Below, piece by piece: positions 1-55,042 of a DNA stretch of 55,042 nt. This DNA is from a virus. The translations under genes and the position numbers were made by a program. The notes under the pieces were generated by a model. That model worked only from the letters and a program-made list of their open reading frames with translations, had not been told where the DNA came from and did no database searches. The stretch is from IMG/VR virus record IMGVR_UViG_3300042908_001089, positions 1 to 55,042 of that record, one strand, 5' to 3'. How positions within the stretch are numbered: the first letter of the stretch is position 1; every line of letters starts with the position of its first letter.

Positions 1-34
1 CCGTATTAAAGCTTACTAGCAAGCTTTAATACGG
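1..34. repeat. Perfect 14-bp inverted repeat (hairpin)
   Basis: Positions 1-14 (CCGTATTAAAGCTT) and 21-34 are exact reverse complements around a 6-nt loop. The hairpin runs straight into the first GGTAACCCA repeats. It could be a terminator for a gene left of the window, a cruciform, or part of the attachment region. No T-run follows, so terminator function is not clear. Confidence 0.7.
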
Positions 35-53
35 TAACCCAAACGGTAACCCA
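33..53. repeat. Left paired GGTAACCCA repeats (candidate integrase arm sites)
   Basis: Two copies of GGTAACCCA separated by AAC. The identical 21-bp block recurs at 328-348 on the other side of the tRNA-derived core. Paired short repeats flanking a core next to an integrase gene match the arm-site layout of lambda-type attP. The binding role is inference. Confidence 0.5.
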
Positions 54-82
54 TAACTTAAACAGTTTGTAACATTTTTCAT

Positions 83-210
83 AAGTCTATATAAGAAAAG
101 AACTTGCGTTAGTAAAATGAACGTCAACAACTTGCCTCTGGAGCAGTTCGTCTAGGTTCGAATCCTAGTTCCCCAGTTTTATCTAACGCAAATCTTTTCT
201 TTTCTTATAC
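83..210. other. Putative attP: tRNA-Gln 3' half inside an inverted repeat
   Basis: Positions 136-176 read as the 3' half of tRNA-Gln. The anticodon loop CTCTGGA (136-142) has CUG at 138-140. A normal short variable loop follows, then T-stem CTAGG (152-156) and CCTAG (164-168) around TTCGAAT, then acceptor strand TTCCCCA and discriminator G176. The matching 5' half (TGGGGAA, D-arm) is absent. About 88-117 and 177-208 form an imperfect inverted repeat around it. Phage integrases often use tRNA 3' ends, and the recombinase gene lies about 190 bp away. Because the tRNA half has no 5' half attached, this looks like an unintegrated attP rather than an attL with a restored tRNA. Confidence 0.72.
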
Positions 211-327
211 CTTTAAACCCCTTTAAAACAAGCGTTTAACTCACATTCGATAGTCTTTAAACAAAACCTTGGCATTACCCTTTAGAAGTCCCATAATAGC
301 CATTAAGGGACAAGATTACCCCAGTAA

Positions 328-348
328 GGTAACCCAAACGGTAACCCA
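328..348. repeat. Right paired GGTAACCCA repeats (candidate integrase arm sites)
   Basis: Exact copy of the block at 33-53, lying just before the ATG at 362. If the recombinase began at the upstream TTG (269), this block would be coding. With the ATG start it is leader DNA, which fits a binding site better. Confidence 0.5.
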
Positions 349-361
349 AAGAGATGTAATA

Positions 362-1600
362 ATGGCATACATAGAACGAGTAATAAAGGCTCGGTGGATA
401 TTAAAGGGGAAAAGAGTACTGGCTAACACTCCGGGGGCAAAGAAGGTCTTAGAAAAGTCTCCGTTTTACTGCCTTGTTATTTGTTTACCTGGTCAAACAA
501 AACAGAAACGTATTTTAAAAGGTATTACTTCTAAAGAAGCAGCTTACCTTTATCTGCAACGGTATAACAAACAACAAGAAAACAAAAGTCTTGGTCTTCC
601 CTCTTTAAGGCCTGACTCTGAACACCATAAGATTGAAGCTTTGCTTGAATTATTTCTTAAAGGGTTTAAACGCGAGAGTCGAAGTGAGAAGCATGTCAAG
701 GCTGTAGGCTACCTGTTAAAAGATTTCTTTCGCCATCCTTCCTTCACCTTTCTTTCAGAGATCAACACTAATAAAGTTTTTGATTTATTAGATAAAAAAG
801 AATCAAAAACCGGAAATATTTGGTCGGCCACAACGAAGAATAAGTGTAGAAGATACTTGCAACTATTTGGGCAATGGTGCAAGAAAGAAGGTTGTTGGTT
901 AAAGAACAAGTTTAAAGCTATAGAAAGCTTTCGCGGGATAAAGGTAAAGGCTCGCAGACCTTTAACTATACTTCAAATCAAAAAGCTCATTCGAGCCACT
1001 ACCCTCCGACCTTTTTTTCAACGCAGTAGGACAGGTAAACTTCTTGGTAGAAGCTTTACTCCTAAGTACACTACTTACTTAAAGAACAAATCCCGTTGTC
1101 GAGCCTTACTTTACTACTACTTGTTTACTAGTGTGTCTCGTATAGGAGCTGCTTTAACACTTACCCCTCAAGATTTAGAGCTAGATGGGCCTTACCCTTG
1201 TGCTAACTTTGCAGCAGACAAGGTAAAGAAACGAAAAATTTTATCTAAACCTATACCTGTTAGTATGGCAACGCTTTTAAAACGCTGGATTAAAGAGCAT
1301 AAGATTAAAGCTAAAAGTAAAATTTTTGATTTAGGAAGAACTTTAACCCGTGATTTTCATAAAGACTTAGCATTTGCAAATATACCTAGACGCTACCCTG
1401 ACGGAAGCAGTATAGACATTCACGCTTTAAAGACTTCCGCCATTAGTTTTTTAGGGCAGAACGGTGTAGAAGGAAAGCTGTTACAAGACATTGGAGAACA
1501 TGATCAATTGTCTACTACTCATTCCCACTACCTTAGATTGAAGCCGGAGCAATACCAAGGAGTGGCTACGCTCTTTGAAAGCAAATTGTTTAAGCTTTAA
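362..1600 (+). CDS. int: Tyrosine recombinase (phage integrase)
   Basis: Site-specific recombinase expected to integrate the phage at a tRNA-Gln gene; 412 aa from ATG 362. The C-terminal catalytic domain is recognisable. The first Arg is in SRIGA (codon 1139-1141), the box II region is HALKTS (His 1421, Lys 1430), GEH follows, and the nucleophile Tyr is in SHYLRL near 1529. Box II is normally HxxR, so the Lys in place of the second Arg is unusual. The N-terminal part resembles an arm-binding plus core-binding arrangement. I chose ATG 362, which has AAAGAG about 9 nt upstream; TTG 269 would add 31 residues, has no visible ribosome site and would cover the GGTAACCCA repeats. The gene ends 11 bp inside the convergent methyltransferase gene. 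Confidence 0.88.
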   Translation: MAYIERVIKARWILKGKRVLANTPGAKKVLEKSPFYCLVICLPGQTKQKRILKGITSKEAAYLYLQRYNKQQENKSLGLPSLRPDSEHHKIEALLELFLKGFKRESRSEKHVKAVGYLLKDFFRHPSFTFLSEINTNKVFDLLDKKESKTGNIWSATTKNKCRRYLQLFGQWCKKEGCWLKNKFKAIESFRGIKVKARRPLTILQIKKLIRATTLRPFFQRSRTGKLLGRSFTPKYTTYLKNKSRCRALLYYYLFTSVSRIGAALTLTPQDLELDGPYPCANFAADKVKKRKILSKPIPVSMATLLKRWIKEHKIKAKSKIFDLGRTLTRDFHKDLAFANIPRRYPDGSSIDIHALKTSAISFLGQNGVEGKLLQDIGEHDQLSTTHSHYLRLKPEQYQGVATLFESKLFKL

Positions 1601-2225
1601 CTTTTGTAATTTTGATTGTAGTTTGGCTTTCTGTTTTCCTACGGTCATCAAGAATTTCTAGATCGTTAAACCCATTTTTGTTTAAGACCTTATTCAAATA
1701 AGAAACCGGATATAACTTTTTATCTACAGTCCCTTCTATATCATTTGCAGAAGATATAAAAATAGAAGCAATGCAAATGGAATCGTTATGCATGATTAGA
1801 CTTAAATTCTTAATCAGATCAATTGTATCTTCGGGCTCTAAGTGAGTAATAACACTCCATAAACCTAAGTAGTCAAAAGTTAAGTTAGGGTAGTAATCTT
1901 TAAATTTAAAGTTTTCGTTTAGAGTTAAATGAATTGGTTTCTTAGCTCGTTCTTTAGCTGCGTCTAGTAAGTCTTTAGAAAGGTCTAATCCGTAGAAATG
2001 ATTATCATTAAGGTAAAGATGAGTTAAATACCCGCCTCTTAAGCATCCACACCCTATATCTAAAAAAGTATGATAAGGAAGAAGACCTTGAGCAAGGTAT
2101 GTATTGTATTGATACATAGCATTGCTTTCTTCTGCACCTCCAACTAAGTTCATAGGGGATATGTACCCCTCTTTGTTGTGAGTGCTAGTAGACCAATGTC
2201 TTTTATAAATTTTCCAAAAGCTCAT
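1590..2225 (-). CDS. Class I SAM-dependent methyltransferase
   Basis: 211 aa. The SAM-binding motif I is FLDIGCGCLRGG at about residues 54-65, followed by an acidic strand FYGLDLS and FDYLGLWSVITHLEP, the usual order in Rossmann-fold methyltransferases. No target-recognition domain is visible, so the substrate is unknown; DNA, protein or small molecule are all possible. It is the last gene of the minus-strand block, starts by ATGA overlap with the gene before it, and converges on the integrase with an 11-bp overlap. Confidence 0.8.
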   Translation of the reverse strand: MSFWKIYKRHWSTSTHNKEGYISPMNLVGGAEESNAMYQYNTYLAQGLLPYHTFLDIGCGCLRGGYLTHLYLNDNHFYGLDLSKDLLDAAKERAKKPIHLTLNENFKFKDYYPNLTFDYLGLWSVITHLEPEDTIDLIKNLSLIMHNDSICIASIFISSANDIEGTVDKKLYPVSYLNKVLNKNGFNDLEILDDRRKTESQTTIKITKVKA

Positions 2226-2581
2226 AATTTGTTTAACTTCAAAAAGGATTTTAAAATATTGTAGGTTCGTTCATCGGGGGTAGGTTCGGTTTGTAAAGTT
2301 GCAATTGGGGCGGAGGTTAAGGTCACGGTGTAGGATGGTAATTCTTCTTCTGTAGTTTGTTCTATGTTAGTAAGGGTAAGGTTTTTGTTTTCTACTTTCC
2401 ACAGAGCGTTTCCATTTTTGACCCATCCGTATTTCCAAAGATCAAACAAAGAGCGATAGTAAATTTTAACTTCAAGCGGGGTTCGGATTATCTCTGCAAG
2501 GGAGGTAAACATATCCGTTACCTTTGTTCCAGGTTGCAAGGTAACATCAGCTTTAAAGTAATCGCCAAGAGCTTCTTTCAT
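2222..2581 (-). CDS. Hypothetical protein, 119 aa
   Basis: I do not recognise this protein. It is soluble and acidic, with an aromatic middle (YYRSLFDLWKYGWVKNGNALW) and a Thr/Glu-rich tail. Its stop overlaps the methyltransferase start by 4 nt, so the two are probably translated together. No good ribosome site precedes the ATG at 2581. A 12-bp inverted repeat lies just upstream at 2591-2637. Confidence 0.6.
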   Translation of the reverse strand: MKEALGDYFKADVTLQPGTKVTDMFTSLAEIIRTPLEVKIYYRSLFDLWKYGWVKNGNALWKVENKNLTLTNIEQTTEEELPSYTVTLTSAPIATLQTEPTPDERTYNILKSFLKLNKL

Positions 2582-2590
2582 ATTAATACA

Positions 2591-2637
2591 TAAAGCTTTT
2601 AGATCAATCTTGTTTAAAGTTCAACCTAAAAGCTTTA
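2591..2637. repeat. 12-bp inverted repeat between minus-strand genes
   Basis: TAAAGCTTTTAG (2591-2602) and CTAAAAGCTTTA (2626-2637) are perfect complements with a 23-nt loop. It sits in the 69-bp gap between two minus-strand genes. It may be an attenuator, an mRNA-processing hairpin or an operator; nothing visible decides between them. Confidence 0.5.
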
Positions 2638-2650
2638 AGTCCTTATCTAA

Positions 2651-2860
2651 TTAACGACAAGATTTGCAAGACTTTGAAATTCTGTTACACCTCAAAGAAC
2701 GCTTCCTTGAGTGATTGCAAGTTTTTGTTTCTACCGTTTTAGTGATAGTAACTTCCTTGCTTACTGAAGAAGAACACCAACCTGAAATGCAAGACTTACC
2801 TTGAACTAAGTCTGCGGGTTCTCCTGCCATCAACGCCACCGAAATCAAAACTGAAATCAT
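2651..2860 (-). CDS. Small secreted Cys-rich protein
   Basis: 69 aa. The first 16 residues (MISVLISVALMAGEPA) look like a short signal peptide or membrane anchor. The rest is basic and carries seven Cys, including CISGWC and a C-terminal CNHS...C...CKSC cluster, which suggests disulfides or metal binding outside the cytoplasm. AAGGAG precedes the ATG at good spacing. It sits by the putative lysis genes, so a spanin-like or envelope role is possible but unproven. Confidence 0.6.
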   Translation of the reverse strand: MISVLISVALMAGEPADLVQGKSCISGWCSSSVSKEVTITKTVETKTCNHSRKRSLRCNRISKSCKSCR

Positions 2861-2891
2861 ACCTAACTCCTTTTACACGGCTGGGGTAAAG

Positions 2892-3242
2892 TTACCTTGT
2901 CACTCTTTCTTGAATGACTTGAATATAAGAAATAATTTTTTCCTCAGAGTTTGTTATTTTCTGTAAACAAGTTTCAATATTTTTTTGCACCTTTTCTATA
3001 TCTTCTAATCTTGTAAAAGTTGTTTTTTGAACGTCTATTAAATCTTGGCTTACTTTATTTGCAGTTTTTAAACTAGCTTCTACGCTTTTTAAAAATTCAA
3101 TATGCTTAGTAGTCACAGGAATTAAAATGTATTCGCCAAGCCATATAAGACTTTTGTATGAACACCACGCGAAAGCTAACAAAATAGACACAGGAAGGCC
3201 AACTGTTTCTAGAAAGGGCACCCACTCTTGTAAAGATTCCAC
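2892..3242 (-). CDS. One-helix membrane protein with coiled coil, holin-like paralog 1
   Basis: 116 aa from GTG 3242, with AAGGAG 6 nt upstream. One hydrophobic helix (about residues 14-42) follows a short N-terminal segment. A long amphipathic, probably coiled-coil tail follows. It is clearly related to the protein at 3892-4155: both have ETVGLP/EKIGLP before the helix, a W-rich helix end, then ILIPVTTKHIEFL/ILLPLTERHISFL. Small one-helix proteins beside a peptidase in phage late regions are often holins, but the class is inferred from position and topology only. Confidence 0.6.
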   Translation of the reverse strand: MESLQEWVPFLETVGLPVSILLAFAWCSYKSLIWLGEYILIPVTTKHIEFLKSVEASLKTANKVSQDLIDVQKTTFTRLEDIEKVQKNIETCLQKITNSEEKIISYIQVIQERVTR

Positions 3243-3244
3243 AA

Positions 3245-3565
3245 TCAGCTCCTTCGTCCAAATGGTCTTCTTAGTATTTTTTCTGCAAAGATCCTTGCAT
3301 CTTCCCTTATTGAAGGGTTATAAGATTTCCAATTAAGAAGATGGCCCCACACAAAATGACAATTACAAGGCCCTTCGCAAAGAGTTATTAAGTTATGGGG
3401 GCAAAGTTCTAAATCTTTGTCAAGGTGTACTGGGATACAATGATGTACTTCTAAATACTTTGTAATCCCGCATACCATGCAAGCAGGATGAAGTTTAATA
3501 AAATCGTTTCGTACTTTAGTCCAAGACCCGGATCGTTTGAACCGGGGCTTTTGATTATAATACAT
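3245..3565 (-). CDS. HNH endonuclease
   Basis: 106 aa. It has a first Cys pair CMVCG, the HNH core LEVHHCIPVHL with Asn in HNLITLC, and a second metal knuckle CEGPCNCHF. This is the standard layout of a zinc-supported HNH nuclease domain. It may help DNA packaging (HNH nucleases often accompany terminases) or be a free-standing homing nuclease. Its place between two paralogous membrane genes, far from the portal, fits a mobile insertion. The start overlaps the previous gene by 11 nt, implying coupled translation. Confidence 0.85.
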   Translation of the reverse strand: MYYNQKPRFKRSGSWTKVRNDFIKLHPACMVCGITKYLEVHHCIPVHLDKDLELCPHNLITLCEGPCNCHFVWGHLLNWKSYNPSIREDARIFAEKILRRPFGRRS

Positions 3566-3899
3566 TAATAATAAACTTTGTGATTAGTTTAACCACTATC
3601 AACAAAACTACACTACTAAATTGAACGGGAGCTTTTCCTTCTACATTCAAAACAGAAGTAGATAAATGGGTCTCAAGGTAATCTGCTGCTTGTTCTTCAG
3701 TTTCAATCGAGATATTGTTAGCTTGTTCGTAAGCTTCTAAAATTCGGTCAGGGCTGTTTAAGCTAATCTGCGAAAGAGCAAACCCTAAAAGATTCCATGA
3801 AGCTAAAATTACAGAATTCCAATCGTTAGCTTTACCTCTAAGGCGATCTACGATTACAAGAAGGGCATCAGTAGGTAAACTGTCAGGGTAATTAATCAT
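3555..3899 (-). CDS. Hypothetical protein with C-terminal membrane helix
   Basis: 114 aa. A soluble helical N-terminal part is followed by one hydrophobic C-terminal helix (SSVVLLIVVKLITKFIINVL, about residues 95-114), as in tail-anchored proteins. AAGGAG lies about 10 nt upstream of the ATG, and the start overlaps the end of the preceding gene. I do not recognise the family. Its place among the putative lysis genes allows an antiholin or lysis-accessory role, but there is no direct sign of one. Confidence 0.6.
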   Translation of the reverse strand: MINYPDSLPTDALLVIVDRLRGKANDWNSVILASWNLLGFALSQISLNSPDRILEAYEQANNISIETEEQAADYLETHLSTSVLNVEGKAPVQFSSVVLLIVVKLITKFIINVL

Positions 3900-4155
3900 T
3901 TAAAATATTCTCCTTAGGGTTTAAACAAACAATCTTTGTCACCATACGCTGTTGACACTCTGCAATTTTTTGAATTGCTGTATCAATTTGATCGAAATTT
4001 TTTTCTAGTTTGTCTAAGAAAGAAATGTGTCTTTCTGTTAAGGGCAAAAGAATATTTGAGCTTGCCCAGACAAAACTCTTCCACAACCCAATAAGCAATA
4101 AGACTAAAATAAAACCTGGCAAACCTATCTTTTCCAAGGTTGTAAACCAATCCAT
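3892..4155 (-). CDS. One-helix membrane protein, holin-like paralog 2
   Basis: 87 aa from ATG 4155, which has AAGGGG 8 nt upstream. The reading frame is open to 4359, but that extension overlaps the peptidase gene and lacks the shared family start. The order is MDWFTTLEKIGLP, one membrane helix, LLPLTERHISFLDKL, then a short coiled coil. It aligns with 2892-3242 and is probably a duplicate. It lies directly after the papain-like peptidase, consistent with a holin-endolysin pair, but lysis function is inferred from context. Confidence 0.62.
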   Translation of the reverse strand: MDWFTTLEKIGLPGFILVLLLIGLWKSFVWASSNILLPLTERHISFLDKLEKNFDQIDTAIQKIAECQQRMVTKIVCLNPKENILND

Positions 4156-4168
4156 AGGATACCCCTTA

Positions 4169-5173
4169 TTAAAAGTTCCAAGAAATCTTTTGTGCAGGGA
4201 AGCCTTGGAATTGAGATAGGGCGAACACTTCATCTCTACAGATGAAATCCATTTCTCTTTTCTTAATCCAAAACCCACCTTGAGGTTCGTTGTAATATCC
4301 TGCTGGGACTCCGTGAAGTGCTTTGCCCCAACTATTAAGAATGTAAAAAAGGTCTCCATGCTCAGGATGATCTAACCATCCAATGCAACACATTTGATGT
4401 CCCCATGAATCGTTTCTTCGTTGAACAACTCGTACTGGAGGAGTTCCAGAAACCTCGGGAGTCATAGGACTAAACCCAAACATAGAAGCACAAGTTAAAG
4501 GATAGTAGTTTCTTAAAGCAGCTTTTGCTTCTTCGGCTGTTCGTATTCTTGCGGTAGTTTTTACTAAGTGTTTGCGACTAAGCTCTAACCACTTAGAAGG
4601 AATAATGCTTCCTTTAGACCAATGTAACTCGGCTTCGGCTCCCCAAGTCAAACCATCTTTATCTACAGGCTGAGGTAAGCCTTCAAGATTAAAAGGAATT
4701 ACACCATCTTCAGCAATAGCTTTAGCTGCAGCAGAACCAAATGAACCTTCTCCATGGTTATCCATGTCTGCGTATAATCTAGATCGTCCGTAAGGTAACA
4801 ACCAAAACGGAAGAATGACTTGCTCAGGATCTTGTAAGCGATGAACTTCCACCGCGGATAAATACCATAAGGCTTGACCCAGCCCGTTACCTACGCAAGA
4901 GCCTGTTTGTTGGTGAAACACCGTAAAGTGTTTTCCTCCGTTAGCCTTTAAAGCAAAGTCCCATAAGAACGCTCGGTCTTTAGGTTCTTCTTCTCCTTCA
5001 ATAGCAAAGACTGGCATAGCTTTTTGATAGCTAGCGTCTTGTTCTTTTTGCTGTTCTGAACGCTGCTCAGGCGGAACCCAACCAAAGTTCCAATGGCTGT
5101 CTGCACCCATTATAGAAATGCGACCTCCAACACTTTTCAATTTGTCATACTCTTCGTTTGTATAAGAACTCAA
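4169..5173 (-). CDS. Papain-like (C1 family) cysteine peptidase
   Basis: 334 aa. The catalytic elements are GSC (Cys93), WGHQMCCIGW (His259) and ILNSWG (Asn280), in papain order and spacing. The segment before Cys93 is FHQQTGSC; by alignment, the position of the usual oxyanion Gln is His87, with Gln at 88 and 89, so the oxyanion hole may be altered. No signal peptide is seen. The start is TTG 5173 with AGGGG upstream, 1 nt after the previous stop. A C1 peptidase in a phage late block is unusual. It could be an endolysin cutting peptide cross-links, a virion-processing protease, or act on host protein. Confidence 0.85.
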   Translation of the reverse strand: MSSYTNEEYDKLKSVGGRISIMGADSHWNFGWVPPEQRSEQQKEQDASYQKAMPVFAIEGEEEPKDRAFLWDFALKANGGKHFTVFHQQTGSCVGNGLGQALWYLSAVEVHRLQDPEQVILPFWLLPYGRSRLYADMDNHGEGSFGSAAAKAIAEDGVIPFNLEGLPQPVDKDGLTWGAEAELHWSKGSIIPSKWLELSRKHLVKTTARIRTAEEAKAALRNYYPLTCASMFGFSPMTPEVSGTPPVRVVQRRNDSWGHQMCCIGWLDHPEHGDLFYILNSWGKALHGVPAGYYNEPQGGFWIKKREMDFICRDEVFALSQFQGFPAQKISWNF

Positions 5174-5174
5174 G

Positions 5175-5861
5175 TTATTCCCCTATTTTATCTAAGGTTG
5201 TTTTCATCTCACTAAATACAGAAAAGCATAAATCTCTGGTCTTTTGATCTAAAGCTTGATTGGCAAGCCGAGGCAAAGTTTCATCCATGTATAGATTTAA
5301 ATCTGCTCGTAAATCTTTTAATCCGTTTTCTTCTAAAAGCTTAGATGAAATCTCTGATCCTTTTTTAAAAAGCTCACCAATGGTAAGAATGATAGGATCT
5401 TGACTTAAGGTCTGAAGCTGGGCAAAGAGCTTTTGTAATTGTTCTAATTGTTTTTTCTTGTTTGGGTTTTGATCTTTTTGATAAAAAGGTTTAAATCGTT
5501 TTTCTAATACTGTAGGTTCTACAGGTACAGGTATAGGAGTCGGAACAAAATCATTAGGCTCAATAGTTATAACGCAAAGAGAAGCAGGGGTTGGCTTGCC
5601 GTCTTTAGCTGTCCAAGCTAGAACGCGATACTTACCTGGGTTTAAGGTAAAGAGTATTGCGGTCTTTTTATCTTTGAGCAAATCAAAGGGAAGAAACTGG
5701 ATGCCAGGATCAATAATATACCATTCTACGTCAGATGCAGATTTAGAATTAATCTGAACAAAATCGCCTACTTTAGCCTTTACCTCTTTAGGTAAGTCTA
5801 GATCTAAACCAAAAGCAAAGAGGGGGAACAAGCCTATTAAAACCAAGGAAAAAAGTTTCAT
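5175..5861 (-). CDS. Secreted Ig-like domain protein (planctomycete type)
   Basis: 228 aa from ATG 5861, which has AAAGGAG at ideal spacing; the frame is open to 5912 without a good site. A clear signal peptide (MKLFSLVLIGLFPLFAFG) is followed by an Ig-like beta domain (about residues 20-105) with VKAKVGDFVQI, a WYIIDPGI segment and PGKYRVLAWTA. A Pro-rich linker (VPTPIPVPVEPT) leads to a helical C-terminal half. I recall this Ig-like pattern from secreted proteins of Gemmataceae planctomycetes; this is memory, not a search. It is translationally linked to the peptidase, so the two may act together in the envelope. Confidence 0.65.
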   Translation of the reverse strand: MKLFSLVLIGLFPLFAFGLDLDLPKEVKAKVGDFVQINSKSASDVEWYIIDPGIQFLPFDLLKDKKTAILFTLNPGKYRVLAWTAKDGKPTPASLCVITIEPNDFVPTPIPVPVEPTVLEKRFKPFYQKDQNPNKKKQLEQLQKLFAQLQTLSQDPIILTIGELFKKGSEISSKLLEENGLKDLRADLNLYMDETLPRLANQALDQKTRDLCFSVFSEMKTTLDKIGE

Positions 5862-5925
5862 AAGTCTCTCCTTTAGAAAGCTTATGCTAAACGAACCTTT
5901 GATTTTACTCAACTAGGGCAACAGA

Positions 5926-6135
5926 CTATGTAGGTGTTACTTTTTCAATGTGTTCTTGAATTAATTCTGTAAGGTCTTTAAATATACTTCCAAGCTCTGA
6001 GTCTACTTCAATCATGATATTATGATGAACTTCTTGACCTTCTACTAAGTAAGATGTGTCAATGTTATAGCTTGGCTTAAGTTCTCCATTATGACCGTAA
6101 GGAAATTGCAATACTGTCAAATAGTTTATTGCCAT
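5926..6135 (-). CDS. Hypothetical small acidic protein
   Basis: 69 aa from ATG 6135 (MAINYLTVLQ), which has CAGGA 7 nt upstream. An ATG at 6150 is possible, but there AAGG touches the start codon. The protein is acidic, with no membrane helix or known motif. It directly follows the DUF4376-like gene, so a small tail-fibre accessory role is possible. Confidence 0.55.
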   Translation of the reverse strand: MAINYLTVLQFPYGHNGELKPSYNIDTSYLVEGQEVHHNIMIEVDSELGSIFKDLTELIQEHIEKVTPT

Positions 6136-6152
6136 ATCGTAATCCTGCATCC

Positions 6153-6695
6153 TTATATAATTTCGTTTACTTCTTCTATGGTTGTTGCTGTTTCTACATC
6201 TCTTCGTTTTGCTGCAAAATCTTCTGACATCTGCGATCTTGATGCACCATATCTTAGTAGCAAAAGAGTCATTTCATCTATAGTTGAAAAATTAACTACA
6301 GAATTATTCATGGCTATAATTGACGGAATAGGAAGACCCATCGCTGCTGCTTCTTTAGCCAAAGAAAATACCCCTACCAATAAGGCCACATCAGAAGAAG
6401 CAATACCTAAGTTAAAACCTTGGCCAGAGTCCCAACCAGTTTTTTCTACGGATGTCCATTCACTGTTTAGTTCTTGTATCTTTCTTGCTTTAGCTTGTGA
6501 TAGCTCATCGGGTGCAGCATCTGGAATGTAATTCCATGCTTTATCAATTAAGCCAGTAATAAGCAGACCTTCTGACGAGTTAAGGTCTACAGGCATTTTT
6601 ATGTTTTTACTTACATTGTTTTCATCTGTGGCCATCAGCGTAAACTGATAATTATCATCACTAACGATTGCATTCAAACTAATATGAGTAAGCAT
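6153..6695 (-). CDS. Tail-fibre accessory protein with DUF4376-like domain
   Basis: 180 aa. The C-terminal 110 residues follow a pattern I know from DUF4376 proteins of phage tail-fibre loci: AKARKIQELNSEW start, GFNLGIASSDVALLVGV, NNSVVNFSTIDEMTLLL, and a final helix ending TIEEVNEI. The N-terminal 70 residues are probably a small beta domain. Such proteins are encoded with collar or fibre genes and may help fibre assembly. The next upstream gene is a collar-domain protein. Confidence 0.65.
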   Translation of the reverse strand: MLTHISLNAIVSDDNYQFTLMATDENNVSKNIKMPVDLNSSEGLLITGLIDKAWNYIPDAAPDELSQAKARKIQELNSEWTSVEKTGWDSGQGFNLGIASSDVALLVGVFSLAKEAAAMGLPIPSIIAMNNSVVNFSTIDEMTLLLLRYGASRSQMSEDFAAKRRDVETATTIEEVNEII

Positions 6696-6704
6696 GATTT
6701 TTTC

Positions 6705-7460
6705 CTAAATCTTGATTAAGTAATTAACAACAACACATGGGGGTATTATAGCATGGCGACTATTGCTACCAGCAGAAGCATTAGATATTGATGGTGTAAA
6801 TGTATGTGTGTGGTCTAAAGATGCCGAATTATTAATCCCAATATTCTGCAAAGCAATATTAGAACCACCACCAGTAAATGTATATGGGGCAGATCCGCTA
6901 TTAGTCCAAGCTGCTCGATCAACAGAGTGATTATGAACCGTGTTTGCACTCATACCACTAGTAGTTCCACCGCTAACTGTATTTGCATGAGTATGACTGG
7001 CTAACTCTGCGGTAGTTAATAGATGCGTTTCTTCGCCAAACCAAGCACCTAAAGCTCTTGCGGTCATGGCCGTTCCAGAGGTCACACCCGTTCCAGAAGC
7101 ATTTAAACCTACGCCAGTTCCTGACCCCATTGGCAATCTACCTCTAAGGTCAGGTAGGTTAAATGTGGTAGACCCATTCCCAGTGCCGTAGGTTGTTCCA
7201 ATAGCAGAAAATAAGGAACTATAAGTAGTTCTTGATATTGCATCGCCATTAGCGAGTAACCAACCGCTAGGTGCTGTAGTTGTGACAACTCCCGCACTCA
7301 CTGTTTGAGTAGCTGTACCGGCATACATCTGCATCGAGCCAGCAGGTAATGCAGAAATAACTGTACCACCCACCCATGCCGTACCACTATAAACCCAAAC
7401 CTTATTATTATAAGTGTAGGTCTGGTTGATGGTTGGTGATGAAGGAAAATCTATTGGCAT
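6705..7460 (-). CDS. Tail collar domain protein
   Basis: 251 aa. It starts with the fibre-type lead MPIDFPSSPTINQTYTY and WVYSGTAWVGG. A phage tail collar domain follows, with SGWLLANGDAISRTTYSSLF, GTGNGSTTFNLPDLRGRLPMG and a Gly/Thr/Ser-rich His-containing body (ELASHTHANTV, NHSV, HTHTF). It ends in IPPCVVVNYLIKI, the usual end of this family. The His pairs may bind metal along a trimeric fibre, as in T4 gp12. Expected location is the tail tip. GAGGAAG precedes the ATG. Confidence 0.87.
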   Translation of the reverse strand: MPIDFPSSPTINQTYTYNNKVWVYSGTAWVGGTVISALPAGSMQMYAGTATQTVSAGVVTTTAPSGWLLANGDAISRTTYSSLFSAIGTTYGTGNGSTTFNLPDLRGRLPMGSGTGVGLNASGTGVTSGTAMTARALGAWFGEETHLLTTAELASHTHANTVSGGTTSGMSANTVHNHSVDRAAWTNSGSAPYTFTGGGSNIALQNIGINNSASLDHTHTFTPSISNASAGSNSRHAIIPPCVVVNYLIKI

Positions 7461-7467
7461 AACTTCC

Positions 7468-7824
7468 TCAAGAGTTAAGTAATTTTCGGATTGCTTTAAT
7501 TTCTGCTTTAGTTAAAAAAGAATCTTCTTGCTCTTTATCACGCTGCTCCTTATCCGCTTTGCGTTTCGATTTTTCCTCTGGAGTGATGTCCTTGACTTTG
7601 GTTTTCACTACCCATTTACCTTTAACTTTTTTCGGTGCTTCAACTTCTGTGTCTTGCGTGAGGTAGTCGATTGGCGGTGTGCCCTCTATTTCAACAAGAA
7701 CATAAGTGTTACCTTCAATCTCCCCGCCATGCCAGCCTTCTGCAAAGGAGGTGTTTGGGTGGTTCTGGTGTGGATAGGATGGAAACTCTAAGACTGTATC
7801 ACCGTTTATTTTTGCGTACTGCAT
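7468..7824 (-). CDS. Small tail-fibre-locus protein (putative assembly factor)
   Basis: 118 aa. The beginning, MQYAKINGDTVLEFPSYPHQNHPNTSF, and the later GGEIEGNTYVLVE segment match small proteins found with phage fibre genes. The C-terminal third is Lys/Glu-rich and helical. GGAG precedes the ATG. The role as a fibre chaperone or minor fibre component is inferred from position between a collar gene and a propeller gene. Confidence 0.6.
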   Translation of the reverse strand: MQYAKINGDTVLEFPSYPHQNHPNTSFAEGWHGGEIEGNTYVLVEIEGTPPIDYLTQDTEVEAPKKVKGKWVVKTKVKDITPEEKSKRKADKEQRDKEQEDSFLTKAEIKAIRKLLNS

Positions 7825-7827
7825 GGG

Positions 7828-8847
7828 TTAGCTCCTATTAAAGATTGAGATGGTGTTGCTGTTTGGATTAACTGTGTAAACATTCGCATTATCGGTAGAG
7901 ATGCAGACCATCCTAGGAGATGAACCCGCAGCTATGGTTCCGGCTGAAGTTAAACCTCCAGTAACAATGTTTCTGGTATACATTTTAAGATGGTTGTCTG
8001 TCTGGCTAGACTCATAAACACTTTTCCCATCTTGGCTAATGGCTATACCTTCTGGGTATTGTCCTCCTGCAATGGTATTAGTGCCACTTAAAGCCCCAGT
8101 GCCCGTATTTCTAGTAAATATTGAAATAGTCGAATTATTATAATTTGCTGTATAAACATTGGCACCATCCGCAGAAATGCAAATGTCATAAGGCCGTCCT
8201 GTTCCTGTGGAAATAGTGCTAGTGCCACTTAAAACCCCAGTGCCCGTGTTTCTAGTAAATATTGAAACTGACTTTGCTCCAAAACTATAATTTGCTGTAT
8301 AAACATTGGCACCATCCGCAGAAATGCAAATGCCAGAAGTGGTCTGTTGAGTAGCTATGGTTCCGAGGCTAGTCAACGCACCAGTACCAGTATTGCGACT
8401 ATACATTGAAACTGTGGAAGCAGAGTTATTTGCAACATAAACGCTAGTACCGTCTGCCGAAATGCAAATAAAGATAGGATTTGTTCCCGATGCAATCGTT
8501 CCACCAGATGTTAATGCCCCAGTGCTAGTATTGCGAGTATAGATTTGGACTGTGTTATTTGTATAATTTGTTGCATAAACTGATGTTCCGTCTGTGGAAA
8601 TACAAATTCCCCATGGATTTGTTCCCGATGCAATCGTTCCATCAGATGTTAATGCCCCAGTGCTAGTATTGCGAGTATAGATTTGGACTGTGGCATTACT
8701 ATAATTACATGCGTAAACTGATTTTCCGTCTGTGGAAACGCACACCCCTAGAGGATAAGATCCAGTCGCTATTGTGCCCGCTGCCGTCAACGCACCAGTA
8801 AACACTCGGCCCCTACTCACACCCATGATTTTTCTAGAGATTGGCAT
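7828..8847 (-). CDS. YVTN/lactonase-type beta-propeller adhesin
   Basis: 339 aa from ATG 8847, which overlaps the previous stop as TAATG; the frame is open further upstream. About seven tandem blades of 45-47 residues repeat GTIASGTNPxGICISTDGxSVYxxNY and VQIYTRNTSTGALTS. This is the lactonase or YVTN seven-bladed propeller pattern. In a fibre operon it is more likely a binding head than an enzyme. Two blades are almost identical at the DNA level (8477-8554 and 8615-8692), indicating recent duplication. Confidence 0.82.
   Translation of the reverse strand: MPISRKIMGVSRGRVFTGALTAAGTIATGSYPLGVCVSTDGKSVYACNYSNATVQIYTRNTSTGALTSDGTIASGTNPWGICISTDGTSVYATNYTNNTVQIYTRNTSTGALTSGGTIASGTNPIFICISADGTSVYVANNSASTVSMYSRNTGTGALTSLGTIATQQTTSGICISADGANVYTANYSFGAKSVSIFTRNTGTGVLSGTSTISTGTGRPYDICISADGANVYTANYNNSTISIFTRNTGTGALSGTNTIAGGQYPEGIAISQDGKSVYESSQTDNHLKMYTRNIVTGGLTSAGTIAAGSSPRMVCISTDNANVYTVNPNSNTISIFNRS
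8477..8692. repeat. Direct DNA repeat inside the propeller gene, 138-bp period
   Basis: Positions 8477-8554 and 8615-8692 match over 78 bp with one visible difference (CCACCAG versus CCATCAG). The offset is exactly 46 codons, one propeller blade. A weaker second pair lies around 8070-8330. Near-identity in DNA, not only protein, indicates recent blade duplication or gene conversion. Confidence 0.75.
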
Positions 8848-9395
8848 TAGAAGTTCTGGCCTCCAATCATTGCGTACCAAGTTGTGCCAGCATCCCATGT
8901 TGTCAAAACAAATATATCTACTTTTGTACTCGTAGATGTCAGGGTTGGGGCTGTTCCGCTAGGCCATTTAACAGAAGCTGGCCAAGTCACAGCCCTAGCA
9001 GTGCCATCCATCGTGAAGGCTAAAGTGAGTCCGTATGCGGTTCCAGAGGCTGGAATATTGCTGAAAGTGATGCTTGTAATCGCTGCGTTGAGCGAAACAT
9101 GGAACACATTCCCGAGTGCACAATTTAAAGCCAACACACCACTGGCAATCGTTGGTGCAGTTTTTACTTCGTTTAGTCCAGAGATAGAGTTATTTGAAAT
9201 TTCAACCCATTGCGATGAGGTTCCATCATTTATATAGATTAATAAAGCTGCATTATTAGAATCAAACCACATGTCTCCTGGAGTAGGATTTATGGGTGGC
9301 GTAATGGACATAGTATAAACAAGTCCAGAAGACGGCCCTTGAAAGGATGAACCCTTTTTTGTTGTAGCCGGATTGTAATGAAACGCTCCTGGCAT
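8847..9395 (-). CDS. Tail-fibre or baseplate protein with beta-sandwich C-terminus
   Basis: 182 aa from ATG 9395 (MPGAFHYNPATT), which overlaps the previous stop as TAATG. Residues about 35-70 carry PINPTPGDMWFDSNNAALLIYINDG, a tail-fibre connector pattern. The C-terminal 100 residues (ITSITFSNIPASGTAYGLTLAF to TWYAMIGGQNF) form a beta-rich domain common at the end of phage structural proteins. It ends in GGQNF, whose GGAGG codons also serve as the ribosome site of the propeller gene. Confidence 0.7.
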   Translation of the reverse strand: MPGAFHYNPATTKKGSSFQGPSSGLVYTMSITPPINPTPGDMWFDSNNAALLIYINDGTSSQWVEISNNSISGLNEVKTAPTIASGVLALNCALGNVFHVSLNAAITSITFSNIPASGTAYGLTLAFTMDGTARAVTWPASVKWPSGTAPTLTSTSTKVDIFVLTTWDAGTTWYAMIGGQNF

Positions 9396-9841
9396 TAATA
9401 TGCTCCCCCCATCACGCAAACTTGCAATGCATTAGTACTAGCAGTAGTAGTAACACTAACAGAAGCAAAGAGTTTAAAAGTAGATGGTAAAACAAGAGGA
9501 TTAGCAAAAGTTAATGTGGTTGTAAACCCCGCAACAGTAGTCGAAGGAGTTATAGCAGTCACAAGTATTTCTGTAAATAAGAAAGCTGTAGTACCATCCC
9601 ATACCCAAATGCCTACTATGTTACCGGCAGTTGCTGATGTAAAAGAAGTAGAGCAAGCATTAACTTGAATACTATCAATCCTTAGCCCATTGGTAGAAGT
9701 CGGCACAACTTCTATGATGTTTGCTGCTGCAAGGCTAGCTGTTGCTGTTGGGCCTCTAGTGGTACAAGCTGTTTGTGCTGCTAGTGTCTTTGCTACAAAG
9801 TATGGTGCTTGAGCAAATATAGGTGTTGCTGTTACTGGCAT
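9395..9841 (-). CDS. Small tail structural protein
   Basis: 148 aa, rich in Thr, Ala, Ser and Val with alternating hydrophobic residues, as in an all-beta jelly-roll-like virion protein. No enzyme motif is seen. GGAGG precedes the ATG; the start overlaps the previous stop as TAATG, and its own stop overlaps the next start. A baseplate or fibre-tip subunit is the likeliest role, from composition and neighbours. Confidence 0.6.
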   Translation of the reverse strand: MPVTATPIFAQAPYFVAKTLAAQTACTTRGPTATASLAAANIIEVVPTSTNGLRIDSIQVNACSTSFTSATAGNIVGIWVWDGTTAFLFTEILVTAITPSTTVAGFTTTLTFANPLVLPSTFKLFASVSVTTTASTNALQVCVMGGAY

Positions 9842-12042
9842 TATAAACCTCCAAAATTGTTAGCTAAGAAAATATCGCTTCCTGGTGACTTAGAAGTTTG
9901 TGTACCCCAAGAAGGTGCTGCTGTTCCATTGGATTGCAATACTTGCCCAGCTGTTCCTGCTGCAAGAAAGCTTGTTGCACCTGATGCTGTGTTGTAAGGT
10001 ATCTGCCCTGCACCACCGCCAGCGAGACTAGTTGCAGTTGATGCGTTCCCTGTTAACTCTGCGGTGATAGTGCCAGCAGAAAAGTTACCAGAAGCATCTC
10101 GTTGAACTACATAAGAAGCAGTATTTGCACTCGCTGCATTTATTCCGATTGTGCCAGTTCCAGTTATCGTTCCACCTGTTATTGGTGAGGTAGTTTCAAT
10201 AGATGTTACTGTTCCGGTGTTTGCTGTATACGCCGTTGTATCTAGAGCAAAAGTGCCTGCAGCAGTCATTTTAACAAATGAGGCAGAGACATAGGTTAAT
10301 CCAGATAAAGAAGTCAAGTTGGTAGACGAAGCTTGCCCGCCTAGCCCGCTTAAGGTATAGGTTGGAATATTAAGCGTATTTGAAGTAAGAGTTGCAGAAC
10401 CACTTGAACCAGTAACAGTCAAAGATGTTATTCGATTTGTGTACGCTGTGTTAAAGTTACTCCAATCAGCAGAACTTAAAGCACCTCTATTGGTTGCAGA
10501 TGCAGTTGGAATATTTAAAGTTATAACAGGAGTTGTTGTTCCTGTTGCAACTGTACTGGACACATCCGTTCCAGTCGTTCCTAAAGTTAAAGCTGCAACT
10601 GATGTAACTGTTCCAGAACCTACCGATGACCACGATAAGATACCGCTTGCGTTAGTAGTTAATGCTTGACCCGCTGTTCCATCTGCTGCGGGGAGTGTCC
10701 AAATTACAGTTGAGGCAATACTATCTGGTGCTTTAAATCCTACAGACTGAGATCCATTAGCTGCTAATTCTTGAAAATGAAGATTGTTGGTGCTACCAGC
10801 AGTAGTACTAGTTGGACCTAAGAATACATTTCCGTTACTACTGATTGTAAAAACATTGGCAAAATTAGGAAACTTGCTTGAGTAAACTTGAGCTTGAAAT
10901 AAATTTCCTGTTTGACCATTTGCCCCTAAGACTGTAATTCCATGCCCAGCAGTTGTCCCTGTTAAAACTCTTAAAGCATAAGAATTAGATATAGCTATAG
11001 AATTTCCAGCAATAGGTGCAGAGTCTATATGTACAGTTGCTGCTCCTGTCATACCAGCCATAATAGAACCAACTATACTATATGTTGGAGCTTGTATTCT
11101 AATGCCTTTTTGAAGTGGTGTTTGTGCCCAAGCAAAAGATACTGTTCTTGCAAGATTAATATCTATATCAATACATTCAGAACCCGTAGTTAGATTAGTG
11201 TGTGCAGGGGCTGTTACAGTAAGACATTTAGATGCTGCTGTATTAGATTGACTTAATGGTGCAATAGTAAGGTTTCTAGTAGTAGCTGAACCAACTGTAG
11301 TTATATTTGTTGAACCAGCCCAAGTAGACAGTGCTGTGTTTTCAACATTATTAAGGTTTAAACTTGTTCTGCCTGTCGCTGCTACTAGGTTTGTTCCCCC
11401 ACCATCCCATTGAAGCCTTTGCGTATAAGCTGTATCCCAATTTGTTTGAGAAGATGTTGTTGGAATTGAATAACCAGTATCAAAGGTTACTGCTAATGTT
11501 CCAGTTGTTGTAACAGGATTTCCACTCACCAACAAACCAGTAGGAACAGACATATCAACAGAAGTTACTGTTCCAGATCCACCAGCGTTATTATAATCAG
11601 AAATTAAAACAGGGGTTTTACTTGCATCTCCAATCCATACTTTCTTATCAATTATATTAGCAGCAAGCTCACCCTCTAAAAGCGAAGTGGGAACAGAAGT
11701 AGTTGTGCTACTTCTTTTTATTCTTATTGTATTTGGGGTAGGTGTAGGGGTAGGTGTAGGAGTTGGGGTTGGGGTAGTTCCACAAGCTCCATCTGTTACT
11801 GTAGGGGCAGGGCCACTTGTGTAACCAGTCTGCCATCCGGTAGTTGCCGGAGTAGCTGCATTTCCATAAGCCACATAGAGGAAAGTACCTTGGTAGCGTA
11901 TCATCCAACCAAAATCTCTGTCCCCAAAGTCATTTTCATATTCTATTTGTGTGTTAGCATCTTTAATCCAAAGGCTACCACTTTGTGTGTAAGTTCCGTT
12001 GGCATTATTATCTCCAGCACCCGAAACGCAAATACTAGGCAC
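9841..12042 (-). CDS. Large tail fibre with Thr-Pro linker
   Basis: 733 aa from GTG 12042, overlapping the previous stop as TAGTG with GGAGGT upstream. An N-terminal aromatic beta domain (about 1-85) is joined by a TPTPTP linker to the fibre lead NTIRIKRSS...LLEGELAANIIDKKVWIGD. Long Thr/Ser/Gly-rich repeats follow, such as GTVTSVDMSVPTGLLVSGNPVTTTGTLAV, typical of trimeric fibre shafts. The lead is shared with 12042-13232, 13247-13519 and 22897-24354. The extra N-terminal domain before the lead is unusual and may be a tip or decoration module. Confidence 0.8.
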   Translation of the reverse strand: MPSICVSGAGDNNANGTYTQSGSLWIKDANTQIEYENDFGDRDFGWMIRYQGTFLYVAYGNAATPATTGWQTGYTSGPAPTVTDGACGTTPTPTPTPTPTPTPNTIRIKRSSTTTSVPTSLLEGELAANIIDKKVWIGDASKTPVLISDYNNAGGSGTVTSVDMSVPTGLLVSGNPVTTTGTLAVTFDTGYSIPTTSSQTNWDTAYTQRLQWDGGGTNLVAATGRTSLNLNNVENTALSTWAGSTNITTVGSATTRNLTIAPLSQSNTAASKCLTVTAPAHTNLTTGSECIDIDINLARTVSFAWAQTPLQKGIRIQAPTYSIVGSIMAGMTGAATVHIDSAPIAGNSIAISNSYALRVLTGTTAGHGITVLGANGQTGNLFQAQVYSSKFPNFANVFTISSNGNVFLGPTSTTAGSTNNLHFQELAANGSQSVGFKAPDSIASTVIWTLPAADGTAGQALTTNASGILSWSSVGSGTVTSVAALTLGTTGTDVSSTVATGTTTPVITLNIPTASATNRGALSSADWSNFNTAYTNRITSLTVTGSSGSATLTSNTLNIPTYTLSGLGGQASSTNLTSLSGLTYVSASFVKMTAAGTFALDTTAYTANTGTVTSIETTSPITGGTITGTGTIGINAASANTASYVVQRDASGNFSAGTITAELTGNASTATSLAGGGAGQIPYNTASGATSFLAAGTAGQVLQSNGTAAPSWGTQTSKSPGSDIFLANNFGGL
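11735..11776. repeat. Six-base repeat encoding the Thr-Pro linker
   Basis: On the plus strand this reads GGGGTAGGTGTA repeated with small variations and then GGAGTTGGGGTTGGGGTA. It encodes about eight Thr-Pro units on the minus strand. The period of 6 bp keeps the frame, so slippage would change linker length without a frameshift. Confidence 0.75.
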
Positions 12043-13232
12043 TAAAATGTACCTCCATCAATATCCACACCGTTGATTGCCGTTGCAGAAAGAACGGTTG
12101 TGCCGTTAATTTTTATTGTTTTGTTAACGGCTAGATTTACATGCTCAGAAAAATCCCAGGAAGCCGTTCCTGTGGTATAGATAATTGTATGATCTGTAGC
12201 ACCGTGAAGAGTTATGCCACCACCGGTAGCCGCGGCCTCGGTGGAAGAACCCATTGCTAGTTCGATGTTCTTGTCTTGGACAGTTAATGTGCTAGAGCTA
12301 ATAGTAGTGGTAGCCCCTTGAACTGTTAGATTTCCGGTTACGACTAACGCACCAGATACAGTACCGCCAGAAGAAGGAAGATAAGCAAGGGCAGGGACAT
12401 CAGCAGCCACCAAAGATCTAAAACTTGGAGTTCCAGCAGATCCCGTACTAGGCCCTGCAAAGACTGTGTTAATAGCTTGCGAAGCTAAGTTGATAGCTAA
12501 GGTTCCGGAAGAAGTGATAGGAGAACCAGATACAGAAAGAATGTTTGGAACGGTTAACGCTACGCTAGTTACAGTACCTGCGTTAGGTGTTATATATTCA
12601 ATGTCGGTTCCACCACTATTAACAGCTACAACTTTGTTAGCATTTCCTGTGTAAGAAGGAAGCAGAGAAGTTCTTGCAGCTAAAGCTGTAGTTGATCCGG
12701 TGCCTCCTTGTGAAACACTTAAAGCTGTAGTTAACCCTGTGATAGATGTAATATCATTGTTAGCCCCTAAGACGGCTGCTGAAAGGCTAGAGCGAGCTCC
12801 CGCTGCCGTGGTAGAAGCAGTTCCACCTTGAGCTATGCTTAGTGCTGTAGTTAATCCTGTTAGTGAAGTTATGTCACCGTTTGATCCAGAAGCAGCAGCT
12901 CCCAAATTAGTTCTAGCTCCAGATGCCGTGGAAGCTCCAGTACCTCCGTCTGCAATCGCAAGGTCGGTGATGCCCGAAATTGTTCCTCCGGTGATTGCAA
13001 TACTTGAAAAGGTTTTTACAGCAGAAATAGTTTGAGCTGTAGTAGTTGTCATAAAGGCCCCAGTTCCCGCTATAGGAACTACCGAGGTAGAAAAACCTAC
13101 ACTATTGTCGCCATACCCGTAGTATAAGGTGTTGTCGTTTTCGTTATACGCAAGCTCAGCAGGAGCAAGCTGACTGGGAGCCCCAGCAGCCCCAACAGCA
13201 GAACGACGTTTAATGCGAATAGTATTTGCCAT
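12042..13232 (-). CDS. Tail fibre protein with QGGTG repeats
   Basis: 396 aa. The fibre lead NTIRIKRRSAVGAAG...LAPAELAYNENDNTLYYGYGD (about 3-50) is followed by at least three repeats of the type LTTALSIAQGGTASTTAAGARSSL, the QGGTG shaft repeats known from many phage fibres. A beta domain with GNLTVQGATTTISSSTLTVQDKNIELA follows, then the C-terminus DIDGGTF. The GGAGGT codons of the last residues double as the ribosome site for the next gene's GTG. Expected to form a trimeric shaft at the tail tip. Confidence 0.83.
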   Translation of the reverse strand: MANTIRIKRRSAVGAAGAPSQLAPAELAYNENDNTLYYGYGDNSVGFSTSVVPIAGTGAFMTTTTAQTISAVKTFSSIAITGGTISGITDLAIADGGTGASTASGARTNLGAAASGSNGDITSLTGLTTALSIAQGGTASTTAAGARSSLSAAVLGANNDITSITGLTTALSVSQGGTGSTTALAARTSLLPSYTGNANKVVAVNSGGTDIEYITPNAGTVTSVALTVPNILSVSGSPITSSGTLAINLASQAINTVFAGPSTGSAGTPSFRSLVAADVPALAYLPSSGGTVSGALVVTGNLTVQGATTTISSSTLTVQDKNIELAMGSSTEAAATGGGITLHGATDHTIIYTTGTASWDFSEHVNLAVNKTIKINGTTVLSATAINGVDIDGGTF

Positions 13233-13246
13233 GAGTTAGAATCCTT

Positions 13247-13519
13247 TTAAAAATTTCCACCGTCAAGAACGGAGGTGTTAACATTAGTCCATTTACCGCT
13301 CATATAAGTTAACGCTTCTGATGTGTTAGGTGAGGTAATAGCAACATCGGCTAAGTCTCCCAAAGCTACAGGAGTACCAATCATTAATCGGGGGACATTA
13401 GAATTGTCGGCAACCCATATTTTGCGGTCAGGTATATTGACAGCCATTTCCCCGGAATCTAAATTCGTAGGGACGTTACCAGGAACAAAAGATCGTTTAG
13501 GTTTAAATATAACCGGCAT
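13247..13519 (-). CDS. Short fibre-lead protein
   Basis: 90 aa. It consists of the lead motif alone (FKPKRSFVPGNVPTNLDSGEMAVNIPDRKIWVAD), a short ALGDLADVAI segment and the end VLDGGNF. It looks like a miniature of the neighbouring fibres without the shaft, perhaps an adaptor that docks on the same site or a remnant of a longer fibre. AAGG precedes the ATG. Confidence 0.7.
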   Translation of the reverse strand: MPVIFKPKRSFVPGNVPTNLDSGEMAVNIPDRKIWVADNSNVPRLMIGTPVALGDLADVAITSPNTSEALTYMSGKWTNVNTSVLDGGNF

Positions 13520-13585
13520 TGTAAACCTTGGCTTTTAGTAATATTTAGGCACATTGTTATATAGCTACCTTGGTTTTTACGCAAG

Positions 13586-14323
13586 CTACCGAAGGTAATC
13601 TTTCCAATGCTGCCAACCTTCACAATCAAAATGGCGGTCTAAAGTTAAGCCAAACCTGTTTGCAACTTCTTGGTATTCTGTTTTAGAGGAAGAGCAATGC
13701 CATAAAGTATCTTGATGTTTGTGATATCTTTGAGGGCCAAATAAAGAAGTGTAATGAAAATTAGGGCCAAAGTGTTTGGTGTACATATCTAAAAAGAAGT
13801 ATTCTAATACTTGATCTGAATTCATAGCAAAAGGATAAAAGCTATTTAAAACCTCAGCGTCATACCAAGGCTCTACTCTAAGTAAACAAGCTTCTGTTCT
13901 TAGTTTAAAGTCGTGTTTCCCTTGCAAGCAAGGCTGGGTAGAAAGATTAAAGCCTGTTCCTTCTACTTCCGAAACCCAGCGATTTGCCCAATTGTGCATA
14001 TCAAACATAAAGCGTTGTGATAATTTGACCACCCACTTTAATCCATTCATTTTAGCCCAGAAGATACCGGAGTAAAACGCGGTAAGATCGCCCCCTCCAT
14101 GTCCTAAGCGTATGGGGTTTGACCATAAAAAAACATTGCGGTAGGTTTTTGAAATGCGTACAAAGTCCGTGAAGGGCTGCTGGTCTGCATAACCGGGTGT
14201 GCAGTCATCTGAAATCAATATTGGGATATCCCCACAATGAAAACGGATGAGGTTGATTTGCACTTCCGCTAACTTAGGGTAAGCGTAACAACCTAAAACA
14301 ACACCTACAGAACTTTTAGTCAT
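13586..14323 (-). CDS. Glycosyltransferase-like (GT-A fold) protein
   Basis: 245 aa. The N-terminal strand-helix pattern VGVVLGCYAYPKLAEVQINLIRFHCGD, followed by ILISDDCTPGY and later GHGGGDLTAFYSGIFWAKMNGLKWVVKL, is what I expect of a GT-A nucleotide-sugar transferase, with SDD as the possible metal-site start. The C-terminal half is aromatic and His-rich. No classical DxD is certain, so activity is unproven. It sits among fibre genes directly after a Cys/His-box protein. A role in glycosylating fibres or host surface sugars is plausible. Confidence 0.5.
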   Translation of the reverse strand: MTKSSVGVVLGCYAYPKLAEVQINLIRFHCGDIPILISDDCTPGYADQQPFTDFVRISKTYRNVFLWSNPIRLGHGGGDLTAFYSGIFWAKMNGLKWVVKLSQRFMFDMHNWANRWVSEVEGTGFNLSTQPCLQGKHDFKLRTEACLLRVEPWYDAEVLNSFYPFAMNSDQVLEYFFLDMYTKHFGPNFHYTSLFGPQRYHKHQDTLWHCSSSKTEYQEVANRFGLTLDRHFDCEGWQHWKDYLR

Positions 14324-14334
14324 AGGTTTAGTCC

Positions 14335-14766
14335 TTAAGGAACATCAGCTTCGTATTCTAAACAAGTAAGACAAGACTTGACTGTGCTGTAATGAGTACC
14401 GCGATGACAGAATTGATGCACTTCGCAATGGTGTATAAATTTCATAGGGCAATTGCAGGAGCTACGATCTACTACATTGCCTAAACTAACACAAGGTAAA
14501 GATCGGTTTAAATGGACTTTGGGGGTGGGGTTACCAAGTTCTGCATTAGGGCTAAAGGAGATGTTTCCTTGGTTAGATTCAAGAGATTTAATAGGAATCC
14601 CTTTTCGCGTTTCAGATTTAGGTTTTTGATCTCCTTCGACTCGCCCCCACCTTTTGCCATACTCATCATCAAACCAATAAAGGTAACAGGCTCGGCAATA
14701 GCCTAAAGCAAACTTTCCATTGAGTGGAACTTTATCGCAAGTGCAAGGTCTTAGTTTATTGCTCAT
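14335..14766 (-). CDS. Cys/His-box protein, possible partner of the glycosyltransferase
   Basis: 143 aa with two metal-binding-like clusters. The N-terminal one is CTCDKVPLNGKFALGYCRAC. The C-terminal one is CNCPMKFIHHCEVHQFCHRG...CLTCLEYE. I recall a similar C-terminal box (C-x-VH-x-xC ... C-x-x-C-x-x-YE) joined to glycosyltransferase domains in planctomycete proteins. Here the two parts are separate adjacent genes. The middle is polar and probably disordered. The start overlaps the previous stop by 4 nt. The function is unknown; zinc binding is inferred from the Cys pattern. Confidence 0.6.
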   Translation of the reverse strand: MSNKLRPCTCDKVPLNGKFALGYCRACYLYWFDDEYGKRWGRVEGDQKPKSETRKGIPIKSLESNQGNISFSPNAELGNPTPKVHLNRSLPCVSLGNVVDRSSCNCPMKFIHHCEVHQFCHRGTHYSTVKSCLTCLEYEADVP

Positions 14767-16892
14767 GCTATAGAATACCTTTCTCTTATTTCAATGGCAT
14801 CAATGCCGTACACAAACTTAAATATTTTGGTGAACTTAGGGTTGGCGACCACTTTACCTACGATTAAAACCGGACGAAATAGTTGAGGGACATATTGGTT
14901 TTCAATATAGTTTGGATCATTTACATTTCCTGTTTGCACAGGCTTTGGATAAAAATGAAAACAGTAGTCTGTAAGGACAAAAAATTCTTCGCAGACAACA
15001 GGTGGGACTGCAAACTCATCTGTCATCTTTTCGTTGTAAATATCAGTTTGACCTTTCCCCATGTTGCGAGGAAGGTAAAATTGAAAGGTAACATAGGTAA
15101 AATTTAAGTTGTCGTAGATTCCAATGTCTGTTTCAAAACGAAAAGTTTTTAATTTAACTTCAATATATTTTCGTTCGGTTTTATCCCATTTGCCTTGAAC
15201 GGTGTAAACAACATTAGCGTAACTAATGATGTCAAAAGCTACCGTGTGTTTATAAAAAGAGGAAGCACAGTTGCTAGTAAACTCATAGGTTTCAATATTT
15301 CCTACGGTATCAATTAAGATACCCTCTGACATCGTAGATATTCCGTAAAGAGGGAATTCAAAAAGGCGGGTAAGCTCAGGGTAGCGTTTACTATAACCGT
15401 TGTACTTAACTAAGAATTCTCGAGCTTGATCTGTTTTTAGTAAATTAGATTGAGGAGTATCTATGATAACAAGTGGGTCTTCGTAAAGAGTTCCACGGCT
15501 TTCTACCATTAAAGTTTTAATAGTCATAGAAACTAAAACAATAGCTCCAGCTCCTATTTGTCCGTCTAACCCTACCTCGCCTATGTCTTCAATAGAAACT
15601 GTAGGTTGGCTAAAAAATGTTCCTTTTTTGTAAAGAGCTATAGAAGTAATGATTCCAAGACTATCTTTTTGAACATGCCCTACAACTTTTTCTTCTACTG
15701 TTGCGGTAGCAACAGCTCCAGAACCGTGACCTTCTCGAGCTGTTATTGTAATAGCAGGGTTTTTAGAATAACCAGAACCTCCCGAAATCAAATCAATTGA
15801 AGTTATAACTCCATCTTCAATAGTAATGCTTATCTGAGCATTACCTTCGATAGTTACTACAGGTGGTTCATCATATCCTGACCCTCCATTAACAAGGGTT
15901 ACAGAGGTTACTTTTCCCGGATTGTCTGTAGTCTCGTTTCCAAAAACAATATCCTCTCCACCACCTCCAGATATTTTAACTTTTACTTTATCGTAATAAC
16001 GACCAGGATTAATAATAGCTAGTTGTAGTATTTCTAAGTTGCTAGATGCTGCACCGTTTTGACCTGTGTTGTCTTCAAAGGTTACGCTTGGGTTAGAAAC
16101 AAAACCAAACCCCGGATGATTAAGAGTTAAACTTTCTATTTCATCCGAATCTAAATTAGCAAATCCATTTGCTTTTAACTCAGGTACATCAGATAGCTTG
16201 CTCTTATCTGCAACTACTATAGGGTTAACGTAGTTTAAACCTTTAGAAACCATAACAACTTCAGTAATACCAAAGTATGCTTTAAGAATAGCCACATCTT
16301 CTAAGTCATTAGGACGCGAAGTGTCTTTGATTTTTATTGTAAAATCTAAAGGAAAAGAAGAGTTAAACGGTATAGCCTCAAAACTTCCGGGGTCAAGGAC
16401 TCGTATTGAAGTAAATTTCCCTTCTTCAATTACAGGTTGTAAAACAGGTTTAGTTCTCATCCTTACGTTTTCATTTACAGTATAAGTAAGAACAGGGGAG
16501 GTGTAGTTTTTACCTGACTCTCTTATGTCTACCATAAAAACACCAAGCCTAGCGTATGCAACAGCATCTCTTCCTGTTATAAAAGTATCAATAATACTTA
16601 TGACAGGTACGCTTACATAACCAAGACCGGGGCTTTTTACCGTAACGCTTTCTATTCTTTTATTGCTGTTTAGATTTATGTTAGGCCTTAAAGACGAATT
16701 AGTGTCTGTAACAATCTGAGAAAAAGAACACCCTTGATCATTTGCTTGTTTATAAATAAGTTTAAATTTTCTTAAGAACACCTTGCGTTTGATTAAATGA
16801 AAACCACGAATGACTCGCACACGCAAAGGGCAAGGGATTGCCGGAGGCGATTCTAAGGTAACAGTAGGTTTGATGATAAAAGTTTTTTTCAT
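14763..16892 (-). CDS. Tail adhesin with repeated GSGY beta units
   Basis: 709 aa. From about residue 80 to 480 it carries many units of the form ITSVTLVNGGSGYDEPPVVTI, with variants PGLGYVSVPVISI, PGFGFVSNPSVTF and GGSGYSKNPAITIT. These are typical of repeated beta structures in phage adhesins and baseplate wedges. The C-terminal 230 residues are a different aromatic domain (STMSEGILIDTVGNIETYEFTS onward). No enzyme motif is seen. It overlaps both neighbours by 4 nt, so translation is coupled. Confidence 0.7.
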   Translation of the reverse strand: MKKTFIIKPTVTLESPPAIPCPLRVRVIRGFHLIKRKVFLRKFKLIYKQANDQGCSFSQIVTDTNSSLRPNINLNSNKRIESVTVKSPGLGYVSVPVISIIDTFITGRDAVAYARLGVFMVDIRESGKNYTSPVLTYTVNENVRMRTKPVLQPVIEEGKFTSIRVLDPGSFEAIPFNSSFPLDFTIKIKDTSRPNDLEDVAILKAYFGITEVVMVSKGLNYVNPIVVADKSKLSDVPELKANGFANLDSDEIESLTLNHPGFGFVSNPSVTFEDNTGQNGAASSNLEILQLAIINPGRYYDKVKVKISGGGGEDIVFGNETTDNPGKVTSVTLVNGGSGYDEPPVVTIEGNAQISITIEDGVITSIDLISGGSGYSKNPAITITAREGHGSGAVATATVEEKVVGHVQKDSLGIITSIALYKKGTFFSQPTVSIEDIGEVGLDGQIGAGAIVLVSMTIKTLMVESRGTLYEDPLVIIDTPQSNLLKTDQAREFLVKYNGYSKRYPELTRLFEFPLYGISTMSEGILIDTVGNIETYEFTSNCASSFYKHTVAFDIISYANVVYTVQGKWDKTERKYIEVKLKTFRFETDIGIYDNLNFTYVTFQFYLPRNMGKGQTDIYNEKMTDEFAVPPVVCEEFFVLTDYCFHFYPKPVQTGNVNDPNYIENQYVPQLFRPVLIVGKVVANPKFTKIFKFVYGIDAIEIRERYSIA

Positions 16893-18877
16893 CGGTTAAC
16901 AATCCGGGGTTTAGCTCCGTATCCGCAATAGTTATATTTCAAATACTCATGAACTAATTGAGGTTTAAAGGTATCTCTAAAATAAAAAGTACCATAAGCA
17001 TTTATAAAAGAACGATCATACACTCTCATGATTTCATATTGTTGTTCTTCTATTGGAAGGTATTCGTTAACTCCGTTTTCAATAACTCGTTCGGTGTAGT
17101 AGGTTTCGTCTAATGTCCAAACCTTTTCATATTTAGTGCAATTGTTAATATTGATATCAATCTCATCTCGATTGCCTGCACTATCTTGCACACGAAGTTT
17201 TAATGTTTGCTTTATCCAGCGTCCATGCTCTGTATGTCCGTACACATGGTATCCACGGTTATGCATAACAAACAAAATTGTGTTTTCATTTACTTGGGTA
17301 AACAAGAATTGTTCTGGCTTTACTCCAAAGTTGGTTGTGGGTAAAGGATATATTTGATTAACGGATTGATCCTTCTTGTAATTAGTTTTGTAAGAGTTGA
17401 TATCGTAATCACGGTAATTAATAGTTTTGCTACTCGGGTCAGGTTTCCAAACAGAAGTAGATAATCCTGTCTCTGGATCTATGTCACCAGGTTCAAAGTA
17501 CCAGTATCCAAACCAATCTGGGTTTTGGTTGGCAGGGGTATGAAACGCAGCAGGCTTGTAAGTATAGTCTAAAGCGTTGTAAAAGTTAAAACGATAAGGA
17601 GGAACACCCCCTGTGACGGTAATAGAACGAGTAGCGTTATAGTTGTAGTTCACTTCAAAGTTAGCGGTAAGGCGGACATTCTCGCAACTACCAAATGCAT
17701 AATTTTGTAAGCTTAAATCTAAAGCTCCGCTCTTACCTCCGTTGTTAGCGTAGTCAGGGGTTCGACTTTTTATATCAAAGCGTCCTTCGTAACGCAGGTT
17801 TTTTACTTTGTCTTTGATAAGAATCCCTACAAACCAATCGTCAGGTTCTACAGGAAAAGAAGGTATGTTTAATAATCCGTTTTTGGAAAGAGTAGAACCT
17901 AACGGAACTTTTGAGATGCCAAACGAAAACTCTACGTCATGCGTATTTCTGTTATGGTTAAACGACCAAGTGTAAGATGATAAGCACAATCCGTCTGGAA
18001 GTCGTTTACCACCTCCTTCAGAATTAGGTAACGCAAGGTAATCTAAAAAAAGAAAAAAGGGCTCTACTCCTGTTATATCCCAATAGCGTAAAACAATTTC
18101 TGTTTTGTCTGGGTTTCGCCTAGCCCATACTGTTCCTACTTTTTCATCTGTTCCGTTTTCACAAACCAAAGTGATGCCATCATTTACTGATTCTGTAGGG
18201 TACAAATTCATGCGAAAGATATTTGAGATTGCTGTGTTAGTAAAATGATTGGGAGTCATTATATCAAAATTTTCTTTGCTTGCATGAATCAAACGGTAGA
18301 GCCAAGAGACAGGTTGAGGAAATTGGTTAAAAAAATAACTAGGGTTCATTAAGATTTCAACACTCTCTGAACCTTCGTAGATCGAGTTTACTACTTTGGT
18401 TGTTGCAAGTTCTTCTTCGTTATCTAGTAAAGATGAAAATCGATTCCAGATTAACTCTGTAGTTCCGATAAGGATAGGGTCGGCATTAACAAGAGAGTAG
18501 CTTGAGTTTTTGTTGGCTGCACCATTTTCTACAAAGACATAAGATCCTTTTTTCAATTGTCCGTTAGTCTTGGCATCGCTAGCTCTTGCCCAAGCTCCCT
18601 GCTCTACAATGTAAATACCGTTTTCTTTTTTTTCATTTTGATCTTTAACTAATACTCGTTCCCCTGCTGAAACAAAAACCGCATCTATAATTTTTTCACC
18701 GTTTAAATTCAGATTAAAAATACTAGCAGCTACTACATTATCATGTTTGTCTGTAGGGTTTTCATCGCAGCGTTTAGTATCGCAGCAATAAGGGTCTTGC
18801 ATAAAAGTGGGAGAGATAAAAACGCGAGTGCGATCTACTCGTATACCAAGAACAGAATTTTTTTTATTGGTTGCCAT
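16889..18877 (-). CDS. Large tail structural protein with RVLVKDQ fibre module
   Basis: 662 aa. Residues about 45-140 hold the module IIDAVFVSAGERVLVKDQNEKKENGIYIVEQGAWARASDA...SYVFVENG, a fibre domain also present in 22897-24354. The middle and end are aromatic beta-rich sequence with no known motif, including NYNYNATRSITVTGGVPPYRFNF, which resembles an Ig-like SprB-type repeat. AGGG precedes the ATG. It is probably a component of a large adhesion device at the tail tip. Confidence 0.65.
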   Translation of the reverse strand: MATNKKNSVLGIRVDRTRVFISPTFMQDPYCCDTKRCDENPTDKHDNVVAASIFNLNLNGEKIIDAVFVSAGERVLVKDQNEKKENGIYIVEQGAWARASDAKTNGQLKKGSYVFVENGAANKNSSYSLVNADPILIGTTELIWNRFSSLLDNEEELATTKVVNSIYEGSESVEILMNPSYFFNQFPQPVSWLYRLIHASKENFDIMTPNHFTNTAISNIFRMNLYPTESVNDGITLVCENGTDEKVGTVWARRNPDKTEIVLRYWDITGVEPFFLFLDYLALPNSEGGGKRLPDGLCLSSYTWSFNHNRNTHDVEFSFGISKVPLGSTLSKNGLLNIPSFPVEPDDWFVGILIKDKVKNLRYEGRFDIKSRTPDYANNGGKSGALDLSLQNYAFGSCENVRLTANFEVNYNYNATRSITVTGGVPPYRFNFYNALDYTYKPAAFHTPANQNPDWFGYWYFEPGDIDPETGLSTSVWKPDPSSKTINYRDYDINSYKTNYKKDQSVNQIYPLPTTNFGVKPEQFLFTQVNENTILFVMHNRGYHVYGHTEHGRWIKQTLKLRVQDSAGNRDEIDININNCTKYEKVWTLDETYYTERVIENGVNEYLPIEEQQYEIMRVYDRSFINAYGTFYFRDTFKPQLVHEYLKYNYCGYGAKPRIVNR

Positions 18878-18891
18878 ATAGCCCTAATGAG

Positions 18892-21800
18892 TTATGCAGT
18901 AACAATACATTTAAAATAAAAACCGTGAGGGTAAACATAACGGGGACTAACAATTTCTGATAGAGGTCGAACTTGATCTATAGTTGTTACTTGAGTTCTG
19001 TCTATAACAATTCTATCTACATAGTAAGGAGTAAGTGTTAAAGTAACTGAGCCATCTTGATTATAAGTTAATTCAAGATCGTCGTAACGAATTTGAATTG
19101 TGTCTAAAACACTATACATGTCATATAAAACTCTGTGGTTTATAGTGGGCATTGTTCCTTCTGTATCTACATTACAAAAAGAATCGGAGTTTAGTTGTTG
19201 TTTAAAAAGTTCAATATTTTGTGCTAGTTCTCTATCATACCATGCTGCAGATTTATATGCATCTGTAGCCATCGTTACGTTAGGGCCTTTTAAAACAATA
19301 AAAGTTACTACAAGACCATTTGGCCCATTTGTATAAATAGGTGCTAGTTGCTCAGGAACTTCTACACTTTGAGTTATGAAAGTATCATACTGTACTTCTT
19401 TTGACCAAACAGATGATCCGTAAGATTCTGAATTAGCTGTTACAAATCTTGGCATTTTGCTTTTATCATTTAAATCTGTCATCCCATCAAAGCATCCAAG
19501 AGAACCTAAAGCTGTATCACAAGTGCCTCCTGCAACCCAATTTAAATTTAAAATTCTGTAGGGGTATTGAGTGTTTTTGCTTTTTGATAACAATTCATAC
19601 AATCTAAAATCACCCCAATTATAGTCGTAGGGAGATGCACTTCCGTCAACCCATTGCCCCGGACTTAAAAACCCAAAAGGTTTTTTAGCATAAGGCCAAA
19701 CAGTAACACCTTCTACAAAGCTAGCTTGCAAATCGCTTTCGTCACAATCATAAGCATTAGTAACATTGGGCCTAAATGGCCCATAAATATAACGCTCTTC
19801 TCTATTTCCGGGAGAACCGCTTCCACCAAAATCTACGCTATAAGCTCCATCTTTAAATCTTAATGCACCACCGATAACTCCTGACGTCCCTATAATTGTA
19901 CCTTGGGTATAAACCCCTAAATGAGGATCGTTGTAACCTAGTTTGCTGTATGCTAACCCTCCTACACTTGCCCATTCGTTAGAGTGGTTTGTTATAATTA
20001 ATTTAGTATTACAGCCCGGCGGAGTAATAAGACGAAAAGGGCTTAAATAGTCGTTGTCAATTTTACTTTCTTCTCCTATAGGGCTTATGTAAGGAAAGTA
20101 AACGCAACCATCACTTCCGTATAATCCCCCAAAATCTAAACAAGTTTTGTAAGTTACTAATGGTAACTCTATGTAAGGGCATTCTAAATCTTGATTTGTA
20201 AACCGATGATAAGCACTTCCTGTAAAAGATTCTTGAAGAGAACTTACGGTAATTGTGCCAGGAGGAGAACTTGGTTCTGTAGAAGTTACTTGCATTTGAA
20301 CAATAAGGTCATCATAAAAAGTTGTGGTATCTAAATACTGCATATTAGCTTCAAGGGTGTAGTATTGCCTGTCGTATTCTTTTTTAAAAGTTTCTGGATC
20401 TCGCCATTCTCCATAAACTAAAGTAAGGTTTTCTGGAGTCCCTACAGCTCCAACAAACCCTACACGATAAAATAAGTCTGTATATTTTGAACTTATAGTT
20501 TTAGGTTCAAACCATGGAACTCCGCCAGAAGGGCCAACATTGTCTAAATACTCTTTGTAAATAGGACTAGAGGGAAACACATGAGCTACATTCCATTTAG
20601 GGCTTCCTGAAGACATATCTGCATTATAAGCCCATCGCATGTTATTTCTTCCGGAAGCTTTGATTAAAGTTTTTTCTACAGTTACAAAAAGATGTTTAGG
20701 GTAAATGCCATTAGGAAAGTCTGCAATCTGTTTTACAAATTCAGTACGATACCCTGTTGGTTTACTTATATCTTCAACAAGTCTTGTTTCTAAAAAACTT
20801 TCTGGAAGCTTAGGGCAATATAATCTAGCTGTAGAAGGGTGCTCTTCCACAGGTTTATCTTTAAGACTGTAACGAACTTGAACTTTGTAAAACGGTGGAG
20901 AGTAATAAGGTTTATAAACAACACAAGTAGCGTTAGCCGTTTGTGTATCTCTAACTCCGTTGTTTGAACAATACATTGGGAAAGATATTTTTCCACAAGT
21001 AGACAAAGATCTATATCTAGATGGTGTAGTCCAAGGGCAATTCCAACGACCAAAAAGTTTTAAAAGAATTGGTGCTTTTTCTGGTTGTCTTTTGTTAAGA
21101 AAATATTTTGTTTTCTTATTAGTAGCATAATATAACGCTTGAAAAGTTTCTCTTTTTATAGCAGTCATCCAGCTTACATCATGAGTAGATGTATAGTCTG
21201 CTGCAGAAGACGGTTGTAATTTTGTAGTTCGCATACCATTAGTTTTGTAAGTTTTCATATAAGGCCCTTTAGCGGGCTTTACTCTTGCATCGTAATGCCA
21301 ATATTTAAATCCGGGTTCATTAACAGGATCGTAGTTTGCCCATACTAAACTTGGGTCATACTGTTCAGGTTGATCAGCAAAATAATCATCATCCCATTCA
21401 TAACCATCTAGTATTGTTGGATATTCAGCGGTTCCAAGAATAGGAGTATAACAAGGAGGATTGTATTGATCAAAACGAATACCAAGATTGTCGTTATAAG
21501 GGTATTCACAATCTAATTTAAAAAATGGAGCCATCTGGCGAATAGTTGTAGCTTGAAAAGGAGCGTCTAGTTGTACCGACTCTTGGGGAGGAACATAGTA
21601 ACCCCGCTTAGAACAATACTCTGAATATAAGTTCTTACAAAGTACGGATAAGTTTTTATAGTAAGTCCAAGTTTGATCATCTTTTACAATCCATTCTCGA
21701 TAGCCTATAGTAGAAAGGTAATTGTAATTTTGCATTACCCTATAATCTTGTTTAGGATCTAAGAAATATTCATCTGGCCAGATATCGTATTGTAGAAATC

Positions 21801-22881
21801 GTGCCCAATCTCGGTCTTCATGCCAGCTCCACCAATCGCCTAAATCGTAGGCGGGTTCAAACTTTTCAAAGATATTCCAAAAGTCTCGTTCTTTAAAAGT
21901 ACCCCATTCGTTCTTGATTTCATCTAAATGAAAAATCATAGTTTTAAATGTGTTAGCTCCGGTAGAAGAATCTACTCCATCACAAAAATATAAAATTTGA
22001 ATCTCTCTACCACCGGGAGTTTTAGCTTTGCCTGTCCATACCATTTTTGGAACACAATCAATAGCTTTTAATTGAGTGTACTCACAAGGCGGGATATCTT
22101 TTACTAAGTCTAAGGGAGGTTGACGTGACCAAACCACTCCGGTGGGAGCACAGTTTTCTCGATAGTAGTACCCTAAGTAATGATAGCCTTCTCCGTTTAG
22201 ACCTTCTTTTATATCGTAAATATGACGAACGGCAGATATGGTTTGGGGAAGAGCGTGACTATCAAAAGTTCTGTCTCTTCGGAGCTCTACGGTAAACTTA
22301 TCAACATAGCGTTTGTCTTCTGCTAAAGAACCGCCTACAGCCTCTAATAATTTTTTTAACGGAAAACTAAATTTAGCAAAAGACGGGCCATCGTTTTTAA
22401 AAAATATTAAATTAGGATTTAAAACAGGGCAAAAAATATCATAAGGTATAATACCATTCCTACTAAAAACTCTAGATTTTACGCAACCTTGTTGCCCTCC
22501 TGAGGCGGATTGGTATTGCATTTCATAAGAGTGCAATGCTCCTAGCCTTCCTTCTTGTGGTCGTAAGCAGGGGTATAAGTTTCCTAAAGTTCGATCTACA
22601 AAAAAGTCTGCGTAGACTACATCTGGAATGTCGTTAAGGTTATTGCAGCAAGATTGAACGATGGGATCGCAATTGCAATCGTTAGGGTTAATCTTTTGGG
22701 TTTGTATTTGGAAGGCAAAGTTATCTTCGGGTAACCGAATGCGGGTATGTTCTGTTCGCCAGTTTGTCATATGTTCTAGTGGAGCAGGACAAACTCCACT
22801 AGACGGATTTTTTGATTCGTCACAGTCACAACAGTTGTCTTCTAGCTTGTTATCTATTCGCCTATTAAGATCGTCAGGCAT
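18892..22881 (-). CDS. Giant tail-associated protein, unknown family
   Basis: 1329 aa, as long as the tape measure but not helical. The start is Cys-rich (NCCDCDES, NDCNCDPIVQSCCNN), suggesting metal or disulfide sites. The body is dense in Tyr, Trp, Asp and Pro (for example YDLGDWWSWHEDRDW), as in carbohydrate-binding or spike proteins. I see no catalytic motif and do not recognise a family. Cys occurs throughout, unusual for a cytoplasmically assembled virion protein. It lies between two RVLVK-module proteins, which argues for the same tail-tip assembly. Confidence 0.6.
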   Translation of the reverse strand: MPDDLNRRIDNKLEDNCCDCDESKNPSSGVCPAPLEHMTNWRTEHTRIRLPEDNFAFQIQTQKINPNDCNCDPIVQSCCNNLNDIPDVVYADFFVDRTLGNLYPCLRPQEGRLGALHSYEMQYQSASGGQQGCVKSRVFSRNGIIPYDIFCPVLNPNLIFFKNDGPSFAKFSFPLKKLLEAVGGSLAEDKRYVDKFTVELRRDRTFDSHALPQTISAVRHIYDIKEGLNGEGYHYLGYYYRENCAPTGVVWSRQPPLDLVKDIPPCEYTQLKAIDCVPKMVWTGKAKTPGGREIQILYFCDGVDSSTGANTFKTMIFHLDEIKNEWGTFKERDFWNIFEKFEPAYDLGDWWSWHEDRDWARFLQYDIWPDEYFLDPKQDYRVMQNYNYLSTIGYREWIVKDDQTWTYYKNLSVLCKNLYSEYCSKRGYYVPPQESVQLDAPFQATTIRQMAPFFKLDCEYPYNDNLGIRFDQYNPPCYTPILGTAEYPTILDGYEWDDDYFADQPEQYDPSLVWANYDPVNEPGFKYWHYDARVKPAKGPYMKTYKTNGMRTTKLQPSSAADYTSTHDVSWMTAIKRETFQALYYATNKKTKYFLNKRQPEKAPILLKLFGRWNCPWTTPSRYRSLSTCGKISFPMYCSNNGVRDTQTANATCVVYKPYYSPPFYKVQVRYSLKDKPVEEHPSTARLYCPKLPESFLETRLVEDISKPTGYRTEFVKQIADFPNGIYPKHLFVTVEKTLIKASGRNNMRWAYNADMSSGSPKWNVAHVFPSSPIYKEYLDNVGPSGGVPWFEPKTISSKYTDLFYRVGFVGAVGTPENLTLVYGEWRDPETFKKEYDRQYYTLEANMQYLDTTTFYDDLIVQMQVTSTEPSSPPGTITVSSLQESFTGSAYHRFTNQDLECPYIELPLVTYKTCLDFGGLYGSDGCVYFPYISPIGEESKIDNDYLSPFRLITPPGCNTKLIITNHSNEWASVGGLAYSKLGYNDPHLGVYTQGTIIGTSGVIGGALRFKDGAYSVDFGGSGSPGNREERYIYGPFRPNVTNAYDCDESDLQASFVEGVTVWPYAKKPFGFLSPGQWVDGSASPYDYNWGDFRLYELLSKSKNTQYPYRILNLNWVAGGTCDTALGSLGCFDGMTDLNDKSKMPRFVTANSESYGSSVWSKEVQYDTFITQSVEVPEQLAPIYTNGPNGLVVTFIVLKGPNVTMATDAYKSAAWYDRELAQNIELFKQQLNSDSFCNVDTEGTMPTINHRVLYDMYSVLDTIQIRYDDLELTYNQDGSVTLTLTPYYVDRIVIDRTQVTTIDQVRPLSEIVSPRYVYPHGFYFKCIVTA

Positions 22882-22896
22882 TACATCGGTCTTTCT

Positions 22897-24354
22897 TTAA
22901 AAAATACCGCCATCAAAAATGTTACTAAAGAAAGGAACTCCAGTAGCATTTTGAATTAATACAGAACCATCTACATTGGATTTAGGTACAGCAGTAACAG
23001 GAGAGCTTCCGTTACCAACTAACACCCCTAAGTTTCCTAAGAAGGTTGATCCTGTTCCGCCGTAAGCAACTCCAACAGGAGCTGTAGTAGATTTCCATTC
23101 GCCTGCCGTAATAGTTCCTACAGTTGTAATGCTAGCTTGGCCTTTATAAGTGCTTGCTAAACTGATAACAGGATTGCCCGAAACACCCGAACCGTTGGTG
23201 ACGGTGATCTGATCTGTAGTTCCTGTTATGGTTACAGAAGTTAAAGTGTTAGATGCTGTTCTAGTTACTAATCCGTTTGATGCTAAGTTATGAAAAGCTA
23301 ATGCTTGACCTGTAAGCTCAATGTTGTCTGCATTAACAGCAATGCCTGCACCACCAATTACATCCAAGATGTTTCCGGTTTTTACTAAGCCTTGACCCGC
23401 GTTAAGTAAACCAGCAGTAGAAAATATTACCCATTCTTGGTTTGAAACACCGGGTATAATTGTTCCTGTGCTAGTAAGAACAAAAGAAGTGTTACCATTA
23501 ATTTGACCTGAAGTTACAAATACAAAACTTCCAGACTGTAATTCTCCTGCGTTGTCTGCGTCTGTAGCTCGAACCCAATTAGTTGCTTTTACAACATAGA
23601 TACCGTTAGCTATAGAGCTGCTTTGGCTTTTAACTAATACTCTGTCTTCTAAAGCTACAACGATTCCATCTATAGTTTGAACATTAAATAAATTAATATT
23701 AGATAAGGTCGCTACAACTACTGGCGTATGTACAGTAAGGCCTTGTGATAAGCCATCTACATATTGTTTATTTACTACATGAAGAGGTGAAGTTGGATTT
23801 GGAATATTGGTAAGCGTGTAAGTTCCACCTAAGTCTATATTGGCTGTAGGGGCTGCAAGGGTATTTAAAGGAATAGAGGATACTGGAATATCTGACACGT
23901 CTAATGCACGAAAGGAAGGAGTGCCAGTAGCAGACGTAGGAGAAGAGAAAACAAGATTTTTGTTTTGAGCTTGCAAAGAGATTGCAATAGTACCTACACC
24001 TGTGCTGTTTCCAGAAGTTCCTGTAATAGGATTACCACTTACCGTAAACCCTGAGGGTACGGTAACAGATACGGAATTAACACCAGGACTTGAAGGGGCA
24101 GCCCATTCAATAGCGGTAGCTGTGGAGTTAAGCCTAAGAATTTTTAAAGCGTTGCTGGTGTAGTCGGGTAGCGTAGCTCCGGGGCCCGTGATGGGAATCA
24201 CGTTGGTAGATAAGCCTGTGCCGTCATCACCTATACCTATGTAAAGAAGGCGATCATTTTCATTAAAGGCAAGTTCAGCGTTTAATAGGCCGGTAGGGGA
24301 GCCTGCACCAGCACCACCAAGTAATCTTCTTTTAATTCTAAGTCTAGTTGCCAT
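22897..24354 (-). CDS. Tail fibre protein with RVLVKSQ module
   Basis: 485 aa. The fibre lead ATRLRIKRRLLGG...LLNAELAFNENDRLLYIGIGDDG is followed by a shaft (SVTVPSGFTVSGNPITGTSG) and the module QTIDGIVVALEDRVLVKSQSSSIANGIYVVKATNWVRATDA, the same module as in 16889-18877. A second shaft with VAYGGTGSTFLGNLGVLVGNG leads to the end IFDGGIF. The start overlaps the collagen-like gene's stop as TAATG, and the GGAGGT encoding that gene's C-terminal Gly pair is the ribosome site. Confidence 0.82.
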   Translation of the reverse strand: MATRLRIKRRLLGGAGAGSPTGLLNAELAFNENDRLLYIGIGDDGTGLSTNVIPITGPGATLPDYTSNALKILRLNSTATAIEWAAPSSPGVNSVSVTVPSGFTVSGNPITGTSGNSTGVGTIAISLQAQNKNLVFSSPTSATGTPSFRALDVSDIPVSSIPLNTLAAPTANIDLGGTYTLTNIPNPTSPLHVVNKQYVDGLSQGLTVHTPVVVATLSNINLFNVQTIDGIVVALEDRVLVKSQSSSIANGIYVVKATNWVRATDADNAGELQSGSFVFVTSGQINGNTSFVLTSTGTIIPGVSNQEWVIFSTAGLLNAGQGLVKTGNILDVIGGAGIAVNADNIELTGQALAFHNLASNGLVTRTASNTLTSVTITGTTDQITVTNGSGVSGNPVISLASTYKGQASITTVGTITAGEWKSTTAPVGVAYGGTGSTFLGNLGVLVGNGSSPVTAVPKSNVDGSVLIQNATGVPFFSNIFDGGIF

Positions 24355-24680
24355 TAGAAATTACCTCCGTTGTACACATCGTTTGATGTCCATTTGTTTG
24401 TGTTAGGATTATATTTGAAATAGTGTTCGTCACTACTATTCATTGCGGCCAAATCCACATCTAACAAAAGAGCTAAGTAATTAGGAGAACCCCCAGCAGG
24501 GCCTTGTGGGCCAACAGGGCCGACAGGCCCAGTATTTCCTGTGCTTCCTTTTTCGCCTTGTAGGCCAACACTATTTACCGTAATTGAATAGGATTCTTGT
24601 TGTACTACTACATGGTATGCTTCGGTAGAAAGCTGTACAACAGGAGGGCCAGCCGGTAGTGAGTTTGCATCAAAAGTCAT
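24354..24680 (-). CDS. Collagen-like short fibre protein
   Basis: 108 aa. A central run of eight Gly-X-Y triplets (GLQGEKGSTGNTGPVGPVGP, then QGPAG) is flanked by an N-terminal beta segment and a C-terminal segment ending DVYNGGNF. Collagen-like repeats form trimeric rods in phage fibres, so it is probably a trimeric connector. The start overlaps the previous stop by ATGA, and its last codons provide the ribosome site for the next gene. Confidence 0.75.
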   Translation of the reverse strand: MTFDANSLPAGPPVVQLSTEAYHVVVQQESYSITVNSVGLQGEKGSTGNTGPVGPVGPQGPAGGSPNYLALLLDVDLAAMNSSDEHYFKYNPNTNKWTSNDVYNGGNF

Positions 24681-25072
24681 GGGTTGGTTACCGGTGAGGT
24701 TACTGTAAAGTTACCTTTTAATATTTCATAGTTTTCACTGGTCGGCGAAGTTATCACAAGGGCATAGATATAGCAACCCTCGGCAAAGTTTAAAGATGCA
24801 ACTGTAGGTATATTTAAAGCTATTTTCCCTAGTTCTGGTGTTATTAAGATTGAGCCTTGGCCTACTGTTATTACAGAATTAAGACGGTAAAGAAGTGCCC
24901 CTTGTGTTGCCGGATAAACAGGAGCAGAACGTATATCCATTTTGGCTGTGTAGTTAGACAACGATTGAATTTTTTTTCGAGCATCGGTGACCGTTACAGT
25001 CCATGCCCAGCTAATTCCTCGCGTCATTGAAAAAGCTACTTCATTACATCCGTCTACTTTAGCTGTGTTCAT
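24677..25072 (-). CDS. Small tail protein (BppU-N-like beta domain)
   Basis: 131 aa, all-beta. The pattern FSMTRGISWAWTVTVTDARKKIQSLSNYTAKMDIR, then ILITPELGKIALNIP and YALVITSPTSENYEILKGNFTV, is one I associate with small phage baseplate/receptor-binding accessory proteins. GGAG precedes the ATG; both ends overlap neighbours by 4 nt. Expected to sit at the tail tip with the fibres. Confidence 0.6.
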   Translation of the reverse strand: MNTAKVDGCNEVAFSMTRGISWAWTVTVTDARKKIQSLSNYTAKMDIRSAPVYPATQGALLYRLNSVITVGQGSILITPELGKIALNIPTVASLNFAEGCYIYALVITSPTSENYEILKGNFTVTSPVTNP

Positions 25073-26349
25073 TTTGATCTCCAGTTTCGTTCTGGGTCTA
25101 ATTGAGAAATAAAGCCAAGCAGTTGATCTTTGTTTTCTATAACCGTGTTAACAAAAGTAGTTTCGTTTAAATCGTACTTAGCTTTTATTTGAAGTTGATG
25201 TGCTTCAAAAGTAATAGGGCGGTAGCAAAGATATAAATCTTCTGTAGTTTCGTTTCTTCGTATTTCAAACAAAGCAAAGCTTTCAATTTGAAAACAAGCA
25301 TTAGTCATAGAAAATGAGCCGTAGTGAGTATCTTCTAAGCAACGAACTTCTAATGTTGAAGCAAATGCTGAACACCGGACTTCAAATGTTTCCCAACAAC
25401 CTGGCTCAATTTTCATTAGAGAAAAACTTTTTTGCGAAGCCATTGGTGGGATGTTTAACAAAATAGGAGAAGATCGTATTACTGATTGAGGTGGAGCTGC
25501 GTTAGCTGTAGAAAGAGCTTTAGTGATTCTTCCTTGAGTGTTAATCCAAAGTTGTAAAGAGTTATCAGCAGTTTTAAACTGCGTACCTTGAGAGATACCG
25601 GAAAGCGTTGTTCCTGCTGAGCTGATAGTATCTTGAAGACGAATAGTTCCTTGAGCTGTAATTGGCCCTCCTGTAATACCGTTTTCAGTATCAAGGCGGG
25701 TTAGGCCAATAGAAGGTTCGACTTCTTCAAAGATAGGACAAATGTTTGTGATAACATCAATGTAAGCAGGGCCTCCTACACCAAAACCACCTAGGTTAAA
25801 ATAGAGCCAAGGGCCCCAACCAAAGTAAAGTTGCACCACAGTATCAATGTCTACATCGCGATTGTTAAGTTCGTAAGCAGGCCAATAGTATTGAGGTTCT
25901 TCTAAACGATCTGCAGAGCCTGCCATAGTAGGACTTAAAACTAAATCATCACCAATAGGATCGTAAAGACTCCCATCTTGTTCATACATTTGTCGCCAAC
26001 TATATTTATGAATGATTGTACTTGTAGGAGTACAACCGCTTCCACTTCCCGAAGTTCCCGAAGCACCAGAACTATTGTCTGGACAGTTGTTAGCTCCGGA
26101 GCCTGAGCCTGAGCCCGAACCTGATAAAGGGGTTTCGGTTACCTCAATTTTTTTTGTAATCTTAGCATAAATAAACGGTCTAGGATTTTCGTGAGCGTGA
26201 AAAGCTCCTGCACTACTTCGTAAAGAATGAACACCTGTTCCGGTTGTTTGAGCACTCAGGTTATTAGTTGTTTGAGCTATGCGTGTTAAATCGGAAGCTA
26301 AAATAGTATCCCCAGCGTTGTACGTTGGGAAAGGAGTTTCTCTTGCCAT
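25069..26349 (-). CDS. Tail structural protein with Gly-Ser linker
   Basis: 426 aa. The start (ETPFPTYNAGDTILASDLTRIAQTTNNL) resembles fibre or baseplate adaptors. Residues about 75-107 are a low-complexity GSGSGSG linker with two Cys. A Trp/Tyr-rich beta domain follows (FGWGPWLYFNLGGFGVGGPAY). The C-terminal domain holds four Cys. No known enzyme motif. The gene lies in the distal-tail region, near the tape measure, so an adaptor between tail tip and fibres is a reasonable guess. Confidence 0.55.
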   Translation of the reverse strand: MARETPFPTYNAGDTILASDLTRIAQTTNNLSAQTTGTGVHSLRSSAGAFHAHENPRPFIYAKITKKIEVTETPLSGSGSGSGSGANNCPDNSSGASGTSGSGSGCTPTSTIIHKYSWRQMYEQDGSLYDPIGDDLVLSPTMAGSADRLEEPQYYWPAYELNNRDVDIDTVVQLYFGWGPWLYFNLGGFGVGGPAYIDVITNICPIFEEVEPSIGLTRLDTENGITGGPITAQGTIRLQDTISSAGTTLSGISQGTQFKTADNSLQLWINTQGRITKALSTANAAPPQSVIRSSPILLNIPPMASQKSFSLMKIEPGCWETFEVRCSAFASTLEVRCLEDTHYGSFSMTNACFQIESFALFEIRRNETTEDLYLCYRPITFEAHQLQIKAKYDLNETTFVNTVIENKDQLLGFISQLDPERNWRSK

Positions 26350-26350
26350 T

Positions 26351-28423
26351 TTATTTCCTCAAACGGTTATTAGGGGTTTTAGCTTTAGTGATAGTAGGTG
26401 TTACAAAGTTAGGCTGTTGAGCATCGTTAATCGTAGTTGAAAACTCTCTATGAGTGTGAGATACAACTAGACTAGGGCTTTGTCCGGATACAGGAGTTGT
26501 CGGGTTTATCGCAGGATGAGTTGGAAGAAGAGGCCCTAAACTGCAAGTATTGTTTGTATTAGCTGGAGCATAAAATAGTTTGTGAAAATCACTTGATAAA
26601 TAAACGGGCCTTCCAGTAGGACAACCATCGTGAGTTATTAGTTCGTAATCAAACAACGCTGTGTTTTTTGCTGGATCACACTTTTCATTTTTTTCTAAAG
26701 ATCCAGAAAGCGTACAAGTTTGATAAGTTGTACCAGAAAAGGGATTAGAAGTACTTGTTGTAGTAGTTGTAGTAACTCCGTCTACGGTTGTTGTTTTCTT
26801 TACATCATTAGTTGTTTTGCCTGTTACATTAACAAACATATATTTTAAAAAGTAGTTATGCCCTTTAGCTTGTTTTTGACAAGTTTTTCTATCTCTGGCT
26901 GCAGGGTTACAAGGGTGAGAGGCTATTGTAGTAACTTTACTAGAATAGGCAGGGTCTAAAGAACCGTCAGATAACATTTCCGTAGCATGAAAATATTTGA
27001 ATTTATAATTAATATCATATACACGACGAGAAAAAAAATGTTTGTAAGGTTTAATTTCTACATTAGTAAGCAATAATGTCCCTGGAGCAGCCCACAATCT
27101 TTGATTTAAATTTACGTCTGTTTGAGCATCGGATATTGCAAGATGACTAATAGGAAACCAATCATCATTTACAGAACCAATAGCTGACTTTACTGCGTCA
27201 GGTATAAATGGAACTCTATGCCAGCTTAAAAGAATTTCTTCTTGAGCTATCAACCTCATATTACTTCCTTGGACTACATATCTTTTTTCAGGGTCTGCAT
27301 CAACATAACGATATGCACCAAAAGGAAGACTTAAGAATTCCGCAGTAGGCATTCTAAAAAAAGTTGTATTAACATCATGAGCTAATTCGTCTTGTCCTAA
27401 ATTGGAAGATGCTTTTAAACTAGATACAATCCTGTAGGGTAAGTTTTCAAAGCTAACGGTTATTCTTGCAATCTTATATTTACATAAAGCCAAAGGATCT
27501 ACATTGCCGTTTGCTAATACAAGGTCTACAAGAGATCCCTCAGGGTAAGCACCTTTAACTTGAGCATTGTTAGTAGCTTGTACTCGGGTAGGAAGGCCTT
27601 TTGATAGAGCATTAAAATTACTTTTAATTAACTTTTTGTTTTCTTTTTTAATTTCGTTTAAGTAAGTTTTATATTCTTCTTTTTTTTCTTCTGCTTCTTT
27701 TTTGCTTTCTCTGATTATCTTTTTTTCTTCGTTTTTTAATTCTCGAATTACATCTTTGTATACAACAGCGACATCGTGTTTACTCATTTCTTCTCTTATA
27801 AAACGCAATCGTTGTAGCGTAGAATCTTTGTTTTGATAAAAATTTTGACTGTCTTCGCTTTTAATGCGTCGAGAAGGTTTTCTTTTTTCTGAAGAAAATT
27901 CAGATGCTATATTGTATTCGGGAGGTTCAGTATTTATTACGGTTTGAGCATTAGATAAAGGTTTGTTTGCGTTAGTGATATCCCCAAATAGTTGTTCTTT
28001 GGTTAAGCCAACATACAAACTGTCTTTTCCGTCAAAACCTACACCCTCCACAGAATCTATGCTGCTTGCAAACAACCAAGGGTTTTCAAGGCTTCCTTCG
28101 GTAAATTGAGCATCATTTCCTCTATCGTAGATAGAAGTGAAATCTCGTACTGAGTATCCTGTAGGGAGCCTTCTTGCTATTTTATCTGCTCCGGTAGTTC
28201 CTACATCGCCTATCATTGCGTACATAAAATGCCAACGAAGATGCCATGGCACATCAAATACGCGTCTTACTCTAAAGACAGCATTTTGAAAAGTTTCTTG
28301 GGGTGATCCTGGTCTTTCTGCAAAAGGAATATAGTCTATAGTTTTTCCTAATAACAACATAGGAGCTATGTAAGGTTCTGTATCGCCTGCTCTAGTCGGT
28401 TGTTTAAATGGAAGTAAAGACAT
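26351..28423 (-). CDS. Probable distal tail / baseplate protein
   Basis: 690 aa, immediately after the tape measure gene, where siphoviruses encode distal tail and tail-hub proteins. The N-terminal 190 residues are globular and aromatic. Residues about 215-275 are a strongly charged Lys/Glu coiled coil (LKNEEKKIIRESKKEAEEKK). The rest is beta-rich with Cys and His, including KVTTIASHPCNPAARDRKTC. No sequence match is recognised, so the assignment rests on position. AAGGAAT precedes the ATG. Confidence 0.5.
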   Translation of the reverse strand: MSLLPFKQPTRAGDTEPYIAPMLLLGKTIDYIPFAERPGSPQETFQNAVFRVRRVFDVPWHLRWHFMYAMIGDVGTTGADKIARRLPTGYSVRDFTSIYDRGNDAQFTEGSLENPWLFASSIDSVEGVGFDGKDSLYVGLTKEQLFGDITNANKPLSNAQTVINTEPPEYNIASEFSSEKRKPSRRIKSEDSQNFYQNKDSTLQRLRFIREEMSKHDVAVVYKDVIRELKNEEKKIIRESKKEAEEKKEEYKTYLNEIKKENKKLIKSNFNALSKGLPTRVQATNNAQVKGAYPEGSLVDLVLANGNVDPLALCKYKIARITVSFENLPYRIVSSLKASSNLGQDELAHDVNTTFFRMPTAEFLSLPFGAYRYVDADPEKRYVVQGSNMRLIAQEEILLSWHRVPFIPDAVKSAIGSVNDDWFPISHLAISDAQTDVNLNQRLWAAPGTLLLTNVEIKPYKHFFSRRVYDINYKFKYFHATEMLSDGSLDPAYSSKVTTIASHPCNPAARDRKTCQKQAKGHNYFLKYMFVNVTGKTTNDVKKTTTVDGVTTTTTTSTSNPFSGTTYQTCTLSGSLEKNEKCDPAKNTALFDYELITHDGCPTGRPVYLSSDFHKLFYAPANTNNTCSLGPLLPTHPAINPTTPVSGQSPSLVVSHTHREFSTTINDAQQPNFVTPTITKAKTPNNRLRK

Positions 28424-28444
28424 GATTGGATTCCTTGGATTTTA

Positions 28445-31400
28445 TTACTTATGCCCAGAACCTAATATGTATTCTGAGTATTCAAGTAGTGTAGATTTTT
28501 TTGCATTGCCTGCTTCAATCTTGGCTAAAGACTCAACCATGCGTCGCAATTCGTTTGAACGAATCTCATTTATCTTTTGTTCTAAGGGATCAGACTTTAA
28601 GGCTTCCACTTGAACGCGTCGATGAGCTTCTTCCACACCCATATAGCTAGGCTGAGATCGGAAGGACTGAAGAGACATCAGCAGGCCTTTCATGCCACCG
28701 CCTGTTTCAAAATCTTTTTTAGCTTTATCTTTATCTGTTTCTTTGGATGCTTTGGTGGTTTTGTTTTGATTTGCAAACCCTTGTTGCATTTGTTGACCGG
28801 AAGCATAATCTCTTAGCCTATCAACATGCTCGTCAGGTTTGTTAGGAGTTCCGCGAGAAGCTTGACCAGCTCTCCAAGTATTACTTAATATGCTTGCCAT
28901 CTCTGCTCTATTTAAATCCATCCCTTTTTCGTTGCCTTCTTTTTTTGCTTTGTGATATTGTTGTTCTGCTTGATTATAACTCTTTGCATAATTTTCTTTT
29001 TCAGCGTGAGATACCCCGTGTAAAGCAGGGTGATTAAGCATTGCATGCATAGGATGATCAGTTTTATTTAAGTCTTTATCGTAAACACTTGCTTTTGCAT
29101 ATCCTTTTTGAACTTTTTCATTAAACAAATTTGCCAGCTCGGGAGAAGAGTCGATTTGTTGTTTTGCGTATTCTTTGTTAGCTTCAAAATTATTTAATGC
29201 TCGAGCTTTATCTTCTTCTGTTTCTGGTCGTTTATCACTATCGTTGAGTGCTCGTTCTGTTTTTTCTTCTTCTTTTTTTGCAAAGTAATTTCCTAAGTTT
29301 TTTGTCATAGATAAGTTGGTTTTAAAAATAATATCAATTAAACCAGCAAATGCTTCGTAAACTAAACCTACTATTATTGTTGTTTTAGCTACAACCTTTC
29401 CAAAGGCTAAAGTGTTAGTTAAAGCAGGCCCCATCCATGAACCGCCCATACCCATAGCATCTGCTGCTTTGCCTCCCATCAAACCTGCAATTCCGTTTCC
29501 TACGGTATTAACAATACCATTCTTACCCATGGCAGCAATGGTTGCTCCGATAGCTACAGTTAAAGCCCATAACCCTTTAACGACTAAAGCAATAGGCGAT
29601 ACAATAAATGTAATGGCTTTTAATGCTAATGAAGCTCCTACAATACCTATTGACCAATAAGCTAAACTTTCTAGGGTGTCTCTTACTGCTGGAGACATAT
29701 TTTCAAACTGGCCCGCTAGCTGTTGGATATACCAAGAGAGTTTTAGCATAGGCGTCATAAAGGCAGAACCAATAGTCATACCTAAAAGAACTAAAGAGTT
29801 TTGAAACGTAGCAAACACATCAGGGGAAGAAAGTTGCGATAGACCCATTACGGCACCGGAAGCTGCAGTAGCCGTTACAAATAAGCCTTTGGCTAAAGAT
29901 CCAAAAGCATCTTTAAGGGCTCCTGACTGGCCTCCTATAACTTTAGTAAAATCTATTTCTTTTAATTTTGTATTAAGGTTTGTTCCTACTTTAAGAATAT
30001 TTTGACCAAAAGCTTTTACTTGTGCTCCTACATCTTTTAAAGATTTTGGAAAAAACGAAAGGGAGGCAGGGCTAGGAACTGGAAGAGGTGGAGGAAGAGT
30101 AGGCCCACCAGTAACTGGCTTTGATGAAATTGGTACACCGGGTGGAACAGGTGCAGGAATATCTTTGTAATTCTTAAACTCATCTAATACATTTTTTAAA
30201 ATATCTCGGATTGCTTTTAGCTCGTCTGAACTTCCTTGCATGTTGGTAGCATCGGCTGCAATTAGTTCATCCAGTTTACTAACCATCTCTTCTGTATAAG
30301 CGGTATCATCAGCGTATGTACCTGTCATAGCTGGTAAGCGGTCTATATCCATCTTAGGTTTAGTTGCAAATGCACCAGTACCTGTTGTTTCAAAAGGGGT
30401 AACATGTACACGAGATGCATGAGGGTTTGAGCTGGTTGTAGAAGACTTTGAGTTAGGCTTAAATCCAGCATAAGTCATGTTAGGATCTAAAGGGGTAATT
30501 TTGCTTGCGTTCGAAAAAGCATCAATGGCTTCATTAAAATCTGTATTGCTTCCCATTGTGCTAGTAGCGTTGGCAGCTTTTAATTCTTTTAACTTGGTAA
30601 TGTAATCTTCGGGAGTAGCATTGGGATTAGTGTTTGGGCTTAAGACATCTTTACCGTCTACCAAAAGGTGAGGCTGTTCTTTCCACGACTTATCAGAATT
30701 CATACTAAAAGAGGAAAGGTACGCTTTAGGCCCTGCAGGAGAAGTTGCGGAAGCTTTATCAGTTTGTTGTAAAGCAGCATTACTTGCTTCAACATCAAGG
30801 TCTTTTATTTTAGCTTGAGCATCTGCGATCATTGCAGTCATATCTGCAACATCAAGACTGTTATTATATTTTGCTGTAGTTGTAGAGTCTAAGTTTTTTA
30901 AATCTTCATCTCCAAGACCAGCATCCGCTAGTGCTTCATTATCACTTCGATTGTCTATTGTAGTTAATAATACCCTTGAGAGTTCGCTAATTAAAACTTC
31001 TAAGCGTCCGTAAGCTGTAGCATCAGAAGTAGCATCATGGGCCCCACGACCAGGATAAGTTTGACCAAAAAGGTTCATTAACTCTTCTTGTTTAAACCCA
31101 CCAGCATTTGCAGGGTTTATTAAGTTATTTAAAGCATCACGATTTAAGTTAAAGTTTTTAGCAACAGATTCTATTTCTTCTGCTTTAAATCCTTTTAGTA
31201 ATCTTTTGATAGAGGTTGCTGCTGATGTCATTGGGTCAATTACAGCAGGAAGTTTATTTTCCTCTGGCATCTGGCTTAAGCTAAGAGCATCACCAAGAGG
31301 TTTGTTAATAGCATTATTTGCAGCAGCAAAGTCAGCATTTATAACATTCTTACCAACTAACTTAGGGGCGGTAGGATCTTTATTAACAATAGCTTCTGTT

Positions 31401-32428
31401 ACTTTTTCTTTATCTGCAAATGCTTTTAACGCAAGAGCTGCATCATCAATAGAAACTCGATTGGTTTTTGCATTTTCGTTTTTTAACCACTCATCATGTT
31501 TGTCTTGAGTTGTGTTTCCTAGATTGTAAAGGTTCTCGCCAGTAGCTAATGCCGGTTTAATATCTTGAGTAAAAGTTTTTATTGCTTGTCCAAGTTCGTT
31601 TACCCCCACTAAAGATATTTGAGTTATGATTCGATTAGCTTTTTGATCTTTAGGGTCTAATAAACTTTGATCTCTTTGAGCTTTTACAGGGTCTAACTCC
31701 ATGCTCTTAAAAGCGTATTCTGTATCTAACACCCATTTTTTAATTACAGTATCGCTAGGGCCAGTAGGGGTACTAGTTCCCGGAACTGGTTTTTTTGCTT
31801 CTCTTTCTGCGTTTTCTTGTTTTGTTTTTGTTTCTAGATATGGTTTTTTTGTTTCTTCGTCGTTAACAAAATTAGGATTAGCTCTACGAATAGATAATTT
31901 ACTTAAGGCATCAGCTCGATCTTTTGCAAAATTTCTTCGTTCTGCTCGCTTAGCATAAAAAAGACCATCGTCTATTGCGGTTTTGTATTTGTTAACTCGT
32001 TCTTCTAGTCTTATTCTTTGGTCATTAATTTTTTTCAATCTGTTGTTGTAAGCAATATCTTTGTTTATGCGATCCCAATAAGCTTTGCTTTGTGCATTAT
32101 CAGCTTCTGTGTCTTGTTTTTTTCGAGCTCGGTTGGTTTCCCGAAGAGCATCAAAGTCTATTTTGTTTCCGTCTGCATCAGTACTTGAAGAGTTTTTACT
32201 TCCTTGAGGTTTGCCTGCATAGGCAAGACTACCATGAAGCATAAGCATTGCAGCGGTAACGCGTGAGGTTACCCCCAGCAAATGCTTCATGCTGTCTTCA
32301 AGACCGTGAAGAGCACCCGCCATTCGGTTTAGGGATTCACCAAACTCCCCAAAGCGATCCATGATTTTGCGAACAGCATCAAGACCGCTCCAAGGGGATT
32401 GAGAAAGTTTAGGTCTTGATCGTCCCAT
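28445..32428 (-). CDS. Tail tape measure protein with embedded DEDDh exonuclease domain
   Basis: 1327 aa. Length, helical content, a hydrophobic helix region (about 845-1040) and position after the tail chaperones identify a tape measure, which sets tail length and is ejected with DNA. Residues about 230-490 form a DnaQ-like exonuclease. Exo I is VLDTEYA (Asp235, Glu237), then IITQISLVGVNELG. Exo II is LVGKNVINADF (Asp366). Exo III is HDATSDATA (His464, Asp469). All five DEDDh residues are present. Residues 100-215 are a basic coiled coil, and a Pro-rich linker (760-790) precedes the hydrophobic part. The start overlaps the chaperone frame by 20 nt. Confidence 0.88.
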   Translation of the reverse strand: MGRSRPKLSQSPWSGLDAVRKIMDRFGEFGESLNRMAGALHGLEDSMKHLLGVTSRVTAAMLMLHGSLAYAGKPQGSKNSSSTDADGNKIDFDALRETNRARKKQDTEADNAQSKAYWDRINKDIAYNNRLKKINDQRIRLEERVNKYKTAIDDGLFYAKRAERRNFAKDRADALSKLSIRRANPNFVNDEETKKPYLETKTKQENAEREAKKPVPGTSTPTGPSDTVIKKWVLDTEYAFKSMELDPVKAQRDQSLLDPKDQKANRIITQISLVGVNELGQAIKTFTQDIKPALATGENLYNLGNTTQDKHDEWLKNENAKTNRVSIDDAALALKAFADKEKVTEAIVNKDPTAPKLVGKNVINADFAAANNAINKPLGDALSLSQMPEENKLPAVIDPMTSAATSIKRLLKGFKAEEIESVAKNFNLNRDALNNLINPANAGGFKQEELMNLFGQTYPGRGAHDATSDATAYGRLEVLISELSRVLLTTIDNRSDNEALADAGLGDEDLKNLDSTTTAKYNNSLDVADMTAMIADAQAKIKDLDVEASNAALQQTDKASATSPAGPKAYLSSFSMNSDKSWKEQPHLLVDGKDVLSPNTNPNATPEDYITKLKELKAANATSTMGSNTDFNEAIDAFSNASKITPLDPNMTYAGFKPNSKSSTTSSNPHASRVHVTPFETTGTGAFATKPKMDIDRLPAMTGTYADDTAYTEEMVSKLDELIAADATNMQGSSDELKAIRDILKNVLDEFKNYKDIPAPVPPGVPISSKPVTGGPTLPPPLPVPSPASLSFFPKSLKDVGAQVKAFGQNILKVGTNLNTKLKEIDFTKVIGGQSGALKDAFGSLAKGLFVTATAASGAVMGLSQLSSPDVFATFQNSLVLLGMTIGSAFMTPMLKLSWYIQQLAGQFENMSPAVRDTLESLAYWSIGIVGASLALKAITFIVSPIALVVKGLWALTVAIGATIAAMGKNGIVNTVGNGIAGLMGGKAADAMGMGGSWMGPALTNTLAFGKVVAKTTIIVGLVYEAFAGLIDIIFKTNLSMTKNLGNYFAKKEEEKTERALNDSDKRPETEEDKARALNNFEANKEYAKQQIDSSPELANLFNEKVQKGYAKASVYDKDLNKTDHPMHAMLNHPALHGVSHAEKENYAKSYNQAEQQYHKAKKEGNEKGMDLNRAEMASILSNTWRAGQASRGTPNKPDEHVDRLRDYASGQQMQQGFANQNKTTKASKETDKDKAKKDFETGGGMKGLLMSLQSFRSQPSYMGVEEAHRRVQVEALKSDPLEQKINEIRSNELRRMVESLAKIEAGNAKKSTLLEYSEYILGSGHK
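31000..31745 (-). other. DEDDh 3'-5' exonuclease domain within the tape measure
   Basis: Sub-feature of the tape measure gene. The codon for Asp235 of the DTE motif is at 31724-31726 and that for Asp469 of the HxxxxDA motif at 31022-31024. Motif order, spacing of about 235 residues and the strand after Exo I match the DnaQ fold. Known members remove nucleotides from 3' ends using two metal ions held by the acidic residues. Confidence 0.82.
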
Positions 32429-32804
32429 TAGGTGGCTCTTTTTTTAGAGGGTTAGGGTAAGGGTTGGAGTCAAGGTTCTGTTTGGGTTTAACTTTGGGTT
32501 GTGGTTGGGGTGGTGGTTTTGGTTTTTCATTTTTTAGTTCTTGTTGTTTCTTCCATAAGTCTTGAACCTGTTCTTCGCTAAGATTTCTCCACTCTTTGTT
32601 TACCTTCCAAAACAATTCTTTTTCTTCGTCTTTAGGGGCTTCTCCGGGGGCACCTTGATCTTTCATAAACCATGGTACTTCCGTAGTCTCTTCTTCTTTT
32701 TCCCTAAAGTACAAGTTTCGTACTTGATAGGGCGTAAGGTTGCCAATCTCCTCAATGCTTAAACAATAAGGTTCGCTTACAAGAGCGGAAAAAATTTCGC
32801 ACAT
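32409..32804 (-). CDS. Tail assembly chaperone, frameshift extension (gpT-like)
   Basis: 131 aa as a free frame from ATG 32804. Its -1 frame is open upstream into 32819-33253, past the slippery site at 32852-32858, so it is probably made mainly as the C-terminal part of a fused protein of about 281 aa. It is charged and Pro/Lys-rich (KPKPPPQPQPKVKPKQ), with LTPYQVRNLYF near the start. It lies directly before the tape measure and overlaps it by 20 nt, the standard position for the T part of tail chaperones. Confidence 0.72.
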   Translation of the reverse strand: MCEIFSALVSEPYCLSIEEIGNLTPYQVRNLYFREKEEETTEVPWFMKDQGAPGEAPKDEEKELFWKVNKEWRNLSEEQVQDLWKKQQELKNEKPKPPPQPQPKVKPKQNLDSNPYPNPLKKEPPNGTIKT

Positions 32805-32818
32805 TTTAGGCCTGGATT

Positions 32819-33253
32819 TTAGACGATGGTCGTAGGGTCCAGGCTCTCGATGTTTGGGTCGGAGTTCGCTTCCGATACCTTTGCCATCATTTCTTCCAAG
32901 CGTTCTTTCACAAGGTCATCTACAATGGCCATGGTAATATCTTTATGATTTACCCTAAGACATAATAGAAGTAGAACTCTGAAGTGAACCATGGTTGAAA
33001 TAGCTTTAGATACGGCTTCCCCGCCAAAAGAGTACGCTCCACTAGCAATGTCTTTATGTACAGAAGAAACTAAAGAACGGTACTCTTCTTCATTAAGGCT
33101 AGGCTTCATTAGCTTAACTTTTTGAATCGCATGTTCTTCAAGGTATCTTTCAAACTCTCCTTGAATTTTAAATGTCCAAGGAGAGCAAGTATAAGTTTTC
33201 CCTTGATATTCAAATATACTACCTAATCCTAATGATTTTGAAATTTCAGCCAC
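32819..33253 (-). CDS. Tail assembly chaperone (gpG-like)
   Basis: 144 aa. It is helical and follows the tail-tube gene, as gpG does in lambda-like phages: YQGKTYTCSPWTFKIQGEFERYLEE, then helices ending in MAKVSEANSDPNIES. Near the end, codons GAC CCA AAC contain the slippery heptamer CCCAAAC, and the -1 frame runs open into the next gene. The short form should coat the tape measure and the long form should recruit tube subunits, by analogy with lambda gpG and gpGT. Confidence 0.75.
   Translation of the reverse strand: MAEISKSLGLGSIFEYQGKTYTCSPWTFKIQGEFERYLEEHAIQKVKLMKPSLNEEEYRSLVSSVHKDIASGAYSFGGEAVSKAISTMVHFRVLLLLCLRVNHKDITMAIVDDLVKERLEEMMAKVSEANSDPNIESLDPTTIV
32852..32858 (-). promoter_or_regulatory. 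Programmed -1 frameshift slippery site
   Basis: On the minus strand the heptamer C CCA AAC sits in the right phase of the gpG-like frame (Asp132-Pro133-Asn134). A -1 slip continues CAT CGA GAG CCT and stays open for 16 codons to the ATG at 32804, then through the second frame. The fused product would be about 281 aa. Confidence 0.78.
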
Positions 33254-33266
33254 TAAGATAATCTCC

Positions 33267-34169
33267 TTATTTTAAGGGGCTGCTGGGTGGGGGTGATTTA
33301 GTTTCTGCAGTTTTTTCTAAAGGTGAAGCAGAAGCTTCAACTTTAACTTTAGCTGCATTTAGTTTAGCTTCTTCTTTTAAGAAGGCAGCTCTATCGTGTT
33401 CCAATTCTTTACCCTCAGGAGCAGCAGGGCTTGCTCCTGAGAAAGCATTTGGTTTTAAGTTAGGCTGTACAGAGTTTACTTCGTTGCCATATTCCGCAGG
33501 GATTACAGGAACAGAAGCAACTGTGTTGTACTTATTCTGCGAAGAGAAGGCAGGGCCATTATTGTAATTAACATCATCAAACGAAGGTAACCATAGGCCT
33601 GTGCTAAAGTATTCACCTTCGTAGCTAACTCCGCCTTGCTCTGTATCCAAAATGTACGGATCAGCAAAGCCACTAAATGTGTATTTTACTAAACCACGAA
33701 CTTCAGAATCGGTAGTAAGGTCACCAATTACTGCAGTAAATCGAAAACATTGTTCAGAAGGATTTCCTGTGCCTTCAAGACCGGGGGTAGCTCCTGCAGG
33801 CATGGTAGCTGCCGTAGTATCGTTAAGGCCCTTTTTAATGTATAGATCAATAACAGGACGAGAGCCAGGACGCAAGTCAGGAAAACCGTAAGGGTTTCCT
33901 TGAAGTGAGTCTGTGTCCCATAAAGCATCAATTGAAAATTCAATATCAGTTACACCACCAATGTAAGTCATCATTGGTGTAACAAAAGGGACGCGGGGAG
34001 CTTCGAAGGTAGTAGCATCAATCGCTTCAGTTTTATACGTAAACTGCCAACGAGTGGCAAACATATCAATGTAATTAGTAATAAAAGCGGTTCCTTCATT
34101 ACCTTGATTGTTTGGGTTTTTGTGTTGCCAAATTCTAACTCTTGAATTGTGTCCGGCTATTGCTGGCAT
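33267..34169 (-). CDS. Major tail tube protein, paralog 1 (with C-terminal extension)
   Basis: 300 aa. It is clearly related to 34219-34881: PAIAGHNSRVRIW/PAISGHNGRVLVF, RWQFTYKTEAIDATTFEAPR/RWQFSYKTELLETTTYENPR, FPDLRPGSRP/WPDLRPGSRP, FSSQNKY/FSSQDYF. The core of about 220 residues fits a beta tube subunit. The extra 80 residues are Ala/Pro/Lys-rich and probably flexible, like a decoration tail. AGGAG precedes the ATG. It is probably the main or the decorated tube subunit, just upstream of the chaperones. Confidence 0.75.
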   Translation of the reverse strand: MPAIAGHNSRVRIWQHKNPNNQGNEGTAFITNYIDMFATRWQFTYKTEAIDATTFEAPRVPFVTPMMTYIGGVTDIEFSIDALWDTDSLQGNPYGFPDLRPGSRPVIDLYIKKGLNDTTAATMPAGATPGLEGTGNPSEQCFRFTAVIGDLTTDSEVRGLVKYTFSGFADPYILDTEQGGVSYEGEYFSTGLWLPSFDDVNYNNGPAFSSQNKYNTVASVPVIPAEYGNEVNSVQPNLKPNAFSGASPAAPEGKELEHDRAAFLKEEAKLNAAKVKVEASASPLEKTAETKSPPPSSPLK

Positions 34170-34218
34170 TGTAATCGACTCCTAAAAGTTTGGGGGGTAA
34201 ATTTAGTTCAACTGCAAA

Positions 34219-34881
34219 TTAACCTGTAATAACATCTTGATAGAAATAATCTTGACTGGAGAATGGCATTCCACCGTTGTTGTCCGAAGGAAGAAAAGTT
34301 CCAGTACGCAATTCGTGATGACCACCAGAAGTGTTGGTAACATAAGGTGATGCTTTACCGGCTACTGTATAAGTGACAACACCTTTTACTTCGGTGTTAA
34401 CTACGCATTCGGTAATTAAAGCTACAAAATAAAAGTATTGTGAACCCGGATTCATAGCACCCATTTTACCACCGGGTTGGTCTGCCCCTGCTAACCTTGC
34501 ACTTGGTTGATTAATATGAGGGGTAGGTGAAACTTTGTTTAATCCTTTTTTGATTTCTAAACAAATAGCGGGGCGACTACCTGGTCGAAGGTCGGGCCAT
34601 CCAAAAGGATGAGAGTAAGTTACAACTGTATCCCAATATGCTTCAAAGCTAAAATCAATATCCGTTAGTCCTGCAACACGGGAAGACAAAGGAGTTACCA
34701 AAGGCGACCTTGGGTTTTCATAAGTTGTAGTTTCAAGAAGTTCAGTTTTATAACTAAACTGCCAACGATTAGCCATTAAAGCAATTGGTATTGCTCCTTG
34801 ATAATCTTCATCACCTTGGTTTTGAGTAACCTGTTGAGGAAAAACTAAAACTCTTCCGTTGTGTCCTGAAATTGCTGGCAT
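34219..34881 (-). CDS. Major tail tube protein, paralog 2
   Basis: 220 aa, the unextended relative of 33267-34169. The shared segments are spread over the whole length, so this is an old full-gene duplication. AAAGGAG precedes the ATG. Possible roles are two tube proteins used together (as with T5-like or two-subunit tubes) or one tube and one tail-completion ring. Sequence alone does not tell which. Confidence 0.72.
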   Translation of the reverse strand: MPAISGHNGRVLVFPQQVTQNQGDEDYQGAIPIALMANRWQFSYKTELLETTTYENPRSPLVTPLSSRVAGLTDIDFSFEAYWDTVVTYSHPFGWPDLRPGSRPAICLEIKKGLNKVSPTPHINQPSARLAGADQPGGKMGAMNPGSQYFYFVALITECVVNTEVKGVVTYTVAGKASPYVTNTSGGHHELRTGTFLPSDNNGGMPFSSQDYFYQDVITG

Positions 34882-34901
34882 GTTAGAAATCTCCTTTGGG
34901 G

Positions 34902-35438
34902 TTAAGAGCCTGCTATAAAATATCTAATAACCGCAGACTTTATTGTGTCTGTGTTAGAGAACCGTAAAACAGAAGTTGAACCGCTTACTGAATAGGCAGC
35001 AAGCGTAGGGTTTGTTAATTGAAAAACACTTCCTGCTGATACTTTAATTTTGTCTGTGCTATCACCTAAGAACGATGAAAATGCGTTAAGGCCAGAATTA
35101 TTTTGGCCTCCACCAATAATTATGTCGGCAGAGTTTTCTGCAACCTCAATGTATATGACACGAACTTTAGTAAAGTAAAATGAATTTCCAAATGCATCGT
35201 CTGAGGGAGTCAAAAGATTTATTTGAATATTACTTTCTGTTGGGATGGTTATAGTGTTGGCGATATAAATGTTGCTTTGGCTTGCACCAATCCCACTACC
35301 AAAGTTTTTTCCGTAACTAAAAAATCCGGAAGTTGTTACACCAAAATCTGTAGAGGTAGTTCCATTGTATGTCCACGATACTCCGGCTGTTATATTGCTA
35401 ACACTTAAAGAAACTGTAGAAGGAATGTTTGCTGGCAT
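34902..35438 (-). CDS. Small beta-rich virion protein
   Basis: 178 aa, Ser/Thr/Ile/Asn-rich with alternating hydrophobic residues, typical of an all-beta structural protein. The C-terminus (STSVLRFSNTDTIKSAVIRYFIAGS) resembles ends of small capsid- or tail-decorating subunits. It lies between the tail-terminator and tube genes, overlapping neither. No specific family is recognised. Confidence 0.55.
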   Translation of the reverse strand: MPANIPSTVSLSVSNITAGVSWTYNGTTSTDFGVTTSGFFSYGKNFGSGIGASQSNIYIANTITIPTESNIQINLLTPSDDAFGNSFYFTKVRVIYIEVAENSADIIIGGGQNNSGLNAFSSFLGDSTDKIKVSAGSVFQLTNPTLAAYSVSGSTSVLRFSNTDTIKSAVIRYFIAGS

Positions 35439-35439
35439 T

Positions 35440-35934
35440 TTAATCTCGTCTGTTTACAGTAAACCGATTAATACAAACAGCGTATCTAATGTGCCCCCGA
35501 TACAATAAGCGACCATCTTTGTAGCGAGTGCTTTCTGAATTCACATCTTCAGATTCCGGTCTAATATAAATAACGGAGCTTGAGTTGTCACTAAACCGTA
35601 AATCTAACCAATCATATACACTACGAATCGATTTTAAGCAATTCTCTACGGCTTCAGAACCGGGTGCATACATAAAGAAATCTAGATCACAAGTTTCCAT
35701 ATATTGGCTTGTCATTGTCCATGTGTAATCCGATTGCGTTTTGTTTACATAAGCGTAAGGAATTACAAGCTCTTCACCTTCTAATCGTTCTGGAACTTCA
35801 GATACAAAAAGACCGCCGGGAAAATGTTCGAGAAGGATAGGGCAAGTGTTCCATAAATTTTGGACTGCTTCCAAAATCGATGAAGGGTGTCTTTGGGAAC
35901 GAAAAGTCAAAGGTTCGGGAGGGTTGGTTTCCAT
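35440..35934 (-). CDS. Probable tail terminator / tail completion protein
   Basis: 164 aa, in the usual place between head closure and tube genes. The N-terminal helix with ILEAVQNLWNTCPILLEHF, the strand VPERLEGEELVIPYAYV and the SEAVENCLKSIRSVYDWLDL helix agree with the alpha-beta fold of tail terminators. The assignment rests on order and pattern, not a decisive motif. The start overlaps the previous stop as TAATG. Confidence 0.6.
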   Translation of the reverse strand: METNPPEPLTFRSQRHPSSILEAVQNLWNTCPILLEHFPGGLFVSEVPERLEGEELVIPYAYVNKTQSDYTWTMTSQYMETCDLDFFMYAPGSEAVENCLKSIRSVYDWLDLRFSDNSSSVIYIRPESEDVNSESTRYKDGRLLYRGHIRYAVCINRFTVNRRD

Positions 35935-36269
35935 TAATCCATTTGCTCCCTTACATCAACAGAGAAAACTCGTTGTCTACCACCTTGATCTAAAACTCCG
36001 GTGACTACAAACATACGAGCGGGATCAGAAGTTCGTATTCGATCCCCTCTTTGGATGGCTAAATACTTTGCTGTGTAAATCCTATGAGAGTTAATCATCT
36101 GTCTTTGGCCAAACTGATGCTGAATATTGCTGTTAATAGGTTGTATTGCTGCAGAAATATTGCTGTAAACGACTTCCCAAATTTCTCTTTTGGCCCCACC
36201 AGTAATGTCTTTGGTTATTTTCGCTCGTTCTACGGTGATCGAAAAATTACAAAGGTGTTCAATTACCAT
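35934..36269 (-). CDS. Head closure protein (SPP1 gp16-like head-tail joining family)
   Basis: 111 aa from ATG 36269, with GGAG 5 nt upstream; the GTG 6 nt earlier is too close to the site. The pattern ITKDITGGAKREIWEVVYSNISAAIQPINS, then HRIYTAKYLAIQRGDRIRT and FVVTGVLDQGGRQRVFSVDVRE, matches the small beta-barrel head-tail joining family. It should plug the connector after packaging. It overlaps the adaptor gene's stop. Confidence 0.75.
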   Translation of the reverse strand: MVIEHLCNFSITVERAKITKDITGGAKREIWEVVYSNISAAIQPINSNIQHQFGQRQMINSHRIYTAKYLAIQRGDRIRTSDPARMFVVTGVLDQGGRQRVFSVDVREQMD

Positions 36270-36940
36270 GCACACTCCCTATGACGAGAAAGGATTGCAT
36301 GGGCAGAAGCAATTTCGGGAATAGCGGAACGAGTGTCTAGTCCGTTGCCCCCTAATTTATAAGCGTAGTCTCCTAATTTTTCTGAATGGATATCTCCACC
36401 TACGCTAATATTGCGTCGCATGTAAGAAGCGGTCATGCAAGTAGCAAAGATAATATCCTCAGGAACAGAAGTGTACCCATGTGTGTAGGTTACTTTAATG
36501 TTTCCATAGACAGGGCCTGTCTCAGGGCTTAGCTTTCCCGGAACATATACTCTACCAATTTCCATCCAAGTCGTATTTATGCGAAATAGAATTCCGCTAT
36601 GGGAATAAGTTCCATTTGTATCAAGGTCTAAAGTGTAATCTTTTCCTACAACCAAAAGGTTGCTAGAAAGAAAAGCGTCAGGTGAAGTTCCGAAGTTTCC
36701 GTTAAAGTCTTCGTAAACAGAGAGGACAGAAGTTACAGGCCGTTGACGCAAGGTAATAAAACTTTTACCTGTTCCCGAAATGTATTCTGTAGTCGTAGCT
36801 TGTTCAAGTCTACGTCCTAACCAGTTTTGTACTATTTGTTCGGAAGCTAAAAGAATTGCGTTAAGATTATCGTCTTGAGTTGCATCGTCAGAGCAAATCT
36901 TTAAAAAGTTTTTAAATTTAGCTAGAGGTACATAAGACAT
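36263..36940 (-). CDS. Head-tail adaptor (HK97 gp6 / SPP1 gp15-like)
   Basis: 225 aa from ATG 36940, with AGGAGAGG about 9 nt upstream; the frame is open to a GTG at 36949. The N-terminal helices (LAKFKNFLKICSDDATQDDNLNAILLASEQIVQNWLGRRLE) are typical of connector adaptors that form a 12- or 13-mer ring under the portal. A middle beta insertion carries IKVTYTHGYTSVPEDI, also a hallmark of this family. Confidence 0.8.
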   Translation of the reverse strand: MSYVPLAKFKNFLKICSDDATQDDNLNAILLASEQIVQNWLGRRLEQATTTEYISGTGKSFITLRQRPVTSVLSVYEDFNGNFGTSPDAFLSSNLLVVGKDYTLDLDTNGTYSHSGILFRINTTWMEIGRVYVPGKLSPETGPVYGNIKVTYTHGYTSVPEDIIFATCMTASYMRRNISVGGDIHSEKLGDYAYKLGGNGLDTRSAIPEIASAHAILSRHRECAW

Positions 36941-36962
36941 GATTGGCACCTCTCCTAAAATT

Positions 36963-36995
36963 AAAACCTGCCCTTGGGCGAAGAGCAGGTTTTTT
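36963..36995 (-). terminator. Hairpin after the capsid operon
   Basis: AAAACCTGC (36963-36971) pairs with GCAGGTTTT (36985-36993) around a 13-nt loop that can itself pair. Read on the minus strand the stem ends in TTTT. It lies between the structural gene at 37008 and the adaptor gene. It is probably a partial terminator or mRNA-stabilising hairpin lowering expression below the capsid genes. Confidence 0.6.
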
Positions 36996-37007
36996 AAAGA
37001 TTAAAAT

Positions 37008-37439
37008 TTAACCAATAAGACTACCATTTCCCGATCCTGCAATTTTCTTAGAACCAAGAATAACTACAGACAATGGAAGAGTAGTAGGTGTGCCAGTTAC
37101 GGTAGCAAAAGCTCGAACATAACGAGCGTTTCGCAAGATCTTACCTCCGAAGGTAAGACCCACAATTCCTGCACCAGTAGCACTAGTAGAGGTAAGCGTG
37201 TCTAAAGTTTTGAGGTCAGTCCAAGTGGAGTTGTCTACACTCTCTTGAATCTTGACAGCCAAGGTCGCGGTGGAGGCACCAGTAGCAGCACCTACAACAA
37301 CCATAGCGTTGATAGAGCCTTCCGATAATTGCATATCAACCGAAACCCCAGTTACGGTGGCAGCGGGAGAAGTAACAGGAGCGATAGACGCGTCCCCGAT
37401 AGCTTGCAATTTCAAGTCGCCAATGAAAGTAGCTGGCAT
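37008..37439 (-). CDS. Small capsid-associated structural protein
   Basis: 143 aa, Thr/Ala/Val/Gly-rich with long beta-like stretches (VTGVSVDMQLSEGSINAMVVVG; LAVKIQESVDNSTWTDLKTL). It directly follows the major capsid gene and lies between two strong hairpins (37472-37497 and 36963-36995), suggesting separate dosage control. The QESVDNSTWTDL pattern recurs in small phage virion proteins. A head decoration subunit is the most likely role. Confidence 0.6.
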   Translation of the reverse strand: MPATFIGDLKLQAIGDASIAPVTSPAATVTGVSVDMQLSEGSINAMVVVGAATGASTATLAVKIQESVDNSTWTDLKTLDTLTSTSATGAGIVGLTFGGKILRNARYVRAFATVTGTPTTLPLSVVILGSKKIAGSGNGSLIG

Positions 37440-37471
37440 GAATTGTTCCTTTATTTTAGATGTTAAAGATA

Positions 37472-37497
37472 CCCAGAGAAGGTTTAATTTCTCTGGG
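37472..37497. terminator. 9-bp hairpin after the major capsid gene
   Basis: CCCAGAGAA (37472-37480) and TTCTCTGGG (37489-37497) are perfect complements with an 8-nt loop. On the minus strand TATCTTTAAC follows, not a clean T-run. It may attenuate transcription or protect the capsid mRNA 3' end. Confidence 0.55.
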
Positions 37498-37510
37498 CTA
37501 TCAATACTAA

Positions 37511-38923
37511 TTACGCATTAACAAGGTTGTCACAAAGTACAAAGGATGCTTCATGGCGAGGTGCACCATCGGTGTACATAATGCCACGATACCACGTTTG
37601 GTCGGTCGTAAATGGTGTATCACCTTGGGTGCTGATTTGGAACTCGATTGCTCCACTCATCGCAACAAGGTAATCGGTGAAGTCACCACCAAGTACATAA
37701 GACAAGTTAGAAGCACTACCCTTAGTACGAGTACCACTAATTTGAGTGGACTTGTAGACAGGGTTGCCGTAAAGATTGCCAGGGGTAGCTCGGGTCAAAT
37801 CAATGTTCGCGTTCATTTCACGGAACATGTTAAACACGAATGGGCCCTTTTTATCTCCAGCGGTAACAGCGTCAGCTCGTCTATTGGAGATGGCTGCGTA
37901 CATTAAAGGACGCATTACAAATGCTTTGAACGAAGCATTTTGTTCTTCAACCTTGCCGATCATTTGAGCAATATCTTCAGGTTCTAAAGTGTTGCCGTTG
38001 GCAGCTACTGTAGAAGCTGTATGCCTTGTGATACCAGCGTAGTTGATAAGACCCTTAGGTTCGTTGCTTGAACCAGTTGCTTCAAGAAGCGACTTGTCCA
38101 ACCGCAGAGCCAGAACACGACTAATGTCTTCACGGAGGAACATTTCAACAGAGATAGAGCTGAAGCGAAATAGCTCATTAGGTACTTTGCAAAGAATGCC
38201 AAGTTTCTTGGCCTGCAAGAGTACATCCCCTGTTTCGGGTTGGGATTCCGTAATCGCATTGGATTCACCGACCCAGTAGGCAGTACCAGCGTTAGTTTGC
38301 CTTGGGAAGGTAATTCGGCCATTGGGTGGCATGGCTATAGTTCTGGCACCGGCTTGCATGAAAACTTCGTTGTTACGGAGTAGGTCAATAAGTTCACCTT
38401 GGACTGGAGGAGCAACAAGAGCTCCGCCTTGACCTTCGTCAATCCAAGATAAAGCTTTGGTCTGACCCCAATGTTTTTGACGGAGTGCAAACACTTCGTC
38501 ACGGTCAACACCGGATACACCGGCTTGAACTACTTGTTTCATTTCTCTTGCAAACCCTTCTTCACCGGGAATTTCCGCGATGTAGTCAGAGCCGAAGGGA
38601 GCCATGATAGTATTTGTTGAAGCCTTGTTGTAGCCAAGACGATCAACATAAAGGTTCTGAAGCTTCTTAGCGGTTTCCCATTCAACCCGAGCATTCTCAG
38701 GAGAAAGTTCACCACGAAGAAGACCGAAGAGTTTTACGAAGCTGTAGCCACGACTGGACATAGAATCTTCACCCTTGCGAACTGAAGGAGCTGCACCGGG
38801 TAGGTTGCCCCTTACAGATTTGCTAGAGGTTTCAATTTCTTCCAGCTTGGTCTGAAGCTTAGCTTGGTTGTCTTGAATGCCTTGAATAGCATCTAAAACA
38901 GGTTTGTTCTTTTTCTCTGCCAT
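37511..38923 (-). CDS. Major capsid protein, HK97 fold
   Basis: 470 aa. A helical N-terminal delta-like domain (about 1-40, AIQGIQDNQAKLQTKLEEIE) is followed by the HK97-family body. GGALVAPPVQGELIDLLRNN (about 165-185), a TIAMPPNGRITFPRQTNAG segment, AYWVGESNAITESQPETGDV, LCKVPNELFRFS, REDISRVLALRLDKSLLEATGSSNEPKGL and GNPVYKSTQISG are all in family order. The N-terminal part is probably removed by the protease encoded just upstream. Length from GGALVAPP to the end is normal for the family. Confidence 0.92.
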   Translation of the reverse strand: MAEKKNKPVLDAIQGIQDNQAKLQTKLEEIETSSKSVRGNLPGAAPSVRKGEDSMSSRGYSFVKLFGLLRGELSPENARVEWETAKKLQNLYVDRLGYNKASTNTIMAPFGSDYIAEIPGEEGFAREMKQVVQAGVSGVDRDEVFALRQKHWGQTKALSWIDEGQGGALVAPPVQGELIDLLRNNEVFMQAGARTIAMPPNGRITFPRQTNAGTAYWVGESNAITESQPETGDVLLQAKKLGILCKVPNELFRFSSISVEMFLREDISRVLALRLDKSLLEATGSSNEPKGLINYAGITRHTASTVAANGNTLEPEDIAQMIGKVEEQNASFKAFVMRPLMYAAISNRRADAVTAGDKKGPFVFNMFREMNANIDLTRATPGNLYGNPVYKSTQISGTRTKGSASNLSYVLGGDFTDYLVAMSGAIEFQISTQGDTPFTTDQTWYRGIMYTDGAPRHEASFVLCDNLVNA

Positions 38924-38955
38924 GATTGGTTATGTCCTTTCGTAGATTAAACCAT

Positions 38956-39264
38956 TCAAGAAGAAACTTGTATAAATTCCCCGCAACTGTTTGAACTGAT
39001 TGTGGCCGGAAAATGTCCAAGTCTTCCTTGCATTTGCAATTGAAACCCTGGATGAGATCCCGCGATTACAGGTGGATACCTTCTGCAATCTCCCCACTCG
39101 CCCGCTTGTTGAGTGTTAAGGTTAATCATGCCGACTGAAACAAGCGACTCTTTGGGGTATTTAAACCAATGTAAACAGTTAGAACATTGATTTTTTTTAG
39201 TCCCAATTTCCTGTTCAACTTGGGTAAGAGGCTGAACAGGAAATGAGTTTCGTTTTTCTTTCAT
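38956..39264 (-). CDS. Small Cys-box (rubredoxin-like) protein
   Basis: 102 aa. The pattern CSNCLHWF ... GEWGDCRRYPPVI ... FPATISSNSCGEF has four Cys that could bind one zinc or iron. I recall this short CxxCxxW/GxCRxxPP/CGEF pattern in phage and host genomes without a known role. It lies between the protease-scaffold and capsid genes, so it is probably expressed with them. Confidence 0.7.
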   Translation of the reverse strand: MKEKRNSFPVQPLTQVEQEIGTKKNQCSNCLHWFKYPKESLVSVGMINLNTQQAGEWGDCRRYPPVIAGSHPGFQLQMQGRLGHFPATISSNSCGEFIQVSS

Positions 39265-39267
39265 GCG

Positions 39268-41556
39268 TTATTTTCGTCCTGTCAATTCAAATAACTTTTT
39301 GTTAAGTGAATCTTGATTAGACTTCAAAATTGTCAACGCATTTAAGATTGATTTTCGTTCTTCTTCTTCTTCGTTTTTTTGCTCTTCTTCTTCTTGAGCT
39401 TTTTTGGACTTATGCATGTCGTCCATTTTCTCGTGAAGGCTTTTTAAGATATCGGTGTGAGCAATAGCACAATCGTACATATTGTTCATGACTTCAGACA
39501 TGCCTTTAAGAATTTTGGTTGTGTCTTCTTCTTCGGCATCTTTGTCTTCTTCGTCAATACCTTTGTCTTCTTCATCTTCATCATCGATGGCTTTAGCAGC
39601 TTCTTCATCGGTGTCATCTTCATCCATATCTTTTTCTTCTTCGTCTTCATCAATCTCTTTTAATTCTTCATCTTCTTCAGATGGTTTCTTTTTCTTTTTC
39701 TTATCTTCATCTTCTTCATAAGCCATTTGAAGCTCCTTGGTGTCAGGGAATAATTTTTTCTCTTTATTTACCTTTAATCCAATTTCTTTTTTAGACCCTA
39801 CAACAGAATTAGAATTTACGGAAGGGTGTAGAGCTTTTTTATCTGAAGGTTGTTTTGGTGGAGGAATAAGGGCATCAAGGTCTTTGTCTTCGTTTGATTT
39901 TTTTTCTTTGGAATACTTAGGATGATCTTTGTGTAAGAGATCATTGTCACTAATGTATTTACTGTTTTCGGGTTTTCCATTTTTGCAAAGCTTTAAGAAA
40001 GCATTTACCCTTGCAAAAGCCCATTGAGCCCGAGTCATGTTTGGACGGTGAGATGAAGAGAAAGCTCCTGCACCTCTACGGTAAACAGACTTGACTGCCC
40101 CAAGAGTAGTCTTTGCCCATGCAGGTTTTTCTTTTACATTTTCATTGTGTTTGTCAATTTTGTTTTGAAGCGTCTTTTTTGTTGCCTCGCTAATTTGAAT
40201 TTTACCTTTGTCATCAGAAGCCGAGTTAGGTTTGTTTTTATCACTACCTGTGATTTGATCTTTAGGTGGAGCAGCAGGATTCTTTTTTTCTTTTGAAGCG
40301 TTATTAAGGTTAGAGTTAATTAATTCTTCGTTTAACTCTTTGATAGATTTAGAACTTTTGTTTGGATCAAATGCCCAGTTCTTTAGTGAGATATCTCTTT
40401 TAGATATGGGGCATTCTTTAGATATAGGTTTACCCTTTGGCATTTTTTGCATTCGGGAATTGAAGGCAATTGTTTTATTTGCCCATGTAATATGTTTTTC
40501 AGTCCAGTTTTCTTTTGATGTTGAAAGCAACTCTAGATTTCTTTTTATTGGGCCCGTACTTAAAGATGCTTTTTTAGAACATTTGTGTTCGCTCCAAGCT
40601 TTTAATTCCTTGTACGACATATTGGTTTCTTTTTTATATTTTGAATAAACCTCATTTAATTTTTCTTTGTCCACAGAAGGAGCAGCTTTTTTAAAATCAT
40701 CGCTTGCGACTTGTTTAAATTCGGATTCTAAACCGGGAGTCGGGCCTTGAGGTGAGACATAGGTAATAGGAGAAAACGAAACAGGTACTACAGTTTTTTG
40801 TACAGGAGGGATCCAAGCAGCTAAAGCTTTTCGAACTGCTGGAGTTATTTTTTCTCCTTCAATGTGTCCTCGTCCTAGATGAGCTGCAAGAGCATCTTGA
40901 TTTGCAGGGATGGGAACAACAGACCATTCAATCATATCCCATTCGATAAAGTGCATAATAGGATGACCCATGTTGCGGAAGTCAACAATCTTGTCACCTT
41001 CAGAAGTGGACTCTTCTTTATTGTCTGTATGAATAACGGCGGCTCGAACAGGAAGGAATCCAATAGACGCAGCTTGTAATTCTTTGCGAGCAATGAGGCG
41101 GAAGATAAGTTCTGACTCTGGTGTCTCACCATGAAACCATGCGGTGGAACGGATGATGCCGTTTTCTTTATCTACTTCAAGACAAAGATTTCCTTCAGCA
41201 TCTCGGGCGGAAGCAATGGGAAGGTCATCAGTACGGTGAGCAAAGAAAACACGAGGGTTACGAGCATAGTTTTTTAGGTGTGGAAGACAACCATCTGGCT
41301 CTACGATATCACCATGACGATCTTTGCAACATGTAGATACGATAAACTTTGCACACATTTTGGTTGTATCAATTTCGGGAGCAATATCTGTTTGCGAATC
41401 CATTGCAAGAACGGATTCTTGGTTCTCTAAAGTGTGTACAAGGTTGCGGGAGGCCGTAGCTATACCTGTAAAACCTACAGTTTTGCCTTGGGTTAAAAGA
41501 ATTTCGCGTCGTTTTCGGATAAAAGAAAGAATATCTGCGGTGGTATCAAGCCTCAT
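39268..41556 (-). CDS. Prohead protease fused to a scaffold-like domain
   Basis: 762 aa from ATG 41556, with AAGGAG at good spacing; the frame is open to 41631. The protease part resembles the HK97 prohead protease: FFAHR (His107), AASIGF (Ser164) and EWSVVPIPANQDA (about 210). It is followed by two conserved boxes seen in other phages, SYKELKAWSEHKCSKKA to RDISLKNWAFDP (about 314-398) and SVYRRGAGAFSSSHRPNMTR (about 490-510). Next come an acidic Lys/Asp/Glu region (about 625-690) and a C-terminal coiled coil that could act as scaffold. Protease plus scaffold in one chain is known; the middle boxes make this version unusually long. It overlaps the portal gene by 11 nt. Confidence 0.85.
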   Translation of the reverse strand: MRLDTTADILSFIRKRREILLTQGKTVGFTGIATASRNLVHTLENQESVLAMDSQTDIAPEIDTTKMCAKFIVSTCCKDRHGDIVEPDGCLPHLKNYARNPRVFFAHRTDDLPIASARDAEGNLCLEVDKENGIIRSTAWFHGETPESELIFRLIARKELQAASIGFLPVRAAVIHTDNKEESTSEGDKIVDFRNMGHPIMHFIEWDMIEWSVVPIPANQDALAAHLGRGHIEGEKITPAVRKALAAWIPPVQKTVVPVSFSPITYVSPQGPTPGLESEFKQVASDDFKKAAPSVDKEKLNEVYSKYKKETNMSYKELKAWSEHKCSKKASLSTGPIKRNLELLSTSKENWTEKHITWANKTIAFNSRMQKMPKGKPISKECPISKRDISLKNWAFDPNKSSKSIKELNEELINSNLNNASKEKKNPAAPPKDQITGSDKNKPNSASDDKGKIQISEATKKTLQNKIDKHNENVKEKPAWAKTTLGAVKSVYRRGAGAFSSSHRPNMTRAQWAFARVNAFLKLCKNGKPENSKYISDNDLLHKDHPKYSKEKKSNEDKDLDALIPPPKQPSDKKALHPSVNSNSVVGSKKEIGLKVNKEKKLFPDTKELQMAYEEDEDKKKKKKPSEEDEELKEIDEDEEEKDMDEDDTDEEAAKAIDDEDEEDKGIDEEDKDAEEEDTTKILKGMSEVMNNMYDCAIAHTDILKSLHEKMDDMHKSKKAQEEEEQKNEEEEERKSILNALTILKSNQDSLNKKLFELTGRK

Positions 41557-43057
41557 GTGATGCTCCTTGTATGTTTTTGTTGTCTGAAGGGGACGAATTT
41601 GGCTCCGGAATAGGCAAATGCGTACCGCCAACAGAAGTAGAACCGGGTGAAGTAGTGTCTTTAGGGGCAGATTTTGGCTCTGAAGATGAGGAATTTGGAG
41701 GGCCAGATGTCATATTGAGGGGAACAATAGGCTGATCTCCCCATTTATCTGCGTATGGTTCGCGTCCCCGCATGAGTCGGACTTCATTTGGAGTGATGGC
41801 ACCACACATGAGATCGGTTTGGATCTGCTTTTCGGTGAGTTCTGGGTCTAAAGGGGTGATGTCTTCCCACCAAACACGAAGCGAAGGGTCGTATTGTCGA
41901 GCTATTTTTTCTGAAAGTACCTGGCCCATGTATCGCATCAGAGGGTTTATGGTCATTTGCATGAATGCAATGTATGAAGCGATGAGCGAACCGTAGGAAC
42001 TGTCTTTGGATAAGCCTACTACGCTGGCTGGAACACCAAAAAGGGCAAGGATATTGTCTCGGGTTTCGGTTGCGGTTTCTCCAAAGAGCATTTGGTTAAT
42101 GCCTAAAGATAACGGAGTTACGGTAGCACCCGGAGGAACAAAGAGAGGTTTATTGCTTCGGGTTTCACCTGTGTAACGAGAGACAAATTTAGCTTCAATA
42201 CGACGGAGAGCTTCGTCTGAAGGGTCTTGATACTTGCCATCAAACTGAATAGCTACGGTAGGGAAAGTTCCGTTTTTGTAAGCGTACCAACGCGAACGAT
42301 TAATTGTATCCATCGTATCTACCCATTGATTCCCTGCGGTCAAAGGGCCAAAGCCGTCAATTTTTGAGACAGGGGATTTGTCTTTAAAGACGGTGACTTC
42401 ATCTGCGGGTAGGAATAATTTTTGATGGACACCCTCTACAGGTCTTACTTCATATCCTGCAATAGCTCTGTCTGTTCCCGGTACAGGCCACATCCAATGC
42501 GAAGGGACTACCCATATAGCTGCAGGAAGACCAAGTGAGTTTTTAGGAGTCCACCAGTAAGCGGAGCCTGTGAGCTTAAAGAACATTACGGTTTCATACC
42601 AAAGATCATAAGAGGTGTCGGGATCGTTAGGGTCTTTGATTAAACGCATTAAAGGATGACGATCCGGTACTGGCTTAAGAGCTTCATGAGCAAGAAGCGG
42701 AGTAAGAGCTTTATTTTTCATATGACGAAAACGCATGCCGTCTTCTGTCTCTGAGCTAACCCAAGAAATGTTAGGAACCGTGGAAGCGACTTGTTGTGCG
42801 ATTGCTCGAATGGCAATGTAGACCCAATGTTTGTAGTTGCGGACTTGTTCGACGCGATAGTCTGTCCACGAACTGATAAAGGGGGTACCGGAAGGACTGT
42901 AGCTTACTAAGCTGGAAAGGTCTTTGGGGTCTCGAATGTCGGGGTAAGGGCCAATATTTGCAAGTACATTCGAATCTAAAGGCGAAGGGGCCCTACCTCC
43001 CGGTTTGCGAGCTGGGAGCTTAGATGAAGAACTTTTTTTACTTGGCTGTTTTGCCAT
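41546..43057 (-). CDS. Phage portal protein
   Basis: 503 aa. Recognised from NYKHWVYIAIRAIAQQVASTVPNISWV, HPLMRLIKDPNDPDTSYDLWYETV, FFKLTGSAYWW, PADEVTVFKDKSP, NILALFGVPASVVGLS and ITPNEVRLMRGREPYADKWGD, the standard order in HK97-type portals. The ends are low-complexity Pro/Ser-rich. It forms the dodecameric ring at the capsid vertex through which DNA is packaged. It starts the minus-strand block; the terminase usually found upstream is absent, replaced by a divergent plus-strand gene. No strong ribosome site is visible. Confidence 0.92.
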   Translation of the reverse strand: MAKQPSKKSSSSKLPARKPGGRAPSPLDSNVLANIGPYPDIRDPKDLSSLVSYSPSGTPFISSWTDYRVEQVRNYKHWVYIAIRAIAQQVASTVPNISWVSSETEDGMRFRHMKNKALTPLLAHEALKPVPDRHPLMRLIKDPNDPDTSYDLWYETVMFFKLTGSAYWWTPKNSLGLPAAIWVVPSHWMWPVPGTDRAIAGYEVRPVEGVHQKLFLPADEVTVFKDKSPVSKIDGFGPLTAGNQWVDTMDTINRSRWYAYKNGTFPTVAIQFDGKYQDPSDEALRRIEAKFVSRYTGETRSNKPLFVPPGATVTPLSLGINQMLFGETATETRDNILALFGVPASVVGLSKDSSYGSLIASYIAFMQMTINPLMRYMGQVLSEKIARQYDPSLRVWWEDITPLDPELTEKQIQTDLMCGAITPNEVRLMRGREPYADKWGDQPIVPLNMTSGPPNSSSSEPKSAPKDTTSPGSTSVGGTHLPIPEPNSSPSDNKNIQGASHEA

Positions 43058-43117
43058 AATTTTAAATCCATGTTAAGGTTGAGGCGAAAATATTAGACTA
43101 AAAAAGGAGTTTTCTCA

Positions 43118-45598
43118 ATGGCTAACCATTTTAAAAAGCTAATAGCCAACATAGATAAGGCTTTAACTGCAGAATTTAAATACGATCAAGACGATGATGA
43201 GGCAGAACCTCGTTTGGATTTAGATTTTATTGATGGGCTAGTTTCTAAATATCATGACGAATTACGCAAAAACCTTAAAGCAATTACTAATACCGTTAAA
43301 GGCCAAAAGCATGATGAACTTTCGTATGCACCAAACGCTTCTGAAAAAGATAAGGTTAAAGCTAAATTAAAATTTTATGAAACATATCAAAAGAAGTTAA
43401 TAAAGGAGTTAGTAAGAGAGTATCCCGAATTAGAAGGAATTATAAAAACAGGCAACCCTAGTGAATCTTCTTTTTCTATTAAGGCATTAAGTGGGGCTGA
43501 GTGCCCAAAAGTAAACGAGAGTGACTTTTCTCGCAAAGTACAAAACGGGTTGAGAATAAGAGCACAAAACCATCAATCAATTGAAAAAGCAATTAATGAA
43601 AGGTTTGGACGAGAAACCGTATCGATTGTTTCTGCTCATATGGATTCAGTTGGATTTAATGATGCTTACAAGGCGGGAAGGTTTGAGGCTATACAAAAAA
43701 AAGAAGTAGATGCACGAATGGAAGAAGAAAGACGAGAAAGAGAGGATGAAGGAGAAAAGTATGATTCTGCTTTAACAAAAATGGTAGGAGGTAATCCGGG
43801 TAATTGGGTAATAACCTCAGGATCTTTTTCTGGTAAGACCTTAGCTGAAGTGGGAAGTATGATGGAAAACGGAGATGAAGAAGGCAGACGGCTTAATAAT
43901 AAACTTCTTTCTAATTTAGAAGACAAGAAAAATGCAATTGAAGCTAGTGAAACCATTTTACAAAACGAAGAAAAGGCAATTATAGCTCAGGCAAAAAATC
44001 TTACCGGAAGAACTTATACTTATGCACAGCTTTCGGGAATGTATAATAGTTTGCCTCCGGTTATGCAGACATTAATTGATAAACAAGAAAAACGAATAAA
44101 ACATATAGCAATTCTAAGCACCCGTTACCAAAGTGCGTCTATACGATTAAACGCTGATAGCAAAAGAATCAGAGGGATTGCAGACAAAGCTACCAATTGG
44201 ATTTTAAATACTTACGCTACTATTGTTGCTAACCCAAATGCCTTTGCAAGACGGTTTGGAAAAGCTTTACCAGCTAATAAGACAGGTCTTAACAATGCTC
44301 TTGTCGCTATGTTTAAATCTTATGCTAAAAGTTCTGATCTAATAAAAAAAGCGTATCAAGCTAAAGGGGTGTTAGCTGAAGAAGAAAGAAGAGAGGAGTC
44401 TAATTTTTTTTACACCTTAACTGAATTTTACATAGGCAGAGATGGGGTTAAAAGATCTAAACCTGTAACTAGATACAACGCTCCTAAAAAAATGGAAGGC
44501 GAAGGTTTTACTTCAGAAGATACAAGTAAAGAACCAAAAAATTTATCTGAGCAAGATAAGCCAGGAAGAAATGCTTCGGGAAGGGTTTATAAAAAAGACG
44601 GAACAAAAGTTTCAGATGAAGAGGTAAGAAAAAAAAGGAAAGAGAAAGATTACGGTTTAGATGCAATGTTGCGGGGATTGGGTGAAGGGATGAGTGTTCA
44701 CGACAGAGTAAAACTATACAAATTGCAAGATGTATTAAAGAATCTTCCTAAGCGAACCACTAAAGAATGGGTGATTGACCCTTTGACTGGAGAGCAAAGG
44801 TTGATGCGTAAAGGTTCAAATTTAGGTTTGATGTTGGTTTACGATAAACATCGAAAGCTAGTTTGGAAAGAGTTTGATGTTTATGGTAAAGCAAGAAAGG
44901 CGGTAGGAGGGAGTTTAGAAAGACTTAAGCAAAAAGAGATTGATAAACAAAGAATTCTTTTGTTTGCAGCAGAATCTATGATTTCAGATAGCATGGGGAA
45001 AGATCGAACGGTCAAGGAGGCAGATGCCGTAAATCTTGGGCAAGTAGATACTGATCGTAAGGTTACTACTGATGAGGTTTTGGATAAAAATATTCAATAC
45101 GATGGGAGTGAAGCGGGGGATTACAGTTCGCAATTTACAAAGAAAAGACAAAAGTATTCTGAAAAGATTAAAGAAGCAACTTCTTACAAACAGTTAGAAA
45201 AAACGGAAATGAAAATTTATGAAGACATGGGTAAAGCCGGACATATTGTAGATCCAAGTATAAGAAAACAAATTATTATAGTAGGACAAATAGAAAACTT
45301 TATGGAAGGGAGTAGTGATACTCCTAACTTTTATACAGGCCCTATGGTTAGTAGAGAAACCATCTTAGCTATGAGAGAGTATGGATCTCCTGCAAGTATA
45401 AAAGCAATTGAACAATTTCATGAAGCTCAATTAAAACATTACTCTGAAGGTGGGAGGGGTCTGGCAGAAAGTAATTATTTTCATGAATCTGAAAATAGAT
45501 ATTCAACTGAGTACGAATTATTAGATTCACAACTTCCTATTAAAACTCAACTCGATTTAAAACGCATGGAGTTACGAAACTCTGGAGCGAAAGACTAA
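43118..45598 (+). CDS. Large charged protein, unknown function
   Basis: 826 aa, divergent from the portal gene. AAGGAG precedes the ATG. It is strongly charged and helical, with coiled-coil stretches (ARMEEERREREDEGEKYDSAL; LLSNLEDKKNAIEASETILQNEEKAIIAQAKNL) and a C-terminal region of short helices. I recognise no motif. The AT-rich, AAA-for-Lys style resembles the late block more than the plus-strand genes to its right. Possible roles include an internal virion protein or a packaging-associated factor; it stands where a terminase gene would be expected but shows no ATPase motif. Confidence 0.6.
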   Translation: MANHFKKLIANIDKALTAEFKYDQDDDEAEPRLDLDFIDGLVSKYHDELRKNLKAITNTVKGQKHDELSYAPNASEKDKVKAKLKFYETYQKKLIKELVREYPELEGIIKTGNPSESSFSIKALSGAECPKVNESDFSRKVQNGLRIRAQNHQSIEKAINERFGRETVSIVSAHMDSVGFNDAYKAGRFEAIQKKEVDARMEEERREREDEGEKYDSALTKMVGGNPGNWVITSGSFSGKTLAEVGSMMENGDEEGRRLNNKLLSNLEDKKNAIEASETILQNEEKAIIAQAKNLTGRTYTYAQLSGMYNSLPPVMQTLIDKQEKRIKHIAILSTRYQSASIRLNADSKRIRGIADKATNWILNTYATIVANPNAFARRFGKALPANKTGLNNALVAMFKSYAKSSDLIKKAYQAKGVLAEEERREESNFFYTLTEFYIGRDGVKRSKPVTRYNAPKKMEGEGFTSEDTSKEPKNLSEQDKPGRNASGRVYKKDGTKVSDEEVRKKRKEKDYGLDAMLRGLGEGMSVHDRVKLYKLQDVLKNLPKRTTKEWVIDPLTGEQRLMRKGSNLGLMLVYDKHRKLVWKEFDVYGKARKAVGGSLERLKQKEIDKQRILLFAAESMISDSMGKDRTVKEADAVNLGQVDTDRKVTTDEVLDKNIQYDGSEAGDYSSQFTKKRQKYSEKIKEATSYKQLEKTEMKIYEDMGKAGHIVDPSIRKQIIIVGQIENFMEGSSDTPNFYTGPMVSRETILAMREYGSPASIKAIEQFHEAQLKHYSEGGRGLAESNYFHESENRYSTEYELLDSQLPIKTQLDLKRMELRNSGAKD

Positions 45599-45636
45599 CG
45601 AACTTTAAAAATGAGGCTCCGTTAAGGAGGGGTACA

Positions 45637-45652
45637 GTACATATTTATGTAC
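45637..45652. repeat. 16-bp perfect palindrome downstream of the 826-aa gene
   Basis: GTACATA TT TATGTAC is a perfect palindrome, also bounded by GGTAC and GTACC and followed by CTTTCTTTAT. It may be a terminator for the 826-aa gene or an operator for the promoter at 45668. Both fit the position. Confidence 0.5.
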
Positions 45653-45667
45653 CTTTCTTTATATGAT

Positions 45668-45696
45668 TTGACACCCCCCGTAGGGTTTCGACTTAT
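45668..45696 (+). promoter_or_regulatory. Putative sigma70-like promoter
   Basis: TTGACA (45668-45673) is a perfect -35. After a 17-nt spacer comes ACTTAT (45691-45696), a weak -10 matching 3 of 6 consensus bases. It faces the plus-strand block and precedes an attenuator-like hairpin and the gene at 45760. Confidence 0.4.
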
Positions 45697-45712
45697 GAAG
45701 ACTGCCATTTTT

Positions 45713-45740
45713 CAGCCATCTCACTTTGGGGTGGCTGTTT
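45713..45740 (+). terminator. Leader hairpin with T-rich tail
   Basis: CAGCCA (45713-45718) pairs with TGGCTG (45732-45737), followed by TTTTCG. It lies in the leader between the putative promoter and the ATG at 45760, so it may attenuate the plus-strand block. A stem of 6 bp is modest. Confidence 0.45.
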
Positions 45741-45759
45741 TCGTTTAAGGAGTTTCGTT

Positions 45760-46299
45760 ATGGCTAATTTCATCTACATGATTTTCTTGGTTAAGTTGTC
45801 GTTCATCATCACAATGGTTGGTGATTTGAGTATGAACTTCTTTTACTTATGTACTGCAATGTGCGTTGCTGCTTTGAGTACTGCAATGTTGTGTGCTCGT
45901 TCTAGATACACCCTCTTGAAAGAATTTGATGTAACAAAGGTTATGTATGAACACGAAGTGATTCGAGGTGGTCATCCAGAGATTAGGGTTTTCGCCACAA
46001 CAGAAAACGAGATCATCATCAGCACTCATGGCTGCACAGACGGTAGTGTGCTTGGGATTTATCGAGGTAATGTCTCTGTTGATGAGCTTGTGAAACAGTT
46101 GATCAGCATTAAGGTTTTAACTTCTACACAACAAGTAAAAGTTCATTGCTGCTATCCTGCAATGGTTCACTCAACAATTACTAACAACAATATCACAATG
46201 TTGTTTCCTACTATCAAAACCGTGACTTACGGTGATCAAGAAGGAATTTCTGGATTTGGCAAGATGATCTTTCTGAAGAAGGTTCGTTTGTACGTCTAA
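45760..46299 (+). CDS. Membrane protein with possible caspase-like domain
   Basis: 179 aa. Two hydrophobic helices (about 1-22 and 25-47) anchor it in the membrane. The cytosolic or periplasmic part has NEIIISTHGCTDG (His90) and, about 40 residues later, VKVHCCYPAM (Cys130, Cys131). A hydrophobic strand ending in His-Gly, a helix (SVDELVKQLIS), then a strand ending in Cys is the order of the caspase/clostripain fold. The match is short and may be chance. AAGGAG precedes the ATG. It is the first gene of the plus-strand block after a putative promoter. Confidence 0.55.
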   Translation: MANFIYMIFLVKLSFIITMVGDLSMNFFYLCTAMCVAALSTAMLCARSRYTLLKEFDVTKVMYEHEVIRGGHPEIRVFATTENEIIISTHGCTDGSVLGIYRGNVSVDELVKQLISIKVLTSTQQVKVHCCYPAMVHSTITNNNITMLFPTIKTVTYGDQEGISGFGKMIFLKKVRLYV

Positions 46300-46333
46300 G
46301 CGTCAAGTGTTTGTAATTAGTTTGTTTTTTCTA

Positions 46334-46358
46334 AAGCCTCTGCACGTTGCAGGGGCTT
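46334..46358 (+). terminator. 10-bp hairpin between plus-strand genes
   Basis: AAGCCTCTGC (46334-46343) pairs over 10 positions, including one G-T, with GCAGGGGCTT (46349-46358); the loop is ACGTT. GTTCTATTT follows. It can stop part of the transcription from the upstream promoter or mark an RNA-processing site before the 850-aa gene. Confidence 0.55.
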
Positions 46359-46382
46359 GTTCTATTTATAGAGGAGATTCTG

Positions 46383-48935
46383 ATGATAGTGTTTCTAATT
46401 CCTAAGGCTGCTCGTCCTAGCAAGACTGTACCTGCAATTCGTTGTATACCGCTTTCTACGATGATCGTAGAGGCTTCTAAAGGTAACAAAGAAGCAGACT
46501 GCTACAAGTTGCTTGCTAAGCCTTTGTTTAGTTCTAGTAGTCTACCTACTGAGGCGGGATTTCCCTACTTAGTTAAGTGGGCTCTTAACAGAAAGTCGTG
46601 GACTCAGTACAGTCTTTGCCGAGACTTAAGGTCTTCTGGTTTAGAAAGAGACATTGCTTTGCTGAAGAAGCAGGGTGTGACTATCTCTAATGGAGATTCG
46701 CAAGTTGTTGCTAGCTTCTTCACACAAGCGAAACAACTAAAAGTCTTGGCTAGCTCTTGGGCTAAAGGCCCGCTTGTGACCTTCACTCTAGTAGAAGGTT
46801 GTCAAGTTGAGTACGACTGTGTTTCTACAGCTCTAAAAATCCTGCACAACGCAGGGGGCAAAGTAGAAAAACGTGGCTCTCAGACAGAAAGAAACTTTTT
46901 GATTGCAGCGTGTTTACCTGCATCAGAAGTTAAGCTTTTTGTTGTAGAGTCTGAGGACTTAGAAGTCGCTATGGATGGTACTGGTACTATCACTAGGGAT
47001 TTCTTTCTTCGGTTACGCAACCAATGGGCTTTAGCTAATCCACAAATAACCGTGGAGCAAGCTATCTTGGATATTCGGACTCTGAACTTCAGAGCTTGGA
47101 TTCCCGGATACGGTCAGCTAAAGATAATGGCTATCGTAACAGACCAAGTGCTTCCTAATGGTGCAGACATCTATGCACACAGGAAGAACTTCAAAGACAA
47201 GGAAGTTTGTGTTCAAGGTGACGTAGCTTTCTTTGGGTTTGATCCGCAAGGATCGAAGCCCTCTGCTTATACCAATAAGCAATGTTTGCGTAACTTTGGC
47301 TGGTTCTTTGGTCTTAAAGATCGAGTCTGGTCTTGGTTTATTAGCAACCTTAAGGCAGGGATTGCTGAGATCAAGAAAGGTAAGACTGTCGAAGAGTCGA
47401 AGCTAGAGCTTCAGCTTTTGAAGTCTGAGAAACGAATTGAAGACTCTTTCTCTACCGGAGAGAGGATTCGTTCTATAGATTGGAATACTTCTGGCGGTTC
47501 GCAAGCAGAACTTCCTGCCCTATTCCAAGGGTCGGTGAAGGACTGGTTGCAGAGGATGACTACTGCAGATATGGCGGAGCAAGAGATTTGGGTAGAGATA
47601 CCCGGTTCTTACTTCAGTCAGATTGTATGTCTTGAGGCTGTTCGTTATGTAGCTCCAGAGCTGTATGCGAAGGGTATTCCTCACGGCAAAGTAGTGTATC
47701 TGAAGAGCCACAAGATCTTTGTGGTTTCTACAGAGTATTGGATCGAGAACCTCATCAACTGGGGTGGCTGCGATCAGGATGATAAGTTTGCACTTGTCTT
47801 CCGCAAGCATAAAGACTCAGGCAAGATTTTTGTTCTTATCTACCGAACTCCTAATGATCGCAATGAGTATGCGATTGCTACGGCTGATGAGGATAACTTG
47901 CCAGGACTCAAGGGAGATTGGCAGTCTGAACCTTGTAGATTTCCTACCACTCGACCTCTTCAAGCTTCTAAGAGCAACGAAGAGATAATCAAGTTGGGAG
48001 GCAAGGTTGAGAACGAAGCTCCTAGACTTCGCACATTCGAAGACTTCCTAGGGAAGCTAGATGTGATGGCCAATCCTGGTTGGGCAGTAAACATCATAGC
48101 CTGTTGGAATACAGGGTATGATACTCGCTGTCCTTTACCGCCTATGGAGGCTTGCATAGACTTGTCTGTCCAGACTTGTGATAGCAACCAGATTGAGTGG
48201 CTGGAAAATAGGTGCCTTAAGCTTGCTAAGAAGATGTACAACGGTGTTATGAACAAGACTATCAAGCTAGATAGAAAGCTAGCTATGTCTGTGTTTCATG
48301 TAGCCGGAGAGTACGATGAAGGCTTTAAGGTGTTACTCAAGCTTAACCACAAGACTCTTAGCAGTTTGCTTTACGAAAGCGACTACAGTCTGTTATGCCA
48401 AGCTGCTTCTGAGCGTATTCAGAAGGAGTTAGATTGGTTTGAGACTGTAGCTGACGAGTTGAGCGTTAACGCTTGGACGGTTTCGCTTCCTAAGCTCAAG
48501 AAAATTGCTGCTCGAATCCGCAAGGATTTTGGCGACAGTCTTTACGAGATCATGGTAGACAGGGTTAATCTCACCTTCGCAAGGTGGGCTTCCTGCTACA
48601 AGGGCCCAGACGTTGAGCTGTTTCGATGGATACCTAGAGGAGAAGAGCAATCTAAGCTTTCTCCAATGGGCTTTGACATCGTGGCAAGGAAACAAAAGGC
48701 TTTGCTGCTTACTCAACGAAAGTATATATGGAGCCGGTTCCCTAAGAACTATTCCAGAGAAGCTTTCGAAAAGGTATTAGCTTTTGTAGCTCTCTACCAG
48801 TTGTTTAGTCAGGCCAATGCTGATCATGCAACTCCAATTAAGAACCTTGACCTACACAAGGGGCTTGAGAAGGGCAGCTTAATCAGTCATAAGTGGCTGT
48901 TCGAAACCTTCTGCAAGGTTAGAAAACAGATGTAA
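46383..48935 (+). CDS. 850-aa protein, possible divergent two-barrel RNA polymerase
   Basis: 850 aa from ATG 46383, with GAGGAG 6 nt upstream; an earlier TTG (46347) lies in the hairpin. I do not recognise the family with certainty. NWGGCDQDDKFALVF (Asp464, Asp466, Asp467) resembles the DxDGD catalytic loop of two-barrel RNA polymerases such as YonO and RNAi polymerases, but the last Asp is Lys. LIYRTPNDRNEYAIA (487 onward) resembles the RxP segment, although in those enzymes it precedes the catalytic loop. Several strand-rich stretches (GYGQLKIMAIVTDQVLPNG) could be barrel strands. Against this, overall similarity is weak. Alternatives are a replication or structural protein. Confidence 0.55.
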   Translation: MIVFLIPKAARPSKTVPAIRCIPLSTMIVEASKGNKEADCYKLLAKPLFSSSSLPTEAGFPYLVKWALNRKSWTQYSLCRDLRSSGLERDIALLKKQGVTISNGDSQVVASFFTQAKQLKVLASSWAKGPLVTFTLVEGCQVEYDCVSTALKILHNAGGKVEKRGSQTERNFLIAACLPASEVKLFVVESEDLEVAMDGTGTITRDFFLRLRNQWALANPQITVEQAILDIRTLNFRAWIPGYGQLKIMAIVTDQVLPNGADIYAHRKNFKDKEVCVQGDVAFFGFDPQGSKPSAYTNKQCLRNFGWFFGLKDRVWSWFISNLKAGIAEIKKGKTVEESKLELQLLKSEKRIEDSFSTGERIRSIDWNTSGGSQAELPALFQGSVKDWLQRMTTADMAEQEIWVEIPGSYFSQIVCLEAVRYVAPELYAKGIPHGKVVYLKSHKIFVVSTEYWIENLINWGGCDQDDKFALVFRKHKDSGKIFVLIYRTPNDRNEYAIATADEDNLPGLKGDWQSEPCRFPTTRPLQASKSNEEIIKLGGKVENEAPRLRTFEDFLGKLDVMANPGWAVNIIACWNTGYDTRCPLPPMEACIDLSVQTCDSNQIEWLENRCLKLAKKMYNGVMNKTIKLDRKLAMSVFHVAGEYDEGFKVLLKLNHKTLSSLLYESDYSLLCQAASERIQKELDWFETVADELSVNAWTVSLPKLKKIAARIRKDFGDSLYEIMVDRVNLTFARWASCYKGPDVELFRWIPRGEEQSKLSPMGFDIVARKQKALLLTQRKYIWSRFPKNYSREAFEKVLAFVALYQLFSQANADHATPIKNLDLHKGLEKGSLISHKWLFETFCKVRKQM

Positions 48936-48946
48936 GCATCCGTGTT

Positions 48947-48970
48947 CCTCCTAGTCTTAGGACTGGGAGG
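48947..48970 (+). terminator. Strong hairpin after the 850-aa gene
   Basis: CCTCCTAGTC (48947-48956) and GACTGGGAGG (48961-48970) form a 10-bp stem with one G-T pair and a TTAG tetraloop. No T-run follows, so it may be an mRNA 3'-end stabiliser or the first element of the structured region that follows. Confidence 0.5.
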
Positions 48971-49223
48971 GATTCGTAATGCCCTTTCGCAAGAGAGGGT
49001 GCTACGAATCTCTCCTATTACCTCGAAAGTTCTTTCGATGGAGATGATTTCTGTGCAGAGATAACCCTCTCTGCCTGTCTGCCTACCATTATGCCAGGCA
49101 CTCTCCCCCTATGCGGGCTAGACTTCCGTCTCGCAAGCTCGCCTTCAGCCACTTGCATGTTGTTCGCTTCGCTCACGCGTAATTAGTTGTGCCCAAAGAT
49201 CCGTGTTAGTTCATAGATGTATC
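48971..49223 (+). ncRNA. Hairpin-rich non-coding region
   Basis: No open frame fits here. Several consecutive inverted repeats are present: GATTCGTA (48971-48978) with TACGAATC (49003-49010), enclosing CCCT and AGGG; TCGAAAG (49023-49029) with CTTTCGA (49032-49038); GCAGAGA with TCTCTGC (about 49055-49074); and TGCC...GGCA near 49080-49110. It looks like a structured RNA or a stack of processing hairpins just before element copy 1. Not a tRNA. Confidence 0.4.
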
Positions 49224-49242
49224 GGCCTTACGAGAATCGGGG
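49224..49242 (+). promoter_or_regulatory. 19-bp repeated element, copy 1
   Basis: GGCCTTACGAGAATCGGGG, ending 42 nt before ATG 49285. One of four copies; see 49933, 50975 and 52944. The GGGG end leads into the hairpin GGGG-A-AGC-AATTTC-GCT-CCC. Confidence 0.6.
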
Positions 49243-49284
49243 AAGCAATTTCGCTCCCTTAACTTCATGTTCAAGGAGATCATC

Positions 49285-49740
49285 ATGGAATCTATTTACT
49301 CTGTCATCACTGCGATCAAAGGTCTTAATACTTTCGATGCTTACAAGACCAAAGCAGAGTTCCCCAAAGGCTTTACCCCAAAGTTTGAAGGCTTTGTTGA
49401 AGGGGTATGCAAGTCTTTTCCTTACTGGACAAGCGAAGGCAAAGCCCAGTTTAAAGCTCGAGTAAAACAAGGGCTAAGTCCTCTTATGTTTGACCGGCTT
49501 CGTGAGAAGCTTCAAGCCCTTGTAGGTGTGGTCACTCTTAAAGATATGGCCAAGACTACTACCAAGCCGGACATCATGGCTGAGTTGGTCAAGTTATCTA
49601 AAGGCATTGAGTCCCTTCGAGCTGAGTTAGCCAAGGTCTTTGCTGAAAAGGCGAAGGAGATTGAAACTCCTAAGCCCAAAGCAAAGAAGAAAGCAAAAGC
49701 TGTTCTGGTTGCAGAGGAAGAAGAACTCTTCCCTCTGTAG
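49285..49740 (+). CDS. Hypothetical protein, 151 aa
   Basis: From ATG 49285 (MESIYSVITAIKGL), with AAGGAG 6 nt upstream; an ATG at 49267 lies before that site. The N-terminal 85 residues are compact (FEGFVEGVCKSFPYWTSEG), then an amphipathic helix (LVKLSKGIESLRAELAKVFAEK), and a basic tail (PKAKKKAKA) ending in EEEELFPL. It resembles a small nucleic-acid- or protein-binding factor but has no known motif. It is alone in its unit between element copy 1 and the terminator at 49851. Confidence 0.6.
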   Translation: MESIYSVITAIKGLNTFDAYKTKAEFPKGFTPKFEGFVEGVCKSFPYWTSEGKAQFKARVKQGLSPLMFDRLREKLQALVGVVTLKDMAKTTTKPDIMAELVKLSKGIESLRAELAKVFAEKAKEIETPKPKAKKKAKAVLVAEEEELFPL

Positions 49741-49755
49741 CCTGCAAAACCTATT

Positions 49756-49781
49756 ACCTCCATCCTCACCAGGGTGGAGGT
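49756..49781 (+). repeat. Hairpin after the 151-aa gene
   Basis: ACCTCCA-T-CCT pairs with AGG-G-TGGAGGT around CACC, 16 nt after the stop codon region. No T-run follows, so it may be a processing or stability hairpin before the true terminator at 49851. Confidence 0.5.
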
Positions 49782-49850
49782 CTTAGTAATCCTGTTGCAC
49801 TTCGTGCTTACTTTGAAATATCCGCTCCTTCGTCGCTCCTAAGTGGGGGC

Positions 49851-49871
49851 AGACCAAGGGGTCTTTTTTTT
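49851..49871 (+). terminator. Rho-independent terminator, unit 1
   Basis: AGACC-AAGG-GGTCT followed by a run of T (49864-49871). Short stem but a textbook tail. It ends the unit begun by element copy 1. Confidence 0.72.
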
Positions 49872-49932
49872 AAGCCCGAGGGTTAGGTTGTGGCCTTAGT
49901 AACTAAGCGAGTTTTACTTTTGATGGTTGCTT

Positions 49933-49951
49933 GGTCTGTCGAGATGCGGGG
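49933..49951 (+). promoter_or_regulatory. 19-bp repeated element, copy 2
   Basis: GGTCTGTCGAGATGCGGGG, ending 45 nt before ATG 49997. Followed by TTCGCATT, which can pair as ATGCG-GGGTT-CGCAT. Confidence 0.58.
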
Positions 49952-49996
49952 TTCGCATTGTGCGTTCTCTATTACCTTTAACATGGAGATTAAACC

Positions 49997-50197
49997 ATGC
50001 CGAGTGAGCAAGACCATGAGCTGCCCGAAGGGGTTTGCGTACCCACTGATCCCTTGGTGGAGTACAAGTTTGAGCCTGTTAAAGCCCCGACTAAGGGCTT
50101 CATAACAATAGACAATGGCAATCCTATTACTTTTGCTTTTGAAAGTAAGGACTTCACCTCGTTTTTAGAAACATTACTTAGGAGTAACGCAAGATGA
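49997..50197 (+). CDS. Hypothetical acidic protein, 66 aa
   Basis: First gene of unit 2. GGAG precedes the ATG. It is acidic and beta-like (VKAPTKGFITIDNGNPITFAFES), with a short C-terminal helix. Its stop overlaps the next start by 4 nt, supporting real translation. No family recognised. Confidence 0.6.
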   Translation: MPSEQDHELPEGVCVPTDPLVEYKFEPVKAPTKGFITIDNGNPITFAFESKDFTSFLETLLRSNAR

Positions 50198-50523
50198 AAG
50201 AATTTTTAAGATGGTTTTTTGTTTTTGTTTGCGGACTGGTGCTGGTAAATGCCGGCTTCCAGTACGCAATGTACACAATCGACAAAGAGATTCGGTCAGT
50301 TCATGTAGGGCCTTTGCCTACACCTGCCCCTGAGGTTGTGCTTAAACCGTATGAGGATGATCCTCTTATGGAAAACATGGAGCTACTTAGGCTGCAAGAC
50401 TTGGAGTATTGCCCAAGGCATTACTACGAGATGCAACTTAAGGGTAAAGAATACTGGATGCACCAGACTACAAAGAAGGTGTACACCAAAGACGCTAACG
50501 GGAAGTTGGTGAGTGCTCTATGA
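50194..50523 (+). CDS. Membrane-anchored protein, 109 aa
   Basis: An N-terminal anchor (about residues 5-28, WFFVFVCGLVLVNAGFQYAM) is followed by a soluble part with Pro-rich VGPLPTPAPEV and a C-terminal WMHQTTKKVYTKDANG segment. Starts by ATGA overlap with the previous gene and overlaps the next by 4 nt. Middle gene of unit 2. Unknown function; envelope location inferred. Confidence 0.6.
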   Translation: MKEFLRWFFVFVCGLVLVNAGFQYAMYTIDKEIRSVHVGPLPTPAPEVVLKPYEDDPLMENMELLRLQDLEYCPRHYYEMQLKGKEYWMHQTTKKVYTKDANGKLVSAL

Positions 50524-50864
50524 AAACCAAACCCAAAGCCAAACGCAAGGTAAAGGTTGAGGTCGTGCCTCAATGGAAGAAGAACTTAACTAAGGCATGG
50601 AAGGTGCAAGCCGTCCGGACTTTTGTTTACAGCTTCTTTACCGTTTTTATGTTCATGGTTCCTTGGTATCTCATGAGCGGAGAAGAGCAAGTGAACTTCT
50701 CCCAACTCAAGGAGTACCAACCGCCCCCTACCGGGGTCGATCCGTTACGGTACAAGGAGGAAAGGGAAGGTGGGTTAAGGGTCTACCAGAAGGGCAACCA
50801 ATTACTATGGGCCAATGAACCCAGTAGTAAACGGATGCCTATTCAACCCAAGGTTCACTACTGA
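50520..50864 (+). CDS. Membrane protein, 114 aa
   Basis: A basic N-terminal tail (KTKPKAKRKVKVEV) precedes one hydrophobic helix (about 33-53, FVYSFFTVFMFMVPWYLM), then a polar C-terminal part. The basic tail predicts the N-terminus inside the cell. It overlaps the previous gene by 4 nt and is last in unit 2. No family recognised; with 50194-50523 it may form an envelope pair. Confidence 0.6.
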   Translation: MKTKPKAKRKVKVEVVPQWKKNLTKAWKVQAVRTFVYSFFTVFMFMVPWYLMSGEEQVNFSQLKEYQPPPTGVDPLRYKEEREGGLRVYQKGNQLLWANEPSSKRMPIQPKVHY

Positions 50865-50900
50865 AAAAGAATTCTAGTTCCATAATCTTTCGGGCCCAAG

Positions 50901-50949
50901 CCCTAGCTCTGTCCCCTACCGGGGATGGGTTAGGGTTTTTTCTTTCTCT
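50901..50949 (+). terminator. Rho-independent terminator, unit 2
   Basis: CCCTA (50901-50905) pairs with TAGGG (50931-50935), with an inner CCCC/GGGG stem at 50913-50924, followed by TTTTTTCTTTC. Closes the three-gene unit. Confidence 0.72.
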
Positions 50950-50974
50950 TGGTTGGGGAATCTCCCCCCATTAG

Positions 50975-50993
50975 GGCCTGCTGAGATTTGGGG
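50975..50993 (+). promoter_or_regulatory. 19-bp repeated element, copy 3
   Basis: GGCCTGCTGAGATTTGGGG, ending 35 nt before ATG 51029. The following GGGGATAGC-AGTTC-GCTACC hairpin is close to that after copy 1. Confidence 0.62.
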
Positions 50994-51028
50994 ATAGCAG
51001 TTCGCTACCTAATCTAATGGAGTTAACC

Positions 51029-51277
51029 ATGCCTAGTTTGTCAACGCTTATTCGCACGATAGAACGTGCACCTATTAACAAAGCTTTGCGGGCGTTCCGC
51101 ACAGCTAAAAAAATCCATCTGCAAATGGAAGTATCCAATGAGGGTGACGCTGCTAACCGCAGACAATTTGAAACCCAATTAGATAACGCTCTTGCAAGAC
51201 GGAAACAGTTTGGGTGTCACAACACCCGTGAAACCATTAAGGAGATCGAGGACGATGTATGTCTATCTTATTCTTAG
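51029..51277 (+). CDS. Hypothetical helical protein, 82 aa
   Basis: From ATG 51029, with GGAG 8 nt upstream; the ATG at 51017 overlaps that site. The protein is helical and basic (IRTIERAPINKALRAFRTAKKIHLQME), with a polar C-terminal helix. First gene of unit 3; its end overlaps the next gene. No family recognised; DNA or RNA binding is possible. Confidence 0.55.
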   Translation: MPSLSTLIRTIERAPINKALRAFRTAKKIHLQMEVSNEGDAANRRQFETQLDNALARRKQFGCHNTRETIKEIEDDVCLSYS

Positions 51278-51428
51278 TTTATTACCTGGCTCATTTGAGA
51301 AGACAGAAAACGGGTTCAAAATAACACCGGCAATTGTGCTGGTGTTCCAATGGGCAGCAGAACTTGTAAGGGCTTTCCTTACTAAGAAGACTGTTGCCTC
51401 AACCTCTAAAAAGAAAGCGGTGAAGTAA
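51255..51428 (+). CDS. Small hydrophobic protein, 57 aa
   Basis: Starts at ATG 51255, inside the end of the previous gene, with GAGG 5 nt upstream. The N-terminus (MYVYLILSLLPG) and middle (ITPAIVLVFQWAAELVRAFL) are hydrophobic; the C-terminus is Lys-rich. It may lie in the membrane. The TAATG junction with the next gene supports it as real. Confidence 0.5.
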   Translation: MYVYLILSLLPGSFEKTENGFKITPAIVLVFQWAAELVRAFLTKKTVASTSKKKAVK

Positions 51429-51862
51429 TGAAGAAGGATATTAAACCTACGGTGGTTCAAACCGTTCAAAGCTTTTGGACTAAGCTTGACATGCGGAACC
51501 GTGTGATCGCTGGTCTTACTGCTGGTGTTATGGCCTTCGGCTTTGGGTACTACTATACCCAAGCCAAGACCGTGAGCGAAGCTATCAGATCAGACATGGG
51601 ACAGCATACTAAAGTGCAGTTCCGTGTTGCTGGCGGTAAGGATTCCGCTTGGTACTCTGCGTCTAAGTACACGCTGTTGCAAGACAGCTCGTCCTATAAA
51701 GACAAGCACCTTACCATTAGCATTGATAGGAAGGCTTGCCCCAACTTAACTTATCGTGACTTAAAAGGTAAGTTGATTACGGTTGATGGCATGTTGGAAA
51801 ACTATAAGGGCAAGTCGCCCAGCATTCGCGTCACTAACCCCAACCAAATTGTTGTTAACTAA
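51428..51862 (+). CDS. Membrane-anchored OB-fold-like protein
   Basis: 144 aa. A membrane helix (about 24-43, VIAGLTAGVMAFGFGYYY) precedes a soluble domain. That domain has the OB-fold-like segment GKLITVDGMLENYKGKSPSIRVTNPNQIVV, a pattern common in nucleic-acid-binding OB folds and in bacterial envelope OB proteins. It starts at TAATG right after the 57-aa gene. Tethering such a domain to the membrane is unusual; it may bind DNA, a metal or a sugar. Confidence 0.6.
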   Translation: MKKDIKPTVVQTVQSFWTKLDMRNRVIAGLTAGVMAFGFGYYYTQAKTVSEAIRSDMGQHTKVQFRVAGGKDSAWYSASKYTLLQDSSSYKDKHLTISIDRKACPNLTYRDLKGKLITVDGMLENYKGKSPSIRVTNPNQIVVN

Positions 51863-51886
51863 CTTTTACTTATAGGAGATTGACTC

Positions 51887-52369
51887 ATGGATATTAAATC
51901 AAGGTTCGCACAGATCAAACAAACCGCAAAACCAAAGAGCGAAAGACTCGCAGCCTTGTGGTTACGCGGTGATGTATTCAGCTCGGGTAGCACCGAAGAC
52001 ATAACAGTTATTGCTAAGCCCTCTGAGGACGGCAGCAGCTTTGAGATCTTGCAGGGCGACCACAAGAACTTGGATGCAGCAAAGTGCAAGACTGTTATTG
52101 GAACTTTGGTAGCACCAGAATCCCAAGACAAAGTTGCAGTAAGAGTTGACGAAGAACTCTTTGATAACTTTATCTTCCGAGGGATCTTAAAGATCAAAGG
52201 TGTGCCAAGACAAGCAACTCTATTCGTAACTAGTGAAGAAGAGATTGCTGCTCGTTGCCTAAAGTCTGGTGCTGAAGCTGCGAAGTTTCCACCAGCGTAC
52301 ATACTTTATACTCCGGACTTAGTAGCCAACGCGGAACCTCTTCCACCAAAGAAGGGTAAGAAGAAGTAG
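51887..52369 (+). CDS. Hypothetical protein, 160 aa
   Basis: AGGAG precedes the ATG. The protein is a soluble alpha-beta domain (ITVIAKPSEDGSSFEILQGDHKNLDA; KVAVRVDEELFDNFIFRGILKIKG) with a Lys-rich C-terminus (PPKKGKKK). No family recognised. Last gene of unit 3, ending before the terminator at 52411. Confidence 0.6.
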   Translation: MDIKSRFAQIKQTAKPKSERLAALWLRGDVFSSGSTEDITVIAKPSEDGSSFEILQGDHKNLDAAKCKTVIGTLVAPESQDKVAVRVDEELFDNFIFRGILKIKGVPRQATLFVTSEEEIAARCLKSGAEAAKFPPAYILYTPDLVANAEPLPPKKGKKK

Positions 52370-52410
52370 GCTACTTGAAACCTTTAGCTACGGCTGAAGT
52401 AAACCTAAAG

Positions 52411-52447
52411 ACCTTTACCCCTAACAAGGGTAGAGGTTCTTTTTTTT
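52411..52447 (+). terminator. Rho-independent terminator, unit 3
   Basis: ACCTTTACCC (52411-52420) pairs with GGGTAGAGGT (52428-52437) through one G-T pair, followed by T runs at 52440-52447. The clearest terminator in the window. Confidence 0.82.
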
Positions 52448-52943
52448 GCTACCGCAAACCTAGAGGTTAGTCCTGGCTCATGTAGGAACTACCGTTCCCC
52501 CTTTAGAAGATGCTCCTTCGTCGCTTATTAAAACCCAACAGAAAAGGGTGGGGTAATCTCCCCATACTAAACAAGTGTATAGATACACAAGGTAGACCAG
52601 TCGCTCTCTGCAAAATCCCAACACTTTTCTACCCCTCTATATATAAGGAGAGAAATGCCATTCTTATTTTTGAGAATCAGTTAGTCCTTAAGTAAAAAGT
52701 CATTCCTCTTTCGTTCGGTAAAGGTGTTAGGTGCATCTCGCTTAGCTACCTTACTTACCTTTTGTCTACTGCCTAGGCTGCGAGATTTTAGAGCCGAGAC
52801 TTTTACCTCTAGGTTTAGGTAGTAGAAAAGGTCTGCCACATTTGCAGCTAAGGTTATAGGGGTTTGGGAATCCAAAAGTTCCGCACCCTATCGATGAAAC
52901 ATATTCTTACAACCAAGGTTTGGGGCAAGGTCTAGGGGGTTTA
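52448..52943 (+). ncRNA. Structured spacer between units 3 and 4
   Basis: No convincing gene. It holds GTGTAT-AG-ATACAC (52575-52588), a palindrome that could be an operator. A strong ribosome site (AAGGAGAG) is followed by ATG 52655 and a 9-codon frame ending at 52684, which could be a leader peptide. A long stem follows: ACCTTTT (52757-52763) with AAAAGGT (52826-52832), continued by CTACTGCCTA (52766-52775) with TAGGTAGTAG (52816-52825). The order palindrome, mini-frame, stem could be an attenuator or small RNA. Function is not shown. Confidence 0.45.
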
Positions 52944-52962
52944 GGCCTGTTGGGATATGGGG
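52944..52962 (+). promoter_or_regulatory. 19-bp repeated element, copy 4
   Basis: GGCCTGTTGGGATATGGGG, ending 31 nt before ATG 52994. The GGGG is followed by TTGGATTTGTTACC, which pairs weakly. Confidence 0.58.
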
Positions 52963-52993
52963 TTGGATTTGTTACCGCTTACAAGGAGGGTCT

Positions 52994-53431
52994 ATGCAAT
53001 TTGAATTTGGAATCAATCGTGAGGTTGTGGACTCCCATGTAGAGGAGTTCTGCCAAGCTTCTGTTGACCGGCTGGAGTTGGAAGAGCCAACGCACAAGCA
53101 ACACTTACTTAAAGGGAACGATGCAATGAGTACCTATTACGAAACAAGTCCGGGCATTCCTTATAAGACCTTAAAGGAAAACCTGCCTGCTGGTTTGTCT
53201 TCTTATCGGGGTGATAACCTGGGAACTTTGGAAGCGTTTGCCGTTACGGATGGCGAAGCTTACCTATGGGTCTACCCGTCACGAGGAATGTCAAGCTCCG
53301 TCTTTGTTCGTTACGGCAACAACAAAGTGAACGGAATCATAAAGCGATTGAGTGATGCTTTCTCTGTAGAGTTTGCATCTGAGTACGACATATGGCCATG
53401 CAAAGAAGGAGTCACTAATGGTTCAGTATGA
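52994..53431 (+). CDS. Hypothetical protein, 145 aa
   Basis: AAGGAGGG precedes the ATG. First gene of unit 4. An acidic helical N-terminus (VVDSHVEEFCQASVDRLELEEP) is followed by a beta-rich part with AYLWVYPSRGMSSSVFVRYG. It overlaps the next gene by 14 nt. No family recognised. Confidence 0.6.
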   Translation: MQFEFGINREVVDSHVEEFCQASVDRLELEEPTHKQHLLKGNDAMSTYYETSPGIPYKTLKENLPAGLSSYRGDNLGTLEAFAVTDGEAYLWVYPSRGMSSSVFVRYGNNKVNGIIKRLSDAFSVEFASEYDIWPCKEGVTNGSV

Positions 53432-55028
53432 CGCAAGGGTGTTGCACTTTCCTACTCTTCACCCTGAGGTTCTAAAGCTTCACCCAGACTTAAAGAATTT
53501 GTTTGCTAGCTTTCGGGTAGCTCTGTCCCCGACCAAAGGGAACAACGCTTTCATTTCTGTAAAGCCTAATCCTAAAGCTTCGTTTTCTATTAGCCTTGAT
53601 AAGAGTTTGCAGTTCCTTTTGAAAGTAAAAGATAACTATGTGGTTAAACGGGAGAGCAAAGAAAGCGTTAAGATCTACTCTTGTTTTCCTGCTTACAACT
53701 GGCAAGGCTTGTCTTGGTTTTCTTATGAAGACCTTGTTGCTTTAAAGAAGAAAGGCTATGAGTCCTTACTACAAAAGAACTTTGTACACCCGCAAGATGC
53801 CAAGCCGTTCTTAGGCTGGAAGGATACTGGCATGGGGTACTGCACTAAGACTAATAAGATGGTACGCAAGGGTAAACCTAAGTACACCTACAACGGTTGT
53901 GCCACGATCAATCTCTTGCAAGCTATAGAACGTATGCCTGTAAACGGAAGCGTGAGAGCAACCACCGCAGACATGGGTTTCGATATGGTTAAGCGGTCTT
54001 ACTTAGAGTACTTGGTCTATGACGGTGATGGAGTTGGCACAGGTATGAAGTCTGCCATCGCTTCTATTCCAGGTAGCAATGCTTTGCGTGATTCAATTAT
54101 CCTTTACTTAAACAAAAGTAATGATGCCTCTTGCCCTTCTGAGATAAGACCTAAAAGAAATTATGTAATTAAAGAAGGGGTTCTTTTCTTCCCGCAAAGT
54201 TATGCGTCCGAGCCTGCAGTTACTAGAGCAACTAGAAAGCAATGGGAAAGAATTGATATCCCTGAGCCTAAAGATCTAGACTGGAAACCTTTTTGTACCT
54301 TTGGTTACTACGATAAAAATACTTTTGTAGCTAGCGGTCTACCTTACAAGCTTGCGTTTGAAAGTCATGGTGTACCTACATGGATTAAACGAGAGGTTAA
54401 GAACGAGGAAGAAAAATCTCCTGAGCATTTCCAATCCCTTGAAGAGTGGGAACGCAATGCTCCTTGGCAAGACGCAGAAGAGGTTGCAGACTTCAAACCT
54501 TTTATACCACCGACTTCTTTTAGCAATCAAGTTAAATGGTTCTGGGATCTAAAGAAGCAAGTTGTTTCTTTTGCAGATCGATGGGAACACCACATGGGTA
54601 AAGCTACGGTAGAGAGATCAGAGAAAGATGAACGGGTTTATATGTGGGACAGAGAAGACTTAGAAAGCCAGTATGAAAAAATGGTCTGGGAATCTAGTGA
54701 GGTATTAAAGCTTAATGAAAAGCTTAAGCCTATAAAGGTGGTGAAGGAAGTCTTGAGAGAGTTAAAGAAAGCAAAGACTGTAGAGTCTGATCAAGAAAGT
54801 AAAGCTAAAGAATGGGCTAAGATAATTTACGAATGGATTGCATACGACTTAGTTGGTCGAGCTAAGATAGCCAAGCGGGATGAGAAGCTTCTAGCTTTCA
54901 ATCTAAAGAAAGCCAAGCACAACAGAGTTAGACTTAAGAACATGAGTGAGGTTGTGCGTAAGAAACCCTTTAGCTCTAAAGCTGTTTGTCATATCGGTAC
55001 GGATACTGCAAGTTACTATTACCTTTAA
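53418..55028 (+). CDS. Large hypothetical protein, 536 aa
   Basis: From ATG 53418 (MVQYDARVLHF), with AAGGAG 7 nt upstream; the frame is open further upstream. The N-terminal 170 residues are beta-rich (FISVKPNPKASFSISLDKSLQFL), the middle is mixed (YNGCATINLLQAIERMPVNGSVRATTADMGF), and the last 190 residues are charged helices. No catalytic motif recognised. Probably in the same unit as 52994-53431. It may be a nucleic-acid-binding or regulatory protein, but this is a guess. Confidence 0.6.
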   Translation: MVQYDARVLHFPTLHPEVLKLHPDLKNLFASFRVALSPTKGNNAFISVKPNPKASFSISLDKSLQFLLKVKDNYVVKRESKESVKIYSCFPAYNWQGLSWFSYEDLVALKKKGYESLLQKNFVHPQDAKPFLGWKDTGMGYCTKTNKMVRKGKPKYTYNGCATINLLQAIERMPVNGSVRATTADMGFDMVKRSYLEYLVYDGDGVGTGMKSAIASIPGSNALRDSIILYLNKSNDASCPSEIRPKRNYVIKEGVLFFPQSYASEPAVTRATRKQWERIDIPEPKDLDWKPFCTFGYYDKNTFVASGLPYKLAFESHGVPTWIKREVKNEEEKSPEHFQSLEEWERNAPWQDAEEVADFKPFIPPTSFSNQVKWFWDLKKQVVSFADRWEHHMGKATVERSEKDERVYMWDREDLESQYEKMVWESSEVLKLNEKLKPIKVVKEVLRELKKAKTVESDQESKAKEWAKIIYEWIAYDLVGRAKIAKRDEKLLAFNLKKAKHNRVRLKNMSEVVRKKPFSSKAVCHIGTDTASYYYL

Positions 55029-55042
55029 ACCTAACGGAGTAC

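Follow-up and report, generated by a model that had tools for sequence, protein, structure and literature searches.

A DEDDh exonuclease-like domain within the tail tape measure protein of an environmental phage

The window considered here is the whole of virus record IMGVR_UViG_3300042908_001089 (IMG/VR), 55,042 nt, from a phage known from environmental DNA alone. Table 1 lists the features at its tail locus.

Table 1. Features at the tape measure locus of the window (nucleotide positions; residues are those of the tape measure).
Feature	Position	Strand	Basis or remark
Tail-tube-like protein	33267..34169	-	Position; paralogue of 34219-34881 by inspection of translations
Tail assembly chaperone G-like gene	32819..33253	-	Directly precedes the tape measure gene in each relative checked
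Slippery heptamer C CCA AAC, -1 frameshift G to GT	32852..32858	-	In phase
T part of GT chaperone	32409..32804	-	Overlaps start of tape measure gene
Tail tape measure gene with embedded exonuclease domain	28445..32428	-	ORF, 1327 aa (P0001)
Residues 1-60, conserved N-terminal tape measure module PKLSQxPYTGxEAVxKI	32249..32428	-	7 lineages
Residues 61-223, charged variable linker ahead of exonuclease	31760..32248	-	Helical as judged by eye
Residues 224-502, DEDDh 3'-5' exonuclease-like domain, predicted RNase H-like fold	30923..31759	-	Conservation, profile, fold
Exo I WVLDTEYA (starts 232; D235, E237)	31712..31735	-	D and E invariant in 6/6 tape measures
Exo II LVGKNVINADF (starts 357; D366), assignment less certain	31328..31360	-	Kept in L006
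Exo III HDATSDA (starts 464; H464, D469)	31019..31039	-	H, A and D invariant in 6/6 tape measures
Residues 932-1031, hydrophobic segments in C-terminal part	29336..29635	-	Kyte-Doolittle scan
Residues 1257-1281, conserved C-terminal tape measure motif RSQPSYMGVEEAHRRVQVEALKSDP	28586..28660	-	Common to L006, L022, L033, L034

The identification of the 28445-32428 product as a tail tape measure protein is well supported by its gene context and termini. The gene is long and comes directly after a G/GT pair with a frameshift site. In relatives the G-like gene directly precedes the tape measure, with an overlapping -1 frame. The same heptamer recurs, in phase, in 7 lineages, and in each the -1 extension runs for 99-149 codons. 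The N- and C-termini of the window protein are common to giant tape measures. Neither the window protein itself nor the tail-tube-like protein has a PHROG match, the former to known tape measures and the latter to any family. The C-terminus of one relative, L034, matches phrog_794 (TMP), and an A4 member matches phrog_1068 (TMP), partly through Ala/Gly-rich sequence. The initial annotation had called this gene a tape measure, and the frameshifted chaperone pair, the shared termini and the TMP matches in one relative all agree with it.

The N-terminal module of the tape measure is 98% identical between the window and its relative L006, while the linker that follows is the least conserved stretch, at 38% identity. 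L006 has the hydrophobic segments at the same position, and the giant relatives have such segments in their C-terminal parts too; those of the window are likely to be membrane-active. A search of the window tape measure for SNase or HExxH found neither.

The residues that the initial annotation assigned to the three Exo motifs (D235/E237, D366 and H464/D469) all lie where it placed them in the 1327 aa minus-strand ORF. It also described their spacing as DnaQ-like, which is too strict. The inter-motif intervals are 131 and 98 residues in the window domain; in E. coli DnaQ (D12/D103/H162) they are about 91 and 59. Both loops are some 40 residues longer, but the H-x4-D spacing is unchanged. The family alignment leaves no doubt about Exo I and Exo III. 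The weakest of the catalytic assignments is D366; its context is non-standard (NADF rather than NxxFD). In the alignment, D366 in GKNVINAD parallels GKNAKGFD of L033; the corresponding residues are FD in L018, L022 and L033, and YED in L034. It must be noted that 35% of 2000 shuffled window proteins hold a DxE..D..HxxxxD set with loose spacing, so the motif set is not significant by itself. Since the motifs alone prove little, the case has to be made from conservation, profiles and fold.

Within a set of six tape measures the exonuclease domain of the window is 15-61% identical to the others, and parts of it have diverged down to 15-30%. The family alignment has nine invariant columns in all, and four of these are the catalytic D, E, H and D. 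These four and an IxQ are invariant although the domains are otherwise about 20% identical. The exonuclease profile finds the domain in 10 of 14 related contigs, including L015 (4e-8), which is not among the profile's sequences. The initial annotation proposed looking for the domain in related tape measures, and it is present in every one that is readable that far. Its start is N-proximal in every case (domain start/protein length 224/1327, 219/1307, 836/3653, 585/3134 and 212/2594). Between the window and L006 the dN of the exonuclease is 0.32, and that of the rest of the tape measure, N-terminus excepted, is 0.43-0.61. The dN/dS of the exonuclease is about 0.26, compared with 0.03 for the MCP and the tape measure N-terminus. 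One can imagine the whole tape measure having been swapped in from a distant lineage, but we reject this because dS between the window and L006 equals that of the chaperone gene. Searches further afield gave no match for the whole window protein or the L018 exonuclease domain in isolated-phage records, nor for the MCP or integrase in GTDB genomes.

The family profile aligns collinearly with the DnaQ/PolC profile along its full length in hhalign (score 42.6, P=1e-5, prob 82%). Decoys do far worse: 200 column shuffles reach at most 20.4, less than half of this score, the reversed profile 13.3 and the MCP 13.9. The match depends on the divergent homologues, since the window and L006 alone give no signal. 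As a single sequence the window protein or domain has no exonuclease match in Pfam, NCBIfam, PHROGs or PDB, so the Pfam RNase_T and PDB search suggested by the initial annotation came back empty in that form. Pfam RNase_T against L022 gives 0.17. These misses fit the long insertions between motifs. An hmmsearch of PDB with the 6-sequence profile gives only weak matches, among them the exonucleases of PolC (2p1j, 0.38) and DinG (8zef, 1.8), which rank below or among unrelated proteins and are not taken as proof.

The AlphaFold models are of moderate confidence (pLDDT 67 for the window domain, 73 for its homologue L018). Foldseek matches of the window model in PDB are almost entirely DEDD exonucleases (E 5e-3, prob 0.98). 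The L018 model does better (E 6e-6, prob 1.0), with 47 PDB matches at E<=1e-3, and nearly all the top ones are DEDD. In BFVD, Foldseek retrieves viral DnaQ/RNase T-type proteins. The predicted topology is beta-beta-beta-alpha-beta-alpha-beta. Exo I D-x-E sits on strand beta-1 of the window model and on a strand in the L018 model too. D366 falls in a low-pLDDT part of the window model, and Exo II is a strand plus helix in L018. The nearest folds are CAF1/Pop2 for the window model, which also matches Orn and RNase T, and REXO2/oligoribonuclease for L018. The term DnaQ-like therefore holds for the DEDDh superfamily and not for DnaQ in particular, since these other members are closer. Profile and structure searches had been named as what could refute the annotation, and the DnaQ/PolC match and the DEDD folds came out in its favour. 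The exonuclease embedded in the tape measure is confirmed as an observation: sequence comparison and predicted structure establish that the domain exists, which superfamily it belongs to, that it is conserved and where in the protein it sits. They also support its interpretation.

The sister tape measures (2594-3653 aa), which occupy the same locus, carry further putative enzymes. Five contigs have a staphylococcal-nuclease domain (SNase; 7e-15 and 3e-8), and one sister has an HExxH motif. Because the sisters add these modules, the exonuclease looks like delivered cargo. Pfam polyvalent-protein domains (MPTase-PolyVal, LPD etc.) were found in neither the window nor the sister tape measures.

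We argue, with somewhat better than even confidence, that the tape measure holds a folded, probably active DEDDh 3'-5' exonuclease that is delivered via the tail as an effector. Lying between the variable linker and the putatively membrane-active C-terminal part, it would be packed into the tail lumen as part of the tape measure. In lambda the tape measure, gpH, has its C-terminus in the tail tip, and the end of the DNA occupies the neck/tail channel (PMC10721106). Since the C-terminus is at the tail tip in siphophage tape measures, the exonuclease should lie towards the head, near the genome's leading end. During infection the tape measure would exit the tail, its hydrophobic segments would engage the membrane, and the exonuclease would reach the cell interior together with the DNA or slightly before it. 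Delivery into the cell is argued by analogy with other phages, and a folded domain of ~28 kDa might need unfolding to pass the tail lumen. Once inside, it would most likely serve as a virion-delivered effector that degrades short oligonucleotides or 3' ends of the host, with nucleoid DNA, RNA, and nucleotides used in defence or signalling as possible targets. A bolder version, to which we give slightly less than an even chance, treats the tape measure as a multi-enzyme effector that is injected. A constant DEDDh domain and exchangeable modules (SNase, a possible zincin peptidase, a zinc ribbon) would pass through the tail before the genome and destroy nucleic acids of the host or its nucleotide-based defence signals.

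One can also imagine that the phage's own genome is the target, with the exonuclease working on its leading end within the virion or during ejection. The 3' end could be trimmed, unpaired, or gripped so that the DNA follows the tape measure. The N-proximal position in every case and the lambda geometry suit this scenario, and every readable lineage has the domain, as would be expected of a core function. However, the unrelated SNase modules of the sisters suit cargo better, an SNase lying beside the phage genome would put it at risk, and the exonuclease evolves far faster than the MCP or the tape measure N-terminus. We consider such a role unlikely. Less probable still is a catalytically dead RNase H-like fold, recruited as a folded spacer or for nucleic-acid binding. 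The drift of Exo II and the poorly conserved parts of the domain would be expected of it, and tape measure domains do add to tail length in TM4 (PMC1796659). But a spacer has no reason to keep the active-site D, E, H and D in 6/6 sequences.

One specific version of the effector reading is an oligoribonuclease-like hydrolase that acts on linear di- or oligonucleotides and so clears defence signals or their breakdown products. For the L018 model the best folds are REXO2 and oligoribonuclease, several with bound pGG, and Orn is among the window model's matches. All DEDDh families share one fold, however, which makes the Foldseek ranking of little use for predicting the substrate. Orn takes linear and not cyclic dinucleotides, usually as a dimer, and lacks the long insertions seen here. 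We regard this substrate as very unlikely. Hardly any weight remains for chance or artefact. The frequency of the motif set in shuffles and the missing Pfam match leave room for coincidence, but the profile decoys and Foldseek results reject a chance motif. Assembly could have fused a nuclease gene to the tape measure gene, yet independent contigs of several lineages share the same in-frame architecture, so we reject this too.

Tape measures were already known to carry cell-wall enzymes. A putative nucleic-acid exonuclease in all readable relatives, with a second nuclease in some, suggests that tails deliver intracellular enzymes as well. These would act before any phage gene is expressed, a possible route for pre-expression counter-defence or host takeover, and the role of the tape measure after entry becomes a testable question. 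If the multi-enzyme reading is true, tape measures are a general vehicle for intracellular enzymes and not just for those of the cell wall.

The DEDDh superfamily (DnaQ/epsilon, PolC exonuclease, RNase T, oligoribonuclease/REXO2, CAF1/Pop2, DexA, TREX1) supplies all the top fold matches, and the window domain has the same predicted topology and the same motif order, with Exo II placed tentatively. Unlike these enzymes it lies inside a tape measure, and at ~15-20% identity it is below Pfam RNase_T detection. A related phage, G004, encodes a stand-alone DnaQ-like exonuclease (P0002) of the same superfamily as a separate gene outside the tail genes. It has clear RNase_T and PDB matches (4.5e-24), but no detectable similarity marks it as the source of the tape measure domain. 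The initial annotation found a proofreading-type exonuclease in a tape measure unfamiliar, and the literature searched holds no precedent for a DEDDh domain in one. Polyvalent proteins (Iyer et al. 2017, PMC5512222) are very large, multidomain, predicted to be injected with DNA, and include nucleases, zincin-like peptidases and other enzymes. The sister tape measures resemble them in combining DEDDh, SNase and an HExxH motif, but in this lineage it is the tape measure that acts as carrier. None of the terms tape measure, DnaQ, DEDD and SNase occurs in that paper. The closest parallels for the carrier are the Mt3 peptidoglycan hydrolase of mycobacteriophage TM4 (PMC1796659) and the lysins in enterococcal phage tape measures (PMC10194240). 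They too are folded enzyme domains inside a tape measure, present in the virion and thought to act at entry. Their target is the cell wall, whereas the window domain is predicted to be a nucleic-acid exonuclease.

The initial annotation placed a DnaQ-like DEDDh exonuclease inside the tape measure of the window. The ORF is real, and the catalytic residues it named are present: D235 and E237 in WVLDTEYA, D366 in LVGKNVINADF, and H464 and D469 in HDATSDA. The motifs alone carry little weight, the protein being D/E-rich; a comparable set appears in 35% of shuffles of its sequence when generous spacing is allowed. Direct searches of Pfam, NCBIfam, PHROGs and PDB sequences gave no exonuclease match to the protein or the domain. 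Since the motifs are weak and these searches negative, the question has to be settled through relatives.

That the product is a tape measure is borne out on several independent grounds. The small gene directly upstream is overlapped by an open -1 frame and has an in-phase slippery heptamer that seven lineages share without change, each of them having a -1 extension of 99-149 codons. This is the G/GT tail-chaperone arrangement, which precedes tape measure genes, as established for lambda. Farther upstream are head-tail adaptors, capsid, protease and portal. The window protein has no match to tape-measure PHROGs; the C-terminal part of a related tape measure, L034, does match them, and another member of its set (A4) matches phrog_1068 (TMP), partly in Ala/Gly-rich sequence.

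Coordinates of features in the window and in related contigs
Feature	Sequence	Position	Strand	Remarks
Integrase, tyrosine-recombinase type	window	269-1600	+	PHROG 7.6e-16
Papain-like cysteine peptidase-like ORF	window	4169-5173	-	GSCVGNG ... GHQMCCIGW, by inspection only; no PHROG match
Collar-like protein	window	6705-7460		near the next ORF
YncE/lactonase-like beta-propeller repeats	window	7828-8898	-	by eye; distal tail region
Tape measure	window	28445-32428	-	1327 residues
Region entered by the -1 frame	window	32409-32804
Small tail chaperone gene	window	32819-33253
Slippery heptamer	window	32852-32858	-	C CCA AAC
Tail-tube-like proteins	window	33267-34169, 34219-34881		tandem paralogues
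Major capsid protein (MCP)	window	37511-38923
Tandem repeats in tape measure	L022	8018-8680		132 bp (44 aa), N-terminal helical part
Separate DnaQ-like exonuclease gene	L037 (G004 contig)	7755-9068		437 aa; RNase_T 4.5e-24; C-terminal stretch BRCT-like by eye
Staphylococcal nuclease (SNase) domain	G009 contig	85348-85665		in tape-measure frame

With the MCP as query 20 related loci were found in IMG/VR, and an alignment found 3 more. Their tape measures occupy the same tail-cassette position, downstream of the MCP. The one in L006 has 1307 aa, is 51% identical to the window's and is the same in L007 and L008. Others are giants (L033, 2594 aa; L034, 3134 aa; L022, 3653 aa), and those of L018, L015 and L016 are incomplete where the contig ends cut them. 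BLAST matches between the giants and the window protein are limited to the first 50-170 residues. The giants and the window protein do share an N-terminal module (PKLSQxPYTGxEAVxKI) and a C-terminal motif (SSxEEAYKKIQVSALGxD), and the hydrophobic segments of their C-terminal parts resemble each other. The repeat number in L022 may tune tail length.

Each of these tape measures has a DEDDh-like module of its own. It is N-proximal in every case, starting at residues 212-836, and is the only enzyme common to them all. The sample is six divergent sequences and two partial ones. In the six-sequence alignment the identity of the window domain to the others is 61, 23, 20, 17 and 15%, and no more than nine columns stay constant. 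Of these, D and E belong to Exo I, I and Q to strand 2 (where DnaQ has RIIEIG), and H, A and D to Exo III; the other two are an A and an E that precedes Exo III. D366 is the weakest catalytic assignment; its context parallels GKNAKGFD in L033, but L034 has YED at the same place.

The initial annotation would have been refuted by a profile or structure search showing no RNase H-like fold; these searches gave a DnaQ/PolC profile match and predicted DEDD exonuclease folds. The tape-measure exonuclease profile aligns with a profile of four DnaQ/PolC sequences across all three Exo motifs, over 166 columns (score 42.6, P=1e-5, probability 82%). Decoys scored 13.3 (reversed alignment), 13.9 (capsid protein) and 20.4 (best of 200 column shuffles). 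The window and L006 alone gave no signal against DnaQ/PolC, so divergent homologues are needed for the match. The tape-measure profile detects the L015 tape measure, which was left out of it, at 4e-8. Among 14 contigs tested it matches all 10 readable tape measures. The four without a match are L020, L021 and L024, whose read stretches stop short of the tape measure or close to it, and L026, only a distant relative (23% by capsid).

The AlphaFold2 model of the window domain has pLDDT 67 and pTM 0.66 and is uncertain in the Exo II stretch. Nearly all of its Foldseek matches in the PDB are DEDD exonucleases (CAF1/Pop2, DnaQ epsilon, RNase T, oligoribonuclease, DexA, TREX1), the best having E 5e-3 and prob 0.98. 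Among viral models it matches DnaQ, RNase T and Exo VIII-type proteins, and none of the 50 listed is named tape measure. The L018 model is better (pLDDT 73, pTM 0.76) and runs three strands, helices, a strand then a helix with FDTEI, another strand and, at the C-terminus, a helix. At E<=1e-3 the PDB yields 47 matches to this model, and every one listed is a DEDDh enzyme (REXO2, oligoribonuclease, DnaQ, Pop2, DexA).

Sister tape measures carry other modules. SNase is clear in L033 (aa 1169-1265, Pfam 7e-15) and L022 (aa 1602-1701, 3e-8), and the family occurs in tape-measure frame in five contigs. L033 has a zincin-like HExxH motif (HESIH, aa 706-710) that may belong to a self-processing peptidase of the kind proposed for polyvalent proteins; L022 and L034 have a seemingly related segment lacking the first His. 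L022 also has a zinc-ribbon-like CxxC...CxxC pair (aa 2019-2042). The window tape measure has no SNase, HExxH or such CxxC pair.

When the window is compared with L006, only the N-terminus of the tape measure is better conserved than the exonuclease (61% identity, with 38-54% for the remaining parts; dN 0.32 against 0.43-0.61). The dS resembles the chaperone gene's (1.20 and 1.18), which rules out import of the tape measure from a more distant lineage. The exonuclease is constrained yet fast-evolving, because its dN/dS is ~0.26 against 0.03 for the MCP and the tape-measure N-terminus, with dS near saturation.

We argue that the most likely function, and a somewhat probable one, is delivery of a predicted active exonuclease into the cell. 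In lambda the tape measure's C-terminal helix sits in the tail tip, and the neck-tail channel is occupied by both DNA and tape measure (PMC10721106). This arrangement would place an N-proximal exonuclease on the head side, close to the leading end of the DNA, and make it the last part of the tape measure to enter, immediately ahead of the genome. One main alternative, which we consider unlikely, is that the exonuclease acts on the DNA end of the phage itself. The other, a dead structural domain, seems a little less likely still. Within the delivery reading, an oligoribonuclease-like action on nucleotide signals is an unlikely sub-case, hinted at rather than demonstrated by the ranking of predicted folds.

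The integrase suggests a temperate phage; neither it nor the capsid has any match in GTDB genomes. In an isolated-phage collection neither the whole window protein nor the L018 exonuclease domain has a match, and the L033 tape measure matches through its SNase segment only. A literature search of abstracts and selected passages, mostly outside subscription papers, found no tape measure reported to carry a DEDDh exonuclease. Within that literature it is the enzyme class that sets this tape measure apart. Enzyme-bearing tape measures are already known, and the precedents are the peptidoglycan hydrolase in that of TM4 (PMC1796659) and, for injected multi-enzyme proteins, the polyvalent proteins (PMC5512222).
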